In this document: piece after piece, positions 1 through 64,000 of the stretch
Layout of the letters: each line of letters begins with the position of its first letter
Numbering within the stretch: position 1 is the first letter of the stretch
Assembly (NCBI GenBank): GCA_016787225.1
Contig: JAEUUY010000029.1
Location: 1 to 64,000, forward strand
Source: Chitinophagales bacterium
GTDB taxonomy: Bacteria > Bacteroidota > Bacteroidia > Chitinophagales > JADJOU01
DNA: 64,000 nucleotides
Direction: 5' to 3'
Made by a program: the position numbers and the translations under genes
The notes under the pieces: generated by a model
What the model saw: the letters and a program-made list of their open reading frames with translations, nothing else
Databases searched by the model: none
What the model was told of the DNA's origin: nothing

Positions 1-110
1 ATCAGGAAATAATTAAAAAAAATAAAATACATTATATCAATAAAACAATTGAGAAATATAAAATTGCAAAAGACTGTATACTAGCTAATTGAGGGGTAGT
101 TAGATAGAAT

Positions 111-260
111 TAATCATTAGAAGCCACAACGTGGCGAACTATATGATTTAGTTGTCCCGAAGAACCTTCGGGACGATTTAAAATTTGTTTCAATCCCGTA
201 TGTACGGGATTGAAATACAAATTCTTAATCGATTCTGCATTTTCTAATGCGGAATTTGGG
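111..260 (+). repeat. Multi-hairpin intergenic element, copy 1
   Basis: A 150-nt element whose near-identical copy lies inverted at 1887-2027. It contains a series of self-complementary segments: GCCAC/GTGGC (123-135), a 9-bp stem GTCCCGAAG/CTTCGGGAC (154-174), a 13-bp stem with a 2-nt loop (188-215) and GCATT/AATGC (237-250). The second hairpin is the only part that differs strongly from the other copy. The stop-rich content and stem structure argue for a non-coding palindromic element, not the 65-residue reading frame it contains. Whether it is a mobile repeat or a structured RNA cannot be decided from two copies. Confidence 0.8.
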
Positions 261-296
261 ATTAGTGGATAATTTTTGTTTTTCAGTATAAAATTA

Positions 297-326
297 TTGA
301 TAAACAATAAATATTTATTATATTTG
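297..326 (+). promoter_or_regulatory. Bacteroidota-type promoter of the DUF2975 gene
   Basis: TTG at 297-299 is followed after 19 nt by TATATTTG at 319-326, which matches the TTG/TAnnTTTG consensus of Bacteroidota primary sigma promoters. Transcription would start near 333, so the first usable start codon is the ATG at 351. This excludes the longer upstream reading frame. Confidence 0.75.
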
Positions 327-350
327 CATCATTATTCTAAATTCAATAGT

Positions 351-887
351 ATGTCTAAAAAAAATGATGTTATTCTAAAGGTATTGCATGTCATTTCTTG
401 GGTCGTTTTCATAGGATTATGCACGGAGGCAGGGGCATTGATTTTCAATTTTATCTTTAGCCTTTTCAAACCCATTGCTAGTCATAATATCTACAAAGGG
501 CTAGATCTTTCAGGAATCTATGAAAAACAATTTCCGCATTTTATTAGTCTGATGAGTTTTGTTGTGTTATTGGCTGTGCTTAAGGCTTACTTATTTTATC
601 TAGTGGTGAAAATCTTTCTAAAACTAAATCTGGTGAAACCGTTCGATATTGAAATAGCCCATTTGATTGAAAAAATGAGTTTCGAAGCAGTTACAATTTC
701 TATTCTCAGTATTATCGCCCATCAATATACAAAGCGACTTATCCATAAAGGGTACGAAGTTAGCAATGTGGAGAATTACTGGAATGATACCGCTGCTTTT
801 CTCATGATGGCCGCCATCTTATTTGTAATATCCCAAGTATTCAAGAAAGGTATTGATTTGCAAAAAGAAAACGACTTAACTATATAA
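351..887 (+). CDS. DUF2975-type integral membrane protein
   Basis: A 178-residue protein with four predicted membrane segments: VLHVISWVVFIGLCTEAGAL, a second one around FVVLLAVLKAYLFYLVV, a short third, and FLMMAAILFVISQVF near the C terminus. This fits the DUF2975 family, whose genes are characteristically followed by a small YozG-like HTH regulator, exactly as here (3-nt gap). The start at ATG 351 is chosen because the consensus promoter ends at 326, inside the longer open frame. The function of the family is not established. The pair may be a self-regulating membrane/regulator module. The family call comes from recognising the layout and hydrophobic pattern, not from a search. Confidence 0.7.
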   Translation: MSKKNDVILKVLHVISWVVFIGLCTEAGALIFNFIFSLFKPIASHNIYKGLDLSGIYEKQFPHFISLMSFVVLLAVLKAYLFYLVVKIFLKLNLVKPFDIEIAHLIEKMSFEAVTISILSIIAHQYTKRLIHKGYEVSNVENYWNDTAAFLMMAAILFVISQVFKKGIDLQKENDLTI

Positions 888-890
888 ACT

Positions 891-1115
891 ATGCCAATAA
901 TCGTAAACCTTGATGTAATGATGGCTAAGCGAAAAATGTCGCTCAATGAGCTATCGGATAAGGTAGGGCTAACCCTTTCAAATCTTTCCATCCTGAAGAC
1001 AGGCAAAGCAAAGGCAATTCGATTTAGTACCTTGGAAATAATTTGCGATGTATTGGATTGCCAGCCAGGTGATATACTAGAATATGTTAAGGAAATAACA
1101 ATAAAGACCCGCTAA
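891..1115 (+). CDS. Small Cro/C1-type HTH regulator (YozG-like)
   Basis: 74 residues that are almost entirely one helix-turn-helix domain. The sequence reads from IIVNLDVMMAKRKMSLNELS through VGLTLSNLSILKTGKAKAIR to LEIICDVLDCQPGDILEYV, which is the pattern of the HTH_26 family. It starts 3 nt after the DUF2975 stop, so the two are surely co-transcribed from the promoter at 297-326. It probably binds DNA as a dimer and regulates its own operon. The target is not visible. The downstream 940 bases hold no convincing gene. Confidence 0.85.
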   Translation: MPIIVNLDVMMAKRKMSLNELSDKVGLTLSNLSILKTGKAKAIRFSTLEIICDVLDCQPGDILEYVKEITIKTR

Positions 1116-1419
1116 CAACCAAAAAAAATGAAATACAATGAAATTACTGAAATAATTGCTGGGTCTGAAAAACGCAGACATAGAGTTACTAGACAAACTT
1201 ATTCTAAGCGGACAACCTCGACCCGTCAGATGTTTCCTTCTGCCTAAAAATATTCTAAGATTTTCTCAGTTTCGGTTACTCATTATGATATGCAGCAAAC
1301 TAATACCATAAGCGTATTAGTATTTGTCTAAAGTCGAATGTTATACCCTCAACGTGTAAATTTTTGAACACGTATAGACCAATGCATAAGTATAAGATAA
1401 ACAGCGGTTTATTTGCAGG

Positions 1420-1453
1420 CCCCCCCACCCCCTAGGGTACCCCCCCCCACCCC
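1420..1453. other. Clustered C-tracts (possible G-quadruplex on minus strand)
   Basis: Four C runs of 7, 5, 9 and 4 bases are interrupted by single A residues and a central TAGGGTA. In a genome otherwise rich in A/T this is striking. The complementary strand could form a G-quadruplex, and long C runs are prone to slippage. It lies directly beside the 21-bp tandem array. Confidence 0.6.
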
Positions 1454-1457
1454 TATA

Positions 1458-1767
1458 GGTGAGCTGGCTCACCTTTTACCTGAGCTAGCTCACCTCTGAA
1501 ATGAACTGGCTCACCTTTGACATCAGCTGGCTAATCTCTGACCTTAACTAGCTATTCTTGAATAATAGCTCGTTCACCTTTGACATCAGCTAGCTATCAA
1601 AATACATCAGCCAGTTCACCTCGGAACCGAGCCAGCTATCGAAGTACCTGAGCTAGTTCATCTCTGAAACGAGCTAGTTATCGAAAATCCTGAACTGGCT
1701 CACCTCTGAATAGAACGAGCTAACCATAAACCTGAGTCCGTTTGTCTCCAAGGTTAGCTGGTTATGG
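1458..1767. repeat. Degenerate ~21-bp tandem array, about 15 units
   Basis: About fifteen units with a period near 21 bp share a core like GAGCTAGCTCACCTCTGA. The inner AGCTNGCT is palindromic or nearly so in most units, and units alternate between a CACCTCTGA-like spacer and a TATCGAAAAT-like spacer. The 21-bp period equals two helical turns, so the palindromic cores face the same side of the helix. No frame stays open through the array on either strand. I see no leader, cas genes or distinct spacers, so this is not CRISPR. The rest of 1116-2059 has no supported gene. Confidence 0.8.
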
Positions 1768-1852
1768 TGGAGGCTTAGAACTATAAGGGTTTACCTTAGA
1801 TTTACCCCATAACAGTTTTGCCTTTTCGACGAAGGAGAAAACTAATGCAAAT

Positions 1853-1877
1853 AAAAAAAGCCTCGCAAAGGCGAGGC
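1853..1877 (-). terminator. Rho-independent terminator for minus-strand transcription
   Basis: Read on the minus strand, GCCTCGC, a 4-nt loop and GCGAGGC form a perfect 7-bp stem followed by seven T residues. It lies just beyond hairpin element copy 2 and about 180 nt downstream of the minus-strand gene at 2060-2545, so it probably ends that transcript, with the element in its 3' untranslated region. Confidence 0.7.
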
Positions 1878-1886
1878 AGATTTTAA

Positions 1887-2027
1887 CCCAAATTCCGCAT
1901 TAGAAAATGCTGAATCGATTAAGAATTTGTATTTCAATCCCGTACATACGGGATTGAAACAAATTCTAAATCGGGGTTAAACCCAACTAAATCATATAGT
2001 TCGCCACCTTGTGGCTTCTAATGATTA
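1887..2027 (-). repeat. Multi-hairpin intergenic element, copy 2 (inverted)
   Basis: The reverse complement of this 141-nt stretch matches 111-260 almost base for base, including the 13-bp stem at 1932-1959, GCCAC/GTGGC at 2003-2015 and GCATT/AATGC at 1897-1910. The one strongly divergent block (about 1971-1985) is again self-complementary, though with a shorter stem (GGGT/ACCC). The two inverted copies flank a ~1.6-kb segment with the DUF2975/HTH pair. Confidence 0.8.
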
Positions 2028-2059
2028 AATTGGGTTTAAAAACCACAAAAAAAGAACAA

Positions 2060-2545
2060 CTATGGCGCAGGCGGAGTAGCACCCGACCCTCCCTGGCCGG
2101 CGAATCGCTCACGCAGGGTATCATAGACCGCATCCGAGCCTGCGATACCAGCTGCTGCGGCAGCAGCGAATAGCTTGTAGGCAGTCAATGCCGCTACAAA
2201 AGCCTCTGAGCCTGCGAGCATCTGGGTATCATCGATTTTTTCTAGGACTTGGCGCATGCGCCCTGCTATCTTGTCTAGCTGATTGTAGAGGTTCATATCC
2301 TTCTCCATAGCGGTTTTGTCTAGGTAGGCTGGCAGCATATTGCTGTTATTCACTACCGCATTGATAGCATCTTGGGTAAAGGATTTATTCGCTACGTTAA
2401 TTTTTGGGAGCTGTACCCGCTCCTCGACAGTCAAGCCTATGAGAAAAGACAAGGTGTTCTCGATAGTATCGAGCGCATCGTTTACTTTTCCGAGGTCTGC
2501 ATCGGATATGACTGTATCGATCCGATTGTTTGTGAGATTAGACAT
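2060..2545 (-). CDS. Hypothetical helical protein with Ala-rich C terminus
   Basis: 161 residues; I do not recognise the family. It is predicted almost wholly alpha-helical, with polar helices (ISDADLGKVNDALDTIENTL and so on), an alanine run AFVAALTAYKLFAAAAAAGI near residue 130 that could be a hydrophobic hairpin, and a Gly/Pro-rich tail GGSGATPPAP. The ATG at 2545 is preferred over an upstream TTG because a perfect palindrome (2567-2582) lies between them. GC content is clearly higher than in neighbouring intergenic DNA, which supports real coding. It stands alone on the minus strand and probably ends at the hairpin terminator 1853-1877. Confidence 0.65.
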   Translation of the reverse strand: MSNLTNNRIDTVISDADLGKVNDALDTIENTLSFLIGLTVEERVQLPKINVANKSFTQDAINAVVNNSNMLPAYLDKTAMEKDMNLYNQLDKIAGRMRQVLEKIDDTQMLAGSEAFVAALTAYKLFAAAAAAGIAGSDAVYDTLRERFAGQGGSGATPPAP

Positions 2546-2566
2546 AATATCTAAGTTTAAATGGTG

Positions 2567-2582
2567 ATTGGAATATTCCAAT
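2567..2582. promoter_or_regulatory. Perfect 16-bp palindrome, candidate operator
   Basis: ATTGGAATATTCCAAT is its own reverse complement and lies 22 bases upstream of the ATG at 2545 on the minus strand. Position and symmetry suit a dimeric repressor site. The small HTH protein encoded at 891-1115 is one possible binder, but nothing in the sequence shows this. Confidence 0.4.
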
Positions 2583-2665
2583 ACTAAAACGGACTAGACT
2601 ATTCACCTAGTATGCTGTCCTATCAACTATATACTATGTTTTCTAAAATAGTCAAAATTATTTTA

Positions 2666-2673
2666 TATATTTG
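2666..2673 (+). promoter_or_regulatory. Promoter-like minus-7 box with no obvious gene
   Basis: TATATTTG matches TAnnTTTG exactly, but no coding region follows before hsdR at 3106. It may serve a short RNA, be a relic, or face the left edge of the restriction-modification cassette. Confidence 0.3.
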
Positions 2674-2779
2674 TAACTAAAATTAAATAGAATAATAGTG
2701 TCACTAAATCATACCCAATTACTGCGTGTTATCTCCTAAAATAGGTTGGATATCCGAAGAAAGTTAAGGGTGTTATATA

Positions 2780-3080
2780 GTTAGCAGCAAGCATAAAAAG
2801 ACACGACACAGCAGACAGACACGAACTTAAACGAGAAAAAAGTAAACCATTTTGACAGTTGGACAACATACAGACCATATTTCAAGCGGACAACGAGTAA
2901 GCCGACACTCATTGCCGACCCTGTGTTTTTTATTTTTTCCCAACTCGCATTTTTTAAAAACAATTTTAGCCAGCCCGCAAGTTGCACATTTGGCTTTGCC
3001 CCACCCACAAGCCTACCCTTCGCCAAGCCAAAAGAGCCACTTTTTGCCAACGCACAGACAGATTAACGTGATTAAAAAAG
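2780..3080. other. Left flank of the restriction-modification cassette, no gene
   Basis: From about 2780 the base usage changes sharply to C/A-rich, with words such as GACACGACACAGCAGACAG, GCACATTTGGCTTTGCC and GCCAACGCACAGAC (3046-3059). The same vocabulary reappears after hsdM (10220-10380), including GCCAACGCACAGAC unchanged at 10259-10272. Open frames here on both strands have no credible start or family and are composition artefacts. I interpret this as the boundary of a horizontally moved cassette. Confidence 0.5.
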
Positions 3081-3088
3081 TAACTTTG
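3081..3088 (+). promoter_or_regulatory. Minus-7 box of the hsd operon
   Basis: TAACTTTG fits TAnnTTTG and lies 17 nt before the hsdR ATG. No good TTG is present at the usual distance upstream. A start site near 3095 would give a very short leader. Confidence 0.5.
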
Positions 3089-3105
3089 ACAGATATAGAT
3101 TTTAG

Positions 3106-6066
3106 ATGATTAAAGAGCAACAAATAGAAGATAGTTTAATTGCCAAACTGACTGACCTGAAATACAGTTACAGGTCGGACATCAAAGACAGGGCTTCGCT
3201 GGAAAAGAATTTTCGTGAGAAATTTCAGGCACTCAACAGAGTGAATCTGACTGACGCTGAATTTGCCAGACTTCGGGACGAGATTATCAATTCAGACGTT
3301 TTTGCTTCCTCAAAGCGATTACGTGAAAAAAACACTTTCAGCCGTGAGGACGGAACGCCTTTGCATTACACTTTGGTAAACATAAAAGACTGGTGCAAAA
3401 ACGAGTTTGAAGTTATCAATCAACTTCGCATCAATACAGAAAACAGCAACCACCGTTACGATGTGATTTTATTGATTAACGGAATTCCCGTTGTTCAAAT
3501 AGAATTAAAAACGCTTGAAGTAAGCCCACGAAAAGCCATGCAGCAAATTGTGGACTACAAAAGCGACCCAGGCAATGGTTATACAAACTCATTGCTTTGT
3601 TTCATGCAGCTTTTTATTGTTACCAATCGCAGTAACACTTATTATTTCGCTAACAACAACTCTTCTCATTTCAGCTTTAATGCAGACGAGCAATTTTTAC
3701 CTGTTTATCAATTTGCCAGTGAGGACAATAAAAAAATCACACATATAGACGACTTTTCAGAAAAGTTTTTGAGCAAATGCACACTGAGCCAAATGATAAG
3801 CAAATACATGGTATTGGTGGCAAGCGAACAAAAGTTGTTGGTGATGCGACCTTATCAGATTTATGCAGTTAGGGCAATTGTAAATTCAATTCAGGAACAC
3901 AAAGGCAACGGTTATATTTGGCATACAACAGGAAGCGGAAAAACGCTGACATCTTTCAAAGCTTCTACCCTGCTCAAAGACAATCCGAATATTGAAAAAT
4001 GTTTGTTTGTGGTCGACCGCAAAGACTTGGACAGACAAACCCGTGAGGAGTTCAACAAATTTCAGGAAGGTTGCGTTGAAGAAAACACCAATACAGAAAC
4101 TTTAGTAAGGCGAATGCTTTCGGAAGATTACGCCAACAAAGTCATTGTAACGACCATTCAAAAATTGGGTTTGGCTCTAGACCCAAACAACAAAAACAAC
4201 TATAAAGAACGCTTAGAAACATTAAGCGAAAAACGCATTGTTTTTATTTTTGATGAGTGCCACCGTTCACAGTTTGGCGAAAATCATAAAGCCATAAAGG
4301 AGTTTTTCCCGAAAGCACAGTTATTCGGATTTACAGGAACACCAATTTTTGACGACAATGCAACTTACAAGCAAATTGACGGAACAGTTGGCTCGTATGT
4401 AACTACAAGGGACATTTTCCAAAATCCGTTACACAACTACACAATCACTCATGCAATAGAAGATAGAAACGTATTGCGTTTTCATATTGACTATTTCAAG
4501 CCTGAAAAAAATGTAACGGTTGGAAGCATTGACCATAAAAAAGCGGTTGTAAATGCTATTCTAAAAAAACACGATGCTGCAACACACAGCAAACGCTTTA
4601 ACGCATTATTGGCAACGGCTTCTATCAATGATGCCATTGAATACTACGAACTATTCAAAGACATTCAGGCAAGCAAAGCCAAAGAAGATGAAAGCTTCAT
4701 TTCTTTAAATATTGCTTGTGTATTTTCTCCACCTGCCGAAGGAAATAAAGATGTTCAGCAATTGCAGGAAGATTTACAACAGGAAAAAGTTGACAACAAA
4801 GTTGAACCTGAAAAGAAGAAAAAAGCACTTGAAGCCATTATCAGCGATTACAACAAACAATATGGCTCAAACCATAAAATCACTGAATTTGACTTGTATT
4901 ACCAAGATGTTCAGCAACGCATAAAATTTCAGAAGTTCAGCAATGCCGACTATCCACGCAAGAACAAAATTGATTTGGTGATTGTGGTGGATATGTTACT
5001 CACAGGCTTTGACAGTAAATACTTGAACACTTTGTATGTTGACAAGAACTTGAAATTTCACGGATTGATTCAGGCTTTCAGCCGAACCAATCGTATTTTG
5101 AATGACACCAAACCATATGGTAACATTTTAGATTTCCGCCAACAACAAGCCGAAGTTGATAGAGCCATTGCTCTATTTAGCGGTGAAGATACAGGACGAG
5201 CCAAAGAAATTTGGTTGGTTGCCCCTGCACCGAAAGTCATTGAGAAATATCAAGAGGCAGTGAAAGCAATGGAGAAGTGGATGGAAGATAAAAATATGGT
5301 GGCAGAACCGCAGGAAGTTTACAACATCAAAGGCGATGTGGCTCGTGTTGAGTTTATCAACCGCTTTAAAGAAGTGCAACGCCTAAAAACACAGCTTGAC
5401 CAATACACTGACTTAAACGAAGAACAGAAAGCAAAAATTGACGAGCTAATGCCCGAAGAGCAATTGCGTTCGTTCCGCAGTTCGTATTTAGAAATTGCCA
5501 AGCAACTCAAAGAAATTCAGCAAAAAGAAGGCGACAAAGCCCCTGAAAACATTCAGCAATTAGATTTTGAGTTTGTGTTGTTTGCTTCTTCGGTGGTGGA
5601 TTATGACTACATCATGAACCTGATTGCCAAATACACACAAGGCACACCGAAAAAGCAGAAAATGACCCGTGACCAACTCATTGGTGTATTGAGCAGCAGT
5701 GCCAACCTGATGGAAGAAAGGGAAGATATTATTGACTACATCAAAACATTGGAAGTTGGCAAAGCATTGAACGAACATGAAATAAAAGACGGCTATCAAA
5801 ATTTCAAGGAAGAAAAAATTGCGAAGCGATTAGCGGAAATAGCAACCAATAATGGCTTGGAGATTCCGGCTTTACAGCAATTTACAGATGCCATCATAAG
5901 CCGAATGATTTTTGATGCCGACAAATTAAGTGAACTCTTTGAACCTTTAGACTTAGGTTGGAAAGAACGAACCAAAAGAGAATTGGCATTGATGGAAGAA
6001 TTGACACCATTATTAAAAAAACAAGCCGAAGGGCGAGAAATATCAGGACTGAAAGTGTATGAGTAA
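3106..6066 (+). CDS. hsdR: Type I restriction enzyme, HsdR motor/nuclease subunit
   Basis: 986 residues, a usual length for HsdR. The N-terminal PD-(D/E)xK nuclease is visible as D119 in RYDVILL and E133-x-K135 in VQIELKT. The SF2 translocase follows: Walker A TTGSGKT (about 274-280), DECH box at 383-386, FGFTGTP, then VVDMLLTGFDSKYLNTLYVD and an arginine-rich QAFSRTNR motif. The C-terminal third is helical and would contact HsdM/HsdS. The enzyme moves DNA past the bound complex and cuts non-methylated DNA at a distance. Its stop overlaps the hsdS start by 8 nt, so translation is probably coupled. All key residues are intact. Confidence 0.97.
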   Translation: MIKEQQIEDSLIAKLTDLKYSYRSDIKDRASLEKNFREKFQALNRVNLTDAEFARLRDEIINSDVFASSKRLREKNTFSREDGTPLHYTLVNIKDWCKNEFEVINQLRINTENSNHRYDVILLINGIPVVQIELKTLEVSPRKAMQQIVDYKSDPGNGYTNSLLCFMQLFIVTNRSNTYYFANNNSSHFSFNADEQFLPVYQFASEDNKKITHIDDFSEKFLSKCTLSQMISKYMVLVASEQKLLVMRPYQIYAVRAIVNSIQEHKGNGYIWHTTGSGKTLTSFKASTLLKDNPNIEKCLFVVDRKDLDRQTREEFNKFQEGCVEENTNTETLVRRMLSEDYANKVIVTTIQKLGLALDPNNKNNYKERLETLSEKRIVFIFDECHRSQFGENHKAIKEFFPKAQLFGFTGTPIFDDNATYKQIDGTVGSYVTTRDIFQNPLHNYTITHAIEDRNVLRFHIDYFKPEKNVTVGSIDHKKAVVNAILKKHDAATHSKRFNALLATASINDAIEYYELFKDIQASKAKEDESFISLNIACVFSPPAEGNKDVQQLQEDLQQEKVDNKVEPEKKKKALEAIISDYNKQYGSNHKITEFDLYYQDVQQRIKFQKFSNADYPRKNKIDLVIVVDMLLTGFDSKYLNTLYVDKNLKFHGLIQAFSRTNRILNDTKPYGNILDFRQQQAEVDRAIALFSGEDTGRAKEIWLVAPAPKVIEKYQEAVKAMEKWMEDKNMVAEPQEVYNIKGDVARVEFINRFKEVQRLKTQLDQYTDLNEEQKAKIDELMPEEQLRSFRSSYLEIAKQLKEIQQKEGDKAPENIQQLDFEFVLFASSVVDYDYIMNLIAKYTQGTPKKQKMTRDQLIGVLSSSANLMEEREDIIDYIKTLEVGKALNEHEIKDGYQNFKEEKIAKRLAEIATNNGLEIPALQQFTDAIISRMIFDADKLSELFEPLDLGWKERTKRELALMEELTPLLKKQAEGREISGLKVYE

Positions 6067-7282
6067 GAACAACGAAAATAAATTGATACCAACGCTTCGC
6101 TTTCCTGAGTTTTTAAAACTTGAAGGTTGGATTGATACAGAGCTTGGTTATGTTGCAGAATTTATAAACGGAAGAGCTTATAAACAAGAAGAACTTCTTG
6201 ATAAAGGCAAATACAAGGTTCTTCGTGTTGGCAATTTTTTTACAAATAATTCATGGTATTATTCTGACCTTGAATTAGAACCAGAAAAATATTGTGATTA
6301 TGGGGATTTGCTATACGCATGGTCGGCTTCGTTTGGACCTAGGATATGGACAGGGGATAAAACAATTTATCATTATCATATTTGGAAGGTAATAAATAAC
6401 AAGAATATTGATAAACAATTTCTATATGTCCTTTTAGGTCATCAGACTGAAAAAATGAAATCACAGTCTGCTAACGGATTCGCTTTACTTCATATTACAA
6501 AAGGAACTATTGAAAAATGGAAATGTAGTATTCCTAAATCAGAAAAAGAACAGCAGAAAATCGCTGCTTGTCTTTCGTCACTAGATGAAGTCATTACTGC
6601 CGAGAGCGAAAAACTGGAAATACTAAAGGACTACAAAAATGGCTTGCTGCAAAACCTGTTGCCACAGTCAGGGGAAACTGTTCCTAAATTTCGGTTTAAG
6701 GAGTTTGAAGATAGTAGCGACTGGGTTGAAACAACTTTGACACAGGTTGCAGATTATGAAAACGGCAAAGCACACGAACAAGATATTTCAGACGATGGCA
6801 AATTTATTGTTGTGAATTCAAAGTTCATTTCACAAGATGGTGAAGTAAAGAAATTCACAAATACCGCTTTTTTGCCTGCAACCAAAGGCGATGTTTTAAT
6901 GGTGCTTAGTGATATTCCAAATGGAAAAGCCATTGCAAAAAGTTTTTTAGTTGAAGAAGATAATCGATACACCGTAAATCAACGAATTTGCAGAATTACG
7001 CCACGAAATGTCAACAGCAAAATTCTATATTATTTACTAAACAGAAATCCATATTTTCTCGCATTTGACGATGGCGTTAAGCAAACCAATCTAAGAAAAG
7101 ATGATGTTTTGAATTGTCCGTTGCTGATTCCAAGCGACCCAAATGAGCAAGATAAAATTGCCGATACACTTTCTTCGGTAGATGAATTAATAAATGCCCA
7201 AAATCAAAAATTGGAAGCTCTGCAATTGCATAAGAAAGGTTTGTTGCAAGGCTTGTTTCCATCAATAAATAATGAAGAATGA
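6059..7282 (+). CDS. hsdS: Type I restriction-modification specificity subunit HsdS
   Basis: 407 residues with the classical repeated plan: TRD1 (about 10-155), a central conserved helix (EKEQQKIAACLSSLDEVI), TRD2 (about 215-360) and a C-terminal conserved helix (NEQDKIADTLSSVDELINAQ) that pairs with the central one. The LRFPEF and FRFKEF motifs open each half. The two TRDs read the two halves of a split asymmetric DNA target; the target cannot be predicted here. The start overlaps hsdR by 8 nt and the stop overlaps the next gene by 4 nt (ATGA). No second hsdS or inverted repeat suggesting phase-variable TRD shuffling is seen nearby. Confidence 0.95.
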   Translation: MSKNNENKLIPTLRFPEFLKLEGWIDTELGYVAEFINGRAYKQEELLDKGKYKVLRVGNFFTNNSWYYSDLELEPEKYCDYGDLLYAWSASFGPRIWTGDKTIYHYHIWKVINNKNIDKQFLYVLLGHQTEKMKSQSANGFALLHITKGTIEKWKCSIPKSEKEQQKIAACLSSLDEVITAESEKLEILKDYKNGLLQNLLPQSGETVPKFRFKEFEDSSDWVETTLTQVADYENGKAHEQDISDDGKFIVVNSKFISQDGEVKKFTNTAFLPATKGDVLMVLSDIPNGKAIAKSFLVEEDNRYTVNQRICRITPRNVNSKILYYLLNRNPYFLAFDDGVKQTNLRKDDVLNCPLLIPSDPNEQDKIADTLSSVDELINAQNQKLEALQLHKKGLLQGLFPSINNEE

Positions 7283-8601
7283 GACCCGAGCTATTAAAAA
7301 TAAAGAAAGCTGATTTTGAGGATAAAATATTGAGTAAACTCAATAAAACGGACAAAGCATTGTTTGAAAGCAATTATGTATTTGACGGTGCTGAAAATGT
7401 TTACAATCTAAAAGCAGGATTGAGCGAAGCAATAACCAACAAACTAACCTTTAAACTCAAATCAATTAGCTTCTTACCATTCCTGTCAATAGAGGAATTA
7501 GCTGAATATCTACGTGAATTAGATAAAAGATATGTATTACTATTTGCATATAATGGAACAGGCAAAACACGCCTATCTATGGATTTCAGACAAAAAGGAA
7601 AAGAGTTTGATGCAGACGGCAATGTAACAGCAAGAGACACTTTATATTTTAATGCTTTTACCGAAGACTTGTTTTCATGGGATAATGATTTAGATGGCGA
7701 CACACATAGAAGATTGCTCATAAATAAATATTCTGCGTTCATTGCAGGTGTTCGGGCATTGGATATGGACAATAAAATTCGTCCTCTTATTCATCGCTAT
7801 TCAAATTTCAATTTCCTTATTGATTACGAATACAAAGACAAAGACGACAATGAATTTTGGGCAGTTAATTTTATCAGAGAAGAAATTGTTGCTGGAACTC
7901 CTCAGAATGTTGAATTTGTAAAGATTTCAAGAGGCGAAGAAAATCTTTTTATCTGGTGCTTTTTCTTAGCAGTAGCACAATTGGCAATAGATAGGCATCA
8001 AAATTACGGTTGGGTAAAATACATTTACGTTGATGACCCAGTATCTTCCCTAGACGACAACAATACAATAGCAATTGCACATCATCTTGGCACCATGTTG
8101 AAAAAAGGTAATGGTGATGTAAAGTCAATTGTATCAACTCACCATGCTTTATTTTTCAATGTTGTTTGTAATGAACTTGGGAATAGTGCACCACGCCTTT
8201 TTTTAAGTAAATCTGACGGAGTATATTTTTTAAAGGACACAACAGACAGCCCATTCTTTTATCATGTTTCCATGATTCAGGATTTACAAAAGGCAATCAA
8301 CGCAGATAAAATTTACACATACCATTTTTACTTCCTCAGAACAATTCTTGAAAAGGCTGCCAATTTTCATGGTTTCAATGGCTTTTCAGATTGCATAATC
8401 ATTGATGATGACGATGAAGAAAAGAAACTATTCACTCGAATGGTCAACAACCTGAATCACGGTGGCTATTCAATGTTTGAGCCAAAGGAAATGGGAGAAG
8501 AAAACAAGAAATATTTCAAACAAATATTCAAGAACTTCAGAACGAACTATAAATTCAATGAAGACTTACTTGAAAAACCAATAGAAACAGCAACAACATG
8601 A
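7279..8601 (+). CDS. PrrC-like anticodon nuclease (ABC-type ATPase) in the hsd operon
   Basis: 440 residues. An ABC-type ATPase head shows Walker A YNGTGKT (91-97), signature-like ISRGEEN (217-223), Walker B and D-loop YIYVDDPVSSLDD (248-260) and switch STHH (286-289). After it comes a helical C-terminal region with R354-x-x-x-E358 and a later H394 in NNLNHGG, the Arg-Glu-His pattern of PrrC/RloC anticodon nucleases. PrrC is held inactive by its type I enzyme and cuts a tRNA anticodon loop when phage disarms the restriction complex. Here the gene overlaps hsdS and hsdM by 4 nt each (ATGA), so it is made in step with them. ATPase identity is certain. Nuclease identity is inferred from the triad, length and location. 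An unrelated RM-associated AAA protein remains possible. Confidence 0.7.
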   Translation: MRPELLKIKKADFEDKILSKLNKTDKALFESNYVFDGAENVYNLKAGLSEAITNKLTFKLKSISFLPFLSIEELAEYLRELDKRYVLLFAYNGTGKTRLSMDFRQKGKEFDADGNVTARDTLYFNAFTEDLFSWDNDLDGDTHRRLLINKYSAFIAGVRALDMDNKIRPLIHRYSNFNFLIDYEYKDKDDNEFWAVNFIREEIVAGTPQNVEFVKISRGEENLFIWCFFLAVAQLAIDRHQNYGWVKYIYVDDPVSSLDDNNTIAIAHHLGTMLKKGNGDVKSIVSTHHALFFNVVCNELGNSAPRLFLSKSDGVYFLKDTTDSPFFYHVSMIQDLQKAINADKIYTYHFYFLRTILEKAANFHGFNGFSDCIIIDDDDEEKKLFTRMVNNLNHGGYSMFEPKEMGEENKKYFKQIFKNFRTNYKFNEDLLEKPIETATT

Positions 8602-10208
8602 CAGACAATAATCAAACACAATTAGGCAATACACTTTGGAAAATCGCAGACGAATTGCGTGGAGCAATGAACGCTGACCAGTTCCGAGATTATATGCTTT
8701 CATTTTTGTTTTTACGTTATCTAAGCGACAATTACGAAACATCAGCTAAGAAAGAGTTAGGGAAAGATTATCCAGTTCTTAAAGAAAGCGATAAGCGAAC
8801 ACCTTTATCCGTTTGGTATGAGAACAATCCTGATGATGTTCAGGAATTTGAAAAGCAAATGAGGAGAAAAGTTCACTATGTAATTGAACCTTCTCATTTA
8901 TGGAACAGCATAGCGGAATTGGCTAAAACGCAAAGCAAAGAGTTGCTTCGCACTTTACAGGAAGGTTTTAAATACATAGAAAATGAATCTTTTGAAAGCA
9001 CCTTTCAAGGTTTGTTTTCCGAAATCAATTTAGATTCTGATAAACTCGGCAAGAACTACGAAGAACGAAATAAAAAACTCTGTAACATCATTCAGAAAAT
9101 TGCGGAAGGTATAAATAGCTTCGATAAAAACATTGACTATTTAGGCGATGCTTACGAATATCTGATTGGAAAATTTGCAGCAGGTTCAGGACAAAAAGCA
9201 GGAGAATTTTATACACCACAACGTATTTCAGACATCCTTTCAGCCATTGTTACACTTGATAGCCAAGACCCAAGTAAAGGAGAAAAGAAAAAGATTGAAC
9301 GAGTTTTAGACTTTGCCTGTGGTTCAGGTTCGTTGTTGCTCAACGTCCGGAAAAGAATGACAGACGCAGGAGGAACAATCGGCAAAATATTCGGACAAGA
9401 AAAGAACATTACCACATACAACTTAGCCCGAATGAACATGCTTTTGCATGGAGTTAAGGACACAGAATTTGCAATTCATCACGGAGATACTTTAGTCAAC
9501 GATTGGGAGATTTTAAATGAAATAAATCCTTCAAAGAAATTAGAGTTTGATGCCATTGTAGCCAATCCACCTTTTAGCTACCGTTGGGAACCATCGGAAG
9601 AAATGGGACAAGATTTCCGTTTCAAAAGTTATGGACTTGCACCAAAGTCAGCAGCCGACTTTGCTTTTCTGTTACACGGTTTTCACTTTTTGAGTAAAGA
9701 GGGAACAATGGCAATCATTTTGCCACACGGTGTTTTATTCAGAAGTGGTTCAGAAGAAAAAATCAGAAGAAAATTATTGGAGGACGGAAACATTGATACA
9801 GTAATCGGACTACCTGCAAACCTGTTTTTCTCGACAGGTATTCCTGTTTGTATTTTGGTTTTAAAAAAGTGTAAAAAGTTTGACGATGTGTTGTTTATCA
9901 ATGCCGTTGACCACTTTGAAAAAGGTAAACGCCAAAACAACTTATTGCCTGAAAACATTGACAAAATAGTTGAAACCTACAGAGACCGAAAAGAAGAAAT
10001 CCGTTATTCTCGTAGAGTATCAATGGACGAAATCGTGAAAAACGAATTCAACTTGAATATTTCACGCTACGTAAGCACATCGTTAGACGAAGAAATAATT
10101 GACTTGAAAGTAGTAAACAAAAAACTCGTTGACCTTGACAAGGACATAACCAAAGCACGAGAGACACATAATAAATTTTTAAAGGAATTGGGACTACCAC
10201 CAATATAA
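8598..10208 (+). CDS. hsdM: Type I restriction-modification DNA methyltransferase HsdM
   Basis: 536 residues. The N-terminal HsdM helical domain (GNTLWKIADELRGAMNADQF) is followed by an N6-adenine methyltransferase of the gamma class: SAM-binding motif I DFACGSGSLLL from residue 238 and catalytic motif IV NPPF at 323-326. It methylates adenine in the HsdS-defined target and forms the core of both the modification and the restriction complex. It is the last gene of the operon. Gene order R-S-X-M is less usual than M-S-R, so methylase would be made last after entry into a new host unless the gene is also transcribed from inside the operon. Confidence 0.97.
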   Translation: MTDNNQTQLGNTLWKIADELRGAMNADQFRDYMLSFLFLRYLSDNYETSAKKELGKDYPVLKESDKRTPLSVWYENNPDDVQEFEKQMRRKVHYVIEPSHLWNSIAELAKTQSKELLRTLQEGFKYIENESFESTFQGLFSEINLDSDKLGKNYEERNKKLCNIIQKIAEGINSFDKNIDYLGDAYEYLIGKFAAGSGQKAGEFYTPQRISDILSAIVTLDSQDPSKGEKKKIERVLDFACGSGSLLLNVRKRMTDAGGTIGKIFGQEKNITTYNLARMNMLLHGVKDTEFAIHHGDTLVNDWEILNEINPSKKLEFDAIVANPPFSYRWEPSEEMGQDFRFKSYGLAPKSAADFAFLLHGFHFLSKEGTMAIILPHGVLFRSGSEEKIRRKLLEDGNIDTVIGLPANLFFSTGIPVCILVLKKCKKFDDVLFINAVDHFEKGKRQNNLLPENIDKIVETYRDRKEEIRYSRRVSMDEIVKNEFNLNISRYVSTSLDEEIIDLKVVNKKLVDLDKDITKARETHNKFLKELGLPPI

Positions 10209-10759
10209 CAACAGAAAATGCCAACGCTATTTGCAAGCACATTGCCAAAGCCGCACAAGCCAACGCACAGACCAAAGCTTTGTCAAAGAGCTTGCAAAGC
10301 CAACGCAGGACAAAATTGTTTATAAATAATTCCCGACCCTTAAAAAAAATAAAAAACGCAACGCACAACCCGACAGACAATGATACAGAAACTCAATACT
10401 GACAATGGTTTGCAAAGACGAACGACAGAACACCAGCCGGTAACAGCGGTTTGGCGTCATGCGGGGTGACGGTGGTACGGTATTATATTATCCCCTCGCC
10501 CCGTCAGGTGTTGCCACCTGACGTTAAACAAATCAAAATAATAAAAGGTCAAGCGAACAATAAAGTATAATGGGATATTTAAGTAGACGTATATTTGATT
10601 TAACGTTGTATCAGGGTGAAAAAAACCTTGATAGATCCTCAAAAAACCAGGCGCATTTCATTCCTATAGGCTTATTTTTGAGGTAAAATGAGTTTTTAGA
10701 GGAACAGGTGTTGTATGAAACTTTTATGAACTAACTCCTATTAAAAACAAACTAAAATA
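10209..10759. other. Right flank of the restriction-modification cassette, no gene
   Basis: Directly after hsdM the sequence becomes C/A-rich and mirrors the left flank: TTTGCAAGCACATTGCC, CACAAGCCAACGCACAGACC and an A-run TAAAAAAAATAAAAAACGC that resembles the complement of a T-run in the left flank. The stretch CCGGTAACAGCGGTTTGGC (10437-10455) probably marks the outer edge. Beyond it lie a small hairpin repeat (10495-10521) and ordinary AT-rich DNA. Open frames here are not credible genes. Confidence 0.45.
10495..10521. repeat. Dispersed 27-nt hairpin repeat, copy 1
   Basis: The 27 bases starting CTCGCCCCGTCAGG recur exactly at 31871-31897. The stem is GTCAGGTG/CACCTGAC with loop TTGC (10503-10522). 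There is no T-run, so it is not a typical terminator; a REP-like palindromic unit is more likely. Confidence 0.6.
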
Positions 10760-12802
10760 ATGAACGTAAAAGTATCAAATAACTTCAAAAGAATGACAGG
10801 TAAAGCAGTGTTTGCAATTATCCTGTTCATCATTACATATCTAATACTATTGTCTTTAGCTATTGGATTGACAGCACTTTGTGTTATGGGGGGAATTGCT
10901 CTGATAATTGCTAAACCTATGGTAATAACAATTGGGTTGGGTCTAGGATTAGCTAGTTTAGGTTTTTTTATACTCATTTTTTTATTTAAATTTCTTTTCA
11001 AACAACATAAAGTAGATAGAAGTCACCTAGTTGAAATTTTTGAAAAAGATGAGCCAAAATTGTTTTCTTTTATTCGAGAAATTGTAAATGAAGTGCAGAC
11101 GGACTATCCAAAAAGGACTTATTTGTCAAGTGATGTAAATGCCTGTGTTTTTTACGATTCTAATTTTTGGAGTATGATATTTCCAATTCGCAAAAATTTA
11201 CAGATAGGGTTAGGCCTCGTCAATACAATATCAGAGCAAGAGTTTAAGGCAATATTAGCACATGAGTTTGGTCATTTTTCGCAACGAAGTATGAAAGTAG
11301 GGAGCTATGTTTATAATGTAAATCAAGTCATTTTCAATATGCTATACGATAATGAATCATTTGATAATATGATTCAAAAATGGGCAAATATTAGTGGCTA
11401 CTTTTCAATTTTTGTTTTCATTGCTGTAAAAATAATTCAAGGTATTCAGTGGATTTTAAGCCAAATGTACGAATTCTTAAATGTCAGTTATATGGCATTA
11501 TCAAGAGAAATGGAATTTCACGCAGATGAGATTGCTGCAAATGTTGCAGGCTATTTGCCATTAAAAGAATCCTTGTTAAGAATGGATTTAGCTGAACATT
11601 CATACAACGCTGTATTGGGCTTTTATGAAGGAAAAATACCAGACAATATCAAAAGTGATAATATATACAAAGAGCAGGGATTTGTGATGAATTTTTTAGC
11701 ATCCCAAAATAATCTTGCTTTCAAGAACAATTTACCAATCGTATCTGAACTCGATTTAAGTAAGTATAACAAATCAAAATTAACGATTAAAAATCAGTGG
11801 GCTTCTCACCCCAGTATTGAAGAACGAATAAAAGCTTTGGAATTGACCAATATTCATAAAACTGGAGTTGAAAAACCAGCAATTCTTTTGTTTGCAAGCG
11901 AAAAAAAAGTACAAGAAGAAATTACGAAAAAGTTATTTTCATCAATTAACTACGCTGATAACACTAAATTATTAGATTTTGAGGAGTTTAAGACTGAATA
12001 TTCACATACATTCTATAAGAATAGTTTTCCTTCGGAATATAATTGCTATTTTGACAATAAAAACCCAATTCAATTTGATGTAAATAGTATTGTTGATTTC
12101 AACGTAACGGAAACAATGGATATTCTTTTCAGTAAAGAGAAAGTTGACATGGTATATGATTATATTGCACTTGTAAATGACAAAAGTGTATTGACAAGTA
12201 TAGCCAATAAGGAATATCATATAAAATCTTTTGATTACGATGGACTAAAGTATAAATCAACTGAAGCTAGAAATTTAATCCCAAAAATAGAAACAGAACA
12301 AAATAGTATAAAAGAAAGAATAAGAGAAAACGACTTAAATATTTATAAGTTTTTTTATAACGAAGCACTAAGAAAGGGTAATGCCACAATTTTGAAAGAA
12401 AAGTATATCAACTTCTTTAAAATAGATTCAGAATATGATGATAAAGTAGCATTGTACAATAGAATTGGCGAGGCAACAAGCTTTATAAGTGAAGTTACTG
12501 CATTTGAACAAATAGAAAAGAATCTAAAATCATTTCAGCCATTGGAAATTGAACTAAAAACTGAAATAAAGAAGCTGATAAAAGAAGAAACTTTAAGAAA
12601 CGAAATATCCCAGCTTACAAAAGAAAAATTTGAAAAATATCTTTCTAGAGAATGGAAATATTTTGATGGAACGGAATATAATAATGAAAATCTTCAACTC
12701 CTTTTTTATGTTGCGAATGAATATAACTATTTTTTGTCAAGATTGAATTTTATAGCAAAATTAGACTTACTAAATTATCAAATTGACCAGCTTGAAAGAT
12801 AA
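10760..12802 (+). CDS. M48-family membrane zinc metallopeptidase
   Basis: 680 residues. Two long membrane segments lie at about 15-45 and 50-78 (IILFIITYLILLSLAIGLTA; VITIGLGLGLASLGFFILIF). The zinc motif HEFGH is at 168-172 and the third ligand region REMEFHADEIAA at about 250, as in Ste24/HtpX-like proteases. A further hydrophobic stretch (GYFSIFVFIAVKIIQGIQWI) separates the two zinc motifs. The last 300 residues are charged and helical with no family I know. The protein probably degrades or processes membrane or envelope proteins, facing the cytoplasm. It stands alone between the restriction-modification cassette and 13069. The catalytic residues are complete. Confidence 0.85.
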   Translation: MNVKVSNNFKRMTGKAVFAIILFIITYLILLSLAIGLTALCVMGGIALIIAKPMVITIGLGLGLASLGFFILIFLFKFLFKQHKVDRSHLVEIFEKDEPKLFSFIREIVNEVQTDYPKRTYLSSDVNACVFYDSNFWSMIFPIRKNLQIGLGLVNTISEQEFKAILAHEFGHFSQRSMKVGSYVYNVNQVIFNMLYDNESFDNMIQKWANISGYFSIFVFIAVKIIQGIQWILSQMYEFLNVSYMALSREMEFHADEIAANVAGYLPLKESLLRMDLAEHSYNAVLGFYEGKIPDNIKSDNIYKEQGFVMNFLASQNNLAFKNNLPIVSELDLSKYNKSKLTIKNQWASHPSIEERIKALELTNIHKTGVEKPAILLFASEKKVQEEITKKLFSSINYADNTKLLDFEEFKTEYSHTFYKNSFPSEYNCYFDNKNPIQFDVNSIVDFNVTETMDILFSKEKVDMVYDYIALVNDKSVLTSIANKEYHIKSFDYDGLKYKSTEARNLIPKIETEQNSIKERIRENDLNIYKFFYNEALRKGNATILKEKYINFFKIDSEYDDKVALYNRIGEATSFISEVTAFEQIEKNLKSFQPLEIELKTEIKKLIKEETLRNEISQLTKEKFEKYLSREWKYFDGTEYNNENLQLLFYVANEYNYFLSRLNFIAKLDLLNYQIDQLER

Positions 12803-12819
12803 AACTTTAAATTAGAGCT

Positions 12820-12859
12820 AAGGTTTCATTTAGTAAGAAGGACAGGAGATGAAACCTTC
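12820..12859. repeat. Inverted repeat downstream of the M48 gene
   Basis: AAGGTTTCAT and ATGAAACCTT (10 bp each) are separated by about 20 nt. There is no T-run after the stem, so a terminator role is uncertain. Nothing else is recognisable in the 266-nt gap to the next gene. Confidence 0.4.
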
Positions 12860-13068
12860 AATTAAATCCTGACGTATCAGCAAGGCAGGCACCACCGAAG
12901 GGAATGTGGGTTGAAAGCGGGAAACTTATTATGTACTTATTGAACTATCGCAACATTGAATTCCGAACCTATAAATCCAAACTTCTTTGAAAACCGCTAG
13001 TAGGTATAATATTATCCTTTCTTTTCTTCATTTTAACCTATTTTTACCCAACTATAATCTTTAGATTT

Positions 13069-14439
13069 ATGAATAAAATTAACATTCTCGCACTTTTTGT
13101 ATTCATCATTACTTCTACTCTCTCCGCCCAATATGCTTTTAACGGTATTCGTACTTCGAAGAGGGCAGGTATACTGGGTGCCACGATTAATCCAGCAGAA
13201 TTGGCCAATATGCCTCAAAAAGTGGATGTGCACTTATTTGGTATGGATGTCAATATCGCTAACAATGTGGTGAGCCTTAGTTCTTCTGGACTCAGTAAAC
13301 TGGATAGTTTTGAAAAGAATTTCTTAAACAAAGTATCATCCGAAGGCTTGACCGCCCGCCTGAATTTCGATATTATGGGTCCGAGTGGAGCCTTTGCTAT
13401 CAATAGTCGTATGACAGTGGGATTAATAACCAGAGCTAGATTACAGGCTGCTGTGAACAATCTAGACATAGCTACTGCTAAAGCGTTACTTTCTAATGAA
13501 ACGCTCAATAATTTTAGTTTACCATATACTACTCCCAATATTAATTCTATGAGTATGAATTTAGTAGGCTGGGGTGAACTCGGTGGATTATTTTCAATGA
13601 AATTCTACGAAACAGACAAGCATAGCCTAAGCGGAGGAGCCGGGATTAAAGCTATATTTCCTGGTGGATATGCTAATTCGTTTGTCACGAATTTCAAGCT
13701 ATCCATAGATACGAATGCTGGCGGAGATGTCAGAATCTCCAACGGTTCGGGAAGTTTGGGTATAGAATATTCAGGTTCTAATGATCCTATGGAGAGTATT
13801 TTCTCTAATATGACTGGTGCACCTAGAGGTATAGGCTTTGATATTGGGGCTAGCTATCAATATAAAGACAAGGAAACTGGTGAATACATATTGAAAATAG
13901 GAGCATCTATTGTCGATATAGGCTCCATGAGTTTTCAAATGAATGCAAAAAACAGTAAAAGTTATATCATTAACCCCATTGCAAACTTTGATCCTAAAAC
14001 GATAAGAGGCTCTAATCTGGATGAAATCATAAAAAATATTAGGAGTACTGGTATAGCCACCGAGGTACCTTTAGATAGTACCCAGACAATAAGTCTGCCT
14101 ACAGCTCTAAATATTACAGCAGACTGGAATATATGGAAACCTTTCTATCTGACCGTTCATTTACAGAGATCCCTGACCAATAAAGACAACCCTAGAAGCC
14201 TACAAGCTGCTAATTTTATCGGATTTACACCACGAATATCCTATAAGTTGATAGAAGCCTATTTGCCCATAAGTATCTCTGGCCTTCAAGGCTTCAATAT
14301 GGGTATGGGTATTAAATTAGGACCAATGTATTTCGGTACATCGAGCCTTATTTCTGCATTGATTTCTGAAAATAATAAAGCATTTGATTTCCACGCTGGC
14401 TTGAGATTCGGAATTGGTAAAAGAAAAAAAGAAGATTAG
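13069..14439 (+). CDS. DUF5723-like outer-membrane protein
   Basis: 456 residues. The signal peptide ALFVFIITSTLSAQ is cleaved near residue 20. The mature part is rich in Gly, Ser, Asn and alternating hydrophobics, ending in DFHAGLRFGIGKRKK, a beta-barrel-like end. The motif TSKRAGILGATINPAELANM is typical of the DUF5723/PorV-like barrels common in Bacteroidota. It probably sits in the outer membrane; the role is unknown. The start is supported by the signal peptide immediately after the ATG. It is followed 42 nt later by a lipoprotein peptidase gene on the same strand. Confidence 0.75.
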   Translation: MNKINILALFVFIITSTLSAQYAFNGIRTSKRAGILGATINPAELANMPQKVDVHLFGMDVNIANNVVSLSSSGLSKLDSFEKNFLNKVSSEGLTARLNFDIMGPSGAFAINSRMTVGLITRARLQAAVNNLDIATAKALLSNETLNNFSLPYTTPNINSMSMNLVGWGELGGLFSMKFYETDKHSLSGGAGIKAIFPGGYANSFVTNFKLSIDTNAGGDVRISNGSGSLGIEYSGSNDPMESIFSNMTGAPRGIGFDIGASYQYKDKETGEYILKIGASIVDIGSMSFQMNAKNSKSYIINPIANFDPKTIRGSNLDEIIKNIRSTGIATEVPLDSTQTISLPTALNITADWNIWKPFYLTVHLQRSLTNKDNPRSLQAANFIGFTPRISYKLIEAYLPISISGLQGFNMGMGIKLGPMYFGTSSLISALISENNKAFDFHAGLRFGIGKRKKED

Positions 14440-14481
14440 AGCCTTTGCCCAGATAATGCAATTTTATTATAAAATAGATAT

Positions 14482-16245
14482 ATGAAGAACCTTATTATAC
14501 TCTGCCTAGCATTCTTTCTAGGTTGCAATCAAAAAAATAATGTTGATCCGAAAATTAATATTGCGTTTAATGAATTCTTGGATAGGAAGTTTGACGAAAT
14601 GCTCAAACGAAATCCCGAGTTTGCAGCTTCGCTCGGTCTAAAATACAACTATGGCCAATGGAGCGATAGAAGTCTAGAACATTATCGCAGAGAATTGAAG
14701 ATAAAAAAAGATGTACTCGACACCTTATATCAGTTTGATAAATCAAAGCTAGATAGTCAGAGTTTGCTTAGCCTTCGATTGTATGAAGAAGATGTGAAAA
14801 ATGCAGAAGATGCTCAGAAATGGGAGGGTTATTATTATGAAATCAATCAAATGGGCGGAGTGGTTACTGATATGCCGGCATTTCTAGTGAATGTGCATGC
14901 AGTAGATAGCCTCATAGATGCCGAAGATTATATTCAAAGGTTGCGCAATTTTAAATTTCCTTTTGAACAAACGATAGAAAATATTAAATATAGTCAGTCA
15001 CTCGGTATCGTGCCTCCAGCTTTTACCTTCCCCTATGTACAGGAATCGATCGATGCTATGATTCTTTCCTATTCAAAGGAAAATGATAACGATCTCATCA
15101 ATGATTTCACAAAAAAACTAAGCAAATTTCCTATTTCAGCCTCCAAAAAGGATGGTATGCGAGAAGCTGCTAAAATGGCTATAAGAGAATCTGTCCTTCC
15201 TGCGTATAAAAAAATGGGAAAGTTCTGGTCTGAATATGCTAAACAAGCGACAAAGAGTCAAGGTGTGTGGGCGCTGCCTAAAGGAAAAGAATACTATCAG
15301 TATTGTTTGAAATCTCATACGACACTAGAATTAACACCTGATGAAGTATATAAAAATGGACTTCAAGAAGTGGCACGTATTCAGGAAGAGATGCGCCAGA
15401 TCATGAAAAAAGTGAATTATAAAAATGATTCCCTACAAGATTTTTTCAACTTTGTACGCACAGATAAGCAGTTTCAATATAGCTCTGACGATGCGGGTAG
15501 AAAAGCTCTCCTAGCGGATGCGACCCGATACTTTGAAGAAACGAATAAAAAGATTCCTGCACTATTCAACATCAAACCAAAAGCTCCTTGTGTAGTAATG
15601 GCTGTAGAAAAGTTTAGAGAGAAATCGGTAGGTGGGGCTTTCTATGAAAATCCAACTCTCGATGGTAAAAGACCAGGACACTACTACGTCAATCTCTATA
15701 ATATGGGTGATAATCCTAAATATCAACTCGAAGCACTTACTGCACATGAAGCTATTCCTGGCCATCATATGCAAATAGCTATTGCTCAAGAGCTGACCAG
15801 TATCCCCGATTTTCGTAAACATGGCGGAAACACTGCTTATATCGAAGGCTGGGCTTTATATTCAGAAAAATTGAACAAAGAACTGGGTTTCTATACGGAC
15901 CCATATTCCGATTTTGGTCGCTTAAGTATGGAAATATTCCGCGCAGCGCGTTTGGTGGTAGATGTAGGAATTCATTATAAGCAATGGACTAAAGAGCAAG
16001 CCATCGATTATTTTATGAAAAACACCGCCAATGCCGAAGGAGATATTCATAAAGAAATAGAGCGATATTTCCTTTGGCCAGGGCAAGCAACAGGCTATAA
16101 AATAGGGATGAATAAAATTTTAGATTTGCGTGAAAAATATAAACAAAAACATGGTGCAAATTACGACATACGAAAATTTCATGACATAGTTCTAATGAAT
16201 GGTGCTGTCCCTCTGAATGTATTGGAAGAATTGGTGATGAAATAG
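14482..16245 (+). CDS. DUF885-family metallopeptidase-like lipoprotein
   Basis: 587 residues. The N terminus MKNLIILCLAFFLGC carries a lipobox with the Cys at 15, so it should be an envelope lipoprotein. The family hallmark EALTAHEAIPGHHMQ has its HExxxGHH-type metal motif starting at H422, followed by GWALYSEKL with the downstream Glu. The C terminus HDIVLMNGAVPLNVLEELV is also typical. DUF885 proteins resemble zinc carboxypeptidases of the M32/M3 type; the substrate is unknown. It may be co-transcribed with the upstream outer-membrane protein. Confidence 0.85.
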   Translation: MKNLIILCLAFFLGCNQKNNVDPKINIAFNEFLDRKFDEMLKRNPEFAASLGLKYNYGQWSDRSLEHYRRELKIKKDVLDTLYQFDKSKLDSQSLLSLRLYEEDVKNAEDAQKWEGYYYEINQMGGVVTDMPAFLVNVHAVDSLIDAEDYIQRLRNFKFPFEQTIENIKYSQSLGIVPPAFTFPYVQESIDAMILSYSKENDNDLINDFTKKLSKFPISASKKDGMREAAKMAIRESVLPAYKKMGKFWSEYAKQATKSQGVWALPKGKEYYQYCLKSHTTLELTPDEVYKNGLQEVARIQEEMRQIMKKVNYKNDSLQDFFNFVRTDKQFQYSSDDAGRKALLADATRYFEETNKKIPALFNIKPKAPCVVMAVEKFREKSVGGAFYENPTLDGKRPGHYYVNLYNMGDNPKYQLEALTAHEAIPGHHMQIAIAQELTSIPDFRKHGGNTAYIEGWALYSEKLNKELGFYTDPYSDFGRLSMEIFRAARLVVDVGIHYKQWTKEQAIDYFMKNTANAEGDIHKEIERYFLWPGQATGYKIGMNKILDLREKYKQKHGANYDIRKFHDIVLMNGAVPLNVLEELVMK

Positions 16246-16373
16246 GTGATGGTAGTCAGTAATCAGTGGTCAGTGATTGATTTTTAGTAGATAGTTTATA
16301 ATATACAAGAGAATTCATTAAACTTCTCAACCCTAAACCTCTAAACTCTCAACCCTAAACTCTTTAAGTAAAA

Positions 16374-16571
16374 ATGGAAAATCAAGAATCAAGCGTACAA
16401 ATCGAAGTGAGAAAAAATGGACCACTACGAGTATTAACTGAGAAAATGGAAATCGATGTACAAGGAGAAATCATTGTCAAAGAATCTGCGGCTTCATTCT
16501 GCCGGTGCGGAAAATCTCAAAAACAACCATTTTGTGACGGAAGTCATAAAGAATTGGAGCCATTTGAGTAG
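16374..16571 (+). CDS. CDGSH iron-sulfur domain protein
   Basis: 65 residues containing one CDGSH motif, CRCGKSQKQPFCDGSH: three Cys and one His binding a redox-active 2Fe-2S cluster, as in mitoNEET-type proteins. No membrane anchor is seen, so it should be cytoplasmic. The gene ends 23 nt before the ATG of an FAD/NAD(P)-binding protein, suggesting that the two form an operon and that the flavoprotein could exchange electrons with this cluster. That link is inference. Confidence 0.9.
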   Translation: MENQESSVQIEVRKNGPLRVLTEKMEIDVQGEIIVKESAASFCRCGKSQKQPFCDGSHKELEPFE

Positions 16572-16594
16572 TTTTGCATTATAAAATATTGAAC

Positions 16595-18010
16595 ATGCAA
16601 TCTATAGGTATAATTGGCAGTGGTTTTGCAGGTATTATGACCGCCATTCAATTGATTCGAAAGGCTCCGGCACCGCTATCAATTTATATTATCGGGGACA
16701 AAAATAGTTTCGCTAGAGGTGTCGCATACCAGCCATATAGTAGCAGGCATATTCTGAATGTCATAGCAGGTAAAATGAGTGCATTTCCTGACCAGCCCGA
16801 TCATTTTTTAGATTGGCTAATGGATAAGGAAGAGTTCAAATTTATAGATAGAAACATAGTTTCCAATTCATTTATATCACGTAAATTGTATGGTGACTAC
16901 CTCGTACATTTATGGCAAAATCACCTTAAAATAGCCTCAGAAAAAGGCATAGAGGTGGTAGAGTTAACAGATACTGTTTCCCATTTAAACCTTATAGATA
17001 ATCAAAAAATTCAACTTGATTTCCACCATATACCAAGTATAGTGATAGATCAGTGCGTTATAGCTACTGGAAATCAAATACCGAAGAACCCTGGTATCGC
17101 TAATATTGGTTTTTTCAAAAGTAAAAATTACTTTCAAAATCCATGGAGTATTGAATCTGTAAAACCGCCATTCGGTAATTTACCTATTCTTATTTTAGGA
17201 AATGGATTGACTATGGTCGATACGATTCTAGGACTCGAAGAACAAAACTATTCTGGTGAAATTTTTTCCTTGTCACCCAATGGATTCAATATTTTGCCGC
17301 ATAGACACAGTGGCGTGGTATATAAGAATCACATAGAAGAAATAAAACCCGGAATGAAACCAGATGAATTAGCTTCGATTATATTAAAACATATTCGAAT
17401 TGTCCGAAAATTTGGTATTTCAGCCGAACCTATCATTGATGCTTTGAGACCCTTGACTCAGAAGCTATGGTCTCATTTTACTGCCGAGGACAAAAAACAT
17501 TTCATGGAGCGGTGGAGACACTTATTCGGAGTCGCACGCCACCGAATACCATTGCATATTTATGATAAAATTATGCGAAAGCGCATAGAAGGTATGCTCC
17601 ATATTCAGTCTGGGAGAATTATAGACATTACAGAACAAGCAGGAATCATCAACGTCAAATACTTTAATAAGAAAACAAAAGACGTAGAGACCATCCAAGT
17701 GTCCAGAGTTATCAATTGTACGGGACCTGAAACTGATTTCAGTAAGCTAGAAGATACCTTCCTGAGTCAGGTAATACATGACAAGCTTATCAGTCAAGAT
17801 GAATTGAAATTGGGAATTAGAACGAATACAGAAAACTATAGAGTTCGCTATCCAAATGGCACAGAACACACGAACTTATTTACACTGGGCTCCAATCTAA
17901 AAGGTGAACTATGGGAATCTACGGCTGTCAACGAGTTAAGACAGCAAGCCGTGTCATTAGCAGAAGTTTTATTAGATAACAAGAAGCTAGCGACTATGCA
18001 AAATAGCTGA
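16595..18010 (+). CDS. FAD/NAD(P)-binding oxidoreductase (FAD_NAD_binding_9-like)
   Basis: 471 residues. The N-terminal dinucleotide-binding fold is IGIIGSGFAGIMTAIQLI (GxGxxG), followed by FARGVAYQPYSSRHILNV, a signature of the FAD_NAD_binding_9 group. A second nucleotide fold is at LPILILGNGLTMVDTILGL. CVIATGNQIP and VINCTGPETDF are further typical flavoprotein segments. The ATG at 16595 is preferred to an upstream TTG because it begins just before the nucleotide-binding strand. The substrate is unknown. The gene lies in one run with the CDGSH protein and the folate enzyme downstream. Confidence 0.8.
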   Translation: MQSIGIIGSGFAGIMTAIQLIRKAPAPLSIYIIGDKNSFARGVAYQPYSSRHILNVIAGKMSAFPDQPDHFLDWLMDKEEFKFIDRNIVSNSFISRKLYGDYLVHLWQNHLKIASEKGIEVVELTDTVSHLNLIDNQKIQLDFHHIPSIVIDQCVIATGNQIPKNPGIANIGFFKSKNYFQNPWSIESVKPPFGNLPILILGNGLTMVDTILGLEEQNYSGEIFSLSPNGFNILPHRHSGVVYKNHIEEIKPGMKPDELASIILKHIRIVRKFGISAEPIIDALRPLTQKLWSHFTAEDKKHFMERWRHLFGVARHRIPLHIYDKIMRKRIEGMLHIQSGRIIDITEQAGIINVKYFNKKTKDVETIQVSRVINCTGPETDFSKLEDTFLSQVIHDKLISQDELKLGIRTNTENYRVRYPNGTEHTNLFTLGSNLKGELWESTAVNELRQQAVSLAEVLLDNKKLATMQNS

Positions 18011-18035
18011 GATACGACACAAGATATGTTTATTT

Positions 18036-18581
18036 GTGGATATACAAAGTAATAAAAATGAGTTGCGCAGAAGGTTCCAGAATCTCAGGAATGGACTAGA
18101 GCCGTCTCATAAACAGGCTCTAGACCATGAATTGAATCATAAACTCCAAAGCTTTATTTTTAAATTCAAGCCAAAAGTAGTGCATTGCTATTTGCCTATA
18201 GGTTCTGAGATCAACCTGTGTCCTACTATACAATTTCTGCTGGATAATGATATCACCGTTGTTTGCCCTGAGACTCTCAAGAAACCCATGCTAAAAAATT
18301 GGATTTTAAACTCTTTAACTGAACTTAAGAATGGGTTCTTTAATACTCAATTTCCTGCCAGTGGAGAGGAATTTCATGGGTCATACGATCTTATTATCGT
18401 GCCCGGGCTAGCATATAATTCTCAAAATTATAGACTAGGCTATGGAGGAGGATACTATGATCATTTTCTAAAACTACACCCGAAAGTCCATAAACTCGGT
18501 TTGTTTTATTCCTTTCAAAAATGTGATGAATTGTCTCAAGAACAGCATGATATCCCTTTGGATTTAATACTTACAGATTAG
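18036..18581 (+). CDS. 5-formyltetrahydrofolate cyclo-ligase
   Basis: 181 residues. The conserved C-terminal motif VPGLAYNSQNYRLGYGGGYY identifies the ATP-dependent enzyme converting 5-formyl-THF to 5,10-methenyl-THF (MTHFS/YgfA family). The basic N-terminal helix with KNELRRRFQNLRN fits the family start. The start codon is GTG, since no ATG precedes this helix in frame. It follows the FAD protein by 25 nt. Cytoplasmic folate salvage; length is normal. Confidence 0.93.
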   Translation: MDIQSNKNELRRRFQNLRNGLEPSHKQALDHELNHKLQSFIFKFKPKVVHCYLPIGSEINLCPTIQFLLDNDITVVCPETLKKPMLKNWILNSLTELKNGFFNTQFPASGEEFHGSYDLIIVPGLAYNSQNYRLGYGGGYYDHFLKLHPKVHKLGLFYSFQKCDELSQEQHDIPLDLILTD

Positions 18582-18617
18582 CCCTATGATAGCTTTTCCT
18601 GCTATTAACTCAATTTA

Positions 18618-18649
18618 TTGGTTCTAAATTTTTGATTTATATAAATTTG
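18618..18649 (+). promoter_or_regulatory. Promoter of the C1 peptidase gene
   Basis: TTG at 18618-18620 and TAAATTTG at 18642-18649 are separated by 21 nt, within the range seen for Bacteroidota promoters. The ATG follows 18 nt after the minus-7 box. Confidence 0.55.
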
Positions 18650-18667
18650 TCCTTTTAAATTTTATTA

Positions 18668-19864
18668 ATGAAGAAATTAGCTTTATCATTACTTGTACTT
18701 GTGACCTTTTTCTCTGCAATGGCACAGGATAACCTTATCAATGCACTCGAGAAGAATAAATCAGATAGTGCTAAGAAAAAATTCCAGTTTACTACTATAT
18801 ATGATATCGAAAAAACTTCGGTAAAGGCACAGGGTAAATCCGGAACCTGCTGGAGCTATAGTGCTAACTCATTTTTGGAGAGTGAATATATAAAGATGAA
18901 GGGACAACCTATTGACCTTGCTGATATTTTTGCAGTACGTTGTGCCTTAATAGATAAAGCTGAGACTTATGTGCGACTGCATGGTCATCTTGGATGGGGC
19001 GAAGGTGGCGCTTTTCATGATGTTATGAATATGTATAGAAAATATGGAGCTTTACCTCAGTCTGTCTATTCAGGTATTCAATATGATAGTAAAATAAATA
19101 ACTTCGGTGAGATGATGGCCGTTTTAGAAGGCTATTTAAAAGGTATTATTAGTAATAAAAGTGGTAAAATTTCACCTTTATGGAAGAAAAATTTCATCAA
19201 TCTTGTAGACTCCTATTTGGGTACTCCTCCTTCAGAATTTGAATATGAAGGTAAAAAATATACTCCAAAATCTTTTGCAGATAACTATTTAGGTATTAAG
19301 GCAGACGATTATATTGAGATTTCTAGCTTTACTCATGTTCCATACTATGAAGAATCCATTTTATTAGTACCTGACAATTGGAGTTTCGATAAAGTGTGGA
19401 ATGTCAAAATGAATGAACTCACTGAAATTATTGATAACGCTTTGAAAAATGGCTATTCAGTAGCATGGGCATCTGATGTGAGTGAAAAAGGATTTAGTTG
19501 GAAAAATGGGGTAGCGATAGTGCCAGATAGCCTTCCTGAGGATTATAGGGACGATGATTATCAAAACAAAATGAAAAAAGTATTTGATGGACCCAAGCCA
19601 GAGCTGGCTATTACGGCTGAAATGCGTCAAAAAGCTTATGATAATTACGAAACAACCGATGACCACGGTATGCATATTACTGGATTAGCAAAGGATCAGA
19701 CAGGAAGAGAATATTATATCGTAAAAAACTCTTGGGGTGATAAAAATGACCATAAAGGCTATATTTATGTAACTAAGGCCTATTTGTTGTATAAGACGAC
19801 GGCTATATTATTAAATAAGAACGGATTACCATCAACTTTAAAATCTAAATTGGTTAAGAAATAA
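18668..19864 (+). CDS. Exported C1-family cysteine peptidase (bleomycin hydrolase-like)
   Basis: 398 residues. Signal peptide KKLALSLLVLVTFFSAMAQ. The papain-fold triad is visible: Cys near 61 in KSGTCWSYSANSF, His near 336 in DHGMHITGLA and Asn in VKNSWGDKNDHKGYIYV. This order and spacing fit peptidase C1B (bleomycin hydrolase / aminopeptidase C), but unlike the cytoplasmic E. coli-type enzyme this one is exported. It probably degrades peptides in the periplasm or outside. It has its own promoter box upstream. Confidence 0.88.
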   Translation: MKKLALSLLVLVTFFSAMAQDNLINALEKNKSDSAKKKFQFTTIYDIEKTSVKAQGKSGTCWSYSANSFLESEYIKMKGQPIDLADIFAVRCALIDKAETYVRLHGHLGWGEGGAFHDVMNMYRKYGALPQSVYSGIQYDSKINNFGEMMAVLEGYLKGIISNKSGKISPLWKKNFINLVDSYLGTPPSEFEYEGKKYTPKSFADNYLGIKADDYIEISSFTHVPYYEESILLVPDNWSFDKVWNVKMNELTEIIDNALKNGYSVAWASDVSEKGFSWKNGVAIVPDSLPEDYRDDDYQNKMKKVFDGPKPELAITAEMRQKAYDNYETTDDHGMHITGLAKDQTGREYYIVKNSWGDKNDHKGYIYVTKAYLLYKTTAILLNKNGLPSTLKSKLVKK

Positions 19865-19868
19865 AATC

Positions 19869-20159
19869 ATGTTACTTAGCAGTATTTCTTGCTCGGATGG
19901 ATATAGTTTTGGATTAGAATTATATAATAAAAGATTAAGGTTCATTATCTATTTGAATAAAGAGGAATTAGCCTGTAGAAAAGAAGAAGCTAAAGTTTTG
20001 ACTTCATTTTTTCAATCAACAAATCAGGGTATTTTTCAAGGTAGAATTAAATTAAATTCTGTCGAAAATCATATCATAGTTTTTTTTAAGGGTCAATGCG
20101 TAGGAACTATTGCTAAAAAGGAATTAGAAAATATTAGTCGCAGCATATTACATAGCTAA
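19869..20159 (+). CDS. Hypothetical 96-residue protein
   Basis: I do not recognise this protein. It starts 5 nt after the peptidase stop and its stop directly abuts the acyltransferase frame, so it belongs to that operon. It is a mix of strands and helices with no membrane segment or lipobox in the correct place (the early SSISCSDGYS lacks a hydrophobic leader). A composition like that of its neighbours and tight packing support real coding. Confidence 0.55.
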   Translation: MLLSSISCSDGYSFGLELYNKRLRFIIYLNKEELACRKEEAKVLTSFFQSTNQGIFQGRIKLNSVENHIIVFFKGQCVGTIAKKELENISRSILHS

Positions 20160-20171
20160 TTGATAGTAATT

Positions 20172-21029
20172 ATGAGCTATCTTTTATCTTCAATAATTTT
20201 TATCGTTTACTATCTTGAAAGATTAGGCTTTGGAGGTGTTTTAAGACGTTCGATATATCTCATCTTATTTTACATAATAGGATATAGAACTCAAATTGTG
20301 ATTAAAAATTTAAAGATAATATTACCCCATATCAAAATAGAAGAGATTGAAAAGTATAAAAAATCTTATTATAATCATCTCGCCGATTTAATCGTAGAAA
20401 CACTTTGGTGTTATAAAGCAACAAGAGAGGAGCTCGATCATAAAGTTAGTTTTAAGAATCCTGATTTAATTGATCAAATTTTTAAATCCGGAGACAATAT
20501 TTCTATATTATTATCTCATATAGGCAATTGGGAGTTATTCTGTCAATGGGCAGGAAAATTTACGCCTCAATTCAGAGTCCCTATCTTATATACTCCTATA
20601 AAAAATAAAATGCTGAATGCTTCGCTATCATATCTTCGTGAAAGAACCGGCAATACACTAGTATCTACTAAATCTACATTGGACCTATATCGTCTTCAAA
20701 GAGTTAAACCCGCAGCCATCAATTTATTTGCTATAGATCAAAACCCTGGTGATCCTGACCATCAGCTTTGGCTTAGTTTTTTCGGACAGAAGGTTCCTGT
20801 AATTTCTGGGGCAGAAAAATTTGTAAAATCTCAATCCCAAAAAGCTTATTTTCTTTATGTAACCAAGAAAGAAAACTATGAAATAGAGTTAATTGAATTA
20901 TCTTACGATAAAGAAATACCTTTTGACCTCACGGAAAAGCAGTTTAAAATGCTAGAGGCGAATATTTTAGAAAACCCTAGCATATGGCTGCTTTCTCATA
21001 ATAGGTTTAAGTATAGCAAGCATGTGTAA
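20172..21029 (+). CDS. LpxL/HtrB-type lipid A acyltransferase family protein
   Basis: 285 residues. The membrane-anchor N terminus SYLLSSIIFIVYYLERLGF is followed by the acyltransferase HxxxxE catalytic motif SHIGNWE (about 116-122). AIDQNPGDPDHQLWLSFFGQ and VPVISGAEKFVKSQ are typical of the lysophospholipid/lipid A late acyltransferases. In Bacteroidota such proteins add acyl chains to lipid A or make amino-lipids; which one cannot be told here. The ATG at 20172 is preferred to a TTG four codons earlier. Confidence 0.85.
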   Translation: MSYLLSSIIFIVYYLERLGFGGVLRRSIYLILFYIIGYRTQIVIKNLKIILPHIKIEEIEKYKKSYYNHLADLIVETLWCYKATREELDHKVSFKNPDLIDQIFKSGDNISILLSHIGNWELFCQWAGKFTPQFRVPILYTPIKNKMLNASLSYLRERTGNTLVSTKSTLDLYRLQRVKPAAINLFAIDQNPGDPDHQLWLSFFGQKVPVISGAEKFVKSQSQKAYFLYVTKKENYEIELIELSYDKEIPFDLTEKQFKMLEANILENPSIWLLSHNRFKYSKHV

Positions 21030-21057
21030 ATGAAAATTACTTTGAAAATTATTACGC

Positions 21058-21065
21058 TAAATTTG
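21058..21065 (+). promoter_or_regulatory. Minus-7 box of the superoxide dismutase gene
   Basis: TAAATTTG matches the consensus and lies 20 nt before the ATG. A TTTG at 21041-21044 is closer than the usual spacing, so the minus-33 element is uncertain. Confidence 0.45.
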
Positions 21066-21085
21066 CCTAAAAATTAACTTAACCA

Positions 21086-21766
21086 ATGATAAATAGATTC
21101 AATTTACTTCTTGCCATATGTATACTATCATTCTTTTATAATCCACTATATGGTCAATTTTCCTTGCCTAACCTACCCTATGCCTATTCAGCATTAGAGC
21201 CATATTTAGATTCTCAAACGATGTTTATTCACCATACAAAACATCATCAAGCCTACATTTCTAATTTAAATAAGGCCATAGAAAAAGATTCCGTTAAAAA
21301 AGGATTGGAAGATATGCTGAAAACTATTTCGAATTATCCTATGGTGGTCAGAAACAATGCAGGTGGCCATTATAACCATAGCTTATTTTGGTCTATTTTG
21401 ACACCTGATAATGACACGAAACCTAGCAAAGCGCTTCTTGATGCGATAGTTAAACAATTTGGGAGTTTAGATAGTTTAAAAATACTAATGAATCAAGCAG
21501 CGAGCAAGCAGTTTGGCTCTGGTTGGGCTTGGTTATCTGTTAGTAAAGAAAATGAACTTTTTATTTCATCTACACCTAATCAAGACAATCCTTTGATGGA
21601 TATTGCTGACAAAAAAGGTACACCCATATTAGGGATAGATGTGTGGGAACATGCTTATTATCTCAAATATCAAAACAAACGCGGAGATTATTTATCATCA
21701 ATTTGGAATGTAATAAATTGGCAAGAGGTCAGTAGAAGATATTCTGCTGTAAAGACTATCGAATAA
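21086..21766 (+). CDS. Exported Mn-type superoxide dismutase
   Basis: 226 residues. An N-terminal signal sequence (LLLAICILSFFYNPLYGQ) precedes a complete SOD: metal ligands H49 (IHHTKHH), H98 (GGHYNHSLFW), D185 and H189 (GIDVWEHAYY). The second-sphere Gln in the C-terminal domain (TPNQDNPLM, Q166) is the manganese-type arrangement. Iron-type enzymes carry this Gln elsewhere. It removes superoxide, here outside the cytoplasm, which is less usual than the cytosolic form. It has its own promoter box. Confidence 0.93.
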   Translation: MINRFNLLLAICILSFFYNPLYGQFSLPNLPYAYSALEPYLDSQTMFIHHTKHHQAYISNLNKAIEKDSVKKGLEDMLKTISNYPMVVRNNAGGHYNHSLFWSILTPDNDTKPSKALLDAIVKQFGSLDSLKILMNQAASKQFGSGWAWLSVSKENELFISSTPNQDNPLMDIADKKGTPILGIDVWEHAYYLKYQNKRGDYLSSIWNVINWQEVSRRYSAVKTIE

Positions 21767-21779
21767 TAACAAATAGCTT

Positions 21780-22292
21780 TTATTTAAACAACTCTTTTAA
21801 TGCGGGGGCGTCTGCTATTTTAAGTTTCCCTGCCATAAATAAACGAATTTCACGCCGCTGCTGTGCAGAGTCATAATCAGCCTTTTCTTCCTCAGTTTCA
21901 GGAATCAGTGGTGCTACTTTCTTAGGTTTGCCGTTACTATCTAAAGCTACAAAAGAGTAATAAGCTGAATTACATTTATATTTGTTTTTAGTTGGTAGAT
22001 TTTCTGCCCATACCTCAATTTTCACCTCCATAGATGTAGAAAATGCACGCGTAACTTTGCTCATTATGGTGACCACATCTCCCATTTTAATAGGGTTTTC
22101 AAAGCTTACCTGATCTACTGTCACCGTCACAACAACGGCCTCTGCGTGTCTACCAGCACTTACCGCACTGCAGATATCCATCCAATGTAAAATTTTACCA
22201 CCTCTAAGATTGTGTATGGTATTGGTATCATTCGGTAGAACGATTTCCATCATTTGAGAATAGGACTCTTGTGCTTTTTTTCCTGCTAACAT
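21780..22292 (-). CDS. Hotdog-fold acyl-CoA thioesterase
   Basis: 170 residues with one hotdog domain: NLRGGKILHWMDICSAVSAG carries the Asp of the YciA/BFIT-like acyl-CoA thioesterases, followed by VDQVSFENPIKMGDVVTI. It hydrolyses acyl-CoA to free acid and CoA, in the cytoplasm. It is the last of three minus-strand genes (S41 protease, ferredoxin reductase, thioesterase), 33 nt after the reductase. Its 3' end converges on the superoxide dismutase gene. Confidence 0.9.
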   Translation of the reverse strand: MLAGKKAQESYSQMMEIVLPNDTNTIHNLRGGKILHWMDICSAVSAGRHAEAVVVTVTVDQVSFENPIKMGDVVTIMSKVTRAFSTSMEVKIEVWAENLPTKNKYKCNSAYYSFVALDSNGKPKKVAPLIPETEEEKADYDSAQQRREIRLFMAGKLKIADAPALKELFK

Positions 22293-22325
22293 TTTTACAT
22301 TTTATATTTTATTCCAAACTAGCTT

Positions 22326-23372
22326 TTACTCATCGTAATCCAAAATTACTTTTTTACTTCTTGGCATAGATTGACAAGTTAATACAAAACCTTTTGCAAT
22401 ATCCTTATCTGATAGTGCATCACGGTCTTTCATTTCTATATTGCCGGTTTTAATCATGGCTCTGCAGGTACTGCAAGCAGCTACTAAGCATGAATAAGGT
22501 GGGTCACCTCCCGCATTTAATGCTGCATCTAATATGGTCTCATTATACTGACAAGTAAACTTTAATTTTTTGCCTTCATATTTAATTTCAACCTCAGCAG
22601 CCTCTCCGGGAGAGAGTGGTGCATCATTCGAACTACCTACACTGGCAGATTGCATATCTTCTGCACTTTTGGCAGTAAAATACTCTCTATGGAATTTCTC
22701 TGGACTCAGCCCAATAATTTGACAAGCTTTTTCTGTAGCAGAAATAATTCCAGCAGGACCGCAAACCCAAACATTATAGTTCGTAACTGGAAGCGACTTA
22801 ATCCATTGAGCAAGATTTTGCTCGTTTAATATGTTTTCTCCATTTGTAAATAAGAAATCAATCTTTAGATTTGGATTTTTTGCTTCAAGTTCTTTAAGTT
22901 CATCATAAAACATGGTTTCTTCCTTTGATAAGGTACTATACTTTAGAAATACAGCACTTGTTGTGTGACTCAACAATTCGTGAAGCATAGATAATACAGG
23001 TGTAATGCCGCTACCCCCAGCCACAAAAACATATTGATAATCCTTGGAAATTTCATTTAAAAGAAAGCCTCCTTCAGGTAAGGAAACTTCTAAAATATCT
23101 CCAGCTTTGATAGACTGATTTAAGAATTTACTACCATAACCATCTATTATTTCTTTAACGCCTATAGAGAATGAATCTTTCACCGAGCTAGGTGAACATA
23201 TAGAATAGGAGCGCCTCAATACATTACCATCAATATTTAATTCTATACTGACATATTGTCCTGATTTGAAGGAATAGGATGTTTTCAAATCGTTTGGTAG
23301 ATCGAAGGTAATTTTTTTGGATAAAGGAGTTAACTGCTGAGTATTTGCTACTTTGAGTTTATGAAACTGCAT
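22326..23372 (-). CDS. PaaE-like ferredoxin-NAD(P)H reductase with C-terminal 2Fe-2S domain
   Basis: 348 residues. The FAD-binding motif RRSYSICSPS is near residue 54, the NAD(P) site VAGGSGITPVLSML near 117, and a C-terminal plant-type ferredoxin domain has CLVAACSTCRAM plus a later Cys in VLTCQSMP. This order (FNR then ferredoxin) is that of PaaE/HmpX-type reductases that feed electrons to oxygenases. The ATG at 23372 begins 5 nt after the S41 protease stop; a longer frame overlapping that gene is rejected. The partner oxygenase is not in the window. Confidence 0.92.
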   Translation of the reverse strand: MQFHKLKVANTQQLTPLSKKITFDLPNDLKTSYSFKSGQYVSIELNIDGNVLRRSYSICSPSSVKDSFSIGVKEIIDGYGSKFLNQSIKAGDILEVSLPEGGFLLNEISKDYQYVFVAGGSGITPVLSMLHELLSHTTSAVFLKYSTLSKEETMFYDELKELEAKNPNLKIDFLFTNGENILNEQNLAQWIKSLPVTNYNVWVCGPAGIISATEKACQIIGLSPEKFHREYFTAKSAEDMQSASVGSSNDAPLSPGEAAEVEIKYEGKKLKFTCQYNETILDAALNAGGDPPYSCLVAACSTCRAMIKTGNIEMKDRDALSDKDIAKGFVLTCQSMPRSKKVILDYDE

Positions 23373-23376
23373 ATGA

Positions 23377-24978
23377 TTATTTTGATGTGTTGAAATATTG
23401 TCTTGTGCGAAGGATGATAGGGTCAGATTCATTTATTATGTTTTGGTAGCCCTCATTTTTGAAATATTGTTTGGCTATAAATGCTTTCAGTTGGTTTTTC
23501 AATTTAGCTTCATAACTTAATTTTGTAGTTTCATTCCACTTAGCACCATTTTTCTTAGCATAAATATAAAATTCAGACAGAACGGAGGTGCTTAGTTGGT
23601 AGTTTTTTTGGAAATCTAGAATAGTTTTATAGCCCTGAAATTCTCTACTAAGTCTCTCATAGTTTGAATATACAAAATCTGGAACATAGCTCCTGAGAGC
23701 AGCTAGGCTATTAAAATCATAATTAGTGTCTAAAGGAACAAAAATATCAGGGCTAATGCCACCTCCACCTTTCATCTTTCTACCTTTTTTTGTAAGATAA
23801 GTAATTGTATCCGTTGTTATCTGATTCTTTTCATGAAAAAACTCTCCATTTTTATAGCGTTCATAAACTTCCTCTTCATAGTTTTCTATTTGTTTATATG
23901 GCTTTTGAATGTTGCGACCTGATGGGGTAAAATATTTAGCGACCGTAAGCCTTACAGCACTGCCATCACTAAGTTCTATTTGATTTTGAACCAGCCCTTT
24001 ACCAAAACTTCTTCTTCCAATTACAATTCCTCGATCTAAATCTTGTATAGCACCAGCTAAGATTTCGGAGGCACTAGCTGAACCCTCATCTATAAGCACC
24101 GCGACTTTACCTTTTTCAAATATTCCAGGCTTACCACTATAAAAATCTTCCCTTTTATATTTTAATCCATTTGTGTAAACAAGAAGTTCTTTATTCGGAA
24201 TCAATTCGTCTAGAATGCGCACAGCAATTTCTAAGAAGCCTCCTGTATTTTGCCTAAGATCGATCACCAAGTTTTGAATTTTTTTCTTATTGAGCTCATC
24301 TAGCTGGGTGTAGAATTCATCATAAGTGTTCTCACCAAATGAATTAATCTTTATAAAACCAGTCAAAGAATCAATCAATATTCCTTGTTCTACACTATTT
24401 ACCTTTATATCATCTCTTTTTAGAACTATGGCTGGCAGTAAACTATTATTTCTTTGGATAGTAAGTTTTACCGAGCTTCCTTTCACTCCGCGAAGTTTTT
24501 TGAAAACATCTAAATTAGTAATTTTTACACCGGCTACATTGGTGTCATTAATTTTAACTATCTTATCTCCAGATTTAATGCCCGCCATTTCAGATGGACC
24601 TCCTGAAATAGGTGATACAACAATAATGGTATCCTGTACTATGTAAAACTCAACTCCAATTCCTGAAAATGATCCGACTAAAGGTTCATTCGCTGCTTGT
24701 ATATCCTCTCTGGAAATATAAACAGAATGAGGGTCTAGACTATTTAATAAATGATTGACAGCTTTACTTTCAATCGCATTATAATCTATAGAATCTACGT
24801 AGTTTTTATTGATAATTTCTAGCAACTCATCAAACTTATTTTGGGATTTTGTGTTAGGTAAGGTGGTACGAATAAATAAAAAACCTAAAAGTATACCGAT
24901 AGCAATCAAAAGTATATTTTTTAGAAACTGATTAGCTTCCAATGTATTGTATATTATGTAATTATTATTTGATGCCAA
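23377..24978 (-). CDS. S41-family C-terminal processing protease (CtpA-like)
   Basis: 533 residues. The N-terminal membrane anchor FLKNILLIAIGILLGFLFIR is followed by a PDZ domain (about 95-175, GIGVEFYIVQDTIIVVSPIS) and the protease core with the Ser-Lys dyad S302 (GSASASEIL) and K327 (RRSFGKGLVQ). It processes or degrades periplasmic proteins at exposed C termini. The start is a TTG, as no ATG lies before the anchor; another TTG twelve codons later is possible. It heads the minus-strand group with the reductase and thioesterase, divergent from purK. Confidence 0.92.
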   Translation of the reverse strand: MASNNNYIIYNTLEANQFLKNILLIAIGILLGFLFIRTTLPNTKSQNKFDELLEIINKNYVDSIDYNAIESKAVNHLLNSLDPHSVYISREDIQAANEPLVGSFSGIGVEFYIVQDTIIVVSPISGGPSEMAGIKSGDKIVKINDTNVAGVKITNLDVFKKLRGVKGSSVKLTIQRNNSLLPAIVLKRDDIKVNSVEQGILIDSLTGFIKINSFGENTYDEFYTQLDELNKKKIQNLVIDLRQNTGGFLEIAVRILDELIPNKELLVYTNGLKYKREDFYSGKPGIFEKGKVAVLIDEGSASASEILAGAIQDLDRGIVIGRRSFGKGLVQNQIELSDGSAVRLTVAKYFTPSGRNIQKPYKQIENYEEEVYERYKNGEFFHEKNQITTDTITYLTKKGRKMKGGGGISPDIFVPLDTNYDFNSLAALRSYVPDFVYSNYERLSREFQGYKTILDFQKNYQLSTSVLSEFYIYAKKNGAKWNETTKLSYEAKLKNQLKAFIAKQYFKNEGYQNIINESDPIILRTRQYFNTSK

Positions 24979-25105
24979 AGCTTAAATATCTGCAAAACTA
25001 GCTAATTGCAAATCAATATTATTGTTATATTTAGCTAAATTTATCAAGCAGTATAAATGTTTTCCACATTTTTAGGAATCCTTTAGACCTTCAGTTTTAA
25101 TTTAA

Positions 25106-25113
25106 TATTTTTG
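25106..25113 (+). promoter_or_regulatory. Minus-7 box of purK-purE
   Basis: TATTTTTG fits TAnnTTTG and ends 9 nt before the purK ATG at 25123, implying a leader of only a few bases. It also excludes the TTG-started longer frame at 25111, which would overlap the box. Confidence 0.5.
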
Positions 25114-25122
25114 CTTAAGAAT

Positions 25123-26271
25123 ATGGTAAAAAAGAAAATTGATTTAGGGAGAAAAATTGGAGTGCTCGGCGGGGGGCAACTTGGAAGAATGCTGCAAGAA
25201 GCATCTTTGCCTTTTGGAGTTGATCTTTGTTTTCTAGATAATGATATCAAAGCGCCATGCAGTATATTTAAAGGAAATTTCACTCATGGAAGTTATAAAG
25301 ATGCCAATGCTGTTATTCAATTTGGAAAGGATAAGGATGTCTTAACTATAGAAATTGAACATATCAATACCGATGCCTTGGAGCAGTTATCCAAGTATGA
25401 CAAAATAGTGATTCCAAGTGTTGATGTCATAAAAATGATTCAAAATAAGGCTTTTCAAAAAAGCTTTTTGAAAGAGAATGATATCCCTACTTCTGAATTT
25501 GTGGTAGTTGAATCTAAATCAATATCTCAGGAACTTGCTAAGGAATGGTACCCTTTTGTTCAAAAGTCTCAGGTTGATGGTTATGATGGTAAGGGCGTTA
25601 TGGTTATTCATAATGAATCGAAACTTAGCGGTCAACTTATGGTTCCTTCACTTATGGAAAAATTGGTCGATATCGAAAAGGAACTTGCTATTACTATTGC
25701 AATAGAACAGAATGGCAAAGCTCATTTATTTCCTATATGTGAAATGGTCTTTGACCCTAAGTTGAATTTGGTTGATTATCTCATTGCACCAGCAAATATA
25801 GATGAAAAAACAATCAAAAAAGTAAATACCATAGCTATGAAGCTTGCCAAGGCTTTAAATAGTCCTGGACTTTTTTCTGTAGAGTTTTTTCTTACTAAAA
25901 GGGGAGAGGTTCTCGTCAATGAAATTGCACCTAGAGCTCATAATAGTGCTCATTATACCATTGAAGGTTGCAATATTTCTCAATATCAAGCCCAGTTGCG
26001 AATTCTATTAGGCTTACCTATACCAGAAATTACCATGAAAGGCTATGCTGGTATGGTTAATCTCATAGGTGAGGAACAATACGTTGGTACACCTTATGTC
26101 GAAAATTTACAGCTATTGCATGAGCATGGTGATGCGCATTTGCATTTATATGGAAAAAAAGAAACTAAACCAGGGAGAAAAATGGGACATATTACAGTAC
26201 TAAATACGAATAAAAGCAAGTTGATAGCTCAACTACAATGGATTAAAGAAAATATAAAGATAAAGTCTTAA
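25123..26271 (+). CDS. purK: 5-(carboxyamino)imidazole ribonucleotide synthase
   Basis: 382 residues, normal for PurK. The ATP-grasp enzyme opens with IGVLGGGQLGRMLQEASLPF and contains VQKSQVDGYDGKGVMVI and EVLVNEIAPRAHNSAHYTIE, all family hallmarks. It carboxylates AIR to N5-CAIR with ATP and bicarbonate in de novo purine synthesis. purE follows 18 nt later, so the two steps are co-expressed. Confidence 0.97.
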   Translation: MVKKKIDLGRKIGVLGGGQLGRMLQEASLPFGVDLCFLDNDIKAPCSIFKGNFTHGSYKDANAVIQFGKDKDVLTIEIEHINTDALEQLSKYDKIVIPSVDVIKMIQNKAFQKSFLKENDIPTSEFVVVESKSISQELAKEWYPFVQKSQVDGYDGKGVMVIHNESKLSGQLMVPSLMEKLVDIEKELAITIAIEQNGKAHLFPICEMVFDPKLNLVDYLIAPANIDEKTIKKVNTIAMKLAKALNSPGLFSVEFFLTKRGEVLVNEIAPRAHNSAHYTIEGCNISQYQAQLRILLGLPIPEITMKGYAGMVNLIGEEQYVGTPYVENLQLLHEHGDAHLHLYGKKETKPGRKMGHITVLNTNKSKLIAQLQWIKENIKIKS

Positions 26272-26289
26272 ACTAAAACGAAAATTTGG

Positions 26290-26772
26290 ATGAAGAAAGT
26301 AGCCGTCATAATGGGAAGTGATAGTGATATGAAAGTGATGCAAGATGCAGTCGATATGCTCAATCAGTTTGGAATTCCTAACATAGTAGATATTGTTTCC
26401 GCGCATCGCACACCCGAATATATGTTTGATTTTGCCAAAAATTCATCTAAAAATGGAATAGCAGTTATTATAGCAGGAGCTGGCGGTGCAGCACATTTGC
26501 CAGGTATGGTAGCTTCTTTAACTCATCTTCCAGTGATAGGTGTGCCAGTAAAGTCTTCCAATTCAATCGATGGATGGGATAGTGTTCTGTCTATTCTTCA
26601 AATGCCGAATGGCGTGCCAGTAGCCACCGTAGCACTCAATGCCGCTAAAAATGCCGGCATACTCGCTGCACAGATTTTAGGAACTTCGGAAGAAAGTGTA
26701 TCTAAAAAGTTAATGGACTATAAGCAAAAGTTGAATGACGAAGTGGTGGAGAAGAGGAAGAAATTGGATTAG
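26290..26772 (+). CDS. purE: 5-(carboxyamino)imidazole ribonucleotide mutase
   Basis: 160 residues with the family motifs VAVIMGSDSDMKVMQDAVD, SAHRTPEYMF and IIAGAGGAAHLPGMVAS. It converts N5-CAIR, the PurK product, to CAIR. It is the second gene of the purKE operon. Length and active-site motifs (class I PurE) are complete. Confidence 0.98.
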   Translation: MKKVAVIMGSDSDMKVMQDAVDMLNQFGIPNIVDIVSAHRTPEYMFDFAKNSSKNGIAVIIAGAGGAAHLPGMVASLTHLPVIGVPVKSSNSIDGWDSVLSILQMPNGVPVATVALNAAKNAGILAAQILGTSEESVSKKLMDYKQKLNDEVVEKRKKLD

Positions 26773-26853
26773 CCAATGTAAATTAGTAATTTAATTTGCT
26801 AAACGACATTTATTGTCTTTTCTTTTTCATACTATTGCCCCAAAACAACCCAC

Positions 26854-29800
26854 ATGAACCCTGAAAAATACACCAAAGCCTATCTAGGACTCAATGAGAA
26901 ACAAAAGCAGGCTGTAGATACCATTTATGGACCTCTTATGGTCATAGCGGGTCCAGGAACGGGCAAGACTCAATTGCTTTCCACACGGGTAGGGCATATC
27001 CTGAGCCAAACTGATTTTCGACCTTTTAACATTTTATGTCTCACTTATACTACCAGCGGTGTGGCTGCTATGAAGCAACGGTTGGTGGAGCTCATAGGTG
27101 CCGCTGGAAATGATGTAGAAGTCTATACTTTTCATAGCTTTGCGGAGAAGATACTGCAGCGATATAGCCGATATCACGAAGTGGAAAATTTTCAATTTAT
27201 TGATGATATTGACAAAAAGATATTAGTCAGAGAACTTTTGGAAGATGTGGAATTTAATACCCCACTGAAAAAAGGTGTTTCGAGCGTAGATAGCAGTATT
27301 AGCTTCGTTTTAGGCGCAATTTCTCAAATAAAAAAGGAGAAGTATAATCCTGATGAACTCATACGTGGACTAAACGATGAAATGAAATTCAAGAGAGATT
27401 CTGATGAATTTATTTATAAGAAGAAATCTGGAGACTTCAATAAAGGGGATTTCTACCAGTCAAAATGGGATAAATATGAACATAAGATAACCAAGAGTAT
27501 TCAGTCTATTGAATTGTATAAAAAATACACTGAAATAGTAAAAACCAAAAAACTCATGGATTATGATGATATGTTGCTAAATGCCTTGCATTTCATGGAA
27601 CATGAAGAAAACCTTAGAATGGATCTGCAAGAGCAGTATCAGGTCATTATGGTCGATGAATTTCAGGATACGAGCGGTGCGCAGTTAGAATTGATACATC
27701 AGTTGTGCAGAGACAATGACGAACCCAATATCATGGTAGTAGGTGACGAAGACCAGTCCATATACCGATTTCAAGGGGCTAATTTGCACAATATTTTTGA
27801 TTTTCATAAGCGATATCTCGCTGCAAGAAGCACAGAGGAGCAGCTAGAGCGTATTGTGGTATTGGAAAAAAATTATCGTTCGACACCTATCATACTCGAG
27901 GCCTCGCGCGTTTTGATTGAGAATAACACGGAACGAATAACCCACCTCGTAGAAGGAAAAACGATACATAAAATTCTGAAAGCAGAACATCCGCAATATA
28001 AAAAGTCAATTGAATCTGTCGAAATTATAGAGGTAAGTGATAAAAAAGATGAATATTTACCAATCGCTCTTGAGATCGAAAAACTCATTCTTGCGGGGAA
28101 TTCTTACGATAGTATAGCTGCATTGTTTCCTACAAATTCACAGATGATTGAATTTTCAAAGTACTTATTGGAAATGAACTATCCATTTGAACTGAGCAAG
28201 GATGACAATATATTAGAAGACCGTCTGGTACTCTCCTATATACAAATCATGCAGTTCATTCAAGACTTTGCCAATAGAAAAGTCTTATCCCCAGAGGCTT
28301 TTGGTGAATTACTATTGCACCCATGGTTGAATATTTCTCTATATGATATTAGTAAATTTTGGACTGACATAAAAGAACTTCGCATCAAAGCACCTCTCGA
28401 TTTTCTGCAATTTCTAGAAAACTATGACCGAGAGGATAAAATAAAAGAAACCATAGTCACATATATAGACTGTGTCAAGAAATTGAATTTACAGACTCCT
28501 AGCAGATTTTTCCACTATGTTTTAGATAGTTTTCATATCAAAGAATGGGCTCTAAGACAAGATGCTCGTATGGATATTCTTCAAAAAATAGAGGTCTTAG
28601 ACCAGTTTATCAGAGATTATGCAGCCACTATCGAATATCCAAAAATACAAGATGTTATAATAAGGCTAGAAGCCTATCAGCGAGAGGCAATAGCTATTCC
28701 TTATGTCAAACGATTTCAGAGTGAAAATTGTATTCAACTCATGACATACCATAAGAGCAAGGGGCTTGAATTTGACTATGTATTTGTATATAAAGCAGGA
28801 CGCCATGCAGACCGTAATAATGAAGCACTTTATGTTCCCGAAGATTTGTTATCAAAATCTATGACTGATGATGAGGATAAAAAACGAAATGAAGAAGAAA
28901 AGCGTCGTCTGCTCTATGTGGCTATGACACGCGCCAAAAAGAAGCTCTTTCTAACCGATACTATAACCGACGAAACTGGTAAAACGAAAAATAAATTTAA
29001 AGGAGAATTAAATCCAATATCAGAGGCGATTCGTAAAGCAACGCCAGACATTGCAGCGCCAGTTATTTCGAGTCAATATCGCTTGACCGAGCAGGATTAT
29101 ACTCGGTTTGAATGTCTTAATATCACACGATTGGCTCTGCAAGAGGAGTCTTTATTTGAAAATGATTTTGTCCAGCAGCGATTGAATGACTTCCAGTTGA
29201 GTCATTCTACGCTCAACACCTATCTGGAGTGTCCACGAAAATTTTATATGGAGAAAATGATCAGTGTACCTGCCGAAACTAGTTTTCAAATGAGCATGGG
29301 TAGCTTCTATCATAGCTTACTAGAGATTTTCGATAATCACTGTTTGGAAAATTCGGAGCAGCATAGTTTAGAACAACTTAATGAAATAGGTAATACAGAG
29401 CTTTATAGGTACAAAAACGATATGACAGAGATCGAATTTAAGAATGTTCAACAAGCGCTGAAAACAAATCTTCCTATTTTATACGAAGAATATTTAAAGG
29501 AAAATAAATATGCACAGTATGAATTAGAAAAAGACTTGAATATGAAAGTCGGAGATTCTGTATTTACTGGAAAAATAGACAAGTTGGTATTTCAAGATAA
29601 TAGTATTCGCATTATAGATTATAAAACTGGAAAAATATCCAATGCGAAAAAAAACAAAAAGCTATTACCGTTTAATGAGGAAATTATTTTGGACGAAGAT
29701 GCAACTACCGATGAGCTATACGGCGGCAATTATTGGCGGCAGGCCGTTATTTATACCATGTTAGTCAAGGCTAATTATCCCAATATAGCTATCGGTGATG

Positions 29801-30000
29801 TTCAATATGTATTTATCATACCAGAAGATAACAAGATAAATTCTTTTACATTTACACCTAGTCTTGAAGATGAGAAATATATGCAAAATCTCATATTGTC
29901 AAGTTATGGAAAGATACAAAATAAAGAATTTAATTGCTGCCAGAAAGTTCATTGTCCATGGTGTAGCCTCGTGGCACACCGCCAGAGTTTGAATAATTAG
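26854..30000 (+). CDS. UvrD/Rep-like helicase fused to a PD-(D/E)xK Fe-S nuclease
   Basis: 1048 residues. SF1A helicase motifs are Walker A AGPGTGKTQ (31-39), motif II VDEFQD (about 267-272), GDEDQSIYRFQGA, the motif IV region NYRSTPIIL and motif VI LLYVAMTRAKK. The C-terminal domain is a RecB-like nuclease with KIDKLVFQDNSIRIIDYKTG (about 905-925). Four Cys, one in YLECPRKFY and three in CCQKVHCPWC, look like an AddB-type iron-sulfur clasp. This plan suits end resection or repair of double-strand breaks, like the AddA/AddB families but in one chain. A partner AddB-like gene is not next to it. Confidence 0.9.
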   Translation: MNPEKYTKAYLGLNEKQKQAVDTIYGPLMVIAGPGTGKTQLLSTRVGHILSQTDFRPFNILCLTYTTSGVAAMKQRLVELIGAAGNDVEVYTFHSFAEKILQRYSRYHEVENFQFIDDIDKKILVRELLEDVEFNTPLKKGVSSVDSSISFVLGAISQIKKEKYNPDELIRGLNDEMKFKRDSDEFIYKKKSGDFNKGDFYQSKWDKYEHKITKSIQSIELYKKYTEIVKTKKLMDYDDMLLNALHFMEHEENLRMDLQEQYQVIMVDEFQDTSGAQLELIHQLCRDNDEPNIMVVGDEDQSIYRFQGANLHNIFDFHKRYLAARSTEEQLERIVVLEKNYRSTPIILEASRVLIENNTERITHLVEGKTIHKILKAEHPQYKKSIESVEIIEVSDKKDEYLPIALEIEKLILAGNSYDSIAALFPTNSQMIEFSKYLLEMNYPFELSKDDNILEDRLVLSYIQIMQFIQDFANRKVLSPEAFGELLLHPWLNISLYDISKFWTDIKELRIKAPLDFLQFLENYDREDKIKETIVTYIDCVKKLNLQTPSRFFHYVLDSFHIKEWALRQDARMDILQKIEVLDQFIRDYAATIEYPKIQDVIIRLEAYQREAIAIPYVKRFQSENCIQLMTYHKSKGLEFDYVFVYKAGRHADRNNEALYVPEDLLSKSMTDDEDKKRNEEEKRRLLYVAMTRAKKKLFLTDTITDETGKTKNKFKGELNPISEAIRKATPDIAAPVISSQYRLTEQDYTRFECLNITRLALQEESLFENDFVQQRLNDFQLSHSTLNTYLECPRKFYMEKMISVPAETSFQMSMGSFYHSLLEIFDNHCLENSEQHSLEQLNEIGNTELYRYKNDMTEIEFKNVQQALKTNLPILYEEYLKENKYAQYELEKDLNMKVGDSVFTGKIDKLVFQDNSIRIIDYKTGKISNAKKNKKLLPFNEEIILDEDATTDELYGGNYWRQAVIYTMLVKANYPNIAIGDVQYVFIIPEDNKINSFTFTPSLEDEKYMQNLILSSYGKIQNKEFNCCQKVHCPWCSLVAHRQSLNN

Positions 30001-30052
30001 TTAACAAAATAATCTATTCTTTAACTTTCACCTAATAGCTAAATCAAATTTA

Positions 30053-30216
30053 AAACCACATAGGCACATAGAAGTGTAAGTTAGACATAGGCGATAAACC
30101 GCTTTAACATAGAGTTAATGCTATTGTGAGTGTGCTTTAGCACCCTATGTTCATTTATATTATTCTAAAAATATTTGTCATAATACTTATAAAAATCTAT
30201 GTCTCTATGTGGTTTA
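30053..30216. repeat. Intergenic element with ~20-bp terminal inverted repeats
   Basis: AAACCACATAGGCACATAGA at the left and, about 120 bases on, the complement of AAACCACATAGAGACATAGA (18 of 20 match) bound an AT-rich segment with no gene. Words of this type are frequent in intergenic DNA of Bacteroidota. The element lies between the helicase and aroE and may be a small non-autonomous palindromic repeat. Confidence 0.55.
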
Positions 30217-30223
30217 ATTTTTA

Positions 30224-30231
30224 TACATTTG
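30224..30231 (+). promoter_or_regulatory. Minus-7 box of aroE
   Basis: TACATTTG fits TAnnTTTG, 22 nt before the ATG at 30254 and just outside the inverted-repeat element. Confidence 0.4.
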
Positions 30232-30253
30232 GGTATCTTTTGAAAAGTATAGT

Positions 30254-30985
30254 ATGAAATTTGCACTTATAGGTAAAAGCCTCTCACACTCTTTCTCACA
30301 GGGATATTTCCAATCAAAATTTCAACGAGAAAGTTTATCGCATAGCTATGAAAATTTAGAATTTGAATCAGAACAAGCTTTAATTAATTCTTGGAATGAT
30401 TTAAAAAATCAATTCGATGGCTTTAATATCACTATTCCATACAAAAAAACTCTTTTGAATATCATGGATGAGTTAGACATTCATGCTAAAAATATAAGCG
30501 CTATCAACTGTATAGCTATGAGAAATGGTAAGGCTTACGGATACAATACCGATTTTCAAGGATTTTATCATGCGGTGCATAAAAAAGGATTTTCGAGAAA
30601 TAGAAACGCCTTGATTTTAGGAAATGGTGGTGCGAGTTTGGCAGTAGTTTATGCGATCCAACAACTCTTGAAAATGCCTGTAAATATAATTTCTCGAGAC
30701 AATACGGATCTTCCTTGGACAAACATAGAAGATTTAGATTTGAGTGCCTATTCCCTCGTAGTCAATACCACACCGATAGGTATGTATCCAGACGTGGCTG
30801 ATTATCCAGCATTAAATTATTCTACTGCCTTTGATGATAGCTTGTTTGTTGATTTGATTTACAATCCTATGATTACAAAATTTCTAGAAAAAGCAGACGA
30901 GCAGGGTTGTATGATACTGAATGGATTGCCTATGCTGCACAAGCAGGCAGATTTGTCTTGGGAGCTATGGAATAATTTGATGTGA
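30254..30985 (+). CDS. aroE: Shikimate dehydrogenase
   Basis: 243 residues, slightly shorter than E. coli AroE (272) but typical of Bacteroidota. The substrate site is GKSLSHSFSQGYF and FNITIPYKK (catalytic Lys), with NADP fold NALILGNGGASLAVVYAI and NTTPIGMYPD. It reduces 3-dehydroshikimate in aromatic amino acid synthesis. Its last ~20 bases are copied again about 710 bases downstream (31677-31698), evidence of a local duplication of the 3' end. Confidence 0.95.
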   Translation: MKFALIGKSLSHSFSQGYFQSKFQRESLSHSYENLEFESEQALINSWNDLKNQFDGFNITIPYKKTLLNIMDELDIHAKNISAINCIAMRNGKAYGYNTDFQGFYHAVHKKGFSRNRNALILGNGGASLAVVYAIQQLLKMPVNIISRDNTDLPWTNIEDLDLSAYSLVVNTTPIGMYPDVADYPALNYSTAFDDSLFVDLIYNPMITKFLEKADEQGCMILNGLPMLHKQADLSWELWNNLM

Positions 30986-31160
30986 TGATGAGACGATATG
31001 ATAATGTGATAATTTGAAAATTTATCAATTTGAAAATGGCAAAATAAAGACTATTTTTTGATAAATGTATATAGGAGATGAAATGTGATGATGAGATGAT
31101 TTGATAATGTGAAAATTTGAAAATGGCAAAATAAAAGCTATATTTGTGATAAATGAACAT
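30963..31160. repeat. AT-rich direct repeats starting in the aroE tail
   Basis: Units resembling TGATGATGAGACGATTTGAT, then AATTTGAAAATGGCAAAATA, then GCTATATTTGTGATAAATGA occur at 30978-31079 and 31084-31160, and again at 31695-31793. Most end with a promoter-like TATATTTG box. The first copy begins within the final codons of aroE. Confidence 0.7.
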
Positions 31161-31240
31161 AAGTTAAGAGATTTCCATACACAGCGGCGCAGTCAAGAGA
31201 CTGCGACTAACGTGGGTTAAAATGAATCATATGAAAGTTA

Positions 31241-31426
31241 CTCTGTTCGCCGTAGTCTATAGTCGAATTCGTGCAGCGTTCGGCGAATGTCTGTGACTTC
31301 GTCGAAGTGTTAGTAAATTTGTAATTTACAAAATAAAAAAGCAATATTTGTGTTGCAATGAATAAAAAGCATGAAATCAGAGATTTCAGTACACCGCGAC
31401 GTAGTCTGAGACTACGCCGAGCGGGG
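31241..31426. repeat. 186-bp direct repeat, copy 1
   Basis: Begins CTCTGTTCGCCGTAGTC and ends GCCGAGCGGGG. It is repeated at 31491-31676 with only two differences noted (TACA/GACA and GCAA/GCTA). It includes palindromes such as GTAGTCTGAGACTAC and a TATTTG-like box. No frame is coding. Confidence 0.85.
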
Positions 31427-31490
31427 TTCTCTGCGAGAGACTAAGCTAAGAATATAAATGAACTTTACTTTGCGCCCTCTGCGCCTTTGC

Positions 31491-31676
31491 CTCTGTTCGC
31501 CGTAGTCTATAGTCGAATTCGTGCAGCGTTCGGCGAATGTCTGTGACTTCGTCGAAGTGTTAGTAAATTTGTAATTGACAAAATAAAAAAGCTATATTTG
31601 TGTTGCAATGAATAAAAAGCATGAAATCAGAGATTTCAGTACACCGCGACGTAGTCTGAGACTACGCCGAGCGGGG
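31491..31676. repeat. 186-bp direct repeat, copy 2
   Basis: Second copy of the 186-bp unit, offset 250 bases. It is immediately followed by a displaced copy of the aroE 3' end (TATGGAATAATTTGATGTGA), so the copy probably arose by unequal recombination or insertion at this spot. It contains TATATTTG, a perfect minus-7 box. Confidence 0.85.
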
Positions 31677-31794
31677 AGATATGGAATAATTTGATGTGAT
31701 GATGAGACGATTTGACAATATGATAATTTGAAAATTAACCAATTTGAAAATGATAAAATAAAAGCTATATTTGTGATAAATGAATATAGGAGTT
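31677..31794. repeat. Displaced copy of the aroE 3' end and downstream repeat
   Basis: The sequence corresponds to 30965-31080 at about 85-90 percent identity by eye, including the last seven codons of aroE. It carries no functional gene. It shows that this ~1-kb gap between aroE and purQ grew by duplication. Confidence 0.75.
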
Positions 31795-31870
31795 GAGATC
31801 AGAAATTACGATATACGGCGACGAAGACGAGAGACTTCGCCTTTAGATTTGCAAAATAATCACTAGTTCT

Positions 31871-31897
31871 CTCGCCCCGTCAGGTGTTGCCACCTGA
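31871..31897. repeat. Dispersed 27-nt hairpin repeat, copy 2
   Basis: Identical to 10495-10521. Stem CAGGTG/CACCTG with loop TTGC. Confidence 0.6.
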
Positions 31898-31983
31898 TGT
31901 TCTCCGCGACTCTGCGGTTAGATTCCAAATTAATTCGCGAATGCTGACGAAAAAATCAGCACAAGTTCTTGGCTGCAAATCCT

Positions 31984-31991
31984 TATCTTTG
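31984..31991 (+). promoter_or_regulatory. Minus-7 box of purQ
   Basis: TATCTTTG fits TAnnTTTG, 18 nt before the purQ ATG. Confidence 0.5.
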
Positions 31992-32009
31992 TACTTTTAA
32001 AATTCAAAA

Positions 32010-32720
32010 ATGAAATTTGGAGTAGTCGTTTTCCCGGGAAGTAATTGTGATAGAGATATGATCCATGTTTGTGGTCAAGTGCTAGGTAAGGAAGTCTTTA
32101 CCCTTTGGCACAAGGACACCGATTTGTCAGCATTTACAAAGGAGGATTGTATCGTGCTGCCGGGAGGTTTCTCCTTTGGAGATTATTTGCGAACAGGCGC
32201 TATTGCTCGTTTTTCACCGATAATGGAAGAGGTGATAAAATTTGCCAATAATGGTGGGCGTGTTTTGGGGATTTGCAATGGTTTTCAAATCCTATGCGAA
32301 TCAGGACTTTTACCAGGTGTTTTATTGAGAAATAAAAATCAAAAATTTCATTGTAGCAATCAATTTATCAAAGTAACTCAAAACTCAAGTCAATATACCC
32401 AACTATTAACTGTCAATCAAGTATTGAGCATTCCTGTAGCTCATGCCGAAGGGAGATACCACTGTGATGAGGCAACCTTGTCAGAATTAAAGCGAAATAA
32501 TCAAATCTTATTCCAATACTGCGATGCAATGGGAAATGTCAATGATGAAACCAATTTTAATGGTTCGCTGGATAGTATTGCTGGTATTATGAATAAAACT
32601 GGAAATGTTTTTGGCATGATGCCACACCCAGAGCGTGCTGCTGAGGCTCAACTTGGCAATACGGATGGACTTCTACTGCTCCAAGGCTTAACCAAGCTTG
32701 CTCAAACTGCAAATGGTTAA
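32010..32720 (+). CDS. purQ: Phosphoribosylformylglycinamidine synthase, glutaminase subunit
   Basis: 236 residues. A class I glutamine amidotransferase beginning [18 protein letters not shown], with catalytic Cys in [17 protein letters not shown] and the His/Glu pair in [14 protein letters not shown]. As a stand-alone PurQ it supplies ammonia to a small PurL with PurS. Neither partner is in the window. The last 8 bases overlap the DinB-like gene. Confidence 0.96.
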
Positions 32721-33186
32721 TATCTTTCAAGATAGTTTGCCTCTTGCCCTGCAAACGAGAAAAAATTTCCTCGCTATTCTCGAGTCCTCATCGATAGCTG
32801 AATTGAATGCAATTCCGATAGGATTTAATAACAATGTAATATGGAATATTGCACACATAGTAGCCACTATGGATATTTTATATTATTCATTGAATGGTCT
32901 CACCCCCAAACTAGATGCCGATTTTATCGACCAATACCGCAAAGGTACTAAGCCTTCCTCTATGGTGGATGAGGCTATGGTAAATGAGTTAAAACGAAAT
33001 CTAATAGCTCAGCTGGAGTGTATTGCCATGGATGTTCAGCCAGGCATTTTTCCAGAAAATCTGCCAAAACCTTATACCACGAGCTACCATTTCGAACTCA
33101 AAACTTTTGAAGACATCGTTCGCTTCAATCAGGTGCATGAAGCCCTGCATATGGGCATAGTAATGAGTTTGAGAAAATTTGTATAG
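32713..33186 (+). CDS. DinB-family protein
   Basis: 157 residues, a four-helix bundle of the DinB/YfiT type. Metal-binding His residues appear in [12 protein letters not shown] and in the C-terminal pair HEALHMG. The ATG at 32713 is chosen over a TTG upstream; it overlaps purQ by 8 nt, so translation is likely coupled. DinB-like proteins act as thiol-dependent transferases or are of unknown role. Here no partner reveals the substrate. Confidence 0.82.
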
Positions 33187-33260
33187 TTTGCTAAATTATT
33201 GATAGTCAATAAGTCATTGTTTAATTATCAATTATTCGTTCCTAATTATTAATTAATCCC

Positions 33261-33268
33261 TATATTTG
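33261..33268 (+). promoter_or_regulatory. Minus-7 box of the L31 gene
   Basis: TATATTTG, 38 nt before the ATG. The strong match fits a highly expressed ribosomal protein gene. Confidence 0.6.
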
Positions 33269-33306
33269 CACTCCGAAAAAAAATAATTCATAAACTCAGT
33301 ATAAAA

Positions 33307-33576
33307 ATGAAACAAGGTATTCACCCTGAAAATTATAGAACAGTCGTATTTAAAGACTTCTCGTGTGATTATTCATTTATCACAAAATCTTGTGCACCAT
33401 CCAAAGGTACTATTAAGTGGGAAGATGGCAACGAGTATCCGATGATTCCTATTGAAATCTCGAATATGTCACACCCATTTTTTACAGGTAAAATGAAATT
33501 TGTCGATACCGCTGGTAGAATAGATAAGTTCCAGAAGAAATTTGATAAGAAATTGACGACCAAGAAAGCATCTTAA
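33307..33576 (+). CDS. rpmE: 50S ribosomal protein L31 type B
   Basis: 89 residues starting [19 protein letters not shown], with [20 protein letters not shown] and SHPFFTGK, the standard type B L31. The zinc-binding Cys cluster of type A is absent (only two Cys, not CxxC), as expected for the zinc-independent paralogue. It is monocistronic with its own promoter and terminator. Confidence 0.97.
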
Positions 33577-33600
33577 TAAATCTTCTTCTATTATAAATAC

Positions 33601-33632
33601 AAACTCCACCCATATGAGGTGGAGTTTTTTTT
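33601..33632 (+). terminator. Rho-independent terminator after L31
   Basis: AAACTCCACC, loop CATATGA, GGTGGAGTTT followed by a run of T: a perfect 10-bp stem plus T-tract, 25 nt after the L31 stop. Confidence 0.9.
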
Positions 33633-33690
33633 GCCTATAGGAAAATAAAAAAATCTATTTTGGGTCTTGATTAAATACTTCATAATCAGT

Positions 33691-34650
33691 ATGCAAAGTC
33701 TAAAAGAACAAATTAAAAAACGAGTACGGTCATTTCTTGATGTATTTATGCTGCCGATAAGCTGGCTGGCAGGTAAATGGCTTTGGTGGTTGCGCAATCA
33801 ACGAATAGAGAATTTTCCAAATACAAGAAATCTTTTTGTTAGACTTGGAGTTTTTCCAATTATTGACCATTATTATGACCCATTATTCCAAAAAAAGTAT
33901 TTGCATAAATCTTCAAGTGAACCAAGGTCTCTTTATATTGACTGGAATGCGGAATTTCAGTTACAGTGGTTAGATGAATTGGATTATAAACATGAAGTTA
34001 CAGACATCCCAAAGACTGCTAATGAAGGTTTTTATTATAATAATGCTTCATTTGGTTCAGGTGATGCAGAATACTGGTATAGTATGATTCGCAGATGCAA
34101 GCCGAAACGAGTTATTGAGGTTGGTTGCGGATATAGCACACATTTGACTCAACTAGCTATTCAGAAGAATAAGAAAGAGAACCCAGATTTCCATTGTGAA
34201 CATATTTGTATTGAACCATTTGAGAGACCATGGTTAGAGAATCTAGGACAAAAGGTATATCGTGAGCGACTTGAATTGTTAGACCTTAGTCTATTTGACA
34301 CCTTAGAATCTGGAGATATTTTATTTATAGATAGTTCACATGTCATAAGACCCCAAGGAGATGTTATTACCTATTTTCTGCATATTTTACCAAGATTGAA
34401 AAGTGGAGTTATTGTTCATTTTCACGACATATTTACACCATTTGACTACCCTGAATCATGGATACTAGAGGAAGTGAGATTATTTGGAGAACAATATATG
34501 CTCGAAGTATTTCTCTCTAATAATAGCGAATGGGAGATTATTGGAGCATTAAATTATTTAAAGCACTTTTATTTTTATGAATTGAAAAAAGTATGCCCTA
34601 TTATGGATGAGAACCGAGAGCCTGGCTCATTTTATATAAGGAAAAAATAA
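33691..34650 (+). CDS. Probable class I SAM-dependent methyltransferase
   Basis: 319 residues. RVIEVGCGYSTHLTQLAIQK resembles SAM-binding motif I (ExGxGxS). DILFIDSSHVIRPQGDVITY and GVIVHFHDIFTPFDYPE resemble motifs of the Methyltransf_24 group that act on small molecules or sugars. The first ~90 residues are basic and aromatic and may be a membrane-associated region. The ATG at 33691 is preferred to a TTG eight codons earlier. The substrate is unknown. Confidence 0.65.
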   Translation: MQSLKEQIKKRVRSFLDVFMLPISWLAGKWLWWLRNQRIENFPNTRNLFVRLGVFPIIDHYYDPLFQKKYLHKSSSEPRSLYIDWNAEFQLQWLDELDYKHEVTDIPKTANEGFYYNNASFGSGDAEYWYSMIRRCKPKRVIEVGCGYSTHLTQLAIQKNKKENPDFHCEHICIEPFERPWLENLGQKVYRERLELLDLSLFDTLESGDILFIDSSHVIRPQGDVITYFLHILPRLKSGVIVHFHDIFTPFDYPESWILEEVRLFGEQYMLEVFLSNNSEWEIIGALNYLKHFYFYELKKVCPIMDENREPGSFYIRKK

Positions 34651-34664
34651 AATTATTATAAATC

Positions 34665-35525
34665 TCAAAACTCAAAGTATACTCCTACGAACTTATTCTT
34701 AGTCTTATCACGATAGGTTTTAAGTTCATATAAATCATCTAATCCATACAAGGGTCTGTTTTTAAGTATGTCGTCAGCCTGCCATCGCAGTATATAAGGG
34801 TGCTGGCGCAGTTCGCTTTCATTGGCTGTGTTAATATTGATTTTTTTGATTGTACCTTTGGTTATGGTAAGGAAAGGTCTTATTTTTTGGAAAGTAGAAT
34901 CTGGAAACTTGTATATTTCACCTATTTGTTCTATATCTACAAAAGCACCTAGTCCATTTCTTTTTTCTACAATTTTTTGACTAAGGTAATCACCAATACC
35001 CGGTAATGACTTCCATTCTGCTTTGGTAGCAAGATTAATGTCAATAGATGATGTGGTAGTCGCTTTCTTAGCAAACTCATGTTTAAAACCAGTATTTGCT
35101 CTTTGACTTATTTCTATATAGGGTTCAATTCTAGCGTATAGTTCTGGAGTAACTCCATAAATTTTCTTCACATCTGATTTATCACGAAACTGACCGCCTT
35201 TTGTTCGGTAGTTTATTAAAATATGAGCTACCTTGTCACTAAATCCCAACTCAATGAGTTCTTCATAGCTAACTGTAGCTGGATCAAATGCAAACAAATT
35301 GCCTTTAAAATTTGTAATTATCTTTCGCTCAGCTTCTATTTTTTTGTTCGAATCAATGCGAGTAAATACCAAATCTTGACTTTCTGACAAATAGTGTATT
35401 TCTAATCCCCAGAAAATTAGTTTTATCAATGCCGCAGTAAAAATAAAAATGAAAACGACTTTTCTCTCTATTGAGATAAGATCAGTCAATTCATGAACGA
35501 GTTTTTTTAAGTTCTCAGTATTCAT
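34665..35525 (-). CDS. ComEA-like membrane-anchored helix-hairpin-helix protein
   Basis: 286 residues. An N-terminal membrane segment VVFIFIFTAALIKLIFWGLE is followed by three helix-hairpin-helix repeats: YEELIELGFSDKVAHILINY, WKSLPGIGDYLSQKIVEKRN and ESELRQHPYILRWQADDIL. Such proteins bind DNA without sequence preference. In Bacteroidota the three-HhH type is common and its link to DNA uptake is not proven. It stands beside kmo on the minus strand, 40 nt after it. Confidence 0.82.
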   Translation of the reverse strand: MNTENLKKLVHELTDLISIERKVVFIFIFTAALIKLIFWGLEIHYLSESQDLVFTRIDSNKKIEAERKIITNFKGNLFAFDPATVSYEELIELGFSDKVAHILINYRTKGGQFRDKSDVKKIYGVTPELYARIEPYIEISQRANTGFKHEFAKKATTTSSIDINLATKAEWKSLPGIGDYLSQKIVEKRNGLGAFVDIEQIGEIYKFPDSTFQKIRPFLTITKGTIKKININTANESELRQHPYILRWQADDILKNRPLYGLDDLYELKTYRDKTKNKFVGVYFEF

Positions 35526-35565
35526 AAGCCCCAGTGTTTTCGATTCAAGGGCAAATGTATAAAAA

Positions 35566-36903
35566 CTAGACTAAGAATTTATCAAAATAATCTTGTATAT
35601 TATTGTCTTTTATTTTTTGATAAATATCTTTATCTTTAGACATGGCTTCCAGCATTGCATATTGCTTTTTACCTATCTGATAGGCGTAGGAATATGGCTC
35701 ATTTGAAAATGAAACATATTGATACATAGATGTATAATTGTAATAAGAGTTTTCCATGATTTCATGTTCTATGTGTTTCATTTCGAGAAACTCAGGAATG
35801 CCCACTTTATGGCTCATCTCTATAAAATTATCTAATGCCATTTGTGCAATAGCATCTCCGTTTTCTTTACGTATCTTAGAATATTCACTAAACAATTCTT
35901 CTTTATTCTCGAATTTATCCATCAATTCATCAAAGATTCTCACATCTTCAAAACCACAATTCATACCCTGACCGAAGAATGGAACTACGGCATGCGCTGC
36001 ATCGCCCATTAATACTGCATTTTCATGATGCCATGGATAGCATCTAACTGTTACAAGGGCAGAAGTTGGATTTCTAAAGAAATCTTCAATAAGTGAAGGC
36101 ATTAGTTTTACTGCATCAGGAAAGTATTTGTCAAAATAGGCCTTGACTTGGTTTTCGTCTTTTAAATCATCAAAGGCTGCTTCGCCTTCAAATGGAACGA
36201 AAAGGGTACACGTAAAACTTCCATCCATATTGGGTAATGCTATAAGCATAAACTTCCCTCTAGGCCATATATGAAGTGAATTCTTATCCAATAAAAATTC
36301 ACCATCAGGTCCTGATGGAATAAATAATTCTTTATATCCATAGTCTATATAATATTGAGAGTATTGAAATCTAGGAAGAGCTTGCATAGCGAGTCTCACT
36401 CTAGAAAATGCACCATCAGTGCCGAGAATAAAATCAGTATTTAACTTTATATCTTGATTATTTATCGTATTTGTAAAGGTGATTTCATTGGATTTAAAAT
36501 CCACATTTTTACAGAAATGATCAAAATGAAAATCAACTTCAGGAAATGAATCCGCTAGTTCTACCATACGCTGATTGAGTTCACCTCTCGATACCGAATA
36601 TATGGCTTGGTTTTTTTTACCGTAGGGTTGATAGTTAATAGAGCCGTCAATACCATGAATAGTTCGACCATACATAGGTATCGCTATCTTATTTATTTCT
36701 TCTGCCAGCCCTATTTTCTCTAAAGCTGTCCAACCTCTTGTACTCAGCGCCAAATTGATACTTCTCCCACCGATATAACCAACTTTGCGCATGTCACCTC
36801 GGCTTTCATATACATCGACCTTATAACCTCTTTTTTGAAGATAACATGCCTGTAAAGAACCCACTAAACCACCTCCGATAATCGTTGCATTTTTCTGACT
36901 CAT
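35566..36903 (-). CDS. kmo: Kynurenine 3-monooxygenase
   Basis: 445 residues. Flavoprotein monooxygenase with GGGLVGSLQACYLQKRGYKV (GxGxxG), DLRK-like ESRGDMRKVGYIGGRSINLA, and VLMGDAAHAVVPFFGQGMNC followed by GFEDVRIFDELM, a KMO signature. It hydroxylates kynurenine using NADPH and O2 in tryptophan breakdown. The C-terminal segment is long enough for the membrane-association helix. The ATG at 36903 is chosen because a TATATTTG box (36922-36929) overlaps the upstream alternative start. Other kynurenine genes are not adjacent. Confidence 0.85.
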   Translation of the reverse strand: MSQKNATIIGGGLVGSLQACYLQKRGYKVDVYESRGDMRKVGYIGGRSINLALSTRGWTALEKIGLAEEINKIAIPMYGRTIHGIDGSINYQPYGKKNQAIYSVSRGELNQRMVELADSFPEVDFHFDHFCKNVDFKSNEITFTNTINNQDIKLNTDFILGTDGAFSRVRLAMQALPRFQYSQYYIDYGYKELFIPSGPDGEFLLDKNSLHIWPRGKFMLIALPNMDGSFTCTLFVPFEGEAAFDDLKDENQVKAYFDKYFPDAVKLMPSLIEDFFRNPTSALVTVRCYPWHHENAVLMGDAAHAVVPFFGQGMNCGFEDVRIFDELMDKFENKEELFSEYSKIRKENGDAIAQMALDNFIEMSHKVGIPEFLEMKHIEHEIMENSYYNYTSMYQYVSFSNEPYSYAYQIGKKQYAMLEAMSKDKDIYQKIKDNNIQDYFDKFLV

Positions 36904-36921
36904 GATTTTTATGTATTTAGG

Positions 36922-36929
36922 CAAATATA
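36922..36929 (-). promoter_or_regulatory. Minus-7 box of kmo
   Basis: On the minus strand TATATTTG ends 19 nt before the ATG at 36903, placing the transcript start downstream of the alternative start codon at 36924. Confidence 0.5.
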
Positions 36930-37033
36930 ATAATCTTTATTCGATAATATACGTGATGTCCATCACATTTGTCAACGAATGTAAAAAAATGGCTCAGATA
37001 GGTCATTTCATATAATTTTAGCATCTAGTAAGA

Positions 37034-38008
37034 ATGGAAAAATTTAAAGATTTAAAAACGAAGTTTGAAGAATTTATAGCTTCTGATTTGCCTAAGATTG
37101 CTCCTAAGGAACTATATGAGCCTTATCATTATATTGTCAATTTAGAAGCAAAAAGAGTCCGACCTGTTATGCTTCTTGCATCTAAGCTTTGCTTTGAAAA
37201 TCTCAATAAAGACGATTTCTACGCTGCTTTAGCTATTGAATTATTCCATAATTTCTCTTTGATGCATGACGATATTATGGATAAGTCTGATACTCGCAGA
37301 GGATTCCCAACTGTGCATAAAAAATATGGAGAAAATAGTGCTATACTTTCTGGGGATGCCTTGCTTATCCTTAGTTATAAGTTACTAGAGAATATTAAAA
37401 ACAAAGAACACTTTTTAAAAGTCTATAGCCTTTATAACAAAACGGCTATGGAAATATGTATTGGGCAGCAGTTAGATATGAATTTTGAATCAGAATTCAA
37501 TGTTTTAGAGCCGGAATACCTTATGATGATAGAGCATAAAACAGCTGTTTTATTGGCTACAAGTATGCAGATAGGGGCTATTCTAGCGGATGCTTCTGAA
37601 GCAGATCAGAAAGCATTTTACCAGTTCGGTTTGAATATTGGTATGGCTTTTCAAATTCAGGATGACCTTTTAGATACTTTCGGAGAGAGCGCAGCTGTTG
37701 GTAAAAGAATTGGTGGCGATATCTGTAATAATAAAAAGACCTTGCTCTATATATTTGCGCTACAAAATGCTCATAAAACACATAGAGAACTTTTACTGCA
37801 ATGGTCGCAAACCACTGATTTTAATCAATTTAAAGTAGAAGAAATAACCCAGATTTTTAAAGATTCAGGGGCTAAAGATTATGTTGTAAAAAAAAGAGAT
37901 TCTTATTATCAGCAGGCTTTAAGTTTTATTCAGGAAACATCTATATCCGAGTCTGATAAAAATTATTTAATTAGCTTTGCTCAAAAAGCTGTCGATAGGA
38001 TTAAATAA
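37034..38008 (+). CDS. Polyprenyl (isoprenyl) diphosphate synthase
   Basis: 324 residues, trans-type prenyltransferase. The two Asp-rich motifs are LMHDDIMDKSDTRRG (DDxxD, about 85) and FQIQDDLLDTFG (about 215). KRVRPVMLLASKL and GDALLILSYKLL are typical. It elongates isoprenyl diphosphate chains for quinone or undecaprenyl-type lipids; chain length cannot be read safely. The next gene, a PAP2-like phosphatase, begins 2 nt after its stop, suggesting joint action on prenyl phosphates. Confidence 0.93.
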   Translation: MEKFKDLKTKFEEFIASDLPKIAPKELYEPYHYIVNLEAKRVRPVMLLASKLCFENLNKDDFYAALAIELFHNFSLMHDDIMDKSDTRRGFPTVHKKYGENSAILSGDALLILSYKLLENIKNKEHFLKVYSLYNKTAMEICIGQQLDMNFESEFNVLEPEYLMMIEHKTAVLLATSMQIGAILADASEADQKAFYQFGLNIGMAFQIQDDLLDTFGESAAVGKRIGGDICNNKKTLLYIFALQNAHKTHRELLLQWSQTTDFNQFKVEEITQIFKDSGAKDYVVKKRDSYYQQALSFIQETSISESDKNYLISFAQKAVDRIK

Positions 38009-38010
38009 TT

Positions 38011-38700
38011 ATGGAAGCGATAGACTATTGGTTTTCTGATTTTAAGTTTAACTGGAAAAAATTTCTGTCCAAGAGAGGAAATTTTATTGAGTTATTTTTT
38101 TGTATAGTTTATTTTCTTTTCGTTTCTTTTTTATTCAAGAAATATCTTGTAGTGTATGAAACGATTCCAGGTATTCAACTTTATGATGTCTTGCTAGATT
38201 TTTTCAAACCAGCGGATGTTTCGGTATACATTTTCGTTCTGCTTTATACAATTATTTTTTTCAATTATCTGTATTTGTTAGCCTATCCAAGAATGTTAGT
38301 GTGTTTTTTTATTTTCTATGCTACATGTCTATTAATACGATTTATTCTTTTGAGTTTTATTAATTTGGAACCTCCATTATTATATCAGGAATTTTCTGAT
38401 CCTATTTTATCTTCTAGCACCTACGAAGGTATTAAAATTACAAAGGATTTATTTTTTAGTGGACATATGGTCACTGTTTTTTGCGCTTATTTTGCCATGC
38501 CAAATAGGTTGATAAGAATATGCTATCTTATTGGCTCTATAGCCTTAGCTATATTGCTTCTCGTGCAGCATGTACATTATACAATTGATATTCTGGGAGC
38601 CTATGTCGCTGTATTTTTAATTTACAGAGTTTATTATGAAAAAATTTACAATCATTCTAAGTTAAGTTTTCAATATTCTAAAGAAATAACACATTACTAA
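38011..38700 (+). CDS. PAP2/sphingomyelin-synthase-like membrane phosphatase
   Basis: 229 residues with about six membrane segments. The paired motifs FFSGHMVTVFCAYF and QHVHYTIDILGAYVAVFLIY carry the SGH and HxxxD residues of the PAP2_C (sphingomyelin synthase-like) group. It probably removes a phosphate or transfers a head group on a lipid at the membrane. It is sandwiched between a prenyl synthase (2-nt gap) and a carboxyltransferase (1-nt overlap), which favours an isoprenoid-phosphate or phospholipid substrate; this is inference. Confidence 0.8.
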   Translation: MEAIDYWFSDFKFNWKKFLSKRGNFIELFFCIVYFLFVSFLFKKYLVVYETIPGIQLYDVLLDFFKPADVSVYIFVLLYTIIFFNYLYLLAYPRMLVCFFIFYATCLLIRFILLSFINLEPPLLYQEFSDPILSSSTYEGIKITKDLFFSGHMVTVFCAYFAMPNRLIRICYLIGSIALAILLLVQHVHYTIDILGAYVAVFLIYRVYYEKIYNHSKLSFQYSKEITHY

Positions 38701-40328
38701 TGAATCTAGAAGCGAATAAGAACATCGATGGTATGCAATTAAAGATTTCTCAGTTAAAACGATTGAGAAATAAGATTCATCTAGGGGGTGGTGAAAAAGC
38801 GATAGAAAAGCAACATGAACAAGGGAAGCTGACAGCTCGTGAACGCATACAGGCATTGCTTGACAATGGTGCCCACTCTATAGAAATTGCCGAATTTGCG
38901 GGATATGAAATGTATGACGAAGTGGGTGGTTGTCCATCAGGTGGTGTAGTAGTAGTTATGGGCTATGTGTCGAAAAGATTAGTTGTCGTAGTAGCGAATG
39001 ACGCTACGGTCAAAGCTGGAGCTTGGTTTCCTATTACGGCTAAGAAAAATCTTCGTGCTCAAGAAATAGCTATGGAGAATAGAATTCCCATTATTTATCT
39101 TGTAGACAGTGCAGGTGTATTTCTTCCTATGCAGGATGAAATTTTTCCAGATAAAGAACATTTCGGACGCATGTTTCGAAACAATGCCAAGATGAGCGCT
39201 ATGGGTATCCCTCAAATAGCAGCCGTTATGGGCAGCTGTGTAGCTGGAGGTGCTTATCTCCCCATTATGAGTGATGAATCGCTCATTGTAGATAAAACAG
39301 GTAGTATTTTTCTCGCGGGTTCTTACTTGGTAAAAGCTGCCATTGGTGAAGATATCGATAATGAAACCTTAGGTGGAGCAACTACTCATTGTGAGATTAG
39401 CGGTGTAACGGACTACAAAATGGAAAATGATCAAGCTTGCCTACAAAAAATTAGAAATTTGGTCGATAAATTGGGACATAGGGCCTGTACAGGTTTTGAT
39501 CGAATAGAATCCCAACCTCCGCTTGGCTCTGCGGATGATATCTATAAACTCATTTCTGAGGATAATTCCAAACCCTATGATACTAGAGAACTTATCAAAG
39601 CTATCGTAGACAAGGGTGAATTTGATGAATACAAAGGATTATATGGTCAGTCTATTGTCTGCGCTTATGCTCGGATTGATGGCTGGTCTGTGGGTATAGT
39701 AGCCAATCAGAGACAAGTGGTAAAAAGCAAAAAAGGAGAGATGCAGTTCGGAGGGGTTATTTATAGCGATAGTGCAGACAAAGCTGCTAGATTCATTATG
39801 AATTGTAATCAAAAAAGAATTCCACTAGTCTTTTTGCAGGATGTCACAGGTTTTATGGTTGGTTCACGAAGTGAACATGGAGGTATTATTAAAGATGGTG
39901 CTAAACTAGTGAATGCTATGGCAAATTCAATTGTACCTAAATTTACTTTTATTGTTGGGAATAGTTATGGTGCAGGTAACTATGCTATGTGCGGAAAAGC
40001 CTATGACCCGAGACTGATTTATTCATGGCCTACAGGAAAAATGGCCGTTATGGGAGGTTCTCAGGCTGCGAATACCTTGCTGCAAATACAAGTAGCAGCT
40101 TTAAAGAAAAAAGGTGAGGACATAGATGAAAAAAAGAACAAAGAATTATTAGAGAAAATAACAGAACAATACAATAGAACAACAACCCCTTATTATGCTG
40201 CCGCTAGACTATGGACAGATGGTATTATCGATCCTGCTGAAACAAGAAAGGTAGTTTCCATAGGAATTGAAGCAGCCAACCATGCTCCTATTCCTGATCA
40301 GTATATTTTAGGAGCTATACAAACCTGA
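38700..40328 (+). CDS. Acyl-CoA carboxylase, carboxyltransferase subunit
   Basis: 542 residues, the length of methylcrotonyl-CoA carboxylase beta (AccD4/MccB group). N-terminal half: GKLTARERIQALLDNGAHSI, YLVDSAGVFLPMQDEIFPDK, GSCVAGGAYLPIMSDESLIV. C-terminal half: VFLQDVTGFMVGSRSEHGGI and GNSYGAGNYAMCGKAYDPRL. It transfers CO2 from biotin to an acyl-CoA; the FMVG and AGGAYLP patterns suit methylcrotonyl- or similar branched CoA in leucine breakdown. The biotin carboxylase partner is not in the window. Confidence 0.92.
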   Translation: MNLEANKNIDGMQLKISQLKRLRNKIHLGGGEKAIEKQHEQGKLTARERIQALLDNGAHSIEIAEFAGYEMYDEVGGCPSGGVVVVMGYVSKRLVVVVANDATVKAGAWFPITAKKNLRAQEIAMENRIPIIYLVDSAGVFLPMQDEIFPDKEHFGRMFRNNAKMSAMGIPQIAAVMGSCVAGGAYLPIMSDESLIVDKTGSIFLAGSYLVKAAIGEDIDNETLGGATTHCEISGVTDYKMENDQACLQKIRNLVDKLGHRACTGFDRIESQPPLGSADDIYKLISEDNSKPYDTRELIKAIVDKGEFDEYKGLYGQSIVCAYARIDGWSVGIVANQRQVVKSKKGEMQFGGVIYSDSADKAARFIMNCNQKRIPLVFLQDVTGFMVGSRSEHGGIIKDGAKLVNAMANSIVPKFTFIVGNSYGAGNYAMCGKAYDPRLIYSWPTGKMAVMGGSQAANTLLQIQVAALKKKGEDIDEKKNKELLEKITEQYNRTTTPYYAAARLWTDGIIDPAETRKVVSIGIEAANHAPIPDQYILGAIQT

Positions 40329-40393
40329 TTAATATTGAATTCATATTCTAGTTAACCAAACCAGTAGTCTATAACTTAAAATATATAATTGCC

Positions 40394-41206
40394 TTGTCTC
40401 TCATAACTTTGACTTCTGATTTAGGTTATAATAATTTTTCCTTAGCAGAGTTTAAAGCAAAGTTTGTTAGTCAGTTTCCTCAGAATCCAATTATAGATCT
40501 CTTTCATCATCAGGAAATCTATGATATAGAAAGTATAGCATATCAAATTCTAGGTGCATTGAACACATTTCCAGATGATGCGATTCATATTGTTTATAAC
40601 AAATATGCTGTTCAGAATTCACAGCTACTCATAGCAAAAATAGGCAAACAATACATTCTAGCTCCTAATAATGGATTGTTATCATTAATACATTTTATAG
40701 ATTATAATGCTAAGGTCTTTCTTCTCGAAAATAGCCATGATGGAAGTGATGGTTGGTCATTATGGATTCAAACAGTAAAAAGTTTGCTAGAAGATAAAAT
40801 ACCTAGAGATGCAATAGAAACGAATCAATTTGTGCAGACCCGTCCTTTTAATACTGATTTGCATCTTTTGGACGATAAAATTATTACCAGAGTTATTCAT
40901 ACGGATTCTGTAGGCAATGTGGTTTTGAATGTACAAAAGGAAATTTTTTATCAACATTTGGATAATCGGGCTTTTTATATCGCCTTTATCAGCTCCAAAA
41001 TATTTCAATTGTCTCCAAACTATGCCACTACTTATAATCAGAATCGCATAGGAGCTTTGTTCAATCCTACAGGATTTTTAGAGTTATTTATGATAGGCGG
41101 AAATTTGGCTAAACTGTTTAATATCAATAAATGGAAAAATAATAAATTTGAAATAATTCTGGACAATGATACGAATCGTCAAATTAACTTTCAGCCCCGA
41201 TTATAG
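40394..41206 (+). CDS. Divergent SAM hydrolase / DUF62-family protein
   Basis: 270 residues. ITLTSDLGYNNFSLAEFKAK aligns with the ITLTTDFG..D.YVG.MKG start of the S-adenosylmethionine hydrolase (adenosine-forming)/DUF62 family, and NPIIDLFHHQEIYDIESIAY with its DISH-I-P-D region. GALFNPTGFLELFMIGGNLA matches its C-terminal domain. The VDPGVG loop is missing (IVYNKYAVQNSQ instead) and the second Asp is Asn, so activity may have changed. The start is TTG because no ATG occurs before the first strand. The 3' end overlaps the next gene by 41 nt. Confidence 0.75.
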   Translation: MSLITLTSDLGYNNFSLAEFKAKFVSQFPQNPIIDLFHHQEIYDIESIAYQILGALNTFPDDAIHIVYNKYAVQNSQLLIAKIGKQYILAPNNGLLSLIHFIDYNAKVFLLENSHDGSDGWSLWIQTVKSLLEDKIPRDAIETNQFVQTRPFNTDLHLLDDKIITRVIHTDSVGNVVLNVQKEIFYQHLDNRAFYIAFISSKIFQLSPNYATTYNQNRIGALFNPTGFLELFMIGGNLAKLFNINKWKNNKFEIILDNDTNRQINFQPRL

Positions 41207-41453
41207 GCAGGATTTTATAGACTTAGTCACCCAATACAAAGATCAAATCCGCTCCTATCCAGGCTGTCAGGGAGTTGATTTTCTAAATGATAGACAGAAT
41301 GAAAATATTTTTTTCACGTATAGTCACTGGGATAAGCCAGAAAGTTTGGAATTCTATCGAAATAGTGAACTTTTCAACCAAGTATGGTCTCAGGTTAAAG
41401 TCTGGTTTGCTGATAAACCCGAAGCATGGTCGGTAGACGAAATGATGCTATAA
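41166..41453 (+). CDS. Antibiotic biosynthesis monooxygenase (ABM)-domain protein
   Basis: 95 residues, one ABM ferredoxin-like domain: MIRIVKLTFSPDYRQDFIDL, SYPGCQGVDFLNDRQNENIF, FTYSHWDKPESLEFYRNSEL. Dimeric ABM proteins include quinol monooxygenases and heme-degrading enzymes; no heme ligand is obvious. The start lies inside the 3' end of the DUF62-like gene, so the two are translated from one message. Confidence 0.8.
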   Translation: MIRIVKLTFSPDYRQDFIDLVTQYKDQIRSYPGCQGVDFLNDRQNENIFFTYSHWDKPESLEFYRNSELFNQVWSQVKVWFADKPEAWSVDEMML

Positions 41454-41554
41454 ATAGTCCATCGGATTGATTTTTAAAGAGAAGACATTCATAACCCTTA
41501 TTGAACAACCTTATATATAGATCCAATATTTCCTAAATAGTACACTAGAATTTG

Positions 41555-41615
41555 CAAAGTAAGACTTATAACTAATAGCTGCATTGCTTTTTACCTTTCT
41601 AAAATAAAGTCTTAC
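41555..41615. repeat. Inverted repeat upstream of the alpha-2-macroglobulin gene
   Basis: AGTAAGACTT and AAGTCTTACT (10 bp each) are separated by about 40 nt in the 245-nt gap. This may be a weak hairpin ending the upstream transcript; there is no strong T-run on the plus strand directly after it, though a run of nine T follows about 14 nt later. Confidence 0.35.
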
Positions 41616-41698
41616 TAATCCATTAATTTTTTTTTCATTAAACTATAATCTATCTAAACTATCTTAGTCTAGAATTAAACTAATGCACACCATCATTT

Positions 41699-44600
41699 AT
41701 GAGATTTTCAATTTTCGTGCTCCTTTTATTAGGACTTTCCAATTTAACAATGGCTCAGGATTATAACAAAGAATGGCAAGAGGTCGATGCCTTGCTGCAA
41801 AAGAGATTGCCTAAATCAGCCTATGAAAAGGCACATATTATTTTCGAAAAATCTTTACAATCTAATAATCAAGAGCAGATAACCAAGTCGATATTTTATC
41901 TACAAAATCTGTCATCACAGCTCGAAGAGATAGAATATGATTCGCGGACACAGAAGGAAATTAAGTTTATCGAAAAAAATATAGAAAGAGTCAATGGAGG
42001 CGCTAAGCGTATTTTATGGAGTTTCTTAGCATCCAAATATTCCCAATTTCTCGATCAGAATTATTGGAAAATAAAGGATAGAACAAAAAATACAGGGAGT
42101 CGGGCTGAGGATTTGACCCTATGGACCATTGAGGATATTGAGAATAAGACCATAGAATTATACTTAGAATCCATCAAGGATGAAGCTACAAATAAGATAA
42201 ATATCTCGGAATACAAAAATCTAATATCAAATACGAATTCCAAATATTGCCAAACTCTATATGATTTCTTAGCCCGAAGAGCCATAGAAGCGCTTAGTAA
42301 TGAAAGACATTATATCTCGGAACCAGTTCATAGTTTTCAGCCTAGTGCAGAACATTTCTCGACATTGCCAAAGTTCTTAAAGACAAGTATTGTTGTTCGA
42401 GAAAATAGTTCTAAGAAGTATGCTGCACTTAGCTTGTATCAGAAATTACTCAATGAGCACATTGCTGATAAAGAGCCAACAGTATTGATAGATATAGAGC
42501 TACAGCGCTTAGCTTTTGTTTTTAATAATTATGAGAATGATGATAAAGAATCGCTTTATAAACAAAGTTTGAAATATATCTATGAAACCTATCGCCAGCA
42601 TAGTGAATCCTACTATGCGCTACTTACCTTGGCCAATGTGCTTCGCAATGAAGGTGCAAATTATGCGAATACTAGAGATACTAGTTATCAGGGTCGTAAT
42701 AAAGAAGCTATAGCCGTCTGTGATCAAATTATCAAAGAATGTGCGGATGGAAATATTGTCTCACAAGCGAAGAATTTAAAGAATGGAATTCTGGAGAATG
42801 TTCATTTCTCTGCGGTATGCGAAAAGGTATATCTTCCAAATAAACCACTTCTAGTGCATTTGAACTATACGAGTATCAATAACATCTTTTATAGAATATA
42901 TCCAAAGACAATAGACCTCGATAATTTGCAGGAATACTACAATGATCAAAAGGATTACTTTAAGAAAGTATTCAAAGGTTCTGTAGTATCTCAAGGTAGT
43001 TTTAAACTCCAAAATCCAGGTGATTATTTCAATCATTCGACAGAATTAGATTTACCTCCTTTAGCCAATGGTAATTATACTATTATTTTTTCGAAAGATG
43101 AGAGCTTTGATTTCACGAATAACTTACTGCAGGGTATTTCAATATCCGTTTCCAATCTCGCTTATTTCAATCATAGAGAGCCTGCACAGTCCAATATGAA
43201 CCTCTATGTGGTTAATAGAAACAACGGTCAGCCAGAAAATAATGTAGAAGTAAAATTATATCAAAGTTTTTGGTCGAATCGACGTCAAGCCAAGCTCATC
43301 AGTTCATTGCAAACCAATATCAATGGCATGGTGCAGCATCCTTTACAAGATTATCAAAATAATAACTTTTTCTATGTGATAAAAAAGGATAAGGATATTC
43401 TCTATGAATTGCAGGAAGAGTATTTTTATAAAGATAATAATTATCACCAAGAACATGTGTTAGACCACTATCCGTTATTTCTGGATAGAGAAATCTACCG
43501 ACCAGGTCAGACGATTTATTTTAAAGGCATAGCCTATCAATCTTCGAATAAAGCAAATCCCAAAATCCTCTCCAATAAGGATATTGAAATTATTTTCCGC
43601 GATGGGAATTATCAAGAAATAGCCAAAAAGAATTTCAAGACCAATGAATTTGGCACCTTTCATGGTGATTTTACAGCACCCAAGACTGGACTACTAGGTC
43701 GCATGACACTCACAGTCAATAATAATACCAGTAAGGAAGTGAAGATAGAAGAATATAAACGACCGAGTTTTGAAGTGCTTTTTGATACTTTTAGGCAACA
43801 AGTGAAGTTGGGTCAGGAAGTGAAAATAGCTGGGACAGGCAAGGCATACAGCGGTGCTAATCTGCCGAATGCCACTATAAAATATCGAGTGAGTCGAGCT
43901 ACTCACTACCCATATTGGCGGTGCTGGTGGATGCCTATGCCGAGTGAAGACAAGCAGATAGCTTATGGTGAAACGAAAACCGATGAAAATGGTAAATTTC
44001 AAATTTCCTTCACCGCAGAGCAGGGTAAGGAAAATTCATGGGATAAAAATCCAATATTTCAATATGAGGTAAAAATAGAGATGAGCGATGTCACAGGGGA
44101 AATGCAAATGGGAGCGACTACCATCTCTGTAGGTAAAGTAGATTTTCAACTCGATGCTGAAGTCAAGCAGTTTTACACTCGAAATGAAGCCTTGAATATA
44201 CCGTGGAGTGTTCGTAACCTAAATGGCCAAATGATTGATAAGAGTGTATATGTCAAAATAACCAAGCTGATAGACCCAACCGTTCTTTTTCAGAATCGAT
44301 ACTGGGAAAATCCAGAATTACCCATTATTTCAGAGGTAGATTTCCGTAAAAAATTCCCTACCACACCTTATGGAAATGAGGATAGAATAGAAAGCTATAA
44401 AACAGGAAGCGTTGTATTTGCAGCAACTAGGCTGGCTAGTAATACTAAGGATCTCGAACCGCTTAACTTAGATACTAAAATGTATAAATCGGGTTCGTAT
44501 AAATTAACTATGAGTGCAATTGATAATGATGGTAAGGAAGTAAATATTGATAAATATTTCACCATAGTGGATGATTCAGAATTGGCGAAGAATAAACCCG

Positions 44601-47600
44601 TAATGATTCAGAATTTAAAATCTTCCTATCAGCCGGGAGAAAAGACGATTATTGGTATTCTGGGCAGTCAGGAAGGTCAACGAATATGGTATTCGGTGAT
44701 ACGAAAAAATACGAATCCTAGTCAAATCTGGACGGATGGCAAGCAAGCGAAATTGGTACTCGATATTCGAGAAGAAGATAGAGGTGGAGCTTATATCCTG
44801 TGGACTACGATATGGAATAATCGATTCTACTCCAATAAAGAATATATATCAGTTCCATTTACCAATAAAGAACTGGATATAGAGTATATGAGTTTCAGGG
44901 ATAAATTAGCACCGGGTCAGCAGGAAGAGTGGCGTATCAAAATCAAAGGGAAGAACGGCGATAAAGTCATGGCAGAAGTCTTAGCCAATATGTATGACCA
45001 GTCGCTCGATATATTTGCAGCTAACTCTTACTCATTTTTCCCATATTCTTCTTTTTCAGAAAATTCGAGTGTACAGTCACATAGTTTTCAGTCACTCGGT
45101 GTCGAGCAGTCATTTCATGGTCTGAAACCGAGTCCTTACCATAAATATGAAGGAAAGTTATATCCAAGTCTATTGTGGCAGGATAACTTCTACGGCGGAG
45201 GTGTTTATAGAGGCGGACGTGGTAAATTAGCGAGTCGAATGGCAAAAGCAGTTCAAGCGGAAGCTATGGACGCTGCACCATTGGCCGCAGAGCGAAGCTC
45301 AGTAGCAAATCATAGTGATAGTGATGGAGATGGAGTTCCAGATGTTATTGAAAAAAAAGGTGAAGAATATGACGCTGAAAAACCGTTTTCAAAGAATAAG
45401 CCTATTTCAAAAATTAAAAAACCTGACCCCATAAAAGTCCGCACCAATCTCAGTGAAACTGTTTTCTTTCTCCCCAATCTTATGACGGATGCCGAAGGCA
45501 ATGTCATTATAAAATTCAAGATGAATGAAGCCCTGACCAAGTGGAAGTTTATGACACTAGCTACCACGAAAGATTTGCAAGTAGGGATTTTTGAAAAATC
45601 GGTAGTAACTCAAAAGGATTTGATGATACAGCCGAATGCGCCTCGATTTATGCGAGAAAATGATGAAATTTATTTTACGGCTAGAGTAACCAATTTGACC
45701 GATAAAAAAACAAATGGTTGGGCAAAACTAGAACTAATCAATGCAGAAACAAATAAAGCTGTTGAAGATAAATTCGGGCTATCGCAGCCACAATTGAATA
45801 TAGAAATAGAAGCAGGCCAGACCAAGGCAGTAGAATGGAAGTTAAATGTACCTGAAAATATTTCTGCCCTGACCTATCGAGTTCTCGCTATGGCAGGCAG
45901 TTTCTCGGATGGCGAAGAAAATACCCTACCTGTTTTAACGGATAGAATGCTAGTGACCGAAACCATGCCATTTCACCTCCGAGCCAATACTCAAAAGAGT
46001 TTTGACTTTAAAGAAATGACGAATAAAATTTCCTCACCGACCTTAAAATCTAAAGTATTTACTTTGGAATATACGGGAAACCCTGTGTGGTATGCCATTC
46101 AGTCATTGCCTTATCTCATGGAATACCCTTATGAATGTACAGAGCAGATATTTAGTCGCTACTTCGCCAATTCGCTTTCTAGTACTATTGTGCAGCGCTA
46201 TCCCAAGATTCAGTCGGTATTCGAGTCGTGGAAAGGAAGCGATGCTATGCTGAGCAATTTGTCTAAGAATCAAGAATTAAAATCTGCCTTATTAGAAGAG
46301 ACACCATGGGTTTTGGGGGCGCAGAGCGAAGAAGAACAACGAAAGAATATTTCTTTATTATTCAACCTCTCAAGACTGGCTGATGAGGAAAAATCGGCTA
46401 TTGATAAGTTGTATATGCGTCAGGGTAGTTCCGGCTCTTTCCCTTGGTTTCCTGGAGGACCTGATAATCCTTATATGACTCAATATGTACTGGAAGGTAT
46501 GGGGCATCTTAGTTTCCTTGGAGTCAAAAATTATGAGACTAATGATAAAGCCAAGGAAATCATAAATCGTGGGATAAACTTTCTTGATGCTTATATTATT
46601 CGTCATTATGAAGAGATGAAAAAATGGGTATTGAAAAGTGGAGGCAATTTAAAAGACGACCATCTCGATCCTTTTGCTATTCATTATTTATATACACGCT
46701 CTTTCTTCTCACAGCCTATTCCTAGTGCTACGCTGACTGTTATCGACTATTACACCGGTCAAGGAAAAAAATATTGGACGAATAAATCCATTTATCAACA
46801 AGGAATGTTGGCGCTACATTGGCATAGGAAAAATGACAATACGACCACGCCAGCTATGATGAAATCATTCCGAGAGCGTGCTAAAGTCAATGAAGAGAAA
46901 GGAATGTACTGGGATAATGACTATGGTTATTTCTGGTATGAATTGCCGATAGAGACTCATAGCTTGATGACCGAAGTTTTTGAGTACCTGAGCGATAATC
47001 AAACCGAGAAGGACAATCTCAAATTATTTTTATTGAAAAATAAACAAACCAATAGATGGAAGACCACCAAAGCAACAGCCAGTGCTATCTATGCCTTATT
47101 AGGAGGTAAAAATGACAATTTAGATTTACCCAATATGCCTACTATAAAACTGGGAGATCAAACGCTCGATTTGACTATAAATAAAGTAGAACAAGGCACA
47201 GGTTATATCAAAAAAACATGGAAAGAAGAGGAGATTCAACCCAGTTTTTCTAAAATTCAGGTCACCAACCCAAATGCAAATGTAAGCTGGGGAGCGGTTT
47301 ACTGGCAGTATTTAGAAACAATGAATAATATCAAAACCAATCAATCGAGCCCACTAAAAGTACAGAAGAAAATATTTATAGTCAAAAATACGGAAAAGGG
47401 CGAAGTCCTAGAAGCTGCTACCAAAGAAAATATTACTATTGGATCGAAAATTAGAATTCGACTGACCTTAATGGTAGAGCGAGAAATGGAATTTCTTCAT
47501 TTGAAAGATATGCGCAGTGCAGGACTGGAGCCTACCGATGCTATCAGTGGTTATAAATGGACCAGTGGTCTCGGTTATTATCAAACCACTCGAGATGCTT

Positions 47601-47767
47601 CTATGAACTTTTTCATCGATAAGATTTATAAAGGTACCTACACCATCGAATACGACCTCAAAACCAATCTCAAAGGTAAATTCTCAAACGGTATCACCAC
47701 ATTCCAGTCCATGTATGCCCCAGAGTTTAATAGTCATAGTCAAGGAGAGGAAATGATTATAAAGTAG
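41699..47767 (+). CDS. Bacterial alpha-2-macroglobulin with thioester motif
   Basis: 2022 residues. Signal peptide SIFVLLLLGLSNLTMAQ. A ~550-residue helical and mixed N-terminal region is followed by MG-type domains (DREIYRPGQTIYFKGIAY marks the MG repeat typical of the family), a calcium-binding-like SDSDGDGVPDVIE (about 1205-1217), and the C-terminal thioester domain with YECTEQ, C1480 and Q1483 intact. It should trap proteases in the periplasm by covalent capture. There is no lipobox and no neighbouring pbpC, the usual partner in proteobacteria. It is monocistronic. Confidence 0.92.
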   Translation: MRFSIFVLLLLGLSNLTMAQDYNKEWQEVDALLQKRLPKSAYEKAHIIFEKSLQSNNQEQITKSIFYLQNLSSQLEEIEYDSRTQKEIKFIEKNIERVNGGAKRILWSFLASKYSQFLDQNYWKIKDRTKNTGSRAEDLTLWTIEDIENKTIELYLESIKDEATNKINISEYKNLISNTNSKYCQTLYDFLARRAIEALSNERHYISEPVHSFQPSAEHFSTLPKFLKTSIVVRENSSKKYAALSLYQKLLNEHIADKEPTVLIDIELQRLAFVFNNYENDDKESLYKQSLKYIYETYRQHSESYYALLTLANVLRNEGANYANTRDTSYQGRNKEAIAVCDQIIKECADGNIVSQAKNLKNGILENVHFSAVCEKVYLPNKPLLVHLNYTSINNIFYRIYPKTIDLDNLQEYYNDQKDYFKKVFKGSVVSQGSFKLQNPGDYFNHSTELDLPPLANGNYTIIFSKDESFDFTNNLLQGISISVSNLAYFNHREPAQSNMNLYVVNRNNGQPENNVEVKLYQSFWSNRRQAKLISSLQTNINGMVQHPLQDYQNNNFFYVIKKDKDILYELQEEYFYKDNNYHQEHVLDHYPLFLDREIYRPGQTIYFKGIAYQSSNKANPKILSNKDIEIIFRDGNYQEIAKKNFKTNEFGTFHGDFTAPKTGLLGRMTLTVNNNTSKEVKIEEYKRPSFEVLFDTFRQQVKLGQEVKIAGTGKAYSGANLPNATIKYRVSRATHYPYWRCWWMPMPSEDKQIAYGETKTDENGKFQISFTAEQGKENSWDKNPIFQYEVKIEMSDVTGEMQMGATTISVGKVDFQLDAEVKQFYTRNEALNIPWSVRNLNGQMIDKSVYVKITKLIDPTVLFQNRYWENPELPIISEVDFRKKFPTTPYGNEDRIESYKTGSVVFAATRLASNTKDLEPLNLDTKMYKSGSYKLTMSAIDNDGKEVNIDKYFTIVDDSELAKNKPVMIQNLKSSYQPGEKTIIGILGSQEGQRIWYSVIRKNTNPSQIWTDGKQAKLVLDIREEDRGGAYILWTTIWNNRFYSNKEYISVPFTNKELDIEYMSFRDKLAPGQQEEWRIKIKGKNGDKVMAEVLANMYDQSLDIFAANSYSFFPYSSFSENSSVQSHSFQSLGVEQSFHGLKPSPYHKYEGKLYPSLLWQDNFYGGGVYRGGRGKLASRMAKAVQAEAMDAAPLAAERSSVANHSDSDGDGVPDVIEKKGEEYDAEKPFSKNKPISKIKKPDPIKVRTNLSETVFFLPNLMTDAEGNVIIKFKMNEALTKWKFMTLATTKDLQVGIFEKSVVTQKDLMIQPNAPRFMRENDEIYFTARVTNLTDKKTNGWAKLELINAETNKAVEDKFGLSQPQLNIEIEAGQTKAVEWKLNVPENISALTYRVLAMAGSFSDGEENTLPVLTDRMLVTETMPFHLRANTQKSFDFKEMTNKISSPTLKSKVFTLEYTGNPVWYAIQSLPYLMEYPYECTEQIFSRYFANSLSSTIVQRYPKIQSVFESWKGSDAMLSNLSKNQELKSALLEETPWVLGAQSEEEQRKNISLLFNLSRLADEEKSAIDKLYMRQGSSGSFPWFPGGPDNPYMTQYVLEGMGHLSFLGVKNYETNDKAKEIINRGINFLDAYIIRHYEEMKKWVLKSGGNLKDDHLDPFAIHYLYTRSFFSQPIPSATLTVIDYYTGQGKKYWTNKSIYQQGMLALHWHRKNDNTTTPAMMKSFRERAKVNEEKGMYWDNDYGYFWYELPIETHSLMTEVFEYLSDNQTEKDNLKLFLLKNKQTNRWKTTKATASAIYALLGGKNDNLDLPNMPTIKLGDQTLDLTINKVEQGTGYIKKTWKEEEIQPSFSKIQVTNPNANVSWGAVYWQYLETMNNIKTNQSSPLKVQKKIFIVKNTEKGEVLEAATKENITIGSKIRIRLTLMVEREMEFLHLKDMRSAGLEPTDAISGYKWTSGLGYYQTTRDASMNFFIDKIYKGTYTIEYDLKTNLKGKFSNGITTFQSMYAPEFNSHSQGEEMIIK

Positions 47768-47869
47768 TGGTTACTAGTTAATTCTAACCTAGCAGAAAGA
47801 ATGTTTATTGCTAAGAATGAATTCTATTAGATGCTAACAATTTTTGTTGATACACAACGTTAATTAGCC

Positions 47870-49465
47870 ATGTTTAAAGCCTTACTATTCTCCTTAAGTT
47901 TATTAATTAGTTTTAATTTGCGTTGTCAACTAGCATCGCATCTAAAAGACAGCTTTGACCATGTTTTTCGCGACCGATGGGAATATTACGTCGTAGTAAA
48001 AAACGGTTTATTTGGTGTCGTCGATACAAATTATCAGCTGATAATCAAACCCGAATACGATTTTATATCACCCTCATGGAGTGGGGTATTTCGTGTAAAA
48101 AAGAATAATAAATGGGGTATTATCGACACTTCAGGTAAGTTGGTTATACCATTAAACTATGATAATATTGGTCCAACGGGGAGCCATTTATTTTGTGCAA
48201 AAAAGAATGGAAAATGGGGTCTATTAGATACCTTAAATCGATGGATAATTCCGGCAGAAATGGACAATAATTTTAATATGTACCGAGAAGCAGTTGTCAA
48301 AAAAAATGGGAGATATGGTGTCATGAGTTACACAGGACAAGTGATTATCCCAATCAAATACAAGAAGTGTAGAAATATTAAAGATCCATTTTCATATGTT
48401 TTTAGCAATGGTATCTTTTCTAAAGTTTATCATAAACTTGATGACGATAGGATTCTACTCGATTTTAAAAACTACAAAAACAATTTAAGTTTGAAGTATG
48501 TTAAAAGTTTTCAGGTCGACAATCTTTATGGTTTGAAAAATTCAAATGATAGTGTAATTTTGAAGCCTCAGTTTATTAGAATGTTGCCATTTTCAGAAGG
48601 ATTAGCCTATGCAATGGGCGATAGTTTTAATGGTTATATTGATACGAATGGAAGACAAGTAATTCGTTTGGGTCGGCCATACTTAGGTCAAAGTTTTAAA
48701 CATGGCTCAGCAAATATTTATACTTATACAGGGAAAAAAATAAATGGTTTCGAACAGTATGTTTCAGGAAGTATTGATCGAAATGGAAAAATTATAATCC
48801 CAGTTATTTACCGCTCACTCTTTAAAAATCCTAATGGAAAGTATTTAGCCTATACCGATAGCAGTATAGTTTTTATAGATTCTAATGGTAATAAAACTCT
48901 GGAGCATAAGGTAGATTCATTCAATCATTATGAAAAATATAGGCGTCAGGTGGATGAAGATATGATTGCCGTTGAAGATGAGCACTACTTTCTCAGTTAC
49001 GATAAAATGGGCTTCATCAATAAACAAGGTAATGAAATCACTGGATTAAAATACGACCTGATTTATCGTTTTGATAATAAAACGGATGTTTTAATCGTTA
49101 AAGATAAGAATCTTTATGGGCTCATCACAACATTAGGTAAAGAAATTTTACCTTTAATCTATGACAACATTGAATTCCAAAAGTTGCAATCATCTCATTT
49201 AAAATTGAAGCAAAATGGAAGTTATGGATTATTCAATGTCGCTGATAGTCTAGTTATTAATTGCGAATATGAGAATATTCGCGGGGAGTCCGAAGGTTTG
49301 ATGGCTTCGTCAAAAAATGGAAAATGGGGCTTTATAAATAGTAAAGGCGAAGTTATTATACCGTTTATTTATGATAGTGTGACTAATTTTTATGAAAACG
49401 AATCAAAGGTTGTAAAAGGAGAAAAAAAATTTAAAATCAATAGATTGAATGGAGTAATTCCATAG
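47870..49465 (+). CDS. Exported WG-repeat protein
   Basis: 531 residues. The signal peptide LLFSLSLLISFNLRCQ is followed by about ten WG repeats of ~45 residues, for example NNKWGIIDTSGKLVIPLNYD, KNGKWGLLDTLNRWIIPAEM and KNGKWGFINSKGEVIIPFIYD. WG repeats form an extended beta structure of unknown function, widespread in Bacteroidota. Several middle repeats are degenerate. It follows the alpha-2-macroglobulin on the same strand, 100 nt away. Confidence 0.88.
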   Translation: MFKALLFSLSLLISFNLRCQLASHLKDSFDHVFRDRWEYYVVVKNGLFGVVDTNYQLIIKPEYDFISPSWSGVFRVKKNNKWGIIDTSGKLVIPLNYDNIGPTGSHLFCAKKNGKWGLLDTLNRWIIPAEMDNNFNMYREAVVKKNGRYGVMSYTGQVIIPIKYKKCRNIKDPFSYVFSNGIFSKVYHKLDDDRILLDFKNYKNNLSLKYVKSFQVDNLYGLKNSNDSVILKPQFIRMLPFSEGLAYAMGDSFNGYIDTNGRQVIRLGRPYLGQSFKHGSANIYTYTGKKINGFEQYVSGSIDRNGKIIIPVIYRSLFKNPNGKYLAYTDSSIVFIDSNGNKTLEHKVDSFNHYEKYRRQVDEDMIAVEDEHYFLSYDKMGFINKQGNEITGLKYDLIYRFDNKTDVLIVKDKNLYGLITTLGKEILPLIYDNIEFQKLQSSHLKLKQNGSYGLFNVADSLVINCEYENIRGESEGLMASSKNGKWGFINSKGEVIIPFIYDSVTNFYENESKVVKGEKKFKINRLNGVIP

Positions 49466-49618
49466 TTTTATTATGAACAAAACCTGGTTCATTTAAAATT
49501 CTTTGCAAGAGCGAGTTGTGAACATTGAGTTCTGCTAACATGGGAATTCAAATTTTACACCCTTTATATTTGCCACTGTAATACTCTTTTTACTTTAACT
49601 TCGTGGCTTTAAACTACC

Positions 49619-50797
49619 GTGACCAATCGTCAATTATTTTTATCGCATATAGCCCAAACGACCCAGCACTCTATGGGTATAGAGGTTGACAGGGCAGAAG
49701 GTGTCTACCTCTATGGTCCGCATGGGGAGAAATATATGGATATGATTTCAGGGATTTCGGTGAGTAATGTAGGTCATTGCCATCCTGAAGTGGTCAAAGC
49801 GGTTCAAGAGCAGTCTGCGAGTTTTATGCATCTTATGGTATATGGTGAATATATCTATTCTCCTCAGACTAAGTTAGCAGAGGCTTTAACTCAAGTTTTG
49901 CCGAAAGAATTAGACAATTTTTATTTCACTAATTCTGGAACAGAAGCTACAGAAGGTGCTTTTAAACTAGCAAAACGATATACAGGTCGAAGTGAAATCA
50001 TTTCTTGCTATCAATCCTATCACGGAAGTACAGCAGGTTCATTGAGCGCTATGGGAGACGAAACTTATCAAAATGCGTTTAGACCTTTAGTGCCAGGACA
50101 TAGTTTTATTGAATTTAATCGAATAGAAGATATCGATAAGATAACGGAAAAGACAGCAGCTGTAATTATTGAGCTCATTTCTGCTGAAAAAGGTGTCATT
50201 ATTGGTGACTACGATTATATTCAGCAATTGCGAAAGCGATGCTCAGAGGTAGGAGCCCTTTTGATTTTGGATGAAATACAGACTGGTTGCGGTCGCACAG
50301 GAACTTTATTCGCTTTTGAGCAGTATCATATCATTCCTGACATATTATTGCTTGGCAAAGGTTTTGGTGGTGGTATGCCCATAGCTGCCTTTATTGCTAA
50401 AAAAGAAATTATGCGGACACTCAGTTTCGATCCTATTTTGGGTCATATTTCTACCTATGGGGGAAATGCTGTTTGCTGTGCCGCTGCGTTGGCTAGTTTG
50501 AAGGTTTTAACCTCAAATAACATCATTTCTGAGGTGGAAAACAAAGGTTTATATTTACAACAATCATTGGAAAATTTAGGTTTTGATAAAATAAGACGAA
50601 AAGGGCTTCTTTTAGCTCTAGATATGGGTTCTCAGGTCAAAAATTTTGAATTTATTGCATCCTGTATCACCCATGGCATCATTACCGACTGGTTTTTGTT
50701 TAATACCCAATCGATGCGCATCTGTCCACCATTGACAATTACTTATGAGGAATTAGATATATTTCTAGAAAAGATTAAAATTGTTTTAACTAAATAA
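49619..50797 (+). CDS. Class III PLP aminotransferase (acetylornithine aminotransferase-like)
   Basis: 392 residues, PLP fold type I. Recognisable parts are GVYLYGPHGEKYMDMISGIS, FTNSGTEATEGAFKLAKRYT, LLILDEIQTGCGRTGTLFAF and PDILLLGKGFGGGMPIAAFI with the PLP Lys. It matches ArgD/ornithine aminotransferase-type enzymes, but no arginine genes are adjacent, so the substrate is open. The start is GTG; no ATG lies before the first helix. Confidence 0.9.
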   Translation: MTNRQLFLSHIAQTTQHSMGIEVDRAEGVYLYGPHGEKYMDMISGISVSNVGHCHPEVVKAVQEQSASFMHLMVYGEYIYSPQTKLAEALTQVLPKELDNFYFTNSGTEATEGAFKLAKRYTGRSEIISCYQSYHGSTAGSLSAMGDETYQNAFRPLVPGHSFIEFNRIEDIDKITEKTAAVIIELISAEKGVIIGDYDYIQQLRKRCSEVGALLILDEIQTGCGRTGTLFAFEQYHIIPDILLLGKGFGGGMPIAAFIAKKEIMRTLSFDPILGHISTYGGNAVCCAAALASLKVLTSNNIISEVENKGLYLQQSLENLGFDKIRRKGLLLALDMGSQVKNFEFIASCITHGIITDWFLFNTQSMRICPPLTITYEELDIFLEKIKIVLTK

Positions 50798-50805
50798 TTA
50801 ATTAT

Positions 50806-51057
50806 TTGAGTAATAAAATATTTAGTATTGCAAAATACATTTCCATTTCGAGTTCAATTTTATTAGGATATATTACATTTGGACTAATATATATGGGGTT
50901 CGAGAATAAAAAAGGATATATAGAGTCTTCTGTTCTAAAAATGACTAAGTCTGAATTAATTATTGAATTTTGTTTTGTGGTTTGGAATTGTATAATAATT
51001 GTCTTGGCTCTTTATTGGTTAAAAAAATTGTATAAATACTTTTCGAATAAAAAATAA
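50806..51057 (+). CDS. Hypothetical small membrane protein
   Basis: 83 residues with two membrane segments (YISISSSILLGYITFGLIYM and IIEFCFVVWNCIIIVLALYW) and a basic C terminus YKYFSNKK. I do not recognise a family. It starts from TTG 8 nt after the aminotransferase stop and ends directly before the DUF457 gene, so it is part of a compact operon. The tight packing is the main support. Confidence 0.55.
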   Translation: MSNKIFSIAKYISISSSILLGYITFGLIYMGFENKKGYIESSVLKMTKSELIIEFCFVVWNCIIIVLALYWLKKLYKYFSNKK

Positions 51058-52077
51058 ATGGATTCCCTCACTCATATTGTTTTAGGAGCTGCTATTGGAG
51101 ATGTGATACTAGGCAAGCAAATCGGAAGAAAAGCAATGCTCGTAGGAGCCTTTGCAAAGACAATACCTGACTTTGATATCTTTTATACAGGTCTCGATGA
51201 TCCCTTTAAATATATGTGCCATCATAGAGGTCATACGCACTCATTGCTCTGGGAGACCCTTTATGCTTTTCCGATAGCCTATATTTTCTATCGAATATTC
51301 TCTAAAAAAGTGAGTTTTAAGCGCTGGGCTTGGTTATTTCTTGCCTGTCTTTGGGGTCATTCACTACTAGACGTCTGCACCAATTTCGGTACACAATTAT
51401 TTCTACCAGTGACCAATCATCTATTTAGTTCCAATAATTTAGCTATTGTAGATGTATTTTTTACCTTACCAATGCTATTATTGCTAATTATAGCCATATT
51501 CATGAGGAATCAATCAAAAGCTAGAATGAAATTTTCTGCAAGTGTTTTGGTTTACTGTTTTATTTATCTAATCTATACTTTTGGGAATAAAGTATATGCG
51601 AATCACTTATTTCAAAAATCTCTGAAAGATAATAAAATCCATTATTCGCAATCGATGACCAATCCTACTATTTTAAATAATTTTCTATGGTATAGTGTTG
51701 CTAGCAGTGATTCTATACTTTACATATCTGAAAATTCTTTGGTGTTTCCAAAGGAAAAAATAGAATGGTTGCGGTTTCCAAGGAACAAACATTTGCTGGA
51801 AAACCACTCTGATGATAAAAACAGAAATGCACTCATTTGGTTTAGCCAAGGTTATGATTTGTCTCAACAAAATGGAGATACCTTGAATGTACACTGTGCC
51901 AAATTTGGTCGAACGAATATGACATTACAAGATATGAAAGGAACATTTGGATTCTACTATAGACTGCATAAAACGAATGGAAGACCTACAATGACTATGT
52001 TTGAACCAGCACTCAATAAAAATGAGTTTAAAGAGGGAGTTTTAGATATGTATGCTAGAATACTAGGTGAGAGATGA
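51058..52077 (+). CDS. YdjM/DUF457-type membrane-bound metal-dependent hydrolase
   Basis: 339 residues. MDSLTHIVLGAAIGDVILGK and the metal-site motif HHRGHTHSLLWE are diagnostic of the DUF457 (YdjM) family, with several membrane helices (FYRIFSKK flanks, LPMLLLLIIAIFM, FSASVLVYCFIYLIY). PDFDIF supplies a further metal Asp. The substrate is unknown; the family is annotated as inner-membrane hydrolases. The C-terminal ~130 residues are soluble. It starts with no gap after the small membrane protein. Confidence 0.88.
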   Translation: MDSLTHIVLGAAIGDVILGKQIGRKAMLVGAFAKTIPDFDIFYTGLDDPFKYMCHHRGHTHSLLWETLYAFPIAYIFYRIFSKKVSFKRWAWLFLACLWGHSLLDVCTNFGTQLFLPVTNHLFSSNNLAIVDVFFTLPMLLLLIIAIFMRNQSKARMKFSASVLVYCFIYLIYTFGNKVYANHLFQKSLKDNKIHYSQSMTNPTILNNFLWYSVASSDSILYISENSLVFPKEKIEWLRFPRNKHLLENHSDDKNRNALIWFSQGYDLSQQNGDTLNVHCAKFGRTNMTLQDMKGTFGFYYRLHKTNGRPTMTMFEPALNKNEFKEGVLDMYARILGER

Positions 52078-52137
52078 TTTTTAATATCAAAAAGAAATAA
52101 TTCTTCAATTCATAACTTGGACTCCTATTTTTGTACC

Positions 52138-53295
52138 ATGAAAAAGGTCACTATAAAACCCCAAAGAGAGGCTAGTTTACAAAGATTTCACCCTTGGATT
52201 TTTTCAGGCTCCATACACTCCATAGAGAAGGGTACAAAAAATGGAGATGTGGTATCTCTCATAAATGTAAAAGGAGAAAAACTTGCAGTGGGTCATTATT
52301 TCGACGGTTCGATAGCTGTTCGTATTTTGAGTTTTGATGGAAACTTGAGTATCGAGGCTATTTTGAAAATGAAGATAGAACTAGCCTATAATTATCGTAA
52401 AAAAATTGGCTTTTTAGATAACCCTCAAACCAATATTTATAGGCTAATTCACGCGGAAGGGGACGGACTGCCTGGACTAATTATTGACGTATATGGTTCT
52501 ACAGCCGTTATTCAATGTCATACCCTAGGTATGTATCAGCATTTATCATTATTAGTTGAAATTTTGACTCATATTTATGGAGAAGAATTGAACATTTTTG
52601 ATAAGTCGAGTGACCTCATAATCGAAGCGCAGGAAAAAAATTATTTAAAAGGAAGTTATAAAAAAGAAGCTTGGCTAGAGAATGGATATCAGTTTGATAT
52701 TGACTGGGAGAAAGGTCAGAAAACCGGGTTTTTCATCGATCAACGCAATAATAGAGCAGCATTGCAGAAATATTGTAATGGAAAAAAAGTCATGAATCTT
52801 TTTAGCTATAGTGGAGGATTCTCCATCTATGCCCGAGGTGCTGGAGCAGAAAAAGTAGTATCGGTTGACGCTTCTGCCAGTGCCAATGAAATTTGTAAAC
52901 GAAATTTTAAACTCAACTTTCAATCCGAGCATGAGGCGATTACAGCGGATGCTCTTGATTTTATGAAAGAGATGAGCAATGAGTTTGATGTCATAGTGCT
53001 AGATCCTCCAGCGTTTGCCAAGCATTTATCTGCAAAACATAAGGCCATTCAAGCGTATAAAAGAATTAATTATCAGGCCATTCGACATATTCAGAAGGGT
53101 GGAATCTTATTTACATTTTCATGTTCTCAGGTAATCGATGCCATGACATTTCGTGATACCGTAGTAGCCGCTGGAATAGAAGCAGGTAGGACGATTCGAA
53201 TCGTTCAACAATTATCCCAGCCTGAAGATCATCCTATCAATCTATTTCATCCAGAGAGTAATTATTTAAAGGGACTAGTACTTTATATTGAGTAA
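52138..53295 (+). CDS. RlmI-like 23S rRNA (cytosine-5) methyltransferase
   Basis: 385 residues. The N-terminal PUA domain (RFHPWIFSGSIHSIEKGTKN) is followed by EGDGLPGLIIDVYG, then the Rossmann methyltransferase with KTGFFIDQRNNR, KVMNLFSYSGGFSIYARGAG and catalytic-site FDVIVLDPPAFAK plus FSCSQ. This is the RlmI (YccW) plan, methylating C1962 of 23S rRNA. The ATG at 52138 is used. A TATTTTTG box at 52125-52132 immediately before it would make the transcript nearly leaderless and excludes the TTG start upstream. Confidence 0.9.
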   Translation: MKKVTIKPQREASLQRFHPWIFSGSIHSIEKGTKNGDVVSLINVKGEKLAVGHYFDGSIAVRILSFDGNLSIEAILKMKIELAYNYRKKIGFLDNPQTNIYRLIHAEGDGLPGLIIDVYGSTAVIQCHTLGMYQHLSLLVEILTHIYGEELNIFDKSSDLIIEAQEKNYLKGSYKKEAWLENGYQFDIDWEKGQKTGFFIDQRNNRAALQKYCNGKKVMNLFSYSGGFSIYARGAGAEKVVSVDASASANEICKRNFKLNFQSEHEAITADALDFMKEMSNEFDVIVLDPPAFAKHLSAKHKAIQAYKRINYQAIRHIQKGGILFTFSCSQVIDAMTFRDTVVAAGIEAGRTIRIVQQLSQPEDHPINLFHPESNYLKGLVLYIE

Positions 53296-53312
53296 GTATA
53301 GAGCAAAAAGTA

Positions 53313-53366
53313 TATATTGCTAAAATAAACTTTTATATATTGCCAAAATAAACTTTTGTATATTTG
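53313..53366 (+). repeat. 23-bp tandem repeat forming the promoter of the AAA ATPase gene
   Basis: TATATTGCTAAAATAAAC followed by TTTTA (53313-53335) is repeated as TATATTGCC...TTTTG (53336-53358). A third partial unit supplies TATATTTG (53359-53366), a perfect minus-7 box, with a TTG at 53340-53342 as possible minus-33 element. The ATG follows 17 nt after the box. Changes in repeat number would alter promoter spacing. Confidence 0.6.
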
Positions 53367-53383
53367 CAGTATAAATTATCGGT

Positions 53384-54616
53384 ATGATATTAGGTTCAGA
53401 AATTGAAGTTTCGTATAAGGAACAAGCGTCTCAATTAGTCGTACAAAGCCATTGGATAGATCGCAATTATTTGAAAAACATAGATTTAAAATCTGAGCAT
53501 ATTCAGATAGTTAGTGGTGTGAGGAGATCTGGTAAAAGCACTTTATTGTCCTTATTGAAAAGAGAATACTCTGCGAAAATAGCGAGTTTTAATTTTGAAG
53601 ATTCGAGAATTTATGGTTTTGAAGTGAGTGATTTTAGCAAATTAGATAAAGTCATTGGAGCAGATGTCGATGTTTATTTTTTTGATGAAATACAAAATGT
53701 ACCTCAATGGGAGATATTCATTCGTCAATTGCATGATAGGGGTAAAAGGATATTTATAACAGGATCGAATGCCTCTCTTTTGAGCAAGGAATTAGGAACC
53801 AGATTGACAGGGCGATATATTTCTCATGAGTTGTTTCCATTTAACTATTCTGAATTCTTAGTCTTTAAAAAGAAAAAAGACTCGAAGTCATCGATTGAAT
53901 CATATTTAATAATGGGTGGATTTCCGGAGTATTTGAAATCAAAAAATATTGAAACTCTTCAGTATTTACTGCGCGATATACTCTATAGAGATATTGCCAT
54001 ACGCTATAGTATCAAAAATACCAAAACTTTATTCGATATAGCGCTCTACCTCATGTCTAATGTAGGTAAAGAGTTTAGCTACAATAGCCTTAAAAAGGCA
54101 TTTGATGTTGGATCTGCGAATACTATTTCTGACTATCTTCACTGGATGGAGGAGAGTTATTTGTTTTTCTATATTTCAAAATTTAGTTATTCTGCAAAGA
54201 ACTCTTCGGTCAATCCTCGGAAAGTATATGGGATTGATACTGGAATGATTCAGGCAAATTCTCTTAGTTATACCAAGGATAAGGGGCGATTATTAGAGAA
54301 TTTAGTATTTCTGCATTTGCGTCAAAATCAGCTCGAAATATTTTATTTTAAAGAAAAAAAAGAATGTGATTTTGTCGTATTTAAAAGTAAAAAAATTGTG
54401 CATGCCATTCAAGTTTGTGAGGAAGTCAATATGGACAATTATCAGAGAGAAACAGAAGGACTGCTCGAAGCCTTAATGTTTTTTAAATTGCAAAAAGGAA
54501 TTATTGTGACAAAAAGCCAGCGCGATACTTTAAAGATAGGTAAGTTGACCTTGGAGCTCATTCCAGTGAATGAGTTTATATTAGATAAGAAATTATTGGT
54601 CTTAAAGAAAATTTAG
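53384..54616 (+). CDS. AAA_14/DUF4143 ATP-binding protein
   Basis: 410 residues. N-terminal AAA_14 ATPase with Walker A GVRRSGKSTLL (about 45-55), Walker B VYFFDEIQNVPQWE and sensor ITGSNASLL. The C-terminal DUF4143 region GRLLENLVFLHLRQNQLEIF then carries FKEKKECDFVVFKSKK, which resembles a PD-(D/E)xK-like core. These proteins are common, often present in several copies, and of unknown role. They may be nucleases or parts of defence or selfish modules. No toxin-antitoxin partner is seen next to it. Confidence 0.88.
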   Translation: MILGSEIEVSYKEQASQLVVQSHWIDRNYLKNIDLKSEHIQIVSGVRRSGKSTLLSLLKREYSAKIASFNFEDSRIYGFEVSDFSKLDKVIGADVDVYFFDEIQNVPQWEIFIRQLHDRGKRIFITGSNASLLSKELGTRLTGRYISHELFPFNYSEFLVFKKKKDSKSSIESYLIMGGFPEYLKSKNIETLQYLLRDILYRDIAIRYSIKNTKTLFDIALYLMSNVGKEFSYNSLKKAFDVGSANTISDYLHWMEESYLFFYISKFSYSAKNSSVNPRKVYGIDTGMIQANSLSYTKDKGRLLENLVFLHLRQNQLEIFYFKEKKECDFVVFKSKKIVHAIQVCEEVNMDNYQRETEGLLEALMFFKLQKGIIVTKSQRDTLKIGKLTLELIPVNEFILDKKLLVLKKI

Positions 54617-54660
54617 TATAACTGATTAAAATTAGTATTTAACTTCTATTCAAAAAAAAT

Positions 54661-55257
54661 ATGCCTCAACCCCTCGTATCCCCATCCTTAGAAAAGGATG
54701 ATAAAGCCTTTCAAGAATTAATAGCGTTTTTTAATCAAACTCTGGGCTTTTGTCCCAATAGCGTCAAGACCATGTATCACCGACCAGCTATAGCCTATGC
54801 TTTTATAGAGCTTAATAAGGCAGTTATGGAAAATAAAGGTCGTGTAACGAGTGCCCTCAAGCGGTTGATAGGCTATATGAGCAGTCATGTGGCTGGCTGT
54901 CGATATTGTCAGGCGCATACCATACGCGCTGCAGAGCGCTATGGGGCAGAGAAGGAGCAGCTAAAAAATATCTGGGAATTTCGAACTCATCCTGCATTTT
55001 CAGAAGCAGAAAGAGTTGCCTTAGAATTCGCGATAGCTAGTTCGAGTATACCGAATGCGGTGGATGCTCAGATTTCAGATAATCTCAGAAAATATTGGAA
55101 TGATGGTGAAATAGTAGAAATACTAGGTGTTATAGCCTTATTTGGCTACCTCAATAGATGGAATGATTCGATGGGCACATCGATAGAAGATGGTGCAGTG
55201 GAGTCAGGAGATAAATATTTGAAAGATAGGGGCTGGTCGGCAGGGAAACATAGATGA
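54661..55257 (+). CDS. Carboxymuconolactone decarboxylase (AhpD-like) family protein
   Basis: 198 residues. The core HVAGCRYCQAHTIRAAERYG contains the CxxC and His of the AhpD/CMD peroxidase-like fold, preceded by TSALKRLIGYMSSHV. It probably acts in thiol-dependent peroxide reduction; the substrate is unknown. The ATG at 54661 begins right after the A-rich spacer. It stands alone on the plus strand and converges with the LOG-family gene. Confidence 0.85.
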   Translation: MPQPLVSPSLEKDDKAFQELIAFFNQTLGFCPNSVKTMYHRPAIAYAFIELNKAVMENKGRVTSALKRLIGYMSSHVAGCRYCQAHTIRAAERYGAEKEQLKNIWEFRTHPAFSEAERVALEFAIASSSIPNAVDAQISDNLRKYWNDGEIVEILGVIALFGYLNRWNDSMGTSIEDGAVESGDKYLKDRGWSAGKHR

Positions 55258-55338
55258 TCTCCTTGTTTACTTATTGTAACCAGCTATGTAACCTATTTTT
55301 TTAACACAATGCTAATTCAGATATGTGTGATCATTCAT

Positions 55339-55932
55339 CTAAATTTCTGCCACTCTTTTAATCCATTTTGGCTGTTCTGGAGCTTGATATGAATTCATTT
55401 TTTCTATTAATTCCGTCACATTAGTAGCTAATAATATCATATCTTTATGTATAGTTTTCAATAATTGACAATCTTCCATTTTCTGTATCATAGCTAGAAG
55501 TGGATCGAAGAATCCATCCGTATTGATAATACCAATGGGTTTGGTATGCAGTCCTAGTTGAGACCATGTTAAGATTTCAAATAGTTCATCTAGCGTGCCG
55601 AATCCACCCGGAATAGCTATAAAAGCATCCGCCATTTCTTCCATGAGCGCCTTGCGTTCATGCATAGATTTCGTTTGAATCGTTTCGGTAAGTCCTTCGT
55701 GAATAATTTCTTTAGCACTCAGAAAACCAGGTATTATACCGACTACGTGACCATTATTGAATAGACAGGCATTGGCTAATTCGCCCATAAGGCCGACACG
55801 GGCACCACCATAAATCATTTTTATCTTGTTATTTGCTAGGTAACTTCCTAGTTCTTGCGCAGCCTTTGTAAAATGTGGGTTGTTTCCCTGGCTAGAACCA
55901 CAAAATATAGCAATTGAATTAATTTTCCGCAT
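55339..55932 (-). CDS. LOG-family cytokinin riboside 5'-monophosphate phosphoribohydrolase
   Basis: 197 residues. The Rossmann-like lysine decarboxylase/LOG fold has IAIFCGSSQGNNPHFTKAAQ, YGGARVGLMGELANACL and the PGGFGTLDELFEILTWSQLG signature (PGGxGTxxE). It hydrolyses nucleoside monophosphates such as AMP or cytokinin nucleotides to ribose phosphate and base. The ATG at 55932 is preferred over a TTG two codons upstream. It is transcribed divergently from ribD, with only about 50 nt between the starts. Confidence 0.9.
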   Translation of the reverse strand: MRKINSIAIFCGSSQGNNPHFTKAAQELGSYLANNKIKMIYGGARVGLMGELANACLFNNGHVVGIIPGFLSAKEIIHEGLTETIQTKSMHERKALMEEMADAFIAIPGGFGTLDELFEILTWSQLGLHTKPIGIINTDGFFDPLLAMIQKMEDCQLLKTIHKDMILLATNVTELIEKMNSYQAPEQPKWIKRVAEI

Positions 55933-55969
55933 AGACAAATGAAATTATAATCAAAACTAATCAATTTTT

Positions 55970-55977
55970 CTAAATTT
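55970..55977 (+). promoter_or_regulatory. Minus-7 box of ribD, near-leaderless
   Basis: TAAATTTG ends only 5 nt before the ribD ATG at 55983. With a start point about 7 nt after the box, the message would begin at or next to the start codon. Confidence 0.5.
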
Positions 55978-55982
55978 GTCTT

Positions 55983-56975
55983 ATGCAAACGCATGAGTAC
56001 TTTATGAATCGATGCTTCGAACTTGCTCAAATGGGCAAGGGAAGGGTAGGAGCCAACCCAATGGTTGGGGCTGTTTTGGTGCATAATGACCAGATTTTAT
56101 CTGAAGGCTACCATGCCTACTATGGTGGACCACATGCAGAGTTGATTTGTTTAGATAAAATTGAAAACAGAGTATTGTTGGCAGAGTCAACTCTTTATAT
56201 TTCCTTGGAACCTTGTAATTTTTTTGGTAAAACTCCACCATGTACAGAGCTTATTTTAAAAAGTGGCGTGCCGAGGGTTGTCATTGGCTCGGTAGACTTT
56301 AATCCTAAAGTGAGGAGCCAAGGAATAGATTATCTGCGATCTCAAGAAATAGAGGTTATTAATCTCAATTGGGAAGAAAGACAAAAAGTGCTTAACATAA
56401 GATTTTTTATTAATCAAAGTCAAAATCAACCTTATTTTGTAGGCAAATTGGCATTAAGTAATGATAACTTTATTGGGGAAATTGGGAAAAAGACTAAAAT
56501 CACTTCTCTTGAAATAGATGCACTTGGTCATAAGTTGCGGGCTGAGGTAGATGCCATAATTGTAGGTAATAAGACCTGGAACAATGACAAACCTAGTTTA
56601 ACCACTCGATATTATTATTCAGAAAATCAACCAGATATTATTATTTTGCGAAATGGGGGAGATGAGACTCAAAAATCGAATGATGGGCGACATGTTCATT
56701 TTATTTCCTCAACATCTGCAGACGATCTGAAACAAAAAATATACGAATTAGGATACAAAAATGTTTTGGTAGAAGGTGGGGCAGAGGTATTTCGATATTT
56801 CATGAATAATTCCTTATTTCACGAAGTTCATACCTTTCAAAATCATGAACTTGAGTTGAAATCAGGTGTTTTAGCGCCAGCAGTTGACCTTCGGAAATAC
56901 CATATTATAGATCAAAAGAACTACTTTAATCATCAACTAAACCACTATTTTCGAAATGATTTACCTCATTCTTAG
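55983..56975 (+). CDS. ribD: Bifunctional riboflavin biosynthesis protein RibD
   Basis: 330 residues. The N-terminal deaminase shows HAELICLDKI (about 50) and the zinc Cys in EPCNFFGKTPPCTE (about 79-92), with GRVGANPMVGAVLV. The C-terminal reductase shows LRAEVDAIIVGNKTWNNDKP and NVLVEGGAEVFRYF. It performs the deamination and ribosyl reduction steps of riboflavin synthesis. The last 20 nt overlap the transporter gene. Confidence 0.96.
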   Translation: MQTHEYFMNRCFELAQMGKGRVGANPMVGAVLVHNDQILSEGYHAYYGGPHAELICLDKIENRVLLAESTLYISLEPCNFFGKTPPCTELILKSGVPRVVIGSVDFNPKVRSQGIDYLRSQEIEVINLNWEERQKVLNIRFFINQSQNQPYFVGKLALSNDNFIGEIGKKTKITSLEIDALGHKLRAEVDAIIVGNKTWNNDKPSLTTRYYYSENQPDIIILRNGGDETQKSNDGRHVHFISSTSADDLKQKIYELGYKNVLVEGGAEVFRYFMNNSLFHEVHTFQNHELELKSGVLAPAVDLRKYHIIDQKNYFNHQLNHYFRNDLPHS

Positions 56976-57825
56976 TATTCTATTTTCATCTAGTTTGTTG
57001 ATATTCTTTAAATTATTTGAGAAATACGAGGTAAATGCTGTAATGGCTATAGCCATCAACTACCTAGTAGCCACTATCGTTGGATTGTTTTTTATTGAAA
57101 ATCCCATAAGATTGGTTACCAGTGATTTGAATTGGATACTAATCTCGATAGGTTTGGGAGTCATGTTTTCAATAGTATTTAATTTATGTCGTGCTACAAC
57201 CCAGCATATTGGGGTAGGAATAACCAGTGTTGCCATGAAACTAGGAGTTGTGTTTCCAGTTTTAATTGGTATAGTTGCCTATAATGAAGATTTTCAATGC
57301 ATTAACTATATTGGACTCACTTTAGGTTTTATTTCAATTATATTTTTAAATAAAATCGACAAAAGCATTGATAATAAGATAGATAGGCTTATTCTATTTT
57401 TACCGATTTTGGTTTGGATAGGGTCTGGTTTTTGTGATAGTGCGGTTCAACTCATAGAGAAAAAATTTCCTATTCCTGCTTCCAACGGAATGTTCTCATT
57501 TACAGCATTTTTAGCGGCTGCTATTTCAAGTCTTAGTTTTGTTATTTTTAAAAGAATGCAATGGGACATGAAAAGTATAATAGGTGGGATAGGTCTCGGA
57601 ATTCCGAACTATTTTTCCATCTATTTTCTTGTCAAAGCTCTACAAGAAATGAAAAATGACTATCATATGGATAGTTCGTCTCTTTTTATGATAAATAATT
57701 TAGCTATTGTGGTATTAAGTGTTGCTATTGGCTTGTTTCTTTTCAAGGAAAAACTGAACAAATACAAGATTTTCGGACTGATTTTAGCTTTATTAGCACT
57801 TTATTTAATTAATTTTAAAATTTAG
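56956..57825 (+). CDS. EamA/DMT-family transporter
   Basis: 289 residues, about ten membrane helices in two five-helix halves. The ends of each half show the usual pattern, for example IGLTLGFISIIFLNKI and IFGLILALLALYLINFKI preceded by GLFLFKEKLNKYK. It is an inner-membrane drug/metabolite exporter of unknown substrate. Its start overlaps ribD by 20 nt, so the two are co-translated. A link to flavin transport is possible but unproven. Confidence 0.85.
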   Translation: MIYLILSILFSSSLLIFFKLFEKYEVNAVMAIAINYLVATIVGLFFIENPIRLVTSDLNWILISIGLGVMFSIVFNLCRATTQHIGVGITSVAMKLGVVFPVLIGIVAYNEDFQCINYIGLTLGFISIIFLNKIDKSIDNKIDRLILFLPILVWIGSGFCDSAVQLIEKKFPIPASNGMFSFTAFLAAAISSLSFVIFKRMQWDMKSIIGGIGLGIPNYFSIYFLVKALQEMKNDYHMDSSSLFMINNLAIVVLSVAIGLFLFKEKLNKYKIFGLILALLALYLINFKI

Positions 57826-57839
57826 ATAACCAGATATTT

Positions 57840-58343
57840 ATGATTAAGCTACGTCCAATTTTAGAATCGGACCTTGATAGAATCGTTCAACTTTGTCAGG
57901 ATCCTGAAATAAGTCAAATGACTCTCAATGTGCCTTATCCATATAACATGGAGCATGCTCGTTTTTTTTATGATCGTATTGTACAAGGAGGCAAATCACA
58001 TACCTTAGGTATTCATTTATCAGATAATTTTGATTTAATTGGTGTAATTGGTGCTAATTTCAACCCAACCAAGTCCTGGGCAGCAGAAATTGGATACTGG
58101 ATGGGAAAAGAATATAGAAATAAAGGTTATATGACGGAAGCCTTAAAGCAAATAATTCAAATTTGTTTTCAAGAATTAAAACTTGTGCGCGTATGCGCCT
58201 GTCACGATCCCATAAACCCAGCTTCGGGAAAAGTGATGCTCAATGCCGGAATGGAACTAGAAGGAATATTTAAATCCTACGTTATGAAAGACTCCGTTTA
58301 TAGAGATTCTATCTATTATTCCATTATAAATCCGAATATTTAG
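57840..58343 (+). CDS. GNAT N-acetyltransferase (RimJ/RimL-like)
   Basis: 167 residues. GNAT fold with IKLRPILESDLDRIVQLCQD, EIGYWMGKEYRNKGYMTEAL (acetyl-CoA loop) and NPASGKVMLNAGMELEGIFK. It transfers acetyl groups to ribosomal protein N termini or small amines; the substrate is unknown. It follows the transporter by 14 nt. Its TAG stop lies 2 nt before the dif-like sequence that starts the putative prophage, so the gene is intact and marks the chromosomal side of the junction. Confidence 0.92.
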   Translation: MIKLRPILESDLDRIVQLCQDPEISQMTLNVPYPYNMEHARFFYDRIVQGGKSHTLGIHLSDNFDLIGVIGANFNPTKSWAAEIGYWMGKEYRNKGYMTEALKQIIQICFQELKLVRVCACHDPINPASGKVMLNAGMELEGIFKSYVMKDSVYRDSIYYSIINPNI

Positions 58344-58345
58344 AA

Positions 58346-58373
58346 TTGTCTTATAATTTACAGTATGTTATTT
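58346..58373. other. dif-like XerCD recombination site, left prophage junction
   Basis: The 28 bases read TTGTCTTATAA, centre TTTACA, GTATGTTATTT. They align with the bacterial dif pattern GGTGCGCATAA, TGTATA, TTATGTTAAAT: the ATAA inner left arm and TATGTTA right arm match and the spacer is 6 nt. The site lies exactly between the last chromosomal gene and the first phage-like gene. Phages that use host XerCD integrate at dif and leave dif-like junctions on both sides. The right junction would be beyond the window. Confidence 0.6.
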
Positions 58374-58379
58374 TGTGAA

Positions 58380-58802
58380 TTAAAATTCACATTCACTAAC
58401 GGTTAATTTAAATTTGTATAATGAAGGATAATCATATGCAATCATGTAATTTAAATCTATTGCAATATAACCATTTTCAATTGAATTTGAAAAAAACAAT
58501 TTATTTGTGTCTGTTTTTACAATAGGTATGGCACTCACTGAATTTTCTCCTATTTGTTGAATTTTTGCTTTATTATTATTTACCCAAATAATGTAAGATG
58601 AAGTAGTATATTTTTGGGCTATAATAGATTCAACAAAGTGTCTATTTGAAGAAGCTAAAAAAGAAGAAGCCATATTTGATATAACTTTATTAGATTCTTT
58701 TTTTATTTCTTCATATTCGGAAGTAAGTATATATTTTTTGCAATTTTGAGCATTTAAATTAAATGCAGCTAATAAAAAAAAGCCTAAAATTTTTGCGTGC
58801 AT
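58380..58802 (-). CDS. Secreted 140-residue protein at the prophage edge
   Basis: Signal peptide MHAKILGFFLLAAFNLNAQ, cleaved after AQ. The mature part of ~121 residues is not recognised; its C-terminal half is strand-rich (GYIAIDLNYMIAYDYPSLYK) with one Cys near each end (NCKKYILT and VSECEF) that could form a disulfide. It is the gene nearest the dif-like site and has its own consensus promoter (58819-58848). It could be a lysogen-expressed accessory gene, for instance for surface exclusion, or a phage-borne secreted factor. It could also belong to the chromosome if the junction lies elsewhere. Confidence 0.6.
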   Translation of the reverse strand: MHAKILGFFLLAAFNLNAQNCKKYILTSEYEEIKKESNKVISNMASSFLASSNRHFVESIIAQKYTTSSYIIWVNNNKAKIQQIGENSVSAIPIVKTDTNKLFFSNSIENGYIAIDLNYMIAYDYPSLYKFKLTVSECEF

Positions 58803-58818
58803 GGTATTAAATTTTAGG

Positions 58819-58848
58819 CAAAGTTAATTAATTTAATTAACTTGTCAA
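58819..58848 (-). promoter_or_regulatory. Consensus promoter of the secreted protein gene
   Basis: On the minus strand TTG (58848-58846), 19 nt, then TAACTTTG (58826-58819): an exact match to the Bacteroidota promoter pattern, 16 nt before the ATG at 58802. Host-type sigma recognition would allow expression in the silent prophage state. Confidence 0.65.
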
Positions 58849-59168
58849 GTATTTTTTTTGCAAACCACTAAATAATTTTGGTTTGCTTGATATCCTACTA
58901 CAACAGAAGCAGTTTTTATAAAATCTTGATTATCGAATAAATCCCAATTCATAAAGAAAAAATCCTTATACCTTTCGTATTGCGGAAATATTTCCGTAGG
59001 GAAGCCAGGTTGATCCTTTATGTATTCGTTAACTAAATCTTTTGTTTGATCTACAGGAATAATTGAAGGAAGTGGGACCAATCCTTGAGGATTGATAAAA
59101 CTAGAGGTAATTTTTAAATTACCTTGAGAATCAGTTGCAAATACTCTAAATTCGAAATTACTGCTCAT
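58845..59168 (-). CDS. Phage-region hypothetical protein, 107 residues
   Basis: I do not recognise this protein. It is soluble and strand-rich (NFEFRVFATDSQGNLKITSS, KTASVVVGYQANQNYLVVCK), with Pro-rich PQGLVPLPSIIPVDQTK. The ATG at 59168 starts 1 nt after the upstream gene's stop and is preferred to an ATG four codons earlier that overlaps it. It may be a small structural protein. Confidence 0.6.
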   Translation of the reverse strand: MSSNFEFRVFATDSQGNLKITSSFINPQGLVPLPSIIPVDQTKDLVNEYIKDQPGFPTEIFPQYERYKDFFFMNWDLFDNQDFIKTASVVVGYQANQNYLVVCKKNT

Positions 59169-59169
59169 A

Positions 59170-59589
59170 TTAGTATCCAAAATATTTTTTTTGCAATGGT
59201 TTAAGCATATCTATTTCTCTGCTATCCTCAGGACGTGCAAGAGTTTTTCTTATATCTGTTTTGAGAACCCGATTTGTTTGGTCATAGTAGTACTCATTTA
59301 AAAGATTTAGTAATTTTTCGTTTGGTATTTCATTGAGGGCATTAACTATTATAATTTCGTCGCTATTGTGCCATGTATCGGTAATCTTTTGTGATTGAAT
59401 CATATCAAAAACACGCTTGACAAGCTTAATTTCGCTTGAAGTTACTTTATATGCGCTCGCGTCAATATCGTCGCTTAGATTTTCAGCTGGTTTTTTTGCT
59501 ATAGATAACAAAGAGAAAATTATATCCTTGAATATCAAGAATATAATTACTAAAAATATAAGTCCTTTGTATTTAGAAAGAAATTGCAT
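59170..59589 (-). CDS. Phage-region protein with N-terminal membrane anchor
   Basis: 139 residues. A single N-terminal membrane segment (YKGLIFLVIIFLIFKDIIFSL) is followed by a soluble, mainly helical domain with KLVKRVFDMIQSQKI and NEKLLNLLNEYYYDQTNRVL. No family recognised. It overlaps the muramidase gene by 17 nt. A virion membrane protein or lysis accessory is possible. Confidence 0.6.
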   Translation of the reverse strand: MQFLSKYKGLIFLVIIFLIFKDIIFSLLSIAKKPAENLSDDIDASAYKVTSSEIKLVKRVFDMIQSQKITDTWHNSDEIIIVNALNEIPNEKLLNLLNEYYYDQTNRVLKTDIRKTLARPEDSREIDMLKPLQKKYFGY

Positions 59590-60169
59590 TTTTTATAGTT
59601 TTATAATTTAATGCTGCTACTATTCCTAAAGGAATCAGCCAATTTGCAGAGATTATAGAATTGTCTTTAGTAGGCAATAAATGGTCAGCTTTTAAAAATT
59701 CTAATAGTGTAGATAGCTTTTTGGCTGGTTGTGGAGTTCCACCAAAAATGTGATACTCTTTACCATTATAATTGTAATATGAAGTATCATTTTGAAAAGG
59801 TAAAGAAGCCCATTCTCTAGAGCATTTTTTAATGGCTTCAATCCAATTTCCGTTTAATACGTCGTTTTCTGCACCTCGTAATTTTATAAGATATAATGCA
59901 GCAGAATCCTGAGAACTAGGTGAAAAATCTTTTAGTCCAAGTGCTTTAACGCACATTTCCCATGTGCCTTTAACAATTTGATAAGCACCTTGAGCGGTAA
60001 TATCTTTACCATTAAATGGTACGGCTGGAGCTCTTTTAAGAAAGTTCGTTATATGCGGTTCGGTATAGTTAAAACGAACAGCATAGGGTAAAACTCCTTG
60101 TTTTACCCTTAAGTCCGTTCCTTCGGCGAACATTATTAATCTCAAAAACTTAGACTGGTTTTTAGTCAC
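59573..60169 (-). CDS. GH104-type muramidase/lytic enzyme with C-terminal membrane anchor
   Basis: 198 residues. The lysozyme fold shows RLIMFAEGTDLR with the likely catalytic Glu near 16, then ITAQGAYQIVKGTWEMCVKA, LKDFSPSSQDSAALYLIKLR and REWASLP, in the order seen in the GH104 family (lambda R/SAR-type transglycosylases). Unlike lambda R it ends with a hydrophobic segment SANWLIPLGIVAALNY plus basic residues, a likely membrane anchor. Such an enzyme could be virion-bound and open peptidoglycan on entry, as in membrane-containing phages, and also lyse the host. The start is GTG. Catalytic mechanism (hydrolase or transglycosylase) is not resolved. Confidence 0.82.
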   Translation of the reverse strand: MTKNQSKFLRLIMFAEGTDLRVKQGVLPYAVRFNYTEPHITNFLKRAPAVPFNGKDITAQGAYQIVKGTWEMCVKALGLKDFSPSSQDSAALYLIKLRGAENDVLNGNWIEAIKKCSREWASLPFQNDTSYYNYNGKEYHIFGGTPQPAKKLSTLLEFLKADHLLPTKDNSIISANWLIPLGIVAALNYKTIKNAISF

Positions 60170-60172
60170 AAC

Positions 60173-60331
60173 TTACTTTTTTTCTTTACGCAAAAAGTTT
60201 AAGAATTTTGGAAGTTTCTCGGTGTCCAACATGGTGTCTATGAAACCATTAGAACGAGCTTTTAAGGTAATAAAAACTCCTAAAACGCATAGAATTAGGA
60301 TTATCCATGAAAATAATTTAGATTTGAACAT
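60173..60331 (-). CDS. Small phage membrane protein, 52 residues
   Basis: Reads MFKSKLFSWIILILCVLGVF then ITLKARSNGFIDTMLDTEKL and ends LRKEKK. One N-terminal membrane segment with basic residues on both sides. It fills the gap between the holin-like gene and the muramidase, ending 3 nt before the latter. It may be a lysis protein (spanin-like or second holin) or a virion membrane protein. Confidence 0.6.
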   Translation of the reverse strand: MFKSKLFSWIILILCVLGVFITLKARSNGFIDTMLDTEKLPKFLNFLRKEKK

Positions 60332-60347
60332 ATGATTTAATTTTTAG

Positions 60348-60551
60348 TTAATGATTTTTTGTGATTTCTTTATACTTTATAATTCTGTCGAATAGTAATA
60401 CTACAGTTGATACAACAAAATAGCCGACCATGGCATAAAATTTAATATCTTCTTGTGCAGTAGAATTAGCTATTAATTGCGTTGTGGCAACACCACCAAC
60501 AGTATAACCACCTGTAAATAGAGTATCTCGCATTGAATCAAGATTAAACAT
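60348..60551 (-). CDS. Holin-like phage membrane protein, 67 residues
   Basis: 67 residues with a first hydrophobic stretch GGYTVGGVATTQLI and a stronger one IKFYAMVGYFVVSTVVLLFD, ending in basic RIIKYKEITKNH. Size, two-segment topology, charged tail and the position just upstream of the muramidase suit a class II holin. A structural membrane protein is the alternative. It overlaps the preceding small gene by 8 nt. Confidence 0.6.
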   Translation of the reverse strand: MFNLDSMRDTLFTGGYTVGGVATTQLIANSTAQEDIKFYAMVGYFVVSTVVLLFDRIIKYKEITKNH

Positions 60552-60690
60552 TTTCTTGGTTTATGGGTTGATCAAATGGAGTTTCTATTGGTGTTTCCAT
60601 TTCTTGCAATTTCTGCAACAAATAGGTGAGAGCAGCTATAGTTATAGTGCGAACTAATTGATTTTTAAAATATTTTTCTAATCCGAACAT
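60544..60690 (-). CDS. Small phage protein, 48 residues
   Basis: Reads MFGLEKYFKNQLVRTITIAA, LTYLLQKLQE, then an acidic tail METPIETPFDQPINQENV. It has one short amphipathic or membrane-interacting helix. It is tightly fitted between the basic protein gene (11-nt gap) and the holin-like gene (8-nt overlap), which is the main support. Function unknown. Confidence 0.5.
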   Translation of the reverse strand: MFGLEKYFKNQLVRTITIAALTYLLQKLQEMETPIETPFDQPINQENV

Positions 60691-60701
60691 AATAAATTAT
60701 T

Positions 60702-60938
60702 TTAGTAACGTCTACGACGTGATGATTTACGCATTTCTTTTCCAATAGTTCTGCCTAAAGTTTTTGCCATGTTATATGCAGTCTTTTTGGCTGCTCTTCT
60801 TTTTGCTACAGCTTTATTATGATTAGATAAGTCTTTTTTTTCGGAATCCGAAAGTTTATCATAGACAGCCTTAGGCAATTTGACTATTCCTTTTCCAAAG
60901 TTAATTTTTTTAGAATCTCCTAGTAATTGTTCTAACAT
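60702..60938 (-). CDS. Arg/Lys-rich phage protein, possible genome-condensing core protein
   Basis: 78 residues, strongly basic. The N-terminal half has GKGIVKLPKAVYDKLSDSEK. The C-terminal half is a nucleic-acid-binding-like stretch ending in KTLGRTIGKEMRKSSRRRRY. Small basic proteins like this package or neutralise genomes in small tailless phages. No family is recognised. It lies 2 nt before the next upstream gene's stop. Confidence 0.6.
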   Translation of the reverse strand: MLEQLLGDSKKINFGKGIVKLPKAVYDKLSDSEKKDLSNHNKAVAKRRAAKKTAYNMAKTLGRTIGKEMRKSSRRRRY

Positions 60939-60940
60939 GA

Positions 60941-61144
60941 TTATGAATTTAATTTGTTAATGAATTTTTTATATAAGTAATAAGCTAGCAAGTTACCAAT
61001 AATTAATATTATTACGAGCTTCCAATTTTTCTTTAACAAGTCAGTGAATAAAGAAAAAATTCTAGATAAAAAGCTAGGTTTTTTTAATTCCGTAGCTTGT
61101 AGGTCTAAATATTCTATTTCATTGGTTATTACAGCTGCACTCAC
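60941..61144 (-). CDS. Small phage membrane protein, 67 residues
   Basis: 67 residues from a GTG whose last bases overlap the upstream TGA stop (GTGA). Polar N terminus SAAVITNEIEYLDLQATELK, an amphipathic FLSRIFSLFTDLLKKNW and a C-terminal membrane segment KLVIILIIGNLLAYYLYKKF. A longer frame starting at 61201 would overlap the upstream gene by 60 nt and is less likely. Probably a virion membrane protein. Confidence 0.6.
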   Translation of the reverse strand: MSAAVITNEIEYLDLQATELKKPSFLSRIFSLFTDLLKKNWKLVIILIIGNLLAYYLYKKFINKLNS

Positions 61145-61578
61145 TTTATTATGAATTTTTTTAATGCAAAAACTAAACCAAGAATAAAGACAGGAAGCCA
61201 ATATTTTTGGTTTTGGTTAACTGCTTCTGTTTTTACTGCGCTAAGAGCACCACGAATTGCAGAATCTAATACGGTGTTTCCAGAAGTACCACCGCCAGCA
61301 ACAATCTTTACAATATCTAATCTATCTCGTAAGAATTTAGCAACTAAATCCTCAGTAGTTTTTTCAAGTTGGTCTAAAACAGGGTTTTCTCCCATTTTTA
61401 GATTAACAGATTCAACAGGCTTTGCCTTGATTAAATCATTTTGGACCATGTCAGATTTTTTTATTTCAACAGGTCCTGTAGGAACTTGTTTCAAAATGTC
61501 GATTTGTCGCTGAGACATTCCGCCCATTGGATCACCAAATGAAACAATATCTTTAAATAAAGAATTTAAAACGGCCAT
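61141..61578 (-). CDS. Phage membrane-anchored protein, 145 residues
   Basis: 145 residues. The N terminus MAVLNSLFKDIVSFGDPMGG is followed by a polar middle (NPVLDQLEKTTEDLVAKFLR), a Gly-rich turn VAGGGTSGNTVLDSAIRGAL and a C-terminal membrane segment KYWLPVFILGLVFALKKFII. Tail-anchored plan, as in the crystallin-like protein upstream, whose stop overlaps this start by 1 nt. A penton-base or vertex role is conceivable; no family recognised. Confidence 0.6.
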   Translation of the reverse strand: MAVLNSLFKDIVSFGDPMGGMSQRQIDILKQVPTGPVEIKKSDMVQNDLIKAKPVESVNLKMGENPVLDQLEKTTEDLVAKFLRDRLDIVKIVAGGGTSGNTVLDSAIRGALSAVKTEAVNQNQKYWLPVFILGLVFALKKFIIK

Positions 61579-62288
61579 TATTTTTTAATTATGAAGAATG
61601 AAATGATTCCAACAATGACCCACATAAACATGTTGTTTGATTCTGTGGTTTGTTTGGTATTAGTCGTATTCGTTCCTGTATAACCAGAACTTGGTACGCC
61701 TGTTTGGTTACCTGTATAACCTACGGTAGTAGTTATAGGTTTGTTATTGACACTTATATCAATATCTTCTTTTGCAGGGTCGGTTGTTGGTTTAAAAGAG
61801 ATATTTGAAGGATTTTTATAAGCTGGTGTTAAAGATACCTTAACGCTGCTTATTCTGTCGTTCCAATAGGGCCAATCTTGATACAAGTTTACAAAATTTA
61901 GTGTGCCTTTCCTAGTTCCATAACTGCCTTGCATTGTGCCTCCTGTAATAGAATCTTTTAAGCCTCCGAAATTGGGGTGTTCAAAAAATTCTACTTTAAC
62001 GCCTGTATCAACTTCTATTGAGCTAATGGTGTCATGCCAATTTGTACCATGGATAAAAAAATCGCTTAGATTAGTTGGCTCGGTGAACACTATAGCACCT
62101 CCATTTTTTTCGGGGTGATTGTAAAGAATGGCTATAGGATATTTACCTTTGCCAATTATTACATTGTTTCTATCCTGTAGTACATGATCTCTCCTTGCTA
62201 TGTCAGCAGCAGAATCACCACCGAAAAGGTCACCTATTAAACCTACTCCGACTTTAGCAAGACCTAGACCTACTCCTATAATACTCAT
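61578..62288 (-). CDS. Beta-gamma-crystallin-domain phage protein with C-terminal anchor
   Basis: 236 residues. Residues about 50-150 hold a pair of beta-gamma-crystallin (Greek key) motifs: KYPIAILYNHPEKNGGAIVF with HDTISSIEVDTG, then VKVEFFEHPNFGGLKDSITG with NDRISSVKVSL. The (D/N)xxSS stretches are the usual calcium-binding positions. A Thr/Asn/Gly-rich linker (YTGNQTGVPSSGYTGTNTTN) leads to the membrane segment MFMWVIVGIISFFIIKK. This is the design of a stalked surface protein: head, flexible stalk, membrane anchor. I infer a vertex spike or host-binding protein. It follows the capsid candidate by 21 nt. Confidence 0.75.
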   Translation of the reverse strand: MSIIGVGLGLAKVGVGLIGDLFGGDSAADIARRDHVLQDRNNVIIGKGKYPIAILYNHPEKNGGAIVFTEPTNLSDFFIHGTNWHDTISSIEVDTGVKVEFFEHPNFGGLKDSITGGTMQGSYGTRKGTLNFVNLYQDWPYWNDRISSVKVSLTPAYKNPSNISFKPTTDPAKEDIDISVNNKPITTTVGYTGNQTGVPSSGYTGTNTTNTKQTTESNNMFMWVIVGIISFFIIKK

Positions 62289-62309
62289 ATTGTATTTATT
62301 TAGATTTGT

Positions 62310-63125
62310 TTAAACAAATTGTTCTTCAATAATTGAGTAGTAGAATTGAGTGTCCTCGGCATGCTTCAATTTGATCATTGTTAGCATGGAACTTCTAGAC
62401 CAGCCTGTCAAATCAATGGCAATAGAGCCTGAATAATTTGAACATAAGTGGTTTTTTGCAACAACTCCTATAGATTGAGTAGAATTATTTAGAAAATCTA
62501 GCTCTCTAGCTATTAAGGTGTTAGTGACTCCGTTTGAAAAATTCAGGTCAATTTCTCTTAAAGAGTCCAAAATAACATACTTCTGTCCAATATATTTAAT
62601 TGGGGTAAATTGTCCGGCGTGAGCGGTATCTCTATAAAGACAATTCAAAGACAATGAGCGGTCGGCAGTTGTAGAAATTGCGTATAGTTGGCATTTAACA
62701 TCTGCGTTGTTTGAAGTTATTGAAACATTCAACCAACCTTTATTGGAAAATGGAACTTGTCCTGTAGAAATGAGATAAGGTACAGTGATAATAACCTTAT
62801 CATTTTCTGTAGCTTTGAGTAAAATAGGAAGATTTGCAGTTTGTGCAGCTAGGGCAATTTCATGCAAAGTAAGATTTGAAATAAGATTTTTTGACTTAAT
62901 TAGTGGTGTATCCAAAGAAACCTCTACTTTTTTGAGAACGTTCTCTATAATAGGGGAAAATTCAGAATCTTCTTTGCGAAGTAAATTATTTACTTCGTCT
63001 AAGTCATTGCCTTGTCCATAGCTTAAATTAGATTCTACCTCAAAAAAAAGTAAATTGCAAGGCTCTGTAATTTTTTCGTTTCTTAATTGTAACACGTTGG
63101 TTACTTGGTGCGCTATAATTGACAT
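62310..63125 (-). CDS. Candidate major capsid protein, 271 residues
   Basis: 271 residues, no membrane segment, predicted to be almost all beta-strand after a helical N-terminal third (KVIITVPYLISTGQVPFSNK, VKCQLYAISTTADRSLSLNC, KYVILDSLREIDLNFSNGVT). It is the first gene after the phage promoter and the largest soluble structural candidate. The length is close to double-jelly-roll capsid proteins of small membrane-containing phages. I recognise no sequence family; the capsid call rests on position, size and strand content. A structure prediction would decide. Confidence 0.5.
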   Translation of the reverse strand: MSIIAHQVTNVLQLRNEKITEPCNLLFFEVESNLSYGQGNDLDEVNNLLRKEDSEFSPIIENVLKKVEVSLDTPLIKSKNLISNLTLHEIALAAQTANLPILLKATENDKVIITVPYLISTGQVPFSNKGWLNVSITSNNADVKCQLYAISTTADRSLSLNCLYRDTAHAGQFTPIKYIGQKYVILDSLREIDLNFSNGVTNTLIARELDFLNNSTQSIGVVAKNHLCSNYSGSIAIDLTGWSRSSMLTMIKLKHAEDTQFYYSIIEEQFV

Positions 63126-63150
63126 GTGATTTAATTTTTTAATTACAACG

Positions 63151-63158
63151 CAAAAATA
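63151..63158 (-). promoter_or_regulatory. Minus-7 box of the phage structural operon
   Basis: On the minus strand TATTTTTG fits TAnnTTTG, 25 nt before the capsid candidate's ATG at 63125, in the short gap after the replication gene. No clear TTG is at the usual distance, so it may need a phage activator. Confidence 0.45.
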
Positions 63159-63164
63159 TAAAGC

Positions 63165-64000
63165 CTAGGAATGAGTGAAATATCTTATTCGCTTTTTTTC
63201 GCTCATTAGCTTAGGGATAAGGCTTGTACCGTTTTGCTCGTTTAATTTATGCATTAATTCCATTAAAAAGTCGTGTATTTCTATGATTTTCTGCCTTTTA
63301 GTCTTTCTAATTTCATTGATTTTTAAGGTTATGTCTCTTTCGTCATGTTTTAAAGGCTTAATTTTTTTTGATTTGAAATAAAAAGAGGGTACAATTTCAA
63401 CAAATTTTCGCTCAAGATAGTACCAATTATATGGATGCCATTGAACAACTGCATTTGCAAAGTATTGATAGTTGTAATTATCCAAAATTTCATTGTCCAG
63501 ATATTGGTAAATATAGTAGGTGTAAATTTGTTTTTCAAATCTATAGTTTGCTTCCTTGGTCCATTTATGTTTTTCGATTTTAAAGTTTTGGTTAAATATA
63601 AATTCTATAGGTTTTTCATTGTCAGTTCGAGGTAAATAAAGGAATTTCAAATCTTCATTTATTATTTGAAAATATAGAAGTTTGCAATAGTTTAGAAAGT
63701 CTGGTGAAAGTAAATGGTTTGAAATTTCTATAATTTCACCTGTATCTTTTGAGTAGGTATTTCTTTCCGAGTTAAAAGGTTTTCTATGGTAAATAGTGTT
63801 GCCTTGCAAATCTGTTTCAGTGAATTGGACGTATTCAGTAGAATTATTTAGAAAATATTGCTTGAGTTTGTCTTTGGTTAGACGTATTTCAAAGCGATAG
63901 ACTTTTTCAAACAATATTTTATTTATTTCAAAATATTCCAGGATATAGTCCTTGTTTTTTTTGATTTTCAGTTCCTGCATTTTTTCGTAGAAAGAAAACC
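63165..64000 (-). CDS. Phage protein cut by the window edge, possible rolling-circle replication initiator
   Basis: At least 277 residues. The frame stays open to the edge (FSFYEK precedes the first ATG at 63980), so that ATG may be internal. FYEKMQEL followed by EKVYRFEIRLTKDKLKQYFL resembles the C-terminal region of gene II/X-type HUH replication initiators, in which a YxK motif precedes an RxEVR-like strand. The HUH motif itself would lie outside the window. The rest is basic and aromatic (WHPYNWYYLERKFVEIVPSF). The call is moderate; it could be an unrelated early phage protein. Confidence 0.45.
   Translation of the reverse strand, partial: FSFYEKMQELKIKKNKDYILEYFEINKILFEKVYRFEIRLTKDKLKQYFLNNSTEYVQFTETDLQGNTIYHRKPFNSERNTYSKDTGEIIEISNHLLSPDFLNYCKLLYFQIINEDLKFLYLPRTDNEKPIEFIFNQNFKIEKHKWTKEANYRFEKQIYTYYIYQYLDNEILDNYNYQYFANAVVQWHPYNWYYLERKFVEIVPSFYFKSKKIKPLKHDERDITLKINEIRKTKRQKIIEIHDFLMELMHKLNEQNGTSLIPKLMSEKKRIRYFTHS

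Follow-up and report, generated by a model that had tools for sequence, protein, structure and literature searches.

The tandem array at positions 1459–1773 of the window, as we call the whole 64,000-nucleotide stretch of Chitinophagales DNA that was analysed, belongs to a two-part locus that had not been named before, the other part being a gene for a small protein that we have called P160. The coupling of the array to this gene, at 2060–2545, across phyla is the main point that goes beyond the initial annotation of the repeats. Gene and array are linked in the Bacteroidota, Cyanobacteriota and Planctomycetota, with a fixed period, dyads in most of the arrays, no difference between the strands and a turnover of the sequence itself. 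The P160 family, which spans these three phyla and is found in none of the family libraries searched, is tied to an element that conserves its length and not its letters, the opposite of what is usual for binding sites. No description of the P160–array locus was found among open-licence papers.

The window array (locus L041) is made up of fifteen in-register units of 21 bp with dyad cores of the type AGCTNGCT and a 42-bp super-period. It is slightly longer than the approximately 15 units with a two-turn period that had initially been described between 1458 and 1767, though this description was otherwise correct. Over that region the self-identity at lags of 21, 42 and 63 bp was 0.52, 0.65 and 0.50, where 1000 dinucleotide shuffles gave 0.25 (z = 10.3, 14.5 and 9.1 respectively), and Tandem Repeats Finder reported periods of 21 and 42. 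The lag of 42 bp is stronger than that of 21 bp, as would be expected for two alternating types of spacer, so that this claim too is borne out. The palindromic cores were said to be in phase, and all 12 matches to RRCYRGYY fall in a single phase, where the maximum in the shuffles was 2. The C-tracts recorded next to the array (1420–1455) directly adjoin its first unit. They constitute C/G-rich end units, which on the minus strand read as a G-run, T, a G-run, a short hairpin, a G-run, T and a G-run, and similar G/C-rich units terminate related arrays. We also found no named repeat class into which the array would fit, in agreement with the annotation.

The P160 gene, identified from its open reading frame and the family alignment, is on the minus strand and encodes an all-helical protein of 161 amino acids with the motif DTQMLAGSEAF/Y. 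The array is located downstream of it, past a hairpin followed by a T-run (1853–1877, minus strand) that on inspection of the sequence resembles an intrinsic terminator. A tail follows the last full unit at 1774–1797. It is kept in a second genomic copy of the array, G000:C20, and the alignment of the two copies stops here. A gene for a DUF2975 membrane protein followed by a Cro/C1-type helix-turn-helix (HTH) gene is found at 351–1115. This XRE/DUF2975 pair was considered as a part of the locus and rejected, as it was not seen beside the array of the sister species, and it was counted as a neighbour. Inverted-repeat arms of 45 and 87 bp, 98% complementary (110–154 and 174–260 pairing with 1887–1973 and 1984–2028), flank the DUF2975 and HTH genes together with the array, and are possibly a repeated palindromic element. 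Genes for type I restriction subunit R adjoin the P160 locus both in the window (3106–6066) and in two Flavobacterium MAGs (L073, 1652–4756).

A search for the repeats elsewhere in the genome and in relatives, which had been proposed as a check, was fruitful. The second copy in the same 2.96-Mb genome, G000:C20, is 78–79% identical to that of the window and exactly two units (42 bp) shorter. Beside it, at the position expected for the gene, is a sequence that is present at four places in the genome. This 140-bp sequence (L011, 1–145; G000 C26, C1 and C14) adjoins two 21-bp arrays and is probably the end of an insertion sequence. In the sister species (Sphingobacteriales MAG CoA8_V48, locus L012/L070) the array has diverged, while the period, the C/G end and the neighbouring P160 gene have all been kept.

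To investigate the linkage more widely, relatives of P160 were collected by protein similarity alone. The first set was drawn from 99 relatives, from 33 loci of named genomes (among them Flavobacterium, Epilithonimonas, Carboxylicivirga, Nodosilinea, Leptolyngbya and a Planctomycetaceae MAG) and from 392 Bacteroidota genomes, 29 of which had a match. An array was called where the self-identity was at least 0.5 in the 20-, 21-, 21.5- or 22-bp class. Genes of fewer than 100 amino acids, three loci from which no reading frame was recovered (L051, L053 and L061) and L090, L130 and L131 were excluded before counting, whereas flanks that were cut by contig ends or masked were retained in the denominator. 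With the score being the maximum over both flanks and many lags, an array adjoins 75 of 100 distinct P160 genes, near relatives included, 63 of them having it downstream and 12 upstream. In the cyanobacterial loci of this first set the array is upstream. A later set of 35 new genes, again including near relatives, was gathered regardless of arrays (28 in searches of cyanobacteria and planctomycetes, and seven in five genomes in which the family had already been found), and a 21-type array was found at 29 of these. P160 itself was found in 12 of 244 Cyanobacteriota and three of 246 Planctomycetota genomes. None of 165 random 700-bp segments from P160 loci reached 0.5 at a lag of 21, and 520 kb of Bacteroidota background contained two 21-type regions at 0.6 or above, one of which reads as a charged coding repeat while the other contains 125-codon open frames. 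Of the 64 downstream loci, at least 26 have a terminator, as recognised by a simple rule, separating the array from the gene. The G-rich end motif GGG-N(1,2)-GGGG-(N)-TAC was seen in 14 of 64 arrays from outside the cyanobacteria and planctomycetes, and was found neither in the 520 kb of background nor elsewhere in the window.

In an alignment of 27 members of the P160 family 14 columns are invariant, most of them within the motif DTQMLAGSEAY. Searches of Pfam, NCBIfam, PHROG and PADLOC assigned the protein to no family, giving only a few marginal matches. The AlphaFold model (pLDDT 87.2) is all-helical, with one helix of 55 residues (78–132). Foldseek gave no match to it at E ≤ 0.001, it has no close match in the PDB, and the best results of a VIA search were small helical chains with Z-scores of 6.0 and 5.5, which are not meaningful for a helical protein. 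At the level of the sequence there were weak matches to the PrgI needle protein (E 0.04). A phage or plasmid origin was considered and rejected, since there were no matches in 50,697 phage records, one weak match to a plasmid and none in viral contigs. In one pair of loci from two genomes (L126/L128) the promoter, gene, terminator and array are shared and the DNA on both sides is unrelated, and in L119/L120 (11–2907) P160 and a 43-bp array are inserted between cas4 and cas1–cas2 on the opposite strand.

What is conserved in the arrays is the period. Over the 100 genes the mean self-identity peaks only at lags of 21, 42, 63 and 84 bp (0.52, 0.52, 0.49 and 0.49), other lags giving about 0.35–0.40, and a minority of the arrays have a period of 22 or of 43, that is 21 + 22. 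The period classes cluster on the tree of P160 proteins, with 14 changes compared with a mean of 19.3 when shuffled, none of 200 shuffles being as low. The letters, on the other hand, are free. In one genome two loci (L098/L101) have genes that are 90% identical and arrays that do not align, and the same is seen with the similar genes of L107/L135 and L132/L133. Because P160 genes of roughly 80–90% identity carry unrelated arrays, it would seem unlikely from the sequences that P160 recognises the unit sequence itself. Where arrays could be aligned, four of the eight pairs (L073/L074, L109/L136, L072/L075 and L126/L128) have a fraction of gap columns of 0–0.02 alongside 12–22% substitutions, and in the other four the fraction is 0.09–0.17. 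Accelerated mutation of the arrays was considered, L073/L074 and L109/L136 being striking, and was rejected as the remaining pairs disagree. The composition in weak and strong (W/S) bases is modulated at 10–11 bp, its autocorrelation being positive at lags of 10–11 and negative at 5 and 16, with a z that is inflated by relatedness. Dyads within the units are significant in 44 of 75 arrays, including that of the window (P < 0.05 relative to permutations of the columns, which preserve composition and period), and about 41% of the arrays have no significant dyad. A stricter test of the axis found dyads in 30 of 65, with the complementarity reduced at the centre.

The explanation that we tentatively prefer, while putting it at somewhat short of an even chance, is that the P160 gene and its cis-linked, helically phased array form a two-part locus in which the DNA serves as a platform resembling those of partition systems and iterons, the spacing being constrained rather than the sequence. 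The gene would be followed by the terminator and then by double-stranded DNA of roughly 10–15 units, in which the two-turn spacing (21 bp, less often 22 or 43) is held while the unit sequence drifts. Dimers, either of P160 or of a partner, might be arranged along the same face of the helix, two turns to each unit, and their assembly might be cooperative, as it is on plasmid centromeres and iteron arrays. With such an assembly on one face the phase would matter more than the bases. The resulting complex might organise, hold, segregate or silence DNA, all of these being candidate roles. A cooperative DNA-binding or partition-like site had already been suggested for the window array. The in-phase palindromes on a two-turn period are borne out, and such a site is still the best mechanism, though it is one that we infer. 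In favour of the platform are the linkage of array and gene, the peaks confined to multiples of 21 bp and their near-absence from background, the clustering of period classes on the protein tree, the unit dyads, the equal folding gain of the strands, the W/S modulation, the near-lack of gaps in four of the aligned pairs and the gene and array shared by L126/L128 between unrelated flanks. Counted against the platform are the proportion of arrays that lack a significant dyad, the gaps in half of the aligned pairs, the unrelated arrays beside closely similar P160 genes, and P160 itself, which is mostly acidic (median charge in the family −4.7) and without a recognised DNA-binding fold. Nor did a general clustering of 296 neighbouring reading frames reveal a recurrent motor or recruiting gene. 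A confirmed platform would add a new type of module, for organising DNA or for a partition-like function, to those known in bacteria.

Iterons of plasmid replicons are direct repeats near two helical turns, and in this the P160 arrays are like them. The P160 locus differs in having multiple chromosomal copies and no replication protein, with no replication initiator seen among P160 and the reading frames scanned beside the window array (HTH, DUF2975 and HsdR). The nearest architecture, judged by analogy with the published excerpts, may be the type Ia centromere of the F plasmid, sopC/parS, in which twelve 43-bp tandem units, each with a 16-bp inverted repeat, lie downstream of the protein genes (PMC9178275). 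As far as these excerpts go, the two share tandem units, a period of 43 bp, which is also one of the P160 classes, and a position downstream of a protein gene, and the inverted repeats within the units have their counterpart in the significant dyads of the P160 arrays. In contrast, the P160 locus is chromosomal, no ParA- or ParB-like protein was recognised, and its unit sequence is not conserved between close homologues. The binding protein and motor that define such a centromere were not found, and the locus, which may work like such a platform, is not classed as one.

It is also conceivable, though unlikely, that the locus is a self-measuring repeat system, which makes or preserves arrays whose unit length is dictated by the double helix, at two turns, rather than by the letters. 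It would do so in cis and also, in genomes with several P160 genes, at other sites, giving a scaffold for the chromosome that is fixed in phase and free in sequence. We likewise regard it as unlikely that P160 or a partner both generates and maintains the arrays, acting as a device that duplicates DNA in steps of 21 bp by measuring off two turns of the helix. Such a device would fix the length of the unit and leave its sequence free, consistent with a length that is constant while closely related loci differ in sequence, and with copies that differ by whole units, as do the two arrays of this genome. Orphan arrays add to this. Thirteen orphan 21-bp arrays were counted in 440 kb from three cyanobacteria with 4–7 P160 genes (G550, G607 and G649), five cyanobacterial genomes with 1–3 copies have none in 360 kb, and twelve P160-free genomes have one in 539 kb, which is GC-rich and probably coding; the scan covered 40 stretches of P160-bearing and 32 of P160-free genomes rather than whole genomes. 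No P160 was detected near the orphan arrays at L228, L229, L231, L232, L234, L235, L236 and L239. The dyads of the cyanobacterial orphans are not significant (one of 12 at P ≤ 0.05). As the three cyanobacteria may be closely related, the link between orphan arrays and multicopy P160 is a lead and not proof, and orphan arrays are rare in the Chitinophagales genome of the window. Moreover, P160 resembles no polymerase, nuclease or recombinase. If the locus does write its own repeats, this would explain the origin of some bacterial minisatellites, and on either this reading or that of the phased platform the function of an orphan gene family becomes testable. Further 21-bp arrays were seen at L268 and L301, in cyanobacteria with many P160 genes.

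An alternative that we consider fairly improbable is that a repetitive RNA is made from the array, acting as a scaffold, guide or antitoxin, and is bound by P160. Structured RNA was attractive at the outset, since the window array folds far better than its shuffles (z −8.7 for the plus and −5.9 for the minus strand), the G-rich ends contain a small hairpin and the centres of the dyads are less complementary, as they would be in tiny loops. It was then weakened by two tests. Compared with column-permuted arrays the gain in folding was the same for each strand (mean z −2.26 and −2.25; difference 0.08, sd 1.15), and in 11 pairs of loci, orthologous or paralogous, 34 compensatory double changes were observed where 33.4 were expected, with G–T pairs (59) not in excess over A–C (76). 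Rfam had no family near its gathering score, just three chance-like matches far below theirs. As the gain in folding is symmetric between the strands, the compensation is that of chance and a terminator lies between gene and array, the sequences point to the array acting as DNA rather than as a structured RNA, though an unstructured transcript might still be made.

Two further systems invite comparison. Type III toxin–antitoxin loci have a small protein gene next to an array of tandem repeats. The P160 locus is unlike them in its usual order of gene, terminator and array, in its 21-bp units, in its all-helical protein and in that RNA is not in evidence, and P160 matched no toxin family in Pfam, NCBIfam or PADLOC. 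TIGR-Tas, as described in excerpts of the source, similarly has a short array beside one gene and a repeat sequence that varies by locus, as does the P160 locus, with units of 36 nt, variable 9-nt spacers and a Nop-domain protein (PMC12045711). The P160 arrays differ from this description in having many near-identical units with a period of 21, 22 or 43 bp. No Nop family was among the Pfam matches to P160 up to an E of 0.1, and the mean share of unit columns with a conservation below 0.5 is 0.10, so that variable 9-nt spacers like those described for TIGR are not seen. CRISPR-type unique spacers are absent as well, the units abutting head to tail.

There would seem to be little chance that the array is a long operator, with a regulatory role and an XRE-type repressor as its binding protein, and that P160 is a mere neighbour. 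A reading frame of about 122 amino acids, HTH-like and with a coiled coil, does lie directly beyond the array in nine Flavobacterium-type loci (for example L072, 5780–6142, and L103, 739–1098), Pfam giving a marginal HTH_3 match in L072 and none in L103, and the upstream position of the cyanobacterial arrays in the first set would suit an operator. However, the HTH-like gene is missing from most loci, P160 being the constant partner, and in genome G288 the arrays of two copies do not align even though their gene and HTH are 79–81% identical.

The chance is similarly slim that these are ordinary minisatellites that accumulate by chance in the intergenic regions of P160. Tandem arrays of other periods are also present in the sampled cyanobacteria, the number of units varies, and in close pairs the arrays are often no more alike than the adjacent intergenic DNA. 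Slippage, though, would not settle on the same period in three phyla, and the flanks of P160 are enriched far above background. Finally, the decayed or frameshifted heptad-repeat gene that the initial annotation had offered, which is suggested by a 21-bp unit of exactly seven codons and by a heptad-like frame that appears in the window if TAG stops are read through, is almost certainly wrong, because all six frames are closed in both genomic copies and in 41 of 75 family arrays, open frames are no commoner than in column-permuted arrays (34 of 75 against 56%), and periods of 22 and 43 are not multiples of three.

Some other repeats were seen in passing. At L077 (5549–5744) seven copies of a 28-bp unit occupy the position expected for a two-turn array, and the window contains two more short tandem repeats, at 16319–16363 and 53311–53364, with periods of 15 and 23.

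Follow-up and report, generated by a model that had tools for sequence, protein, structure and literature searches.

Tailless membrane phages differ in genome type, packaging and lifestyle. PM2 (Corticoviridae) is a dsDNA phage that encodes a packaging ATPase. The FLiP group (Finnlakeviridae; FLiP and FLiP-2) lacks a packaging ATPase (PMC5894146), and FLiP does not integrate (PMC13269007). The Obscuriviridae (Cellulophaga phages phi18:4, phi12:2 and Omtje) are free phages not described as temperate. phiCjT23, reported in 2022, is temperate, and 57 putative Flavobacterium prophages of 6,021–8,407 bp lie at dif, so the integrated form is already published (PMC9719478). Phages of the phiCjT23 kind have an ssDNA genome, an internal lipid membrane and a pseudo-T=21 virion. 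In a 64,000-nt stretch of a Chitinophagales contig (the window), we identified an element, known from its genes alone, that spans 8,344 bp and is probably the entire provirus of a temperate phage of the phiCjT23 kind, tailless and replicating by rolling circle. Within the dif-integrating, rolling-circle, tailless membrane phages, it is best read as a member that is new and has diverged deeply.

The element occupies contig positions 58346–66689; its last 2.7 kb (64001–66689) lie beyond the window, and the contig was read past the window edge to recover them. It is flanked by two dif-like copies at a distance of 8,344 bp. attL (58346–58375, plus strand) is a hybrid dif-like site, TTGTCTTATAATTTACAGTATGTTATTTTG, one copy of a 30-bp direct repeat (90%), and it coincides with the left boundary of 58346 given in the initial annotation. 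Its partner attR (C29:66690–66719, 2.7 kb past the window) carries the exact dif core, TATAATTTACATTATGTTAA. Each of three congeners contains exactly one copy of this core, directly after ribD, DMT transporter and GNAT genes and with no insert, forming an empty syntenic site; the same genes flank the element in its host (GNAT, 66–77% identical). Because this position has the dif core without an insert in all three congeners, integration at dif is established: the element sits inside the host chromosome-dimer resolution site. A comparable dif-type site is found in phi18:4 and at G703, G718 and the Flavobacterium prophages. No integrase gene is recognizable in the element, nor is any tyrosine recombinase encoded inside it; host tyrosine recombinases of the XerC/D type (309 and 304 aa) are encoded elsewhere, and we infer that host XerC/XerD were used for insertion. 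GC skew fluctuates too much around the site for the terminus to be located, and gene-strand bias alone shifts there.

The element carries 19 genes, all on the minus strand, which fill 94% of its length. Thirteen ORFs lie within 58346–64000, the thirteenth (rep) truncated at the window edge, in agreement with the at least twelve compact minus-strand genes first counted; minus-strand ORFs of at least 45 aa cover 91% of the element, whereas 200 shuffles averaged 6% and never exceeded 18%. Past position 64,000, where the remainder of rep, the right junction and a packaging ATPase had been expected, the first two are present (rep to 64613; attR) and the ATPase is not. Pfam, PHROG and Walker A scans of the whole element found no tail, terminase, portal, Zot or packaging-ATPase genes, which bears out its initial description as an integrated small tailless phage-like element. 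Integration at dif and Rep_trans-type initiators are also known from some inoviruses (e.g., CTX), and microviruses are of similar size, but a filamentous (inovirus) or microvirus-type provirus is highly improbable and largely refuted by gene content: there is no Walker A motif anywhere in the element and therefore no Zot; PHROGs and Pfam return no inovirus or microvirus family match, and so no F-type capsid protein match; and a muramidase is present.

That muramidase (198 aa; 59573–60169) is of the GH104 (lambda-lysozyme) type, as originally proposed, matching PDB 1am7/3d3d (E = 3e-14) and a PHROG endolysin (E = 1e-23); it has an EGTD motif and a hydrophobic C-terminal tail. On its attL side, the last gene is an ORF for a 140-aa protein (58380–58802) with a signal-peptide-like start, possibly an accessory gene, for which family searches gave no convincing match. 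The adjacent 111-aa acidic soluble protein (58845–59180; pI 4.6) is a spike or penton candidate without a sequence match, resembling phiCjT23 gp13, phi18:4 gp10 and FLiP gp12/13 in position and charge; no spike protein is identifiable by sequence in the element. A 139-aa protein with one N-terminal membrane segment (59170–59589) is, by position and layout, the counterpart of phi18:4 gp9, phiCjT23 gp12 and FLiP gp11. Its profile match to phi18:4 gp9 was discarded as confounded by membrane segments, the element's 86- and 145-aa proteins scoring higher.

Between the muramidase and the capsid candidate lie several small proteins with single membrane segments, as the many tiny membrane proteins of the initial annotation had suggested. 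ORFs encode 52-aa (60173–60331) and 67-aa (60348–60551) proteins with one membrane segment each, a 48-aa small protein (60544–60690) and an 86-aa protein with a C-terminal membrane segment (60941–61201). The earlier label of the 67-aa protein, holin-like, is a prediction. The 78-aa protein (60702–60938), rightly singled out as strongly basic (pI 10.6), is a possible DNA-condensing virion protein. A 145-aa protein with a C-terminal membrane segment (61141–61578) corresponds in position and layout to phiCjT23 gp6, phi18:4 gp5 and FLiP gp9. The 236-aa protein (61578–62288) is hydrophobic at both ends, contains a domain resembling beta/gamma-crystallins (inhibitor I36; Pfam PF03995; E = 9e-5, above the cut-off) and may be a minor capsid or spike protein. 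The element also carries a C5-methyltransferase-like gene.

The suspected rolling-circle initiator proved to be a 482-aa protein of the Rep_trans family (63165–64000, continuing to contig position 64613; Pfam PF02486, E = 1.5e-5). PF02486 also detects the phiCjT23 Rep, and hhalign against a profile of the phiCjT23, phi18:4, Omtje and G718 Rep proteins gave E = 1.4e-6 and a score of 53.9 (best of 100 shuffles, 26.4). By these profile comparisons, the initiator has homologues in phiCjT23 and in the Cellulophaga ssDNA phages. Searches of phages, plasmids, IMG/VR and approximately 400 genomes each of the order and class found no relatives, the sole exceptions being weak Rep_trans proteins from unrelated elements. 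Approximately 70 nt upstream of rep is a hairpin with an 8–9 bp stem and 8-nt loop; hairpins of similar geometry lie upstream of rep in phiCjT23 and four of the five Flavobacterium prophages tested and are absent there in phi18:4 and Omtje. The background rate for such hairpins in the contig is 0.09 per kb.

Rep_trans initiators are also common on plasmids and integrative elements. A nonviral, plasmid-like element integrated at dif (IMEX), consisting of Rep plus cargo such as the methyltransferase and wall hydrolase, would accommodate this and the C5-methyltransferase-like gene, and the capsid role of the 271-aa protein is only predicted. Such an element is nevertheless a distinctly poor prospect: no mobilization, partition or resistance genes were found in it, its Rep has no plasmid relative, and its overlapping gene order, many tiny membrane proteins, muramidase and basic protein are phage-style.

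Directly after rep, in the position of phiCjT23 gp5, lies the gene for the candidate major capsid protein, a 271-aa acidic soluble protein (62310–63125). Its beta-rich character is a prediction. As the initial annotation had stated, no sequence family can be named for it: IMG/VR, GTDB contigs, 50,697 phage records and 398 genomes of the order yielded no real homologue. Weak matches considered as relatives (G044, G122, G392 and G394) were rejected, being located in long or cellular ORFs. A match to phrog_37082 (E = 2.7e-4), suspected to be a FLiP capsid family, was given no weight because a scan with the FLiP capsid failed to match it. The protein aligns with the G622 capsid protein at a Smith–Waterman score of 90 (2 of 3000 shuffles) and, in the same register, with the phiCjT23 major capsid protein (p = 0.014). 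Against an eight-member capsid family profile, an early score of 24.7 fell to 16.5 with more sequences, whereas the best of 100 shuffles reached 25.8, and we therefore claim no sequence homology. The FLiP capsid, a known double jelly roll, is itself shuffle-like against this family (z about 0), so the weak score is no evidence against that fold. AlphaFold models were of low confidence (pLDDT 31 alone, 37 with relatives). The top Foldseek match of the latter was the phiCjT23 capsid (7zzz; E = 1.9e-4), a circular result because the alignment held phiCjT23-type capsids and was picked among subsets for register.

The lack of a significant capsid match, the failure of AlphaFold to fold the 271-aa protein and the adjoining gene for the crystallin-like 236-aa protein would suit a phage of the same lifestyle with a different capsid, in which this protein lacks the double-jelly-roll fold and the virion belongs to a different or novel type. 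We consider this unlikely, given the position, length and low pI of the protein, its colinear, one-register match to the G622 and phiCjT23 capsids and the uninformative profile score. It is similarly doubtful that the element founds a family-level lineage that kept the dif-integration and rolling-circle chassis with a capsid other than the phiCjT23/FLiP double jelly roll; there, the 236-aa protein could, for example, be a shell component. We favor the 271-aa gene as the expected capsid gene, with a predicted double-jelly-roll fold for which the sequence evidence is at most suggestive and the two AlphaFold models are of low confidence.

The element is thus marked by sharp dif-like ends and compact genes in one direction, among them those for a muramidase of the lambda type and an initiator of the phiCjT23 type. 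The initial annotation had matched it to the genome style of FLiP or PM2; the nearest known kind is instead phiCjT23 (PMC9719478). Nor would it be an unusual lysogenic branch, lysogeny not being unusual in a group with a temperate phiCjT23 and its 57 putative prophages at dif (PMC9719478). With phiCjT23 (ON067806) and its dif-integrated Flavobacterium prophages, the element has in common integration at dif without its own integrase, the Rep family and Rep homology, the capsid candidate directly after rep, the membrane-protein layout and the hairpin upstream of rep, and its size falls within the range of phiCjT23-like prophages (PMC9719478). Gene order, charge (pI) and membrane-segment pattern agree with phiCjT23, likewise with phi18:4 and partly with FLiP. 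It differs from phiCjT23 in its GH104 lytic enzyme, its additional methyltransferase-like gene and crystallin-like 236-aa protein and its capsid fold, here only predicted; phage records contain no BLAST-level match to its Rep, capsid candidate, 139-aa or 236-aa proteins.

The Obscuriviridae share Rep homology, a dif-like sequence in the genome and the order rep, capsid, membrane proteins, lytic enzyme, 138-aa protein and acidic protein, whereas they carry a lytic enzyme with the annotation endo-beta-N-acetylglucosaminidase and not GH104. The element shares no protein clusters with Omtje and phi18:4: by tblastn, its Rep, capsid candidate and 139-aa and 236-aa proteins gave no match, the homology of Rep being at the profile level only. 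The Finnlakeviridae share a small one-directional genome, a lytic enzyme, small membrane proteins, an acidic soluble capsid protein and the lack of a packaging ATPase, but differ in gene order, and FLiP does not integrate; no sequence similarity to the FLiP-type Rep or capsid is detectable in the element. PM2 shares only the tailless membrane-phage style. The element is not a member of the Finnlakeviridae or Corticoviridae.

As a phage of the phiCjT23 kind, its circular genome would carry a dif-like attP and borrow host XerC/XerD for insertion at dif. Once excised or delivered by infection, this genome would be nicked by Rep at its origin, probably the hairpin upstream of rep, giving rise to single-stranded genomes. 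The 271-aa protein would form a double-jelly-roll shell enclosing a membrane vesicle in which the small membrane proteins are embedded, the basic 78-aa protein would neutralize the DNA, and the tail-anchored muramidase would open the wall at entry or exit.

These results extend the phiCjT23 kind to a divergence at which the tested proteins have no BLAST match in phage records, so that routine prophage finders probably overlook proviruses of this sort; the dif site offers a simple handle for finding them. If its capsid fold is confirmed, the element would join the ssDNA double-jelly-roll viruses as a distant branch; these viruses are used in arguments about the connection between ssDNA and dsDNA viruses.

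Following contig JAEUUY010000029.1 (C29; 130.8 kb, the window being its first 64 kb) past position 64000 revealed that the region from 58346, read in the initial annotation as an integrated small tailless phage, makes up two thirds of a complete element, and recovered its right junction (attR) and the remainder of rep. The element is bounded by a 30-bp direct repeat (90% identity) at 58346-58375 and C29:66690-66719, with a spacing of 8,344 bp. The 19 ORFs between the copies all share the minus strand and cover 94% of the sequence; minus-strand ORFs of at least 45 aa occupy 91% of the element, whereas 200 shuffles averaged 6% and never exceeded 18%. Its G+C content is 30.9%, versus 35.1% for the contig.

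The repeats are organized like a XerC/XerD recombination site. The repeat core, TATAATTTACATTATGTTAA, is the chromosomal dif core of the genus: each of three congeners (L066, L067, and L068) carries a single exact, syntenic copy immediately following ribD, a DMT transporter gene, and a GNAT acetyltransferase gene, with nothing phage-like inserted. The same genes flank the element in C29; in genome G002, the contig stops inside the transporter gene. The dif-like ends and the syntenic empty core in congeners show that a mobile circle inserted into chromosomal dif. attR holds the core; attL has a variant XerD-side arm, presumably derived from the phage. No integrase was recognized in the element, and the host encodes a pair of recombinases matching XerC/XerD in size (309 and 304 aa); we infer that these perform the insertion. 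The gene directly adjoining attR (C29:66814-67806; L003:10814-11806) encodes a bacterial homolog of Cys-loop (neurotransmitter-gated) channels and was not seen beside the empty dif in the congeners read. Nearby, a probable type II restriction-modification system (C29:69853-73689; L003:13853-17689) consists of one operon encoding a full C5 cytosine methyltransferase together with MutH-domain and NucS-C-like proteins.

In transcription order, the minus-strand genes encode proteins of 62, 85, 80, and 99 aa, a 180-aa C5-methyltransferase-like protein (PHROG 757, E 1e-14), a 74-aa protein, Rep (482 aa, Rep_trans), the 271-aa candidate capsid protein, a 236-aa protein with a beta/gamma-crystallin-like domain, proteins of 145 and 86 aa, a basic 78-aa protein, proteins of 48, 67, and 52 aa, a 198-aa muramidase of the lambda gpR/GH104 type (E 3e-14), and proteins of 139, 111, and 140 aa. 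Family searches across the whole element, including the part beyond 64000, recognized no tail, terminase, portal, or Zot gene, extending the absence first noted within the window, and no Walker A motif is present. A perfect 12-bp inverted repeat between the methyltransferase-like and 74-aa genes (C29:65067-65115; L003:9067-9115) is a candidate terminator or second replication signal.

The Rep_trans match of Rep (E 1.5e-5) falls under the curated cut-off, as does that of the Rep of Flavobacterium phage phiCjT23. Homologs of Rep include the initiators of phiCjT23, the Cellulophaga phages phi18:4 and Omtje (Obscuriviridae), and a provirus in genome G718 (hhalign score 53.9, E 1.4e-6, against 26.4 for the best of 100 shuffles). 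A hairpin with an 8-9-bp stem and 8-nt loop, a candidate replication origin, lies upstream of rep in the element, in phiCjT23, and in most phiCjT23-like prophages tested; phi18:4 and Omtje have none there.

phiCjT23 is temperate, has an ssDNA genome, contains a membrane, and is a double-jelly-roll phage; relatives of 6.0-8.4 kb, in which the capsid gene follows rep, are integrated at dif in Flavobacterium (Kejzar et al. 2022, PMC9719478). The element resembles it in size, insertion site, and Rep, and its gene order and its distribution of charge and membrane segments also correspond. After rep come an acidic soluble protein, one whose membrane segment is C-terminal, basic proteins and small membrane proteins, a lytic enzyme ending in a hydrophobic tail, a ~140-aa protein whose membrane segment is N-terminal, and an acidic protein. 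FLiP-like proviruses have already been reported from Sphingobacteriia (PMC13269007), so integrated relatives beyond Flavobacterium have precedent.

No relatives of the 271-aa protein were detectable by BLAST or HMMER. Its alignment with the phiCjT23-like capsid of genome G622 gave z 5.9 (2 of 3000 shuffles were equally good), and that with the phiCjT23 capsid (p 0.014) had the same register, which takes in a motif near residues 186-208 (D-S-L ... N-G ... E-L). Its score against an eight-member phiCjT23-family capsid profile was not significant; such a negative is uninformative, since the FLiP capsid, although established as a double jelly roll, does no better than a shuffle when scored against this family. 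AlphaFold returned a pLDDT of 31 for the protein alone and 37 with relatives. Foldseek with the latter model ranked the phiCjT23 capsid first, as the sole match below E 0.001, a circular result because the input alignment contained phiCjT23-type capsids and was picked for the register. We consider it likely that this putative capsid protein is a double jelly roll.

Within the same class, other genomes (G703, L049; G718, L050; G622, L051; G825, L069) carry further phiCjT23-like capsid genes. In G622 and G825, the gene sits behind an initiator of clearly different type, meaning that the replication module has been swapped. The 241-aa structural protein of phi18:4 and Omtje (L017:1664-2389, L018:4157-4882) has ~35% full-length identity to the phiCjT23 capsid protein (L014:2239-2958), whose double-jelly-roll structure is solved; this similarity places Obscuriviridae, without a realm in ICTV 2025 (PMC12451628) and with records listed by GenBank under Microviridae, among the double-jelly-roll viruses. 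Both free phages also carry dif-like sequences resembling provirus integration sites (L017:5168, L018:1123) and thus may be able to integrate.

Some phages, such as CTX, exploit host Xer recombinases. By analogy with these and with phiCjT23, integration and excision of the circle at dif would fall to host XerC/XerD, Rep would start rolling-circle replication near the hairpin, the candidate capsid protein would assemble on a membrane vesicle bearing the small membrane proteins, and the muramidase would breach the wall. By the tests run, the element lies outside Finnlakeviridae, Obscuriviridae, Corticoviridae, Inoviridae, and Microviridae; FLiP (Finnlakeviridae) or PM2 (Corticoviridae), whose genome style was initially proposed as the match, is not supported as the nearest, and the closest known kind is phiCjT23. 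The element is best read as a deeply diverged dif-integrated, rolling-circle tailless phage of this known kind, probably ssDNA and membrane-containing.

Follow-up and report, generated by a model that had tools for sequence, protein, structure and literature searches.

The window analysed here, 64,000 nt in length, corresponds to C29:1-64000, part of a 130.8-kb contig in a Chitinophagales assembly (G000) of 2.96 Mb in 34 contigs that is 99.3% complete. Towards its right end lies a chromosomal gene for a GNAT acetyltransferase (57840..58343, plus strand; Pfam Acetyltransf_3, E 1.1e-29). The 28-mer TTGTCTTATAATTTACAGTATGTTATTT (58346-58373, plus strand) starts 2 nt past the stop codon of this gene and ends 6 nt ahead of the stop codon of the minus-strand ORF o1 (58380-58802). 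The initial annotation had placed the 28-mer at this position and at these distances from the two stop codons, and had described it as a dif-like site at a chromosome-phage junction, with arms resembling those of XerC and XerD around a 6-nt centre. The XerC arm, TTGTCTTATAA, and the centre, TTTACA, are intact, but the XerD arm, GTATGTTATTT, lies on the phage side and is degraded, making the 28-mer an attL and not a dif.

The annotation had proposed looking for a matching repeat at the right end, and one was found beyond the window, at C29:66690-66717 (= L003:11690-11717; plus strand), in direct orientation and 8,344 bp away, where TTGTCTTATAA and TTTACA are followed by the arm TTATGTTAAGT. Aligned to the reported 28-mer, this second copy gives a 25-bp match with one mismatch; the two sites are identical at 17/17 positions over the XerC arm and centre, and 3/11 positions differ in the XerD arm. 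A whole-genome search with the dif-form 28-mer, allowing at most 3 mismatches, returned exactly 2 matches, both on the forward strand of C29 (66690-66717 with 0 mismatches and 58346-58373 with 3), and the 28-mer read backwards as a control gave 0 matches in the whole genome. Within the window the 28-mer matches once, and 100 shuffles gave none. With a weight matrix derived from the dif sites of other members of the order, the right site scored 33.7, the left site 21.1, and the next best site on C29 13.8. A chance repeat was rejected, since the genome holds only two matches and the matrix scores are far above that of the next site; the view that the functional dif is the reported 28-mer was also rejected, because its XerD arm is degraded and it is the right copy that has the conserved form. 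Judged from its arms, 58346-58373 is the hybrid left junction (attL) of an element of 8,344 bp, measured from the start of the left site to the start of the right site, and the right copy (attR) is the chromosomal dif. The GC content of the element is 0.309, compared to 0.353 and 0.355 in the flanks.

Several lines of evidence assign the right copy to the chromosome. The dif core pattern was found in 327/396 genomes of the order, our own genome counted, and a canonical site with the centre TTTACA is present in 4/5 of the nearest relatives (G001, G002, G003, and G005; G004, which is 62% complete, gave no match). The XerD arm of the right copy differs at one position from the E. coli arm. Comparison with relatives lacking the element, which the annotation had advised, revealed an empty dif between equivalent neighbour genes: among the matches listed, the order GNAT-dif-glycosyltransferase was seen in Chitinophagales bacterium SFB_Fresh_Co_18 (L144) and Saprospirales bacterium CE-Oct18-152 (L073), and GNAT-dif-...-TspO-glycosyltransferase in Sphingobacteriales bacterium CoA8_V48 (L122). 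An EamA gene lies upstream of the GNAT gene in the dif neighbourhood of all three, and TspO intervenes in L122 as it does in the genome of the window, where a Cys-loop-like channel gene, TspO, and a glycosyltransferase follow from C29:66718 on. Since the same neighbour genes surround dif in relatives, the acetyltransferase side and the side from C29:66718 onward are the two halves of an old empty site. For GC-skew, calculated at contig level with the element removed and 122 kb of flanks, the best single breakpoint was in bin 59, one 1-kb bin away from the site in bin 58 (t 4.51 and 4.40, respectively). About 45 kb farther right, bin 103 gave a second breakpoint of nearly the same quality (t 4.23). 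The skew value at the site was reached in 12/5000 block permutations. All 5 copies on the contig flanks of the octamer GGGNAGGG, the E. coli FtsK signal, are directed towards the site, although five is a small number. Conserved in the order, located at the skew switch, and lying between genes that in relatives enclose an empty dif, the right-hand copy is by these sequence criteria the chromosomal dif. The annotation's expectation of a dif at this junction, with no clear dif elsewhere, was thus borne out, the genome's clear dif being the right repeat, located where the GC skew of the contig switches. Two genes to the right of dif are recorded here as separate observations: a Cys-loop-receptor-like gene directly beside it (L003:11814-12806, C29:66814-67806; Neur_chan_LBD, E 3.1e-6) and, 3 kb to the right, a gene that from the ORF list alone looks like a cytosine methyltransferase gene and has restriction-modification-looking neighbours (L003:14853-19014).

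All 19 ORFs of the element (48-482 aa) lie on the minus strand, and none encodes a recombinase. The ORF next to attL, o1 (140 aa), has no significant family; o2 (111 aa; 58845..59180) has no significant PHROG, and o3 (139 aa; 59170..59589) has one predicted membrane segment. The product of o4 (198 aa; 59573..60169) is endolysin-like (phrog_90 endolysin, E 1.1e-23) and has a homologue in a dif-flanked element of genome G233 (E 8.4e-19). A cluster of small ORFs, o5-o10 (60173..61578), follows, in which o5, o6, o9, and o10 have one predicted membrane segment each and o8 is Lys/Arg-rich. The 236-aa o11 (61578..62288) combines a beta/gamma-crystallin-like stretch (Inhibitor_I36, E 9.2e-5; Crystall_3, E 3.2e-4) with a predicted membrane segment. 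Next come o12 (271 aa; 62310..63125), a candidate major capsid protein by its position after the replication gene, as in PhiCjT23 and phi18:4, and o13 (482 aa; 63165..64000 and on to C29:64613), a rolling-circle initiator (Rep) of the PhiCjT23 type. Beyond the window, o15 (C29:65151-65693) is DNA-methyltransferase-like.

The assignment of o13 relies on its matches to PF02486 (E 1.5e-5, just under the cut-off) and to PhiCjT23 gp03 (phmmer E 2.7e-6), and on comparison with a profile of the four-member Rep family (hhalign probability 98.1, E 9.9e-14). The Rep of PhiCjT23 also falls just under the PF02486 cut-off and matches the same part of the profile. PhiCjT23 is described as a temperate, membrane-containing ssDNA phage (PMC9719478). 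Phages of its kind are characterized by an icosahedral virion with an inner membrane and by a double jelly-roll capsid protein. For o12, profile comparison with the capsid sets of FLiP, PhiCjT23, and G296 gave no match, and sequence searches likewise returned no capsid. The capsids of PhiCjT23 and FLiP, reported to be linked by structure (PMC9719478), reached a probability of 0.1 in the same test; because the test also misses this pair, the failure of o12 is not counted against a capsid role. An AlphaFold model of o12 from the single sequence had a mean pLDDT of 31.4 and no usable fold, and phrog_37082, a family of unknown function, was a weak match (E 2.7e-4). Among 396 genomes of the order, o12 matched itself and, weakly, a stretch inside a 1,693-residue frame of G390 (E 8.8e-4), which we take as chance.

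A tblastn search with Rep and o12 gave no match in 50,697 phage records, and no relative of o12, o13, o15, or the Rep alignment A1 was confirmed in IMG/VR. Rep alone, searched in 395 genomes of the phylum, gave itself and 13 weak matches (1e-4 to 5e-3), mostly in long frames. Profile comparison of o10 and o11 with the FLiP gp9 family gave no match, and neither did o12 and o13 against the FLiP proteins; the FLiP-type capsid and Phage_CRI Rep that characterize the Finnlakeviridae are thus not seen in these two ORFs. From the Rep family, the size, and the gene layout, with o12 as a capsid candidate by position, the element appears to be a tailless membrane phage, and it would presumably make membrane-containing virions.

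As the annotation had stated, no integrase is apparent: neither the element nor the rest of C29 contains an ORF similar to any of the three tyrosine recombinases of the genome (phmmer E ≤ 0.01). These three, identified by a genome-wide PF00589 search, are all on other contigs. One is XerD, above the curated cut-off (335.2 compared to 329.6 bits), another is a XerC-like protein for which XerC is the best model, under the cut-off (285.6 compared to 335.15 bits), and the third is one longer, non-Xer integrase. The genome also encodes FtsK (FtsK_SpoIIIE, 189.8 bits). Three types of Xer-exploiting element have been distinguished (PMC5357621): CTXphi, with two attP sites folded from ssDNA and a centre that matches dif on the XerC side only; VGJphi, with one attP whose centre is different near the XerD side; and TLCphi, in which the XerC side and the centre match, the XerD site is divergent, and XerD acts first and then XerC, with no FtsK. 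Considering the junctions, we regard it as very probable that the element is an integrase-less temperate prophage that borrows XerCD and has inserted into the chromosomal dif by means of a TLCphi-type att site. Its circular double-stranded form would carry one attP, made of a good XerC arm, the 6-bp centre of dif, and a degraded XerD arm, and host XerC and XerD would recombine attP with dif across the shared 17 bp. The left product, attL, would then join the chromosomal XerC arm to the phage XerD arm, and the right product would be an intact dif composed of the phage XerC arm and the chromosomal XerD arm; with an intact dif retained at the right, the host would keep chromosome dimer resolution and the lysogen would survive. 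In a TLCphi-type order, XerD would act first, without FtsK, and XerC would complete the exchange. Catalysis by XerCD, this order of strand exchange, and dsDNA as the substrate are presumed from sequence. The weak XerD arm in attL would lower FtsK-driven excision at cell division, and we infer that the element is still active. Points against this reading are the XerC-like protein under its curated cut-off, the second GC-skew breakpoint, the lack of any match between o12 and known capsids, and the only moderate degradation of the XerD arm, at 3/11 positions. The XerD site of TLCphi is described as highly divergent (PMC5357621). TLCphi of Vibrio cholerae, a gammaproteobacterial phage, resembles the element in its single att site, in the XerC side and centre that match dif, in the diverging XerD site, and in the use of host XerCD (PMC5357621).

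The same att layout was found in at least five other integrated elements, in G179, G233, G301, G364, and G296, and the number of dif-flanked elements in the order is at least that of those named. Paired same-orientation dif cores on one contig were seen in G179 (9.6 kb), G364 (15.5 kb), G233 (34.3 kb), and G301 (14.9 kb); among 17 queried genomes with at least two same-strand cores, the pair was on one contig in 3. The element of G296 was found through its Rep, 1.2 kb from dif, and its left att was then located 8,290 bp upstream; it has the same size as our element, and its products include a PhiCjT23-family Rep, an endolysin, and a homologue of a virion structural protein. Within each of the six elements (our own, G179, G233, G296, G301, and G364) the two ends share one centre sequence, and the degraded XerD arm is always in the upstream copy, the conserved one in the downstream copy. 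This uniformity is partly a selection effect, since the sequences used to locate every left end came from the XerC side and the centre, and such patterns miss the reverse layout with a degraded XerC arm. The first XerD position is G in place of T in 3/6 elements (our own, G233, and G296). The element of G179 is clearly FLiP-like, with homologues of the FLiP capsid (E 1.2e-27), Rep (E 7e-59), and gp9 (E 1.1e-13). In G387 a related 16.4-kb element occupies its own contig (L198 = G387:C30, 16,496 bp), with a single attP, TTTGCCTATAA-TTTATA-TTATGCAAAAC, and a 77-bp terminal repeat that indicates a free circle, and the chromosomal dif of this genome, TTTGCCTATAA-TTTATA-TTATGTTAAAT, is empty on contig C42 (L199). 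Among 328 genomes searched, a PhiCjT23-type Rep was present in ten others, within 2 kb of dif in 2/10 (G222 and G296).

The alternatives concern both the nature of the element and its route of entry. That it is a small rolling-circle plasmid or a satellite residing at dif, and not a phage, is unlikely. Rep_trans replication proteins occur in plasmids too, and the capsid protein is a candidate that matches no known capsid; against this, the element has the endolysin-like o4 and a run of small membrane-segment proteins with a Lys/Arg-rich protein near Rep, and the dif-flanked relative in G296, of the same size, joins a Rep of the family to an endolysin and a virion-structural-protein homologue. 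At 8.3 kb it also falls inside the range of 6,021-8,407 bp of the published PhiCjT23-like prophages (PMC9719478). Still less probable is entry of the CTXphi type. There, two dif-like sites in inverted orientation on the single-stranded phage genome pair to form a hairpin, XerC recombines this hairpin with dif, and integration is irreversible. An ssDNA phage is indeed indicated by the Rep family and the kinship with PhiCjT23, and an additional dif-like site close to one end is described for some Bacteroidetes proviruses of the Microviridae (PMC3091885), but no second dif-like site is present in our element, where the best internal one has 4/17 mismatches and the inverted ones 5/17. In addition, the centres of attL and attR are identical, whereas that of CTXphi matches dif on the XerC side only (PMC5357621), and the related element in G387 is a circle with one attP. 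It is highly improbable that the element arrived in some other way, through homologous recombination or an integrase that it has since lost, with the terminal dif halves incidental: one non-Xer tyrosine integrase does exist on another contig, but both ends lie exactly on the dif XerC arm and centre, five other genomes show this layout around different cargo, and G387 holds an attP circle and an empty dif together.

Integrase-less phages that settle at dif are already known as a kind, from Microviridae proviruses, gokushoviruses, which reportedly integrate at dif, and PhiCjT23-like prophages. The annotation had considered the borrowing of XerCD by a tailless membrane phage of Bacteroidota notable; the XerCD reading is supported, but its novelty is not, as PhiCjT23-like prophages in Flavobacterium (PMC9719478) and, earlier, Microviridae proviruses (PMC3091885) have been published. 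For Flavobacterium, 57 putative PhiCjT23-related prophages are described, with dif at both ends and a Rep gene followed by the capsid gene (PMC9719478). Like our element they lack an integrase, are of similar size (6.0-8.4 kb), and have a Rep_trans-type Rep homologous to o13 (PMC9719478); the differences are the host, here Chitinophagales and not Flavobacterium, the unrelated endolysin, the presence of the methyltransferase-like o15, and a detectable relationship in Rep alone. The best dif-like site of PhiCjT23 by the Chitinophagales matrix was no better than shuffles, and its dif motif was for this reason taken from PMC9719478. The Microviridae proviruses of Bacteroidetes (BMVs) are likewise small, integrase-less ssDNA prophages with dif-like ends (PMC3091885). 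They differ in that a 13-bp repeat is reported for BMV1 (PMC3091885) and in their microvirus capsid family, which is absent here from the Pfam matches of 13/19 ORFs (one searched in part) and from the PHROG matches of 16/19. FLiP and the Finnlakeviridae are also small ssDNA phages of Bacteroidota, with a FLiP-like element at dif in G179; our element differs in its Rep (PF02486, compared to PF05144 in FLiP) and in a capsid candidate that is not FLiP-like. By the matrix, FLiP has no dif-like site above shuffles, and it is reported as non-integrating (PMC13269007). The passages considered from that paper report FLiP-like putative prophages in Sphingobacteriia without mention of dif, and its text contains no word starting with Xer (PMC13269007). 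As far as the open-access literature was searched, three points are new: the host order, the recurrence in Bacteroidota of a TLCphi-type layout, and the FLiP-like prophage at dif.

These comparisons suggest a more general picture, to which we give even odds: dif in Bacteroidota would be a common landing pad for several unrelated integrase-less, probably tailless phage lineages (with a PhiCjT23-type Rep, FLiP-type, of 15-16 kb, and of 34 kb), all with a TLCphi-like attP in which the XerC arm and centre track the host dif and the XerD arm is degraded. Such a design would make entry FtsK-independent, spare one intact dif, and stabilize the lysogen beside a site that is recombined at cell division. 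Small ssDNA and membrane-containing prophages lack integrase, terminase, and tail genes and are for this reason easily overlooked. The dif-pair signature, a set of two same-orientation cores with the upstream XerD arm degraded, finds them without protein similarity; it revealed the FLiP-like prophage, a circular form beside an empty dif, and elements of up to 34 kb, and it makes the question of FtsK-independent XerCD integration, as for TLCphi, testable in Bacteroidota.

Further observations were made at individual sites. The FLiP-like prophage of G179 lies at L190:4934-14580 (G179:C1:3906934-3916580), flanked by two dif copies. The elements of G364 (L191), G301 (L197), and G233 (L192+L193) are unassigned to a phage type by capsid; no capsid family was found in the six proteins of the G364 and G233 elements that were scanned, and a 644-aa protein of G364 is homologous to a transglutaminase-like protein of G233. 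In G381 (L203), the gene just left of dif resembles the last one of the G364 element, so that this genome is likely to hold another dif element; the stretch examined to the left of dif did not contain a recognizable attL for it. A same-genus genome, G003, has its real dif at another position but also contains a lone attP-like core with GTATG (L200; G003:C12:86372, minus strand), perhaps a chance match or a remnant. In G222, an 8,471-bp contig (L216; G222:C11) has a dif flanked on either side by copies of one Rep-bearing element in inverted orientation, an arrangement that may reflect a double insertion, a dimer, or an assembly effect.
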